Positions 1 to 35,336 of a DNA stretch of 35,336 bases are shown here, in pieces. The notes under the pieces are model-generated. The model was not told the origin of the DNA. It saw only the letters and a list, made by a program, of their open reading frames with translations, and made no database searches. This stretch comes from Chromera velia. Lineage: Eukaryota > Sar > Chromeraceae. The DNA is taken from NCBI GenBank assembly GCA_018398765.1, contig JAHBMJ010001527.1, positions 15,001 to 50,336 of the forward strand. The letters are read 5' to 3'. The translations under genes were made by a program, and so were the position numbers. The stretch's first letter is position 1. Every line of letters begins with the position of its first letter.

Positions 1-126
1 TCAGTTATTATACGTGCGCGCCCGCGAGCTATGCCGTTCTCATGCATGCAGGCCCGGCCCGAGCTAAGCGATGCTAATTCTAATTAAGTGCTCCACAAGC
101 CCACACTTCCTGGCAATCACCTCATA
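1..126. repeat. 126-bp dispersed direct repeat, copy 1
   Basis: This stretch is repeated at 2464-2589 in the same orientation with two visible mismatches (near bases 15 and 56). It contains a GC-rich alternating purine/pyrimidine tract and one TGCATGCA palindrome. The similarity stops sharply after base 126. The window starts at the first matching base, so the true left edge is unknown. It has no TG...CA ends and no coding sequence between the copies, so I do not call it an LTR. Confidence 0.85.
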
Positions 127-2463
127 CATGCCCGCCCACCAGACCAACGTCCACGCTTGGTTCAAATTCAAGCATGCACCTCACACATGCTTGCTCATAG
201 GGCGGGTGGGTAGGAAAATCCACACAACAAGTAATTTCAAACACTCTGACTAATGACTCTTGCCTGAGACTCTCCTTGTGCTAGTCTCCTCTCGCTTCGA
301 CATCGATCCGCACTTCTGCGATCTCATCTGAGGGCATCCCTAAGATGGCACACAAAAGGCGTCCAAAGCTTCCCAAGCATGCACAAGCGAGATCAAAGAT
401 TCATTCATGTAGTTTTCGCATCCAATGCATTGCAAACGCAAGGCATTCATGCGTGCGACTGTCTCAGGAGACTCCAGTGATTTCTGACTGGATGCACTCA
501 CTCTCTCTGTCCAGAATCTTCTCATTCAGGGTCACTGGAAGGACTCACTTAATCACTGATATTCACTCTGAGACTTCACGACAGCACGTGCAGTACCCAG
601 CCCACAATGCACGCGCAGACATGGGATAGACTCGAGTCACTGGACGTCATTTTTCCTTCCTTTGTCTTCTTTTGACCGAGTAGGTATCGTGCAATGCAGC
701 CAGCTATAAATATAGGTGGCAAACAAAACACGGCCACTCTTGTATGCGCTTCGGGCACTCCCCAAGCAACGCACACACACTCGGTTTCTCTCATATGAAG
801 CGATCGCAGACAGAGCATAAGGAGCTCAACTGCACGCACTCAGGAGACTCGAGGCTTTGAAAGTTCTGTGAAAGACTGTATGCTAACTGAGCATGACAGT
901 CGTCTCAGAGGTTACTAATAAAACACCATCCAGTCAGACAGAAAGCAGAAAGCAGCACAAAGCACACACTCCTAAAAATCACTCGAAGTGTGCCCTTTGA
1001 CTGTAAAAATCTCAGTGAAGCTCTCTTCTTTCTTTTCAAATAAACCAACACAGATCGACACAATCCTTCATTCCCGGCAATCGACCGAGCTCTCATGTTC
1101 GATGTGAATGGTAGTCGACTGAAGGGGACCCACCATTCAATGAAGTAATACAGTCCGCTGCGGCGGCCCAGCCGCAGGGGCCCCAAACTGCATGACTCCG
1201 TATTCAAATACTGGGTTCGTCCCAACACAGATCGCACCACTCTTGAAATCAACTGAACATTGGAAATCCATATGTGTCGACCTCTTACCCTCGCTCGCCC
1301 TTCTCTCCTGTCTTTCTTTTTCTTCTTTGCTTTGCAGAGTGTCTGATTTTTCTCTTTATTTCATTTCTCAATCTCTCTTTCAATTCTTTTCCCTCTTTCT
1401 TTTCTGTACAATGTTCTCCTATGCCCAGACGAATAGAGGGAAAGATTAGAGAACAGATAAAAAGAACACACTTACTCTCACCCCATTGCCTTGGTTAAGG
1501 CTCCCATCTCTCTCTTTCATCATTCTTTCTTTCCTTTCTCCCCAACTATCTCTACCACCCATTCATATTTCATAAACGGAGAAAGAAGACAATCAGAGAG
1601 ATTCAGAGAGACAGAAGGATCAACCCATAAAGTAACAATACAACACCAACCTCCACCCTTACTCCAGCCTTCCTTCCCTTCAAATCACACACACCCAAAC
1701 CCAGACACAAACAGCAAAAACAAAAGCAGAAGCGGTTTCTCCCGGTTTCCAGGAATCTACTAGAGGAATCCATTGGTGATTCCGATGAATACAAGCGCAG
1801 CCGCCGTATCGGGGCACTCTCTCAGTAGGCAACAGCATCCAGTGCTCCATGACGTCATCAGGGTTGGAAGTCAGACTGAGTCTCATCGATCTTCCCCCTC
1901 ACTTCTGAGACTCCCTATTTCTCCCTGCTTTCGGTTCCAAGTTCTCCTCCATTTTTCCAGCAATGTTCCGTTCATACTGCTCTCTCACCACAAGTGGTAG
2001 AAAGCAAAAACACCTCTCAGACCTCTTCAGCTCCTCATCTTCCCTCAAGGACACCACAAAATTCAAGACAGAATGAAACAACACAACAGAGCTGAAAAGA
2101 GTTTAATCTGTTTTAGGCTTTCAATCATCTGGCTGCCACAACACTCTACACAACCTGGTGATTCATGTGGGTAGCCCACCTGTCTTCATCAATCTATTTC
2201 CTTTCATTTCATGTCATACTGTCTGCCCCTGTGTAACCAAAAGCTCTGCTAAACCAACTGTAAGGGGCGTACGGGGCTCTTAAGTAACAGTAGCTTCTAG
2301 AAGAGAGTACTCTAGCGCTACTGTAAGCCTTGTCAAAGTCTACAAAGTTCCGAGGGAGAAGTCGGTAAGTCTGGCAGTCAAACTTCATGCGATGACTCTT
2401 GGAATCAGACCCACTCTTATGCTTGATCTACTGATTGCATCACTGTGCATGCTCATATATCGA
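127..2463. other. Intergenic, no gene recognised
   Basis: No supported gene. All open frames are short (under about 115 codons) with no recognisable motif. A pyrimidine-rich stretch of CTTT/TCTC runs occupies about 1290-1560 and is followed by purine-rich sequence. Bases 2287-2294 and 2317-2324 form an 8-bp inverted repeat (ACAGTAGC/GCTACTGT) around a 22-base loop. It could be intergenic spacer or old transposon remains. Confidence 0.5.
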
Positions 2464-2589
2464 TCAGTTATTATACGCGCGCGCCCGCGAGCTATGCCGT
2501 TCTCATGCATGCAGGCCCAGCCCGAGCTAAGCGATGCTAATTCTAATTAAGTGCTCCACAAGCCCACACTTCCTGGCAATCACCTCATA
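2464..2589. repeat. 126-bp dispersed direct repeat, copy 2
   Basis: Second copy of the repeat at 1-126. It starts at the same base (tcagttatta) and loses similarity after 2589. The near identity over the whole length implies a recent duplication or a shared mobile family. Confidence 0.85.
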
Positions 2590-3266
2590 TTGACCCTAGA
2601 CAACCGCGTTTTCTTTCTGCATTCGTTTTGCCTAGGCATGAACATTTGTATGCCTGACCCGTTGGCAGTCAGTAGCTGCCAGTCAACAGGAAGACTGGCA
2701 GTCTAACAAGTTGGGTGCCTGCAGACAGAGAGGCGCATGCATAAGTGAGGAAGAAATAAGAGCACAGAAAGGCGCATGAAGACGCAAGTCATATTTTTAT
2801 CTAAGCTTCTCACCAAGCACGGAAAGATGGAAATGGTTGCAAAAAGACCCAGAAAGCAGCACAAGCCAGATAAAACCTGCTGCAAGGACCTGGATTGAAG
2901 ACACAAATCGAAAAAAGTCATTCTCCTTTACTCCTCAGCCCACACATCTGACTCATACTACATTTTCTACATCATTTTTTGGCTCAAAAAGTCAAACCAA
3001 GGCGCGGTCTCACCCGGAATAATATTTAAGGTGATGTTTCTGGTCTTCTTTTTCAATCTTCGAACCAGAAACATACTCAAATTTGGCAACAGGAGGCCAC
3101 AGAAAGATGAAACGAAAAGGGGACGTATGCATAGGTATGAATTGGCATAGACGGTCAAACAGCTCAGTGCGCGTCAGCACATGGAGTGCGCGCAAGCACC
3201 CAGTCGGGCAATTTTGTCACACCCATACAGAAAGATTCTATTTATTATTGAGAATTCCCATATATG
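2590..3266. other. Intergenic, no gene recognised
   Basis: No supported gene. Frames on both strands are short and lack motifs. Bases 2660-2710 contain several overlapping GGCAGTC/GACTGCC words that could fold locally. Confidence 0.4.
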
Positions 3267-3362
3267 GATGATTAAGGGTTTTTTCATGTATGCCGCGTCC
3301 CCATATATGAGAGGCGGATCTAACCTAGTTTGTTGATTTGTTTCGTCCTACGACTACCAGTG
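3267..3362 (+). repeat. 96-bp repeat, inverted copy of 30489-30584
   Basis: The reverse complement of 30489-30584 matches this segment over its whole 96 bases with about six mismatches and no gaps. It contains no ORF. The second copy lies inside the hAT-like transposon at 30238-33690, so the sequence is a separate dispersed repeat or a transposon fragment. The copies lie about 27 kb apart in opposite orientation. Confidence 0.85.
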
Positions 3363-3751
3363 ACGAAAATAGGTGTAACTTCGATCACCCTGATACAGCT
3401 GATCAATCGCGGCCTCACAACAGGTTGGACAATCAAAAGAGAGAAAAAAGAGACAGAGGGGATGCAGGGCAAAAACCTTCAAAACACTTCAGTTCTTTCA
3501 TTGAAAAAAGGCTACCCTTTTAATTAGAAAGACTTTAATTGTGGAGAAGTGCATCCCATACGTTTTCCATCCCTTCAAAGAACTCCTGCTTTAAACACCC
3601 TATCAAAACTCTTTCTTTAAATTCAGTTCCCGAAACTTTTTTGATTCATTTGCTTACACTTTTACCGATCTCCCTTCTGTTTTCTCGCATTGCCAAAGAA
3701 ATTCCTTCAGTTTGCGCCCTCCCGTATATCTACTATACCTAATACGGCGAG
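3363..3751. other. Intergenic, no gene recognised
   Basis: No supported gene. The sequence is moderately AT-rich with short frames only. It ends where the T-tract that opens the interrupted repeat copy begins. Confidence 0.4.
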
Positions 3752-4600
3752 CTTTTTTTTTTTTAGCCACACGCACCTGCATACGTTTTTTTAGACACAT
3801 GCGCGGGGGGGGGCGCGAGGGCCCCGGAAAGCCACTGCCAACAGGGTTACCGTTTTTTTGGCGGTAGACAAGCTTCATTACCGGTAACCGGTAATTACTG
3901 GCAGAGTTTGCTGGCAGTTGGCAAAGACTTGGCAAAATTCTAACAGTCACTAACACTTTTCAATAACCTAAGTCCTAGGTTATAGGTCAATCAATCAATC
4001 ACTTAAGGCTGGACTTAAGGTCAATTCAAAAAGTTAATGCGTCTTCTGTAGGGACAGCTATGCGGCCAGTATGCTTGAAGATGATGCAGGTCAAAGCGAT
4101 GGGTCCCATCTTACACTTGGCGCCCAAAGACGGAGAACCGCTGGCCGTAATGACCACAGCTAGCCCAAACAGATGCATTTGTACGATTCCAACAATGGAA
4201 AGAGTCTGTCTCAAAGTTTGGGCGGTCCCCCCAATCCAGTGCTCCAGCCTCCAAAGAAAGACCCGCCTTTTTACCACTTATAGGGGTGAAACAGTTAAAA
4301 ATTTATTTTTTTTCAATATTTTTTTTATTTTTTTTGTGTGTGAATAGGCTTTTCAAATGCCAATAAACACTTAAAAACATGTTTTTGAAGGTTGGCGCCG
4401 CAGACAAAATTTTTTTTTTTTGGACCCTAATTTTTATTATTTTTTTTGTCGGTAAAAGGAAGGCAGACTGAGGCCATTACTGGTTACTGGCAATTGCCGG
4501 TAGACTAGACCTGTTACCGACCAAAAAAGCAACCCTGACCGCCAAAAATAGTCCCACAAGCGAAAAAAACGCGCCGTCTATGCGCATCTCACCTCTCCAC
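3752..4600. repeat. Repeat unit, copy 1 (interrupted by a transposon)
   Basis: The halves 3752-3841 and 4538-4600 together match the uninterrupted downstream copy at about 4627-4760. They share the T-tract, the AGACACA(C/T)GCGCGGGG stretch, the CCGGAAAGCCAC word and the GTCCC(A/G)CAAGCGAAAAAA tail. The match stops at 3841 and resumes at 4538, which bounds the inserted element precisely. Confidence 0.75.
3842..4537. mobile_element. hAT-like non-autonomous DNA transposon (696 bp)
   Basis: The left end reads CAGGGTTACC and the right end, reverse complemented, reads CAGGGTTGCT. Both continue into a T6-7 run, GG and CGGTA-containing sequence, forming imperfect terminal inverted repeats. The flanks are actgccaa (3834-3841) and accgccaa (4538-4545), an 8-bp target duplication with one mismatch. 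CAGGG termini and 8-bp duplications are typical of the hAT superfamily. The ends are rich in GGTAA/TTACC and CTGGCAG words like subterminal transposase sites. No transposase is encoded. An 83-codon frame on the minus strand (4026-4277) has no recognised match. The occupied site can be compared with the uninterrupted repeat copy, where the target occurs once (4703-4710). Confidence 0.75.
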
Positions 4601-4626
4601 CGTCTCCATCCTCCGTCTGCGCCGTC

Positions 4627-4830
4627 TTTTTTTTTTAGCCATACACGCCTGCATGCGTTTTTTTAGACACACGCGCGGGGGGCGCGGGGGCCCTGGAAAG
4701 CCACCGCCAAAAATGGTCCCGCAAGCGAAAAAAGCGCTCCGTCTACGCGCATCGCGCCCCAACCACGCGCGACCGGCCCCAGAAAGACTACCGTCAAAAA
4801 TGGTCCCGCAAGCGAAAAATTAACCAAACA
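4627..4830. repeat. Repeat unit, copy 2 (uninterrupted) plus partial subrepeat
   Basis: This is the uninterrupted counterpart of the repeat at 3752-3841/4538-4600. The target word accgccaa occurs once at 4703-4710. A partial third repeat of the AAAAATGGTCCCGCAAGCGA segment follows around 4796-4820. The long minus-strand frame over this area (4663-5202) is repeat-derived low complexity and not a gene. Confidence 0.7.
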
Positions 4831-4950
4831 CTCCCCCGGGGTGAGTGCCTTGCGCGCGCCGCGCCATATGACTCGCGCCCGTGAAAAAGGTGAGTGCCTT
4901 GGAATTGAAATTATCCGGCTGGGGACATTTGACGGGCTATAAATGTTTGA

Positions 4951-7047
4951 CAGGCCAGGGATTTTTGGCAAGCCTGTACAAGCCTGCCAGCCGAGCTCAC
5001 TAACCAGCCTACGCCAGGCTATTTTAACAGGCCATGTACACGTTATTTTGACAATTCTTACTCTGTTTGTGGGGGGGAGGGTGACGACGTAAATGGGGGG
5101 GGAGTGACTGAGGAATCTATAGATGCGACGTGCACCGATGGTTCTGCGTGTCCATGTCAATCCCTCGGGATCATGTATAGTTTGGACTGCCTTGATGGAC
5201 ATGTCTGCTCTCTGCTCTCTCTTTCTCCTCGTCTCCGGTCTGCTCTCTCTCTTCCCTCGAATTTTTCTGCTACTTCTAAGCTGTGGCCCAGGTCTGGGGG
5301 ATGGAAAGGGGTGAGGAAGGGTTTGTTATCTTTTTTATCGTACGTGAATGCACTCAGGGGAGGTCTTGTGGGTCAAAGATGTAGGGGGCGTATGTCCGTA
5401 TCTGCTGCTGCATGGGCAGATCTACAATGTCGTTGGTTCTCCATATTAGAGGTGTATCGTTTAGGCCCCAAGTTGCCTGAGAAGGGGTCTGCGGTTGTGA
5501 AGGCGATGAAGGCTGTGCTTGTCATTACACCCGTAGATAGAGCTAAGGGCGACTTAGCCTTCCTCTGCCATCGGATGTATATTGCGTGTATACATAGGGC
5601 CTTCCTTGCGGATGCCGCATATGTTCGACTTACTCTAACACAAATCGCTGATCGTGAGTCTCTGTTGTTTGATCCATCTTTGTGGTCTGTCCCAATAAAG
5701 ATATTCATGGCTCAGTTTGCGATTCCTAGCAGAACACGACACGAGTTTGGGACGGGGATTTTATGGCCACAGAGGAAGTCTTAGGGGTCCGATGGTTTGG
5801 TTGTGGGCGGGTGGGATGCATTGAAATTCAGGCAGTTGGTTTCATATGCAAAGCACTGTTGGAAGGGGGTCTTTTCTTTTTTCTGCAAGGTTCTTAACGG
5901 ACTCTTGAAATTTTTTGCACCACATTGTGATTTGAATTCTGTTTTCCAGTTTTAAGAAATGTTGGGTGACTTCAACGTTGGGTTCGGACGGGTTGCAGAC
6001 AGGGCGTCGTCTATGCGTGCCTTACCGAGCTGGCCGATAGGTTCGGTTGCAATTGCGGTGGATAACATTAAGGCGTACTTTCCATCTTTACCCCGAGCTG
6101 ACTTTTTGTCTTCCCTCGATGCTTTGGTGTGTTTTCTTTCTTCTTCTTCCAGGCATCGTTTTGCTGTGCTGAGAAAGGGGGGGTCTGTTTTCATGAAGAG
6201 TACGGGCCCTGCTGTCGGGGAAGCGTGGCTCACAAGGTGTGTGAAGAAGAAACAAGAGGTTTTCCTCTCCACACACGCAAACCATGCACATGCTACCTGT
6301 GTTTCGTTGAGTTTGTTGTGTGATTTAATTAGAGTTGACTTTAATTCAAATACTATCCGGGTGTTGGGGGAGAGGGTTGCTCAGGTGGAGGGATTCCCGC
6401 AAGGGAGCCCGTGTTCACCTGGGGGCACACATTTTTATGCTGCATGGAAGGAATATCAGAAAGCACTTCTCCTGAATGTCACTTCATGGCAGTCCTCTAA
6501 GTGGTTCATGAGGCGATACATGGACGATCGGACGTTGATGGCTCGTTCTGTCGCTCCCAATTTTCTTGGAAACGATCCTTTTATGCTTTCGCTACAGCGC
6601 TATGATTTCTACCATGGTACATGTATTTTGGAGAGACAGTATGGAAAGGAGGTTTTGGGTCTCTCTCTCTTCACTCTCGAGAGTGCCCCAAAAGTTGTTC
6701 TGTTCTCTCCAAAGAATCCGAACAGAGCTGTTTTTTCCCCTTTCATTGATGGGTCTTTAGAAACTCCACATGGAAGTGAATTGTCGTTACATTCTTCCGT
6801 TCATTTGCGTCCCCGGTTCGTTCATGGGAATGCATGTGTGGTCAGCCGCTCTGCGCGTTCAGGTCTGATATGTGGTCACGTTACAAGAATGCTTTTATCC
6901 GCAAATCTACCCACCTGTTTGATGGTAAAGGAGTTGTCATTAATGTTCGTTGAATTGTTGTCCTTGCGATGGCCTTTTAATTTTCTCAAGAAACAATATT
7001 TGCGTGTTTTAGTCCGTACGGCCAGCACGGATCTGATTGAAGGATGA
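4951..7047 (+). pseudogene. Decayed reverse transcriptase (YMDD type)
   Basis: A single frame stays open from 4951 to TGA at 7045-7047 except for TAG at 5782-5784 and TAA at 5953-5955. Ordered reverse-transcriptase motifs are visible. An N-terminal block LVITPVDRAKGDLAFLCHRM lies at about 5518-5577. Motif A DNIKAYFPSL starts at 6061. Motif B FPQGSPCSP has its QGSP at 6400-6411. The catalytic box YMDD is at 6517-6528. No integrase, RNase H or endonuclease motif is apparent, and no LTRs flank it, so it is a non-LTR or Penelope-like type or a fragment. GACAGGCCA words lie on both sides (about 4949, 7662 and 7716) and may be remnants of element ends. No start codon is assigned. The motifs are intact, so the two stops suggest recent decay or stop suppression. 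Confidence 0.75.
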
Positions 7048-7876
7048 TTGAATGAAATTGCGTTTCTGGAGTGCTTTAGGCCAACGATGTATTGAATATG
7101 TTTACAAGTGTATCTTCCTTATTTCGATTCTTTTTATCCTATTGATCTTCGATCGAACGTCTCTTTTACGTAGCACACAGAGCCAGAAGCAATAGAAAAA
7201 AGACAGTGGCGAGACCGAAGGGGGCGGTCGCGCGTGATGTTGTGTGTTAGAATTGCGGTTGCTCGTCTGGCATGTCAGGATTGAGAGTGTGCGCATTGGT
7301 ACTGCGGCTTGTGCCAGGACGATTTTAAATTGTGCGCGCAACCGATCGTTCACGGGGGTGGTGTTTGAGCCATGCCGAGATTTATTGATTTTTCGCGCTG
7401 TACGTGTATTTGGCATTGAATTGGCATGCATCCGTCTATCTATACATGCGTACTGGGATACAGGCATGTGAGATTTCGAGTAGAAGGATTGCTCTTCCAC
7501 TGAACACAATGCTGCCGCCTACTAGCATAGTGCAGAGACGGTTAGGACATACGTTACAGCTGTCTGAAGTAACGCGATTTCTAAGGTAACACTAATTGAC
7601 AGGACTAATGGCCGGTATGCTGGGATGTGCTATGTATCCACGAACCCTCAAGAAATTTTTTGACAGGCCAAGGATATTTAACGGGCCTGGTGATCTTCAC
7701 CGGCTCACTTTTTTGACAGGCCAGGCTAGTATATTAATAGATCGTTATAGAGTAAGATACATGCATGCATTTGCCATGCATCTGACGCAAGCAAGCTTGC
7801 GAACAGCCCCGGAAAGCAAGAAAAATGATAACTGTACGATTGACGCACGCCAGCCAGTCGACCACCCCCCCCCCCC
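7048..7876. other. Downstream of the RT remnant, no gene recognised
   Basis: No supported gene. Short frames with no motif. GACAGGCCA words near 7662 and 7716 resemble one upstream of the reverse transcriptase at about 4949. One TGCATGCA is at 7762-7769. The segment ends in 12 cytosines abutting the assembly gap. Confidence 0.4.
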
Positions 7877-7940
7877 NNNNNNNNNNNNNNNNNNNNNNNN
7901 NNNNNNNNNNNNNNNNNNNNNNNNNNNNNNNNNNNNNNNN
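7877..7940. other. Assembly gap (64 N)
   Basis: Sixty-four N characters flanked by 12 C on the left and 9 C on the right. Homopolymer flanks suggest the break was caused by a poly-C/poly-G tract, so the true length is unknown. Confidence 0.98.
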
Positions 7941-8447
7941 CCCCCCCCCGGGAAAAAAGCCCGGGGGTAAGCGCCGCATCTGACGCACGCATGGTGCAAA
8001 TTCAGCCTTTCGGGGCCGGGTTTTTGCCGAAAGACAGCGTGCGTGCACGCACGTGGGCTGGGGTATTTCTGTTTTCTAAGTGCCCCCCGCTTCGCTTTCC
8101 GGGGCCATATACGCGTACTTTTTCATTGGCCCCATATTGGCCCCTTTGTGTAGAGCCGCTCGCTTCGCTCGCTGCTCCTCCGTCTCGTCAGAGAATTTTC
8201 TCGCGTCGGCATTCCGGCCTCGGTCTTCTTTCTCCAGGAAATTCTCCTGCTCGGATTTTGATGTGCCCGGCCTATGCCCGGCCTACAATAGACGGACGGG
8301 ACTTTGCTCGAGAGCCTGCCCTGACTGGAGGATGGATGTATTCAACTTGACAGATTTCGCTGGGCTGTAAGCATTCATTATATGGAAGTCTGAAGAGTCG
8401 ACTTCCAGCCTTCCTTAAGGTTCAGTTGAATTCCGGTTTCGAAAACC
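7941..8447. other. Upstream region of the first host gene
   Basis: No supported coding sequence. This stretch presumably holds the promoter and 5' untranslated leader of the gene starting at 8448, but I see no clear core-promoter motif. A CCCCGCTTCGCTTTCCGGGG word around 8086-8105 could form a small hairpin. Confidence 0.35.
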
Positions 8448-11400
8448 ATGGCGGCAAACGGGAACAAGGGACGAGACGGCAGTCTCGGATTGGCAGGGAT
8501 GCAGGGAAAGGCCAAGCGTGGGAAGACGGCTCCTTCCAGCAGAAACTTTGAGGAGGAGATGGATGCCATTCAGCACACGCGTATCGAGAGAAAAAACGTG
8601 TTCGATTATTTCTATTCAGAACCTCTCTTTTTGAAGCACCACTTTCTCCCTTTCCTCGGTGCACCTGGAATTTTCCTGCGCTTGATCAACATGCGCATGG
8701 CTGCAGCGTATTCAGAGAAAACCACCAGCCTTTCCTGGGCCCTCCACAATAGGGAGACTTTCCTCTGGGCAAATTTCGACTCCATCCTTGCAAAGGGTAT
8801 ACGAAAGAAAACCCTTGACCTTGCAGCCACACCCCTGACAGTGCTGTACTTCTGCAGCCGTTTCGGCCTCTTGCCGATGATTCAGTTTTTGTTTGAGCAT
8901 TGGGGGGAAAGAAAGGCTCTTGATGTTGACAAGTGGCTGGGGTTGGTCCCTAAGGAGACTGCTGATGCTGCGTGGAGACGGTGGACACATATCGTTCCCG
9001 GCAATAACACAGGTGTCGTTCCGCTCTATCAAGCGTACCCCCTCCCTGACCCGAAACTGCTCCTCGTGTCAGCTGCCCTCGAAGAAGGTCGCGTTGACTT
9101 GCTCAACTGGTTGAGACGGCAGTTTCAAGAAGACCCTGAATATCGCCGAGAGTTCGGAAGGGCCAGCCCTCTCCAGCAGCTGTTCATCCATGCTGCGTTT
9201 GACTCTGCAACAAATGGCTGCCTGAGGGCTGCTTACTTGGGTGACCCCTCAACGTCGCTGAGGAGCCTCCGGTGGCTCCACTCAGGCCTCGGAGTTCCTC
9301 TCCCTGATGCCGTTCCCTCCGATATTGTGGGATTCTGGGAATGCACTTCGTTGTGTCTGCACTCCCCCTACGTGTCTGTTTTCACAGGCAAGACATACAC
9401 AGAGGTACGTCAGTGAATTGAAGTAGAGTCTGTCGTGTACTTGGATAGATGGATTTCGGCGGGAAGCAAACTTTTTGTACGTCAGAGGTAACTCAGGGAG
9501 TGGGAGGGAGCTTTCAGCTAGAAAGACAGAGACGGATCATGCAGAGAGCACAAGCTGTGTTGGACAGAATCAAGCAGAGACAAAGTTGGCACGCATTCTG
9601 GAGAGATGATGAGTAGTTTACAATTTCTGTCGATGAAAAGTCTCGGAGGGAGAAAAACAGGGGGGCGGGGGATGGCAACTTGAAGGAGCGGGCACTGATT
9701 CACTCGAATGCATCGGGCCGTCATGCCCCGGCCTCTGCCTGCATGTGTGTGTGTGTGTGTACTTGCAGGAGGGGGTGGATTTGCTCCTCCGCTACCTCGT
9801 CAAGGTCGGAGCTCTGAGTAGAGAGGAGGCCCTTGAGGTCTTTGCAAGGACTGGTTGCCTGTCGGGGCTCAAACGGGAACTCACATTCCTTCGCAGAAAC
9901 AGGTCGGACCGAGAGAGAGAGCGCAAACGTTTTTTGTCTACAGCAGCTGACCACCCCGTCTCTGGCACGTTATACAGCTTGCTTTCATTTGAGGCTCTGG
10001 GGAAGGACATACAAACATTAATTTGGTCAGAGACAGGCGGGCAGACAAAACAGACAGCCAGAGAAGCATGAAAACAAATGGACAGGCATGCCGACAGACA
10101 AATAGACAGATAACCAGGCCGCCAAATAGATAGACAGGCCGCCACTCGAATAGATAAACAGCCAGAAAGAGAGACAGGCAGACCGACATGTGCGGTGTGT
10201 GTATCTGTGTGTGCTGCAGAAGCCGAGACTTGGAGAGAATGTGGAGGCGCGCTACTGAGACTGCCGTGCTTCACCGCCAGCTGCCACTGCTGGAGTGGAT
10301 GTGGGAGGAGCCAGATCTGCCGTGCATCGGTGAGAATGCTGTATTGCCCCTGGTCCCAGAGGGGGGCGGAGAGGATGAGGACGAAGACATTGACGGGCCT
10401 GATGCTGAGGATGACAGCGTCGAGGCACAGGCAGAAAGGAACGGGACGGGGATGCTCAAGTCCGCCCTGGATTGCATCGACGGGGAGGGCGTCAAAATGG
10501 CCTCATGGGTTCTTCGGCAGCAGAACCCGAGCCTCAGGGTGTCTCCTCAGCTGTACTCGCATGCAGCCATTTTGGGGGCAGAGGAGCTAGAGGTTGTGCG
10601 GAAGGCGGTGGGCACTGGTGATTCTGTTGCGGGTGGCGCAAGTGAGGGGGGGAGTGCATATAAGCCGCCACGGGAAGCGCTACTCGTGAGTACGTCAGTC
10701 AGTCAGTCAGTCAGTCAGTCAGTCAGAGGAGCAAGAAAGCGGAAAGGAAAGGAAGGAAGGAAAGAGAGAGGGATCCAGGATAAAAGTGAAACTGCGCCGA
10801 CGCCTGCGGGGCCTCCCTTTCTTTCTCTTTCCGCCCACCCTTGTGATATGCCCGGGCTTCTGTGCCTCACGCTGAGGCTAGCTGTTTTCTCTCTCTGCCG
10901 ATGACTTGCTCTTCTACTGATTTTTTTTCTGACTTGATGCCCCCGCCTTCTCCACGATCATTCTGCAGTTGCCCTGACATGCTCTTCTCAGAAAGTTTTG
11001 GCAGAGAGACAGTCATGTGAAGTGCAACACAGACATGAAATCATCCGTCTCCCTCCGTGCTTTGTTCCTCTCCTCTGTCTGCGTGTGTGGGCAGGAGAGC
11101 ATCGAGTGACGTGCAGTTTCAGTGTGTCGGTCGTGTGCAAGGAAAGGGAGCATTTTGTCTTCGCTCCTCCCTCTCTCTCTCTCTTCCAATTCTCCCTCCG
11201 TGCAGGAGTCGATTCGCTCCTCTAACCTTTCCTCCTTCCGATGGCTTTGCACTGCCCACCCCGCCCGCCCGGATGTCACACCGCTCAACGGCGGGGCGGA
11301 GAGAAGGGTAATTCTCCCAGCCCTCCCACCGCTGCGTGTCACAGAAAACATCCGGAAGCTCAGCGCACGCTCTCTGTGGGTACAGCCTGCCTTGAGGGTG

Positions 11401-14400
11401 AAGGCGGCATTGAAGGCAGCGTTGGATTCGGACCAGCCCGTCAAGATGCTTCGGGAGGTGGTGAAGGTGAGTCGAGCCAGGCAGGCAGTAAGAAAGAAAA
11501 GCTCGTGCGCGTTTCCATTTTCCATGTTTCTGCCCGCCGGAACGCCGGAGCTTTCTTGTTTTTTTTTTTTTTCGTGCATTCAGCCTGCACTTTGCTTTTC
11601 ACCCTCCACATCGCCTTAGTTCCGTCAGTGTTCTCTATCTGAGGTTCCTTCCTTGGGTCTGTCTGTCTGTCTGCGTGTCCGCTCTGCTCTACTTAATTTT
11701 CTCCTTTCTCCTGAGAGCATTCATTCGCTATCGATTCATTGACCTCAGGTCCTCCTTTGCTGTCTCGAGTCAACATACATGCATGCATGTGCCGACCCAC
11801 ATGCATGATTAGTATAGATGGATAGAGATTCGGTCGGTCGGTGGATGAGGCCCTTCATTTTATTCCCCTTTTCCCCTTCCCTGTGTCCTTCGTCGCTCCG
11901 GCAAGAGAGCTAGCAGGGCCCAATTAACTCAGGAATGAGTGCATGTCCGTTGCAATATGTGAGCTTTGATGATGAGGCTAGCATGCATGCACGGAGATAG
12001 ATTCTGTTGCGTGCCTGCCTGCAGGCTGTTTTGGAGGATGCCACAGAGTTGGAGCAGGACAATCGACGCGTTTCCTCAGCAGCGGCAGCGGCACAGTCGT
12101 CAGAGTCTCGGGAGGAGACAGGGGTCTCTGCCGCCTCCCTTGCTGCATCTCTGGAGCCATCATCGTTGAAGTGGTGGATTGTGCCGATGGAGGACTTTCA
12201 GGGACAGATTCTTGGTGGGTTGATGCGCAGGGTACGTGCATACGGCGGTTTCTGGGATTTGGATGATGAACATCCGGAAGAAGGAGGAGGAGGAGACGGA
12301 GATGTCAGTGGTGTGGAGAGAGTAGAAAGAGGCGAAGGGAAAAGGCAGCAAAAACCAAAATCGATCCCACAAGCAGCAGCCGCGAAGGTGGAGAAGAGAG
12401 AGAGAGGCAGGCCTCGGCGTCCGGATGCCTACTCGGAGGGGGGCGTGTTTGGGCCCGCACTTGAGGAAACGTGGAATTCTGAGTGGTCGTGTGTTCCAGA
12501 CAAACACGACCTGGAACTTGTCGGAATCTTCAAGACACTCGAGGAGACATGTTTTTTTCACAGTCTCTTGTGAGTACCTTCATGTGTTTCAACTGCATGT
12601 GAATGATGCGCGTTCTTTCTGTGCTGGTCAGCATCTTCGTCGATAGCCTCCGCAAGTGGTGTCGTTCATCGAGTTTGAATTATTTGCCTGCCTTGGGTTC
12701 GTTTCCTGTGTTTTTGCTTCAGTTTTTTTCTTTTTCGTTGATGATTCTTCTGTATCCCTTTTTGAATGCCGGATGCGTGCCTGCGTGTCGGTTTCTTGTC
12801 CTTTCCACCTTTTTTCAAATACAACCGTTTAAGTCTCCTTCATGCATTGCCCTTGGCTCTCCGATTTGACTGTGGCAGTCTGATTTTCTTCTTATGACTT
12901 CTTTTTCTTTTCATTCCTTTTCTGCCATTGTGTCTGATTTAGCGTTTTCCTGCGATCGATCTGTTCGGTTCTTCTCCTCTGTTCCTTCTCCGTCCTGTAT
13001 TGTGGCCCTTTCTTTCCTCCCTTTTCCTGCTTTGCCTGCTGTACTGAAGGAAGGATCCATTCCCTCAATGCATCTTTCTGCCTGCCTTTGGCGTTTCTTC
13101 CACCATCCAGTTCCGGTAGTTCACGTTTGTTGCATGGGGTGCGCGGCCCTCTTTCATGCTTCCATTCTCCGGCATGCGGCTCTGCACTCTTTTAATTTTT
13201 CCTGGATACATACAAACAAGTCTTCGTTCTCTTCTCTGTGCTGGAGCATCCTTTCCTGCATGTGCCTTTTTCTGCGGGGCTGTATGGAAGATGAAAGAAA
13301 CACTTGGTCTAACGATTATCCATCCTGCCACGCCCGCCCGAGCGGCCCCCCATCCTCGATCCGTTCATGACCGCGCAAATGCACGTGCATGTGATTGTGC
13401 TGATTTCTTTTGTGCGTGCAGCACTCAGTCTTTCCTGAGCACCCTTGCTGGAGCCGGGTTTTGGCACTCTTTTCTCCACATGCACAATCAGATGAAGAGG
13501 AGAGAAAGAAAAAGAAGAGAACTTTTCTTGGCACCTGAAGAGATGGAGGCGGCGATTGCGCAACTGGAGAAGTCGCAGCAGAAAATTAGGGAGACTCGGG
13601 AGCTCGCACGCAGCCGGGTGGCGACCATGAGAGAGCATGGACGGAGACAGCGGGAGAGGCAGAAAAAGATTGAGGAAAAGAAGAGCGAACGAGAAAGAGA
13701 GAAAATGAGGAAGAGAAACAAAGAAAGAGCAGCAGAAAGCACTGATTCCTCTCTACAGCTCGCATTTGCAAGTAGTGCCAGCAGTGCTGTGCATGTGCAG
13801 GAAAGGGAGATGCCGCAAAGCCTCTCCAGTCTAGAGTCTCTGCAGGCTGCTGAGCTGCCGGCTTTGGCCTGTCGAATGGAGGGTCCTCCTCCGGGCCCAG
13901 AGACGAAAGAAGGGGAGGAGGAGGATGAGAAGGAAGTCGAGAAGGAAATGGAGCTGCTGACGTTGGGTGAACACGACGCGAACACCTACTTTCAAAAATT
14001 CATGAACGCGGTCAGTTGGTTGGTTCAGGAAAATTACATGCATGTGCTCCCGATAGGGAGGGACCTCTGTTTCTTTGTCCGCCTTTTTCGCTCTTCTCTT
14101 CCTTAATTGCGTTTTTTACTTCAGGACATCATCGTCATTTAATCTGTACATTATGCCGTGAGGATATACGACAGCGGACATCCTTCAATCGATCAAACGA
14201 CCGCTGCGCCTGACTGCATGGACTGGACTGGACTGTGCGGGCGGGTTTTGAGGGACGATATGAGTGGAGGGACATGTTGCTGCGTGAGTGAGTGTACACG
14301 GCCTGCGAATGGCTGGTGAAGCGATAGTCGTGCAATGCCGCCCATCAGCGGTTGACTGTAGCATAGGGCAGATATTTCGGAGAAGGCAGCCAACTGACTG

Positions 14401-15107
14401 TGTCGTGATAGACCGTGCATGCACGAAAACAAGTGCATTATTTCATGCATTGGACATGTGTGGACCTGCATTTGTACTGTGTAACTGGGTGTTTTTCTTT
14501 CTTCGTTAATGTGTCCGTTCTTTCCTGCATGCAGATGCGCGTGCTGCTGTTCTTGCTCTCACCCTCCCGGGAGTATCTGGAGCCCCTCAGAAAGAAGCCT
14601 CGTACAGAGGCCCTGCGCACCCGTCTCCAGAGTTTGGAAAATCGTCTGAACACTCTGCGGAGAGAGATTGTGCAGGAATGCAGGGTCGAACTAGCAGCTG
14701 CCTCAGCTGCAGCTGCAGCACGAGACGGAGGAGGGGCGAGGGGTGGGGGGCGGAAGAAGAGAAAAACAGCGCCCCCGAAGTCCCCTCAGCAGATGGCAGC
14801 AGCAGACTCGGAGACTGCACAAGCGTCCTCCGCCTCGTCTGTCCAAGCTCAGACTGTCTCTTCTTCTTCCTCAGTCTCCAGAAGAACGTCTGCCAGTGAG
14901 ACGGCAGACGCAAACGGAGGGGACCTGGGGAGGGGAGGGGAGTCAGTTGAAAAAAGTTCAGAGATGTCAGGAGGGCGGAAGGCAAGAGAGTCAGAAGGCA
15001 TCCGTCTTCCTGACTGGGAAGCCCAACAGCTCACGCGTGCAGAGCAGAAAAGGGCGGCAATCGGGCGTGCCACCGCGTTGCTCGGGAAATATTGCTTCTG
15101 GAAGTGA
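8448..15107 (+). CDS. Helical-repeat and coiled-coil protein, 7 exons, function unknown
   Basis: My model is join(8448..9404, 9769..9902, 10220..10685, 11206..11466, 12025..12569, 13422..14010, 14535..15107). It gives 3525 nt and 1174 residues, with every junction GT-AG and in phase. The start ATG has a good context (aaaccATGGCG), and the stop is TGA at 15105. Exons 1-4 carry ankyrin-like but degenerate helical pairs, such as LLVSAALEEGRVDLLNWLRR near residue 205, and several repeats ending in W-L or E-W-M-W. They look like an alpha-solenoid rather than canonical ankyrin repeats. Exon 5 has a Glu/Gly-rich patch. Exon 6 starts with a highly charged Arg/Lys/Glu coiled coil. Exon 7 has a leucine-spaced coiled coil, then an RKKRK nuclear-localisation-like cluster and a Ser/Ala-rich tail. 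I see no signal peptide or membrane span. The exon 2 donor (AG|gtcgga) is the weakest junction. I do not recognise the family; a nuclear scaffold role is only a guess. Confidence 0.8.
10693..10727. repeat. (GTCA)n microsatellite in intron 3
   Basis: A GTCA tetranucleotide run begins 7 bases after the exon 3 donor of the 1174-residue gene. Variation here could affect donor recognition. No other function is visible. Confidence 0.9.
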
Positions 15108-16520
15108 CCCTTATTCGTGTCGCTACCAATGCATTTGAAGTATCTTTAAAAAAGATCGTACGATGACCCTGTAGACTTTGCATGTACTTCTGGTCTCTTC
15201 TTCTCCTTTTCCGCCCTCCCGCGTTGTGCCCTCTCTGTAACCGATGGCTCTCGTAAGTTTTGGTTTCCTGCCTTGCTCTCCTTTAATCCGCGCGGGGGGA
15301 ACGCACTGAACGGTGCATAGTCTGTTGGGTGTAGTGACGATAAACTCCGTGTACATGATTCTTGGACTCGTTGTGTTGATGATTTCATGCACAGACTGTT
15401 TTCTTGTGCCAAACGGATGGAAGAAAGGGAATTCCTGCGTTGCCTGGCTGACCTGTGATGATTGCAACTCTCCGCTCCCGGGTGCATTGGGTGCAACTGC
15501 ACCCGAACTTGTTATCGGCAATGTCATTCGATCCCTTCCACACCCGCATCCCGCCTGTTTTTTCGATATCGTTCCATGCCTGTCTCCCAGTTCTGGAAAG
15601 TGAAGAACTTATCGAACTGTTTTGTAACTCTACCGTCGCCTTAGCAAACAACAACCATGCATGCATGCGCCGCCCGGGAGCTTAGCGCTCCAAGGGTGGT
15701 TCGGCATCTAGTTCGGTATCCTCTGATTAACGGAATAACTATACTGTATTCATACAGACTCATTACTAAAATTTTCATAAAATAGTGCACAGAGTTCAGG
15801 AACTCTTAGATCGGGCCAAATCCTGGGTTAAAACGGAGAAATAGTTTTAATTTCAGGTTAGGTGGATGAATCAAGGTAAAAGCATATAAAAACAAATAAT
15901 TTACTTACATAGTATGGTTAGGAGTAACGATAGTAGGATAGTTACCGGGTGGCCGCTAGGCCGCCCGGGTTACCAATTTCACGGTTACGGTAGTAGTTTT
16001 TAGTACCATAACCATAGTGGTGGTAGTATTGCATATTTTTCCTAATACTAGTGATTTTTAAACCTGTTTTATCTAGTTTTACCATCAAATCTACAATCAA
16101 CAAAGGCTACAGAGTAAACACCATTGTTATATCAATGTTGCTAAACTTTTAGATCTGAGATAATAATTATAATATCAGAGATATTACTCTATCACTATAA
16201 ATGATGACATTATATCATGATTATGATGCTGTAGTACCTTGTCAATTATTCAACTGTGCGATGAAACATATCATGAATGCGAGTTCATTTAGTGAGGCCT
16301 GCCAGTGACGTACTGATTGATTGATTGATCCAGCACACTCCAACAAAAATGCGACCTTGGGGGGTAACTAGGGGGGAGGTGTGTCGCTGCCTCCCTACCC
16401 AGACTTCGGCTGATCAACCCTAAATGAACATGTGGTTTGCCTCTTCCAGCCGGGGGGGAAACACAGAACAAAAAAAAGAAAAACGAAGAGAGGAACAAAA
16501 GAAAAAAGATTGTCTCTCTT
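15108..16520. other. 3' flank and AT-rich intergenic region
   Basis: No supported gene. The first ~500 bases probably include the 3' untranslated region of the upstream gene, but I see no clear AATAAA signal. Bases 15720-16290 are AT-rich. They contain a compact GC island (about 15945-15985, CCGGGTGGCC...GGCCGCCCGGGTTACC) with palindromic potential. One TGCATGCA lies at 15658-15665. Confidence 0.45.
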
Positions 16521-16521
16521 C

Positions 16522-16565
16522 GTGTATATGTATATGTGTGTATGTGTATGTGTATGTGTGTGTGT

Positions 16566-16606
<41 letters not shown>

Positions 16607-16632
16607 TATGTGTGTGTGTGTGTGTGTATGAG
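16522..16632. repeat. (TG)n/(TATG)n microsatellite
   Basis: About 110 bases of TG dinucleotides interrupted by TATG and TCTC. It generates spurious Cys-Val or His-Thr frames on both strands. No gene is linked to it. Confidence 0.95.
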
Positions 16633-16639
16633 TGATAAA

Positions 16640-17483
16640 GAACGAGGATGGTCATCAACCCGGCCCTCACAGGCATACACAAACAAAGATAAAATCAAGA
16701 TGTGAGTAAGGGAGAATGAGGCCTGGACGTGTAGACGAAAGGCTCCCTTCCAGTCAGCTTGAGCAAGGGGAATAGAGATGGAGACTTGTTTCCCAGTTTC
16801 CCACATACAGTGAGAAAGCACTGATCACTGCCGAACTGCAGCCTTCATCAATTGTCTGTCTGCTCTGACAGAGAACAGAAGAGAAACGATTCCATAATTT
16901 TGACCACAAGTAAGGTTGACCTTCGTTTAAAAATTGATTTTCGAAAGTTGAAACAGATTTGAAGGAGACAGATTTTTTTTTAATCCATGCGTTGCGCTTT
17001 TTTTGTATCCTTTGCCGGGGTCTTGCCCCGAACTACCATGGTAGTGGTAGGGGTCCTTGGGCCCCCAAGTTACCGCCCCACAGTTACCAAAGTGACGGTA
17101 ACTCGCCGCCTCCCCAAGGGGCCCGGTAGTAACTCCTGACCGTACTGTATAAATTTACTAGATAATCTACAGTTCACGATGAACTTGAACCCAGCCAGCC
17201 GTCGCCCTCGACTCTATGCTTAATTAGGCCTATGCTGCGGCATTGCTGCCTTAGTATGCACCTATAGGCATCCTCGTGCGCGAGCGTCGCTGAGCTGCCT
17301 GAGCAAGTTACTTTTTTGGGGGGGGCATTGACTTAAAGTTTGTTCCTAGCGTCTGGCCTATACGTCTTTCATCTCTTCCTTCTGTCCTGATTACTGCTCT
17401 CGCTACTAGCTCTCTCTCTCATGCGACCTCATACTTGACGCTCCTCCATCTGAATGCCTTTTTCGGCATTTACTAAATACTTC
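16640..17483. other. Intergenic, no gene recognised
   Basis: No supported gene. Bases 17025-17145 are a GC-rich palindromic cluster (GGTCCTTGGGCCCCC, CCAAGGGGCCC) with several TTACC/GGTAA words. Its outer edge, GTAACTCCTGACC at about 17130-17142, is loosely complementary to GGTTAGGAGTAAC near 15917, a possible pair of transposon ends. Confidence 0.4.
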
Positions 17484-19379
17484 CTACCCCTCAGTCATAA
17501 CCAGTGCACTGCCTATTCCTCCTTCTTCCCAGCCCTCCCCCTGCACTTCTTTGATGCCCCGAATCCACGTGCTTGCCGCTTTTAGGTGGGTAATCTGCAG
17601 TCGGGCTCGGATTCGGCCGCATGTCTTGCTCATATGTTGCCCCCATTTCTCACTCAATCGCTCTGCCACCCTCTTCAAGAACATCTTTGCCTCCCCCTCC
17701 ATCGTCCCATCAACCGCACTCACAAGTGGAGTGAAGTCGCACCCTCTGTCCACGCTTGCCTGCCCATGTTTCCTCTTCTTTTCTTCTGCAGCTGCTTTGA
17801 GGGCTTGAGTCCAGGTCACCTTCTCCCTCGAGGCGGCATGTGGGTTTATCACCCTGGTATCAAAAATTGCCAGCCTTTGTGGAGCATAGGCCCCCCGGAC
17901 TTGGAAGTCCCCCCTTAGCGCCGGACATCCCTGCACCTCCCCTTCCTCCCTAATGATCGGCTCCTTTGTGTGGACCGCTCCCGCGGGGTATGCTTCCGCT
18001 GCTAGACTCGCCCACGTACGATTGATTTCGTCATATCGCAGCGTCGGCAGTCCCCCGACTGGGCAGTTAAGGGCATGTTGCAGACTCCACCTTCCCCCAT
18101 ATCCCTCACATCTGTTCTTCTCCCCCCCTACCCTCCCCTGGTATCGGATTGTCATCGCATCTCAGAATTCGTCTGGGCTGAGATTCATTCCGTGTTCCTT
18201 CAGGGGGGTGGCCGTCAGCCATCCTGACTGCCTCTTTTCTTTTAACTGCCTGACTTCCACACTGGTCCTCACTGGCTGCCTGCCCTGACTGGCTGCCTAA
18301 CCTCTCCCACTCCTTCTCTACTGCTTCTTTTACTGCTTCTTTGTGGGCTGCCCTTACCTTCTGCCCCCTCTTCATGTGCTCGTCTGCGTCTATGTCCTCT
18401 CCTCGAAGGATGGCCTTTGTGATCGCTTCACTGGCTGCGGCTGAGGTCTTGTAGTCCCTGTCCGCTGTTTCGGTGGGTTTGGGGATGCCAGGCTTAGCAG
18501 TCGGACCGGGACGGCGGCAACGTCTCTCAGCCATACGTCATGTTGGGTGGGGGGCCCTCCGTTCCGTCGTCCTTTCATCAAGGCGGGGATGAGGCAGTCT
18601 CTGATCATGCCTTCCAGCTGCCCCATCTGTCCCCCCGCCCTTAGCACTACCCGCGCCATAAACTTCCATTCGTGCTGTAGGGATTTTAAACAGGCTGCGT
18701 ATGCTTCATATGGGGCAAATTCTGCTACTGTTGCGACTCTCTCCACGCTTCCGGCCCACTCCTTCACCTTTTCCTGCACCCATTTCTCTCTGTGTGCGTC
18801 TGTACCTACATGCCCCCTTAGGAGACGCATCCCCTCTACTATCTGCAGGTCGGGGAACTCTGCAAAAATCTCTTTGGCTTTCTGCATAAATTGCGGGAGC
18901 ACTGCGAGGATCAACTTGTCCACCTCCACTACATACCCTGCCGCGGGCCTCCTCTTGACTAACTCGCGCAGCCATGCTCGCAGCTGGCGCAACCAGCCGG
19001 TATTGGATGCGTCATCCGCATACCAGAGCTGGTACCAGTATCTCTGGGGGGGATCGGGCTCCTGGTGTTGTTGCTTTTTCTTCTCCGTTCCGGCTGCTAC
19101 CCCTGCACTCCATCTGTCCGCGATAAAAAACCAGTCGCTTCCGTTTCGGGCCGACACGGAGGCGGCTGAAGAGGACGATGCTGTGCGGTGCGAATCGCCA
19201 AGGGGTGGGGCGGGTGGGCGAGCTGAGGGGTGGTCCGAGTGGAGGGAGGAGGGGGAGGAGGAGGAGGATGAGGAGGAGGACAAGGAGGAAGAGGCACGGA
19301 GGGAGGAGGAGGAGGAGGAGGAGTTACTACACAAAAAAAAACCAGTTCGTTTTGAACAATATTTCATTAGATACTTCAA
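17484..19379 (-). pseudogene. 3' part of a non-LTR-like retroelement (YADD RT, CCHC, nuclease-like tail)
   Basis: Three overlapping minus-strand frames together read as one protein. Frame one (19379-18390) starts with a Ser-rich low-complexity run, then shows the RT catalytic box in YQLWYADDASNTG (YADD at 19011-19022) and a helical thumb-like region. Frame two (18534-18106) continues with GIPKPTETADRDYKTS. Frame three resumes upstream of 18155 with GWLTATPLKEHGMNLSPDEF, a TGA at 18164-18162 and then DAMTIRYQG. It continues through an imperfect CCHC-like [16 protein letters not shown] and a nuclease-like segment with FDTRV and FTPL. I remember the same order in a retroelement family common in cnidarians and sponges, but this is unchecked. 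RT motifs upstream of YADD are missing, so the copy is 5'-truncated as well as frameshifted at least twice. The stop at 17484 ends the tail. Confidence 0.7.
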
Positions 19380-20507
19380 CTTAAATTAAAATGAATTGAT
19401 GAGAAATCTAGTGAGAAATTAAATTAGAAATTTAAATTTTTAATTGAAAATCCAATTTTCTATTAGATTTAGTGGAACTTACATTTAGAATTATATACAT
19501 TTTGAATTGGATTTCCAATTCGAAATCCTATTGAATCAAATCCTATGTTAACGTATTATTATATGAAGTCTATAAACTTATGAAAGTTTTTATATATTTC
19601 TATGACGTGTTTGTTCTATATAGTCTCTATCATGTTTCTATTGATTTAGATTCAGCTGCAGATTTAGCTTAGCACAACTCATAACAAAAATTCAAGAGAA
19701 ACGATGCAGCTGTTCAGACTGCCAGTCAAACTGTATCCTGTCAGTGTTTGATTCTAGGTTCAATTGCGTGCCACGTTTCCCTCTCCTTCAGGACTTCTCT
19801 CCATTCTCCGAGCATGTCAGTTGAGAGGACTGGAAGAGATGATTACACGCGGTCAAATTGCCTTTCACAGACACGAAGAGAGGCAACTGATGGTGACACG
19901 CCTGCAGTCAGAGTCTTCCTCTTCTCCGATACCGGACCCTCCATGCACGTGATTTGTTGTGAATTGTCCGAATTCGAAAAGAAAGCACAGGCAGGGAAAG
20001 TTTCGTTTCCCCAGGCACAACGAACACCGACCTGAGGGGGCATGCAGGGCTCTCGAGAATCCACTCATTCATGCAGGTTCAGCCTACATCACCACCGCGC
20101 TGTCTCCCCGCACTCCCCACCCCGGCTCATTTATTCATCCCTTAAATAAGGTTACTCTCCAGACACCCCCCATGCTCCTCACCTCCCTCCCTCTCCCTCC
20201 GTCGAAGGAAGACCCTAGCTCCCACGTGAACCTTGCGAGACCTTCGCGCCGTTTCTCCCTTCCCTCTTCCCTTCTCTTCTCTTCGGCTGGCGACCGGACT
20301 GAAAAAACACCGACGGCCTTGCCACCCACCCCACATGACCACCCACCAATCCATTCTTCCACGCAACAGGTCGGTCCGAGGCCTACAATCAATCAGTCAA
20401 GCAAGCTCCCGAACAAGAACACCATGCAGCCAGAAGGAGAAGAAGGACGCAGCTAGGGAGGGAGGCCCCCACCCACACAGATCGAGGGTCTTCGTTCCCT
20501 CCTTCGC
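19380..20507. other. AT-rich block and 3' flank of the pseudokinase gene
   Basis: No supported gene. Bases 19380-19680 are strongly AT-rich with AAATTT words. They directly abut the truncated 5' side of the YADD retroelement. Bases 19990-20507 lie just downstream (minus strand) of the pseudokinase stop and probably hold its 3' untranslated region. Confidence 0.45.
20130..20135 (-). promoter_or_regulatory. Possible polyadenylation signal
   Basis: AATAAA on the minus strand, about 370 bases after the stop of the pseudokinase gene. The hexamer is the animal and plant consensus; its use in this organism is not established. Confidence 0.2.
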
Positions 20508-23500
20508 TCAACGGAAGACAAACAGACCCCCTGCAGGTTGGGGTGGCTGTTGCACCATCTGCATGCGAATCTGCACAGGCACGCCCCCGTGAAGCCCCCC
20601 CCCTGCCTGCATGTTCTGCGGCTGCATGACCATCTGAGGGATGGGGGCTGCCAATGCATGCAAGCGAGGCGGCCCACCTGCCGCGTGTTCCGTTTGGCCC
20701 CTTACCCACACGGCAGGAGGAGGGGAGGGGGAAGTCACCCGACCCTGCGCATTTCCTGCTGTCATGTTGCGACCTGGCAGCTCTCCCTGCTGTGGGCCGG
20801 TCTGCATGGTCAACTGCTGTGGTGGTGCAGCGACAGCGAAATTGGGGGGGTTCTGCTGGGGGGTCTGTTGCTGTTGCTGCTGTTGTTGTTGCTGGGGGCG
20901 TCCGAAGGTTGACGAAGCCCTTGGGGGGGGCCAGCCGGGGGCCATCAGGATCTGTGGTGCCTGCTGTAGATGCTGCTGCATTGCTGCTTCCTGGCCTTGC
21001 GCCTGTATTTGCGGGTAGAAGAGCCGGGGGGTTGGGGAGAGAATGGGAAGGCAGGGATGGGCATACGGGTAAGCCGACTGCAGCGGTTGCCCCTGGGCAG
21101 GTTGCTGTTGGGGTCTCTGTCGCTGAACTGAGGGCTGAGGATGAAGGAGGTGGGCGTCGCTGGGGGGGGAGAAGGCAGGCGGAAATCCGGCTGGGGGTCC
21201 CTGCATGCGGACTCCCTGGGTTCGTTGGATCGGAACGGCTCTTGCGGGAGTCGCTGACGGGGGTGGACGCACACGTGCTCGCACCTCTCCCTCCGTAGAG
21301 GGCACCCGGGGGACTGCTGCTGCTGGGGGCATGGGAGACAGACTTCTGACTGAGTTCTCGCGACTGCCCTCTGCTATGGCCCCCGCAGTAGCCACCAGAG
21401 AAGGCACAGGGGGCAGAGAGGGGCGCTGGGCCCAATACCCATGCTGTGGAGGGCCCCCAGGCTGCTGCAAGTCGGACAGCAGCACGGCGGGTGCAGCTGC
21501 AGGCATGGGAGAGGGGAGGGGGGGTCGGGATGATTCGGGAGCCTGCATTGGGGGGATTCTTTCTGTTGTCTGTGGAGTGGCTGATTGTCGTTGCGTAGAG
21601 ACGCGCATGGTCTGCATGGGGGCATTCAAGAGGACACCCGGGTGGGGGCCTCTCATGGGGGTGCTGGACATCTGCGGGGGCACACGGTAGTAGAGGGCGA
21701 GGCTGGCCGGGTGACCTGAGGGGGGAGCATTGGGTGTGTCTCGAACCGAGCTGGGGATGACGGAGGTTGCTCTCGAGGAGACAGGACCTGAAGGAGCGAC
21801 CAGCACTGCAGTGGCTGCGTGCGCTTGGACGGCCCCGGCAGACCCATAGGAAGGCGCGGGGTGGGCCACAGAGGGCACGGCAGCAGCGGCAGTTTCGGCT
21901 CTTGGGGATGTAGGTTGTTTCTTTTGCTGCAAGGTTGCGGGGGTGGACATTCTAGGTGCAGGGGGGACGGAAGCGGCTGCAGGACGCTCCTTCAGTTTGG
22001 GTGCCTCCGCTCTGGTGCGCACGGCAGAGCTGGGGCCTGCATCTGGTATGTGTGCTGTTTCTTTTGCGCCTTCTTCTTCTGTCTGCTGTCTTGTCGGCTT
22101 CCTCTTCGCCATGGAAGAAGTGGAAGAGACTTTAGGTGCAGGTTTGCTCAGCGTGGTTGCAGGTCTCTCTTTCTCCTTCTTCACGGAGATGGAAGGCACT
22201 TGTTTGGCCTTCGCTTTTGCCGTCTTCGGTTTCGGGCGAACTCGGGAGGTGAGGGTCGTCTGGGCCTCAGAAACCTTCGGGAGGGAAGAGGAGACCTGAC
22301 CACCAGGCAGGGGCGAAGAAAGTGCAACAGCCGCAGCCGCAGCAGATGCCTGTGCTGCAGCTGCCCCCCCGGCGGCTTCTGTTGACAGAACAGCTGCTAC
22401 AGCCGTCTGAGTGGGTGGAGCTGCACTGCCTCCGACGGGCCCGTGATGAGTCTGGGACTGTTGAGGGACCCCTCCGACGGGCCCGTGATGAGTCTGGGAC
22501 TGTTGAGGGACCCTCCCAATGGAGGAGTAGTGAAGACTTCCTGCTCGCAGGGGGGGGTGGGATGAGTCGGCTTTTGTCCCGCCCAGCTCGGGAACTCCTC
22601 CTTTTGTAGGAGGCGGCTTCTTCGTTGCGGCAGCTGCCACGTTTCTGGCGGGTGCCTTCTTTGCTACTGCAGCTGGCGGTGCTGCTGGAGCTGCAGCGTC
22701 CCTTCCCTTCTTCTGTGCCTGCTCGCCCCCTGCCCTCCCGATGGAGAACGTGCTGGGGTTCTTGTTGCCCAGCTGAAGGAGGGGACGGGGACCGCCTGCT
22801 GGGAGCGGCGCCGCCCTGTCCCCTGCCGGGAGGGGCCGTCCTCCACTCCCCGCCGCCGCACTGGCAGCTGCAGGCCCGGGCGTCGCGAGTCCATGATCAG
22901 TCGCTGCGGCTCTGACTGTGGGCATTGCAGAAGGGGCTCCTGGTACAAACGAGTGCACAGTCTGTGTGGCTGTTGGGTGAGGAGCAGGCGTGGAAGCTCG
23001 GAATGCCTGCATGTGGTGTATCGGAATGAACGTCGGGGGGCCGGGGTGGGGGTGGACAGAAGCGGGTCGCCCCCCTCCTGGCATTAGTGTTGTGCGGTGA
23101 TGCACGGCTCCAGGTGGGGGGGTGTAGTGGGGGAATTGTTGAGGGATGACGGCAGAAGACTGGACCTGTACTGGGTTGGCACTGAGGGGGGCATGGTGTG
23201 GGGCTCCTGCGGGCTGGCGAGACGGAGACGGGGAAGGTCCATTGGCGGCCTCGGTGGGAGGAAGAGTGGAGACGCCAATGGGAACTCTGGGCACTGTGCC
23301 CCCCTCAACCGTCTCCACGGCCTTGGGTTTCTTCCGAGCCCCTCCTTCTGAGTCCCTCACCGTTCCTGCACCTCCCTTTTCCTTTTCCTTCCCTTTTGTC
23401 CCTGTTGCTTTCTGCTTCCCCCCCTGAGCACTGACACTGGAGGAACTCGGCAAAGAGGGACGCGCCCTTGCTCCTCCAGAAGAACTAGTGGAGGCCTTGC

Positions 23501-25529
23501 TGTCCTTCCCCTGCAATCAGGCAGGCAGGAGGATGACAGGACAAGTGAACCAGCACGAACGTTCCTTCATTCTGCTGCCTGGAGATGGGAAGTGAAGAAT
23601 GGTGTGCACAGATAGGACAGCACAGGACAGGACAGAGCATGGTTGAATGTCTCACTTGTCAAAGCAAAAACGTGCCTGCCAGAGAGTCTTCGTACGAGGA
23701 GATAGGGAGAGTACCAACGCACACAAGCAGCAAGGACAGGGTGTATCGATCTGACAGACTTACCGGCTGACTCACTGAATCAACGAGCCCTATGAAAAAG
23801 GAAGGAGGCACAGAGGCGGGCTGAGAGAGAAAGCAACACAGGCAGGGAGGGACACACTGAGAAGGACAAAAAAAAAGCAGACATGCAGACCTGTTGAGTC
23901 TTCACCTGCTTCGCGGGAGCAGCCGCAGCCGACGCAGCCGCTGCCGGACCCGTCTGCTCTGCGGGAACCCCATTGGCGACGGCAGGCGGGGCGGAGAGAC
24001 GGGAGCCCTGTCCCACCGCAGGTGCGTGGGCAGGTCGGTGCTGGTGTGGGTGCGCATGGTTGTGGTAGGGGAAGTGCCGGGACCCAGACCCAGACCCTGA
24101 CTGTGCACCTGCCCGGGGTCCCTGCTGGTGGGACTCGGGGAGATCCCCCCCACGGAAAACGGTGACTGCTTGTGGAGGGGCAAATGGTGGAATTCCGTGG
24201 TTTTGGTGCGCATGTCCGTTTGCGTGGAGGTGCAACGGGGGGTGTTGCATGCGCATCGGTGGCTGCTGTGGGTACGTTTGCGTTCCCACATGAGGGGGCG
24301 GATGAAAGGGGGGTTGATGGAAGTTGTGCGGTGGGTTGGGGGCCAGAGGGAGTTTTGGAGGCTCTGTGGGAGGGTGGGAGTCTGCTGGAACATTCGTGCT
24401 CTGGGCATGGTTATTGTCTTGCAGATGATCAGGAGGGAGGGGGGCAGGGTCAACCACGGGAGGCTGAAGGGGAAAAGAAAGTTTGAGGCCGTCCACTGAG
24501 TGGGGTATTTTGGGAGGGTTGAACTGAGAGCTCCACTGGGCTCTTGAGAGTCTGTCCGTTTCTGTGGGGATGTTCTCTGGAAGAATCGCATAGAACATCC
24601 CCCCGTCAGAGCCGTCCATCGCCCCCCCATTTCCCCTGCTGGAATCGTCCAAGTCGTCGTCTGGCCCCGGAAGGCGGATGTTCTCTGCCAGACCCTCCAG
24701 TTGAAGGAACGTGTGGCCTGAAGGCTTGTGCCACAGACAGAGCTGCTCCATGAACTCTCGTCGATAGGCTTCAGGAATCAGGGGACCTTCCTGCATGCAT
24801 GCAAACGTACAGACAGACACGAAGACATGCAGAGGGAGGGCCATGCAGGAGGATCCAGGGTATGTAGAAGTGAGAAAAGACAAGAAGCTGAAGGACATTC
24901 ATTCATTGCGAAAGAAAACTGCACGAAAAGGAAAGGAAAGGAAAGGACAAAAAAAATCAAATCAACGCCCCGTCTCCCTTCTCTGCCGACTTTCGCAAGC
25001 ACCCGAAGATGGGACACATGGGGGTGGATTGCTTACTGTTACCCTTTGCTATTGCCTGACCTTGATGCGATTGACGATCTTCCGCACAGCATCTCTGCAG
25101 ACAGGCGTAGACGGGTAAAAGAAAAAAATAAATCCAGCAGAAGGCCGGATAATCGGCAATCAAATCACGTGATCATACGGTAAAGACCAAACAGGTGGCG
25201 TGCAAATACGGAAACGGAAGGAGAACGGAAGAATAGATAAAATTTCCGTGGGCAACAGCAAAAACCCTTTTACATTCCCCCCTTCTGCCTTCTGCAACCA
25301 TTTACTAAAACTCTCACCCCTATCCCCAACCTGTTGTATTAATATGTTCCTCTGTCTCCTCACCTGTTGACCACAGCCGCTGCCGCCTTTGCCTTCTGCA
25401 CGAGTGAATCCTCCAGCGGGTGCGCAGGACGAAGGCAGAAGTACGGCACGGGAGCTGCCTTGGAGGGATGCAGCCAGGGATGCTTCAGGGCATCTTCCAC
25501 GGACCTGCAAGCACACTCACGCACCCACA

Positions 25530-25583
<54 letters not shown>

Positions 25584-26467
25584 CCTAACACAAACACCCA
25601 CACACGCATTCTCTCTGTCAACAAAATTGCTATCACCGTAGATAACCTCACCTGCATGTGCCAACAGACGGACGGACAATTCCTGTTCCTACAACAAAGC
25701 GTAAGCACTGCCTGGGACACACCCAACAAGGCATTGGGGGAAAATGACTAAGGAGGACAGCTCTTAACCCAAATCATGAACAGAATTTCCTCTCGGCATG
25801 TAGGTACGGGGATTCCGAGCAAAAGCACGAGAAACGGAATGCATGCGAAAGAACAAGAAGAAGAAGAAGAAGAAGTAAACTTGACTGACTCACATTCTGT
25901 CTTGAGGTCTCAGGCTCATCAACCTGAGAATGAAGTCCATCGACTCGTCTGTCCAGTCCTTTGCGAGTTCATTTCTCTCCATAAGGTCCCCTAGAGATTC
26001 GGGAGTCGCCTCCTTGAACAACTCGAACCTCCAGTCCTCGTCCCTCTCGTCACAGGACTGCATCCACACAATCGATCGATCCATCGAGAATTTAGCATCA
26101 CACATTCCAGGGGGGGCACACAACCAGACCCACAAATATCAAAACCCGAAACAATCTATGTTTCCACTTCTCAAGCCTGACGCTTCTCGTCGGGCCGGAC
26201 AACTGACACCGTTTTCGTTCAAAAAGAAACCCCTCTTTGCTTTTTCGTTACGCAACAAACCGCTGCCCTTCCTCACTGCACAAAGAGAGATCACTGCATC
26301 GATCCACACGCGCCATTCATTCTTGCTGATCATGCCTGAAGACGGTTCAGACCTCTCCTCACGCTCGATCTCTCTGACACCCCCACGTACAAGAACACAC
26401 TCAAAGCTGCAAGAAGGACAGGCACCCGGACCAGTCAGGTATGTACGAACGCGCACAGACGCAGACA

Positions 26468-26518
<51 letters not shown>

Positions 26519-27339
26519 GCTCTCTGTCACCAACCCCAATGATTTGTCGTGCAAAGAGAAGGTAATAGGCGGCCCAGCCGAGGTCCCAGCAGTCGACCTT
26601 GGTGGCCAGGTACGGCGACTGAGTGAAGGCCTCGGGGGGACGGAACTTTTTCCCGATGCACCCTCTGTAGGGCACAGGGAGCTCTCGACCCCTGCTGTCC
26701 CTCTTGAACAAAATTGCCTGCAAAGAAGCAAAAGGAATTAACGGAATGGAGGAATACGTCAACAAACTCCCCTTTCTGGATGAGGAAAGTTGAGATGTCC
26801 AGTGCTTCTATGTGAGACGAAAAGCATCGACTTCGGTGGCATCTGAGGTCGACACACAAATAAGAAGCACGAAAGTACTCTCTCGCGCACAAAGTCTATC
26901 TCTGACCACCGCCCACCCGTCTCTCTTTCACTCTGTCGCAGACACAGACATGGCTATCCATGTCTTCTTTTTTCTATTTTCTCTCTCTTTCACATCCCAA
27001 ACAAACAATCGAGGAGCCCATACAAACGCAGAGACAGCGTGGAAGGTGGGGCATATGTTCTTTTCTTTGGACCACTATCTCGCTCTGTTCACTTCCATGG
27101 CCGTCCGACCACACAGCGACAGGCAGACAGAGAGAGAGATAGACGGACCTGTCCTGGGTCGCACACCTTGACCGAAAAGTACTCTGGGACCTCTTTTTTA
27201 TTCTGTTCGTTCTCCTTATCCCCTATGGAGGAGTCCCCCTTTCCATTTCCGTTTCCGTTGGCAATTGCACCCTCATCCGTATCTGCCTTCTTCCGAAACA
27301 AGAGACAGTTCTCCAAGGAGAAATCCTGCATTGCAAAAC

Positions 27340-27377
<38 letters not shown>

Positions 27378-27388
27378 AGAGAGAGACA

Positions 27389-27439
<51 letters not shown>

Positions 27440-29542
27440 ACACACACACACATGAGCAGCCTTATTGAGGACCGCGAGGAAAGTCCGGAGGATCGGAAAT
27501 TAATGAAAGAAAAGCACACGAAGGGCCATCCCTTCTCGTGACCATCCCTGCGAGGAGTCTGTAACTTCTTGTTTCTCCGGCCTCTCTCCTCTTCTCCTCG
27601 CGGTTTGTGCTCTTCACCGTCTTGCCAGAATCGTGCTTCCACGACAATCCTTTTGAGCACTTTTCTTTGACGCAATCGCCTCCTGCACACATACTTTGAC
27701 TCATTTCATGAAAACAGCGTGAAGACACCCACTTCAGGTTTTGATTTTCCTTCTCCAGTCCACCCAACCCATCCCCTTACTTCCTCTCCTCCCCCACCAA
27801 CCTCGACGGTGGCACTCAAAGAGAGCTTCTGTGGCCTGACGGATGTAGAACCTCGCTTGGGGCTCCGGCATGCCGTCGGGGAACAGCTTCAGCTGCAGAG
27901 AGAAACAGGAAGCGGGGGGGGGTTCATTGAGAGCATAAAAGGAAAGACTTCACGACACGCAATGCCGTAGAAAGCACAGACAGAAAGAGGGAGCTTTGGT
28001 TGGTGATGGATCGGCTTTCATGAAGCACTAGAGAAAGTGCATCACCTGGTGTGCAGGACACCGTGCAAAGTCGCGTAGAACAGATCCAATGGGAACAGAA
28101 GCGCAGTTGTTGTCTCTTTTTGTTCGCGCTCGCGGAAAGCCTCACAGACGGAAACTCAAACTCCGCTCCCGACCGACGGACCAATTCCAGGAGGTCCTCT
28201 CCAGGAGCGAAATCAGAGACGACGTAATGGAAATGGGGGTCATGGAAGACCTCTCTCGGGGTCGTCAGGTGGTCCCTCGCTGAGGCCGTCAGGGGGGCAA
28301 AGAAAACCTCTGCAAGGGGCGTCTCCGGCAGGTCTGCATGCATGCAGTCAACACACGCACCGACAAGTTGAACGCACTTCTGATTGTGGGTGCACCTGCT
28401 TTGACAGCAGAAAATAAACAGATGCACTCTCAATCAGTCAGGCGCAGAAGCAAAGGGCCGAACAGACATCCAAGGAACCGTCTTCTTCCCGTCGCCTCCG
28501 CTTGTCCAGTTACCAACTCAAGAAAGTTCAGAAACCCGCAGTACATTTTTCAAAATGTTGCTGAATAACATCACCAAATCAATCAACCATGCATGCCTTG
28601 AGCAGAGAAGCAGAAAAAAAGCTCAAAAGGAGCAGAATGGTAAATCAGGAGCCCAAAAACTGGTGATACATTTCTGTCCTACGAAGAAAGAGAAAGAGAA
28701 AGATCAGGGGTCACTCACCCAGTTCCTTTTGTCTTTCGGCAATTTGCTCCTGCGAGAAGGAAGGAAAGAAAGTGCAGAGAGAGGACGATTAACAAAAGGT
28801 TGCACCGGGACAGGAACCTGGCTGAAGCTTCCAGTCCAGCAGAACAGAAGCGAAAAAAGAGAACAGTGCCCGATCTACTGTTTTATTTTTTGCCCGTCTA
28901 TTTTCAGAAATCCTTTGCACCCACTTGGTTTCTGTGCTTGCCTTGCTACACCCTCGCTCTTGAACACTGGCGTCAGGAGTGACATGTCAGAGCAGGGAGG
29001 GGGTCTGTTATTTCGCACTCGTGGAGAGGAGAGACACCTGTGGTGTGCTCTCTCCCCTCCCCCCCCGCGGCTGCCCTCTCCCACACCTGCCTGCCTGTCC
29101 TTCCTGGCTTCGGTTTCTTCCTCTTCAGTCTCCCTCCAAATCTCTGGACACATGGTTCTGACACAAAGGTGCGTTTACCCAGCTAGTGCATCGATCTCCG
29201 TGTACCTGTCTCCTAGCTACTTCAACGCACCTTTGAGAAAATCTTGATGGCCACTATCGTGCCTGTAGTCAGGGCCACACCCTTGTGCACCGACCCGTAC
29301 AGGCATTGCTGCAAGTCGGTGACACAAGAGGAGAGGAGAAGGGAGACTGCATCCAAAAAAAAAGGAACGCCACGCCGCTGTTGGGAAGAAGGAAAGGGGA
29401 GACGCTCTCCAGACCGAACAAGAGACAACAGAGGACAGACACACAGAGAGGCCAAGTCACTCACCTGCACTTCACAAATGAGTTGGTAGTTCTCCAAGCC
29501 ACCCTTCAGGATGTGCGGCACCTCTGCAGGTAGGTTGAGCAT
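20508..29542 (-). CDS. Pseudokinase with a long disordered tail, 12 exons
   Basis: My model is complement(join(20508..23510, 23891..24790, 25061..25094, 25364..25504, 25894..26057, 26535..26717, 27149..27339, 27802..27892, 28146..28333, 28719..28749, 29231..29308, 29465..29542)). It gives 5082 nt and 1693 residues; all introns are GT-AG and in phase. Kinase landmarks run in order. VAIK lysine is K48. The hinge-like YVVSDFAPGEDLLELV lies near 98-114. Helix E is PEPQARFYIRQATEALFECH. The catalytic loop is MQDFSLEN (159-166). CDPGQ (215-219) replaces DFG, and FRPPEAF replaces APE. VDCWDLGWAAYYLL is helix F. The fold ends with DRMSVEDALKHPWL (333-346), a CAMK-like signature. The glycine loop is Q-C-L-Y-G-S-V, keeping one glycine of three. 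An Asn/Gly/Lys/Glu-rich insert sits before the DPG (about 171-206). Residues 394-1693 are low complexity. Loss of HRD His/Arg and of the DFG Phe argues for little or no catalysis, although both aspartates and K48 remain. An alternative first exon exists at 29651-29636. Confidence 0.85.
20860..20905 (-). repeat. Poly-glutamine codon run
   Basis: A CAG/CAA run within the last exon of the pseudokinase gene encodes about eleven consecutive glutamines followed by TPQQN. Mixed CAG and CAA codons limit slippage. Poly-Q tracts often mediate loose protein-protein contacts; the effect here is unknown. Confidence 0.85.
22431..22514 (-). repeat. 42-bp in-frame tandem repeat (14 residues, two copies)
   Basis: Two head-to-tail copies with a 42-base period encode GPVGGVPQQSQTHH-type units in the last exon of the pseudokinase gene. 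The copies are nearly identical at DNA level, so the duplication is recent. The period is a multiple of three and keeps the frame open. Confidence 0.9.
25525..25583. repeat. (CA)n(GA)n microsatellite next to a splice acceptor
   Basis: It lies in the intron between exons 8 and 9 of the pseudokinase gene, ending about 20 bases upstream (in transcript sense) of the acceptor at 25505. In the transcript it reads as (UC)n(GU)n, so it may serve as part of the 3' splice signal. Confidence 0.9.
26466..26518. repeat. (CA)n(GA)n microsatellite next to a splice donor
   Basis: It lies in the intron between exons 7 and 8 of the pseudokinase gene, starting about 16 bases after the donor at 26534. In the transcript it reads (UC)n(GU)n. 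Confidence 0.9.
27342..27452. repeat. (CA)n(GA)n(CA)n microsatellite abutting a splice acceptor
   Basis: About 110 bases, directly adjoining the acceptor at 27340 of the exon that carries the altered catalytic loop. In the transcript the acceptor is (GU)n followed by GCAG, with almost no conventional pyrimidine tract. Confidence 0.92.
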
Positions 29543-30229
29543 GATCGACAAAAAAAAGGAGAAATGATAAGGAGTCAAGCAAGAAGCGAAATCTCATACA
29601 GAGAGAGACGGGTCCATTGCGAAACTCCACCGCACCTGGTTGCTCAGCCATGATGCCACCACCTCGGACACAAAGAGACCTGTGTCCCGGAAGTTCGAAG
29701 CTTGAACAGAAAATCTACCCAGATCACGTGCTTGTACGAACAGAAAAAAGTGCCAATATGGATTATGAGGCAGAGAACCCTCTAGCGCCAGACTGAACAG
29801 CCCACGCTGCGAACGCCCGTCGGGAAATCGTTTTCTACCTCACACCTGATTCAAAGAGCCAGGCAGATGAAAGGGAACAGGAAACAAGAAGCGGCAGACA
29901 TCATCAGCTATGAAGTGATCGATCCAACTTCCAGGATTTTCCGGGAAATGACATGAAAGGACTCATCGAAGTTGTGCAACTGCGGTGCTGATTGAGGTAT
30001 CTTTTTCCGTCCCGGCGCGACGGCCGGCCTGCCGGCCTTGGGCCTTGAAACCTGCGGGGCCGAGGCGCGCGCATCGGCGCGCTATAGCTCTCGCGCGAGA
30101 AAGTTTTAATTTGCGTTAATTTTTTTTGTGTCGCGCGGGGTAAAGATACGCGCAATTCGTCAGACTTAATTCGGGTGTTGTTTCAAAAAATTTCAAAGCG
30201 GCCGTCGATATACAAAGTGTTGCTCCCTT
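29543..30229. promoter_or_regulatory. Upstream region of the pseudokinase gene
   Basis: This stretch should hold the leader and promoter of the minus-strand pseudokinase gene. A possible extra first exon lies at 29651-29636 (ATGGCTGAGCAACCAG). It would splice in phase to an acceptor at 29524 and replace the MLNLPA start by MAEQP. A GC-rich palindromic tract (about 30012-30110, including GGCCGGCCTGCCGGCC and CGCGCG words) lies roughly 370-570 bases upstream. It may be promoter-associated or repeat-derived. No TATA element is convincing. Confidence 0.3.
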
Positions 30230-30237
30230 TTCCCCGG
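30230..30237. repeat. Target site duplication, left (TTCCCCGG)
   Basis: Eight bases immediately outside the left end of the hAT-like element, identical to 33691-33698 immediately outside the right end. Confidence 0.85.
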
Positions 30238-30488
30238 CAGGGCTGGTAAATATCGGCATACAACATTTTTTAGCATAGGGGTCGGGCCAATATCGGTATA
30301 TGCCGTTAAAATGCCGAACCTGGCAGCATTCACACTATATCACATAGTTTTTAGTAACCTGGGGGGGCGGAGGGACCCCCCGGACAGCCTTACACAAACC
30401 TTTTTTAACCGATTTTCACAATATAAACACATTTTAACATCCTAAAACATTCCTCTATGTATATGACACAAATTAAATCACTATCATA

Positions 30489-30584
30489 CACTGGTAGTCG
30501 TAGGATGGAACAAATCGACAAACTAGGTTAGATCCACCTCTCATATATGGGGACGCGGCATACATGAAAAAACCCTCAATCATC
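30489..30584 (-). repeat. 96-bp repeat, inverted copy of 3267-3362
   Basis: Reverse complement of 3267-3362 with about six mismatches. It is bracketed by a 16-bp direct repeat, ATCACTATCATACACT, at 30477-30492 and 30582-30597. The bracket overlaps the shared 96 bases by a few positions at each side, so it is not a clean target duplication. Confidence 0.85.
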
Positions 30585-31184
30585 ACTATCATACACTATC
30601 ACTATGTTACACACCTTATATATTTTTTAAAATTTTAACTTGATATAACTAAAAAAAATATTATTTTATTTTCACTAGGATGTTCATTTCTCATATATAA
30701 TATTTTTAGTAAATCAAAATATGGTCTAGTCATATTACATGGTTTCCCCAGTTTTGACAGACAAGTTCCTAGACACCATGCCCAGACAGTCCCCGGAGCA
30801 TGCTGTCTAAACCTTCAGAATGACTGCCTGCGCTGACCCCAGACGGCCCTGACAGGCCGCCTGGGGTCTTATGTATAACCTTCCCCAGGCGGTCCGTAAA
30901 GACCGCCTGCGGCACCCCAGGCAGTCAGGGGGTCTTTCTACATTCTCTCTATAGTATAAAAAACGTTGAAAAAAGTTTAAAAATGCCTTTATTCTAGAAT
31001 TTAGTATCTGAACGCAACTTTAAAGATTCCTTTACAATGCTTTAAATTGAATCAATAAATCAAAATTTTTATATAATTCTAGATATTATTTTATAGAAAA
31101 GAATTAAATCAAATTTTCTGAATAATTTTTCAGAGTAAATTTCCACTCTGTGATAAGTTTATAAACAATGCAAAGTTGCATGTG
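30585..31184. other. AT-rich part of the hAT-like element
   Basis: No gene. Bases 30600-30740 and 30960-31150 are AT-rich. Between them, 30770-30950 is a cluster of CCCCAGGC/GCCTGGGG and CAGGCGGTC words with strong folding potential. The part at 30790-30813 is inverted at 32745-32768. Confidence 0.5.
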
Positions 31185-32225
31185 TCACTTTTTGTTTACT
31201 TGGATTGGCACCTCCCAGACAAGCTCGAAATCTTCTGCCTCATCATAGTGGTGAGGAACACAGGCATCGATTGCCTGTCTGAATGTTCTGCGGCGGTTCT
31301 CTTCAGCTACGGCCTGTTCTTCTGTTATGTCCTCTATGTGAAACACCTCTCTCCGTTCCTCTACCTCTTCCCTCTCAGATTCTTCTTCTGCCGCATTTGC
31401 TGAAAAGGACATGCCATCAGGTAGACGCCCCATCTCCCTCTCCTTTCTGAATTGCTCTGCTTGATTCATATTTTCAGGGGGCGTAAAACGTGCCACTTCC
31501 CACTGAGAGAGGCGTGGCGCAGGCACTGACCACATGGCTTGCTCGCCCGCCGTCATTGGATCAATAGAGGAGGGATTCCACACGTGCACAAATCGCTGCA
31601 CATGTTGCGCTGTGAGCACGGTGGTTGGGAAGTACTGGAGCCAGTCCGTCAGCCCCCCCCTTCTGGACATCTCTGCAAAAAAAGCCCTCTCTGCATCGCG
31701 ATCGGCCTTCACCACTCTTTCTAGGCGATCATAGTGGGGGGCATTGCAGACGGGGGGATTGGGGGGATTGAAAAAAATGTGGGTGATGGAGGCTTCCTCT
31801 TCTGCCCAATGCAACAGCTCAACAGAGGTATCAAAAAGGGGCGTGTGCATCACCATAGTCTCCCTCATCAGCAACCCCCGTATGGCTACTTCAAATGGGG
31901 TCACGTAGTGGTCTCTTACTGCCATGACTGCCAGTGTGACGGATCGGAGAGAGGGGTTGGAGAGCAAAAGAGACAAATACTTACTTTCAAGTTCCTTCGT
32001 TTTCTTTCTGGAAGCCGTGGAGGACTGCTTCTATGTCTGTTCGGGGGCTTCGGACTCTACATCGATAATGTCGGTATCCTGATCATGACAAGGACTTGCA
32101 TTCTCTTTTCCTAGAATTGGTGCCTCACCCCCCTCCGTTTTCTGTCTCTTTGTGGGAGGCTTGCCTATAAATCCGAAGGCTTGCAACCTACTCTGCTGCA
32201 TTACAGTTAGCTGGGCAGGCAGCAA
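31185..32225 (-). pseudogene. Transposon-borne ORF with one in-frame stop
   Basis: One minus-strand frame of 347 codons runs from ATG at 32225 to TGA at 31185, broken only by TAG at 32033-32031. The N-terminus reads MQQSRLQAFGF followed by KPPTKRQKTE. QSRLQAFGF resembles a PCNA-interacting box (Q-x-x-L-x-x-F-aromatic, here not perfect), and the basic run resembles a nuclear signal. Both are common at the N-termini of eukaryotic transposases. The middle (about residues 85-260) has W/F-rich helical segments I do not recognise. A Glu/Arg-rich stretch precedes a C-terminus ending VNKK. Lying inside the hAT-like element suggests a transposase fragment or passenger gene. It may instead be a live gene using another start after the stop (ATG-like start near 31976). 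Confidence 0.55.
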
Positions 32226-32346
32226 GCGGGAAGGCCGAGTACGGAATTATTAATCAGTGCAGTCAGCAAGCGGGAAGGCCGAGTACGGAATTATCAATCA
32301 GTGCAGTCAGTAAACGGGAAGGCCAAGTGCAGAATCAATCAGTGAG
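32221..32346. repeat. 44-bp tandem repeat, about three copies
   Basis: Copies at 32221-32264, 32265-32308 and a diverged third from 32309. The core is AGCAAGCGGGAAGGCCGAGT followed by an AATTAT and AATCAGTGCAGTC part. It overlaps the first codons of the minus-strand ORF and extends just upstream of it, so it could act as promoter or transposase-binding repeats. Copies are adjacent without spacers, so it is not a CRISPR array. Confidence 0.9.
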
Positions 32347-32602
32347 TTAATCAATGGATGTACAATGATGTGCATCTCCAGTGATAAGAGTGAGAAGAGA
32401 CGAAAGTTGAAAGTAACCGTCAATTTAATGTGTATCTACTAGTATCTATCGCTGATCGCGACCGCCGAATAAAAAGTTGTTGCCGGTCTGCATGACCCGG
32501 TTGGACCTTTGATATGCGGCATGCACATATAGATCGCGAGGTCGCGTCGGCGCGTCCCTCGCGCGAACCCGGTCGAGCACGTACACCGTGGTTCGTGACG
32601 AT

Positions 32603-32629
32603 AAGGTCGGTGCCTTCGGCACCGACCTT
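32603..32629. repeat. Perfect 12-bp hairpin with TTC loop
   Basis: AAGGTCGGTGCC, a TTC loop, then GGCACCGACCTT. Two more hairpins with the same loop lie nearby, at 33521-33537 (7-bp stem) and 33575-33595 (9-bp stem), all inside the hAT-like element. They could be transposase or replication structures, or stabilising RNA stems. Confidence 0.85.
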
Positions 32630-32769
32630 TGCCCCAAGCAACTCGAAGCCCCAGGCAGCTCTATATAAACTTAGGTAAAACTACCTGGGGTCGCCCTGGC
32701 GGGCTGCCTGCGGCGTGCCTGGGGTACCCCAGGCGCCCCAGACAGGTTTAGACAGCATGCCCCGGAGAG

Positions 32770-33660
32770 GATAAAAAAGTGCCCTGAGATGCTCTAAGAG
32801 CTCCCGGGTAGTTGCGATATCGGGCAGTTGCGATAAGATGGTAAGGTTGGCGTGAGTTAACACCACCATCCTCTTGCAAGGAGTTAACACCACCATCCTA
32901 CATAGTTTCCATGACCCCTTTTAATAACCCCCCTCCTTAGGTCTCCACTGGCCTCACAATGTACACAGAGCATACGTTCTGCCAGTTGAGTTGGTATCAT
33001 GTGTTCACATCTCAGCGTCTGTGTTGTGACCTTTTTGAAGGCCTGGTAAACCTCCGACGTTGTAGGCATCAGGGACAGACACTGCTAGACAGAGAGATAA
33101 ACCATACATACAGAATGAAATGGCACCAGACTTGTCACCAGAGTCAATTCAAACTCTTTAATTTCAGAGACAGAGTCAAGTGTATCCTCCGTTTGGTGTT
33201 GTAGCTGCAATGTAGTGGCTTAGGGAAAGGGACAGCTCCAGCTTTCTCAATTCTTTCTACTGATAATTCCAGACCCCTCCATCTCTCATATTAAAATATA
33301 TGCAGTGGTCTCCAAGTCTTGACGGTAGTGTCCCTCCAACCACTCAGTGACCACTGGGGAGGTGTCATCTGAGGTGACGTACTGTTCAATGCGTGCCATT
33401 GCGTGGCTGTTTTGCGATTTTTTTTGTGCATGCTTGCATGTACGGCGTTGCACGTGGGGTGTTGCATGGCGTTGCCGCGCCGCAGCGCGGCACCGGCACC
33501 GCCGCGCCGCCTTGCAAACTTGCGCGCTTCGCGCGCATGCAGCGTACGGATCGTCGATCGGCGGCGAGCTACGGGTTGCGCGCTTCGCGCGCAACTATGC
33601 CGAAAAATATCGATATTGCCGAAAAATGCCGAAAAAAGGGCCAATATCGGCATTTCGGCA
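32770..33660. other. Right part of the hAT-like element, no firm gene
   Basis: Two minus-strand frames look weakly coding. One at 33069-32884 contains CEHMIPTQLAERMLCVHC, a spaced Cys/His pattern. One at about 33399-33286 contains MARIEQYVTSDDTSPVVTEW. They might be exons of the element's transposase upstream of the ORF at 32225, but I cannot find a phase-consistent splice model. Bases 33440-33600 are very GC-rich and palindromic. Confidence 0.3.
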
Positions 33661-33690
33661 CTTATGCCGGTTCAGCAATTACCAGCCCTG

Positions 33691-33698
33691 TTCCCCGG
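33691..33698. repeat. Target site duplication, right (TTCCCCGG)
   Basis: Eight bases immediately outside the right end of the hAT-like element, identical to 30230-30237. Confidence 0.85.
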
Positions 33699-34494
33699 TG
33701 GCTCTCAGTGTCTTTCGATACATTAGAATCTGTATGACGAGCGGAGACACTCCAGGGGTCACTGTGAAGGGCCTGGCATACAGGCTTTCTTTGCAACGGT
33801 CCATTCAAATTGATTGATTCACGCATGCGTTCATGAAGAGTTCCATTCTCAAACGTCCCTCTTGCGGTGGTCCATCGAGAGCTTTTCGGGACTTCAGCAG
33901 ACTTGCAACTACTGTTTTAGGGGATGCATTGTTGATCAAATTCGATGACGGGAGCTAGTAGAGAGAGAAGCTTTTTGTACGGTTTGCGTGCGTCCATGGG
34001 AGGCAGGACACGGAGTTGTTGCAAATCGAATTTATGTCCGACAAGGGACAGATTCGCAAGCTGTTGTATACACGAGACAGAGGTAAGTTCGACGATCAGC
34101 ACTGCTCGCAATCGGTCGAGCTGTCTTCTCCCTACCTCGCATGCACATGCCACCTTCTCTCCTCAATCATTCCGCCTCATCATTAATTTGAGCCCTTTTT
34201 CCTTCCTTTGATTTTTACTTCATTCTCTCGATGTGGGTCGAGAGAACTATATAATTGAATTTCGGGAGACGAAAATCAGGTCTGCTTTCCGTTGAGATCG
34301 AGGAGCCTTATGCATCTGACTAACTTCATTCAGTGAAAAGACCTCGACTGAGGCAGAAATTTAGTCTGAGCAGCTGTCAATCGAAATCCACGATTTTCGT
34401 CTACGTGTTTCTGTAGTGTAGTTGGAGACAGAGAGGAAGACAGACAGAGGTAAGGAATGGTCAACCGATGTTCTCTTCCCTCTGCAGGATCTCT
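33699..34494. other. Intergenic, no gene recognised
   Basis: No supported gene. Short frames only on both strands and no motif. A pyrimidine-rich run with CTCTGCAG at about 34480-34488 could be a splice acceptor for the candidate exon that follows. Confidence 0.35.
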
Positions 34495-34499
34495 GCAGG

Positions 34500-34804
34500 T
34501 CAAGGACGCGCGAAGAGAACTTACATCCTTCAAGCGCTCTCAACCGCCCCCCCATCCCCCCTGTTTCGTGCTCCTTCGCAGAAAAGAAGGGGCCGACGTG
34601 TCCCTCCAGACTTTCTATCACGCATGGGAGACGCATCAAGCAACGAACTGCACGAGGACTTCAGAGAAATGGACAGCGGCAACTCCGTCAGACTGCTACA
34701 ACTACACCAAGGACGCAGTAGATGCGCTCCACAGAGCACACAACGGATTTTGTGTGGATTGCTGCAGTCGCCAAAGGGGAGTGATTAGGGGTGAGGATTC
34801 ATGA
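34500..34804 (+). CDS. Weak candidate terminal exon, Cys/His-containing
   Basis: An open frame follows an acceptor-like CTCTGCAG and ends at a stop at 34802-34804. It contains LRRKEGADVSLQTFYHAWE and then a Cys-containing segment ending AHNGFCVDCCSRQRG. The W-H spacing and the Cys cluster look more like protein than chance. However, a second frame (from ATG at 34624, MGDASSNELHEDF) overlaps it and cannot be excluded. No upstream exon was found. Function unknown. Confidence 0.2.
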
Positions 34805-35336
34805 AGGAGACTGCATGGCCGAACAGAAAGAGAGAACTTTTATGAGGGCGTGAACGAAGAGAGAAAGCGCTCTGATTTCAAGGGACCATCCAGACAAAAC
34901 ATCACTGTCACTATAAGGAGCACAGTCGATCTGCCGCACACATTTTGAAGACGACCGATAAGATCCCGGACTCGATCGTGCATGGATCATGAGTCCCTTC
35001 ATTGATTCTCTGCTTCTCGCTCGATCCTCGATCGAGAGAGTTTGAATTTCTCTGCTGATGTGGTGCCGTTTGCACATCATGACCTACTGTGATGCGTGCA
35101 AGTCTGCAAGAAGCCATGAAAGTGTGCAAAGCATCCACTTTGGGAACACACATCCCTGCAAAGAGCGGCCATGTTCACTTCTCCTTTCCTGGAGGATTTG
35201 CGGTCCCTTTTCTTTTGTGGTGAAATTCAGAGAGAGTCATCCAGTCGCACGAGAACAAGTCGACCTGAATGTGAGGGAAAGAACATGCACATTCATTCAG
35301 CCCCCTGAACTCTTCTCCGCTGTCCCCCCCCCCCCC
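34805..35336. other. Window end, no gene recognised
   Basis: No supported gene. The sequence ends in 13 cytosines, the same kind of tract that flanks the N gap at 7877-7940. A contig end or another gap probably follows. Confidence 0.4.

Follow-up and report, generated by a model that had tools for sequence, protein, structure and literature searches.

A candidate family of atypical protein kinases carrying DPG in place of DFG

Structure of the gene and its surroundings

The stretch of DNA analysed here, hereafter the window (35,336 nucleotides), carries on its minus strand between positions 29651 and 20508 a gene of 13 exons with a protein kinase domain. Each of its 12 introns starts with GT and ends with GCAG, every join is in frame, and the open frame was kept in none of 20000 base shuffles of exons 1-10 (1142 nt, in an earlier version of the model). 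The initial annotation had placed twelve exons at 26535-29542; the intact frames that it described hold, but this interval covers exons 2-8 only: an HPW motif at 25482-25474 closes the kinase domain, and the gene continues to 20508. If exon 5 ends at 28182, the protein has about 1675 residues, in which the kinase domain is followed by a post-kinase segment that is conserved in the paralogues too and then by a long tail rich in Pro, Ala and Gln.

The model was compared with two paralogues in the same genome (contigs C3647 and C797), which have the exon structure of the window gene in common with it over exons 1-12. Exon 1 (29636..29651, all exons being on the minus strand) holds the start codon and encodes MAEQP before a GT donor, and the first exons of the paralogues are similar, with 13 nt rather than 16 and the same phase; translation could alternatively begin at an in-frame ATG at 29541. 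The kinase domain begins in exon 2 (29465..29523; GCAG and GT borders), whose last codon encodes the Gln at the Gly50 place. Exon 3 (29231..29308) continues with the remainder of the glycine loop, QCLYG (29308-29294), and the lysine of the VAIK motif (29245-29243), and is followed by exon 4 (28719..28749), by exon 5 (28182..28333) with the alphaC Glu (28310-28308), beta4-beta5 and the hinge, and by exon 6 (27802..27892) with alphaD-alphaE. The end of exon 5 was taken from the comparison with the two paralogues and lies 12 codons before the end initially modelled. Exon 7 (27149..27339) encodes the catalytic loop MQDFSLEN (27331-27308), the DPG motif (27160-27152) and an insert; the paralogues carry the same motifs without the insert, having 29 fewer residues there. 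In exon 8 (26535..26717) lie the end of the activation segment, GKKFRPPE, and helix F, KVDCWDLG. Exons 2 to 6 and exon 8 have the same lengths in all three copies (59, 78, 31, 152, 91 and 183 nt, respectively).

Downstream, exon 9 (25894..26057) has GCAG and GT borders, encodes helices G-H and aligns in both paralogues. Splice borders together with the paralogue comparison also gave exon 10 (25364..25504), where the kinase domain ends with HPW, and exon 11 (25061..25094). Exon 12 (23906..24790) encodes the conserved post-kinase segment (IPEAYR, KPSGHT, QLEGL) and then a Pro/His-rich tail; its first part aligns in both paralogues and its donor at 23905 was assigned by eye. Exon 13 (20508..23510), joined in frame, provides a Pro/Ala/Gln-rich tail of about 1000 residues and the stop codon. 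This tail is probably disordered, contains a run of Gln and tandem copies of VPQQSQTHHGPVGG, and was without a match in a Pfam scan.

Two other features of the window were noticed. Exon 7, which encodes MQD and DPG, is immediately preceded at its acceptor by an extended GT-rich microsatellite that includes a CT stretch (27340-27440, minus strand); this repeat might affect splicing. On the plus strand an open frame of 362 amino acids (5959-7047) has a YMDD motif and looks by eye like a reverse transcriptase, and the Pfam scan of this frame gave no match. Scanning the window for Rfam families and for tRNAs gave no match.

Altered and retained residues in a conserved family

The kinase fold originally proposed for this gene agreed with the Pfam profile Pkinase (PF00069), which matched at 89.8 bits (E 2.5e-25; cut-off 31.7) over positions 12-263 of 263, a score that belongs to the shorter query with the corrected exon 5 (82.6 bits with the earlier model). 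The unusual spellings reported for it were also confirmed, the coordinates given for MQD and DPG being exact: HRD reads MQD (27331-27323), DFG reads DPG (27160-27152), APE reads PPE (26639-26631) and the glycine loop retains its third glycine alone (29296-29294), while the VAIK motif (29254-29243) with its lysine, the Asp and Asn of the catalytic loop, the Asp of DPG and the Asp of helix F are all in place. Two changes had been overlooked, namely the replacement of the catalytic-loop lysine (K168 in PKA) by Ser and that of the P+1 'GT' by 'GK'. PKA numbers were assigned by aligning the protein with ordinary kinases from its own genome. In this numbering the changes are Gly50 to Gln, Gly52 to Cys, HRD to MQD, Lys168 to Ser, DFG to DPG, GT to GK and APE to PPE, and the residues retained are Lys72, Glu91, Asp166 (the catalytic Asp, 27325-27323), Asn171, Asp184 (the metal-binding Asp of DPG, 27160-27158), the helix F Asp, and Val57, Ala70 and Leu173 of the C-spine. 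The alphaC Glu aligns with that of all seven ordinary kinases having an N-lobe.

The spliced protein was compared with its own genome (177.8 Mb in 4040 contigs) and gave 46 exon-level matches with E values not above 10, among them the window itself along with ordinary kinases and weak matches. Both C3647 and C797 have the twelve corresponding exons with open frames (exons 1-12 compared) and retain MQD, DPG and PPE; 206 of the 286 gap-free kinase columns are identical in the three proteins, and so are the stretches FAMQDFSLENCLLF, VCDPGQ and GKKFRPPE, with silent differences inside them. The view that the protein is maintained and not decaying is supported by Nei-Gojobori dN/dS values for the kinase domain of 0.111 (window/C3647) and 0.124 (window/C797), the third pair (C3647/C797) giving 0.037. 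The corresponding dS values were 1.68, 1.70 and 1.03, so that the two comparisons with the window are near saturation. Constraint is looser in the post-kinase segment (dN/dS of 0.38, 0.43 and 0.23 in the same order of pairs), and in exon 5 the pair C3647/C797 differs by 24 synonymous and no nonsynonymous changes.

Two further loci resemble this gene. C998 (L041) carries a decayed copy in which, within 6 kb, exons 5 and 12 alone match well and exon 3 matches weakly with in-frame stops; dN/dS for its exon 5 is mixed (0.26 against C797, 0.08 against C3647 and 0.07 against the window). C83 (L042) carries a fragment of the same gene, by eye nearer to the window copy than to C3647 or C797, with two weak matches to the insert of the window exon 7 (GDKENEQ).

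Deeper relatives carry the same signature. C750, with 33% identity to the window protein, reads FRD, HSLEN, DPG and FRPPE, and C3597 reads LRD, ISAEN, DPG and FRPPE. All five genes (window, C3647, C797, C750 and C3597), which we call DPG kinases, have DPG, PPE, Ser at 168, Gln at 50 and GK; Cys, Ser or Ala stands at the Gly52 place and Gly55 is kept in every one of them. Invariant across the five are the places of Lys72, Glu91, Asp166, Asn171, Asp184, Val57, Ala70 and Leu173. The Arg of HRD is lost only in the MQD trio (window, C3647, C797), and the first position of this motif, which is Tyr in PKA according to PMC3415842, is a hydrophobic M, F or L throughout the family. By comparison, in nine ordinary kinases from this genome, whose choice was biased towards strong Pkinase matches, Lys168, the P+1 Thr and DFG are present in 9/9, and Gly50 with Gly52 in 7/7 of those with an N-lobe. 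The alphaC place of the regulatory spine is Ala in the five DPG kinases versus Leu (6/7) or Tyr (1/7) in the ordinary ones. Pkinase scores are 89.8 bits for the window and 103.2, 104.6, 103.3 and 52.3 bits for the other members.

In a maximum-likelihood tree the five DPG kinases stand on one side of a branch (support 100/99) against the nine ordinary kinases, the trees being midpoint-rooted for drawing only, and the same grouping persists at 100/99 after removal of the five motif stretches (37 columns). A search of the genome with the pattern GK.[FY]R[AP]PE found four places, all of them in DPG kinases (control 0), this pattern missing C750, whose motif is split by an intron. A second pattern for sisters bearing DFG, CD[FLSP]GQA, found three places (C3597, C1777, C896) versus two for the reversed control, and is blind to members in which an intron splits DPGQ/A; the match in C1777 had no kinase context within 351 bases. 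A set of six loci comprised the DPG kinase C3597, one ordinary HRD kinase (C608) and four (C1746, C487, C892, C3445) in which a script found no kinase motif. Canonical-motif relatives, with the window copy as an assembly error, had been named initially as the outcome that would overturn the reading; what was found is that all four other members keep DPG and PPE, in a search for DFG-bearing sisters that is incomplete.

The Phe of DFG varies elsewhere in this genome, since two kinases with HRD and the catalytic-loop Lys have DWG (L007, C200) and DLG (L080, C608), once each; a DPG call at L006 was false, the true motif being DFG, and all three loci lie outside the nine ordinary rows of the tree. 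Pro at this place was seen in the DPG kinase family only, among the kinases examined in the genome. The change of APE to PPE is mild, because the nine ordinary HRD/DFG kinases have Ala at this place in three cases and Pro in two, with Ser in the remaining four. We therefore rejected PPE as a sign of a dead kinase, PPE being shared by 2/9 and SPE standing in 4/9 of these ordinary kinases. Two ordinary HRD/DFG kinases with PPE are L028 (C2023) and L035 (C156).

Catalytic competence and the competing readings

The initial annotation called this protein a pseudokinase. In PMC4718504 a pseudokinase is defined in sequence by the absence of the Lys of VAIK, the Asp of HRD or the Asp of DFG, and the label fails by that definition because none of Lys72, Asp166 and Asp184 is lost. 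The analogies offered with WNK and CASK do not fit directly either: WNK is without the beta3 Lys and CASK without the DFG Asp (PMC4718504), and the window kinase has both, at 29245-29243 and 27160-27158, respectively. The sharing of most of its unusual spellings with four related genes, together with the presence of the catalytic residues, makes the gene look like a member of a distinct maintained family and not like a dead copy.

Among solved structures, members of the CAMK group (CaMK1D, CaMKII) and PLK4 are the best matches, the whole kinase domain aligning and the HPW end motif being alike. CaMK1D was best for the window protein alone (4.5e-11), and a profile of four DPG kinases gave PLK4 (2e-24) and CaMKII (2.3e-24), with SIK3 also matching and Aurora lower, scores that leave the group unsettled. 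Relative to CAMK and PLK4, what changes in the DPG kinases is Gly50/Gly52, the His of HRD (and its Arg in the MQD trio), the catalytic-loop Lys, the Phe of DFG and the P+1 GT. The reading that we favour, with a probability of roughly 0.55, is that the window gene belongs to a small family of divergent, CAMK-like kinases, maintained in this genome, whose members bind ATP and transfer phosphate with altered geometry; judged from sequence, the DPG kinases most likely are atypical, bind ATP and have at least weak activity. The side chains for Mg-ATP binding and for transfer are kept (beta3 Lys, alphaC Glu, catalytic Asp, Asn and the metal-binding Asp of DPG), as are the Val, Ala and Leu of the adenine pocket. 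The changes that are fixed in the family surround the gamma-phosphate (Gln for Gly50, Cys, Ser or Ala for Gly52, Ser for Lys168, GK for GT) or affect the regulatory spine (Pro for the Phe of DFG). ATP would thus be bound through the retained residues and its phosphate transferred with altered geometry, probably with low or specialised activity. In non-RD kinases activity is independent of phosphorylation of the activation loop, and the MQD trio, having lost the Arg of HRD, would be independent of it in the same way. The long tail of the window protein would serve targeting or the binding of partners.

Two precedents count for activity. PLK4, an active kinase, reads HRDLTLSN in the profile alignment, with Thr where PKA has K168. 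According to PMC6442604, WNG1 has no glycine loop and yet is active. The WNG kinases of Toxoplasma resemble the DPG kinases in being divergent, with an abnormal glycine loop and conserved catalytic residues of VAIK, HRD and DFG, but they are without the glycine loop and the beta1 strand (PMC6442604), whereas the loop region of the DPG kinases can be aligned and has Gly55 in 5/5; membership of the WNG kinases was hence rejected.

Whether the DPG kinases are pseudokinases in practice, binding nucleotide without phosphotransfer and acting as allosteric regulators or scaffolds, like most JAK JH2 domains, is the most serious alternative, and one that we consider possible but clearly less probable. 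According to PMC4718504 the gamma-phosphate is positioned between the tip of the glycine loop and Lys168, so that with Gly52 and Lys168 both replaced two elements of this clamp are replaced, which could abolish transfer; moreover, Gly50 is replaced and the Phe of DFG is Pro in all five members, and with Ala at the alphaC place in 5/5 the regulatory spine may not assemble. An intact glycine loop with VAIK is described in PMC4718504 as the best predictor of activity so far, and the broken loop of the window kinase counts against activity. That source also warns that sequence cannot decide whether a kinase is active. The long low-complexity tail would also fit a scaffold. The one precedent found in the literature on DPG motifs in kinases and pseudokinases is JAK2 JH2 (PMC3616975), which binds ATP and has low activity, the JH2 domains of JAK1 and TYK2 being inactive (PMC4718504). 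JH2 domains also keep the beta3 Lys and Asn171, but they have Asn for the catalytic Asp and keep Gly50 and Gly52 (PMC4718504), whereas the DPG kinases have lost these glycines and keep the catalytic Asp, found in the window kinase at 27325-27323, for which a JH2-like pseudokinase was rejected. Inactivity would be expected to relax the catalytic Asp, the Asn and the metal-binding Asp, and these are invariant in 5/5.

A rebuilt clamp would leave the DPG kinases active through a new catalytic arrangement, and we regard it as unlikely. Gly52 and Lys168 would have been lost together and the P+1 Lys of GK.FRPPE would have taken over; this invariant Lys could approach the gamma-phosphate from the opposite side, an idea to which we give equally little weight. 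In PKA, Thr201 contacts Asp166 and Lys168. Ser for Lys168 and GK occur in 5/5 DPG kinases against Lys168 and the P+1 Thr in 9/9 ordinary kinases, and PMC4718504 gives a precedent in WNK, where a lysine is supplied from another place. Against it, the end of the activation segment is one residue shorter than in ordinary kinases, because of which the P+1 Lys aligns with 201 or 202 depending on gap placement. Finally, a decaying gene or an assembly artefact is very improbable and was rejected: although decay does occur in the family, as the degraded C998 and the fragment C83 indicate, three independent loci on different contigs agree in exon structure, have open frames and encode the same motif stretches residue for residue, under strong purifying selection, exon 5 of C3647/C797 included.

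Significance of the DPG kinases

In the literature on Chromera kinases, the kinome and pseudokinases we found no description of the DPG kinase family, which is not proof of its absence in print. The family is a natural experiment on which residues a kinase truly needs, since the residues for metal and ATP are kept and the parts that position the gamma-phosphate are swapped. It also illustrates that a kinase judged only by how its motifs are spelled, such as MQD or DPG, can wrongly be taken for a dead one. Should the host be a photosynthetic relative of apicomplexan parasites, the DPG kinases may also bear on the origins of divergent kinases in that group.
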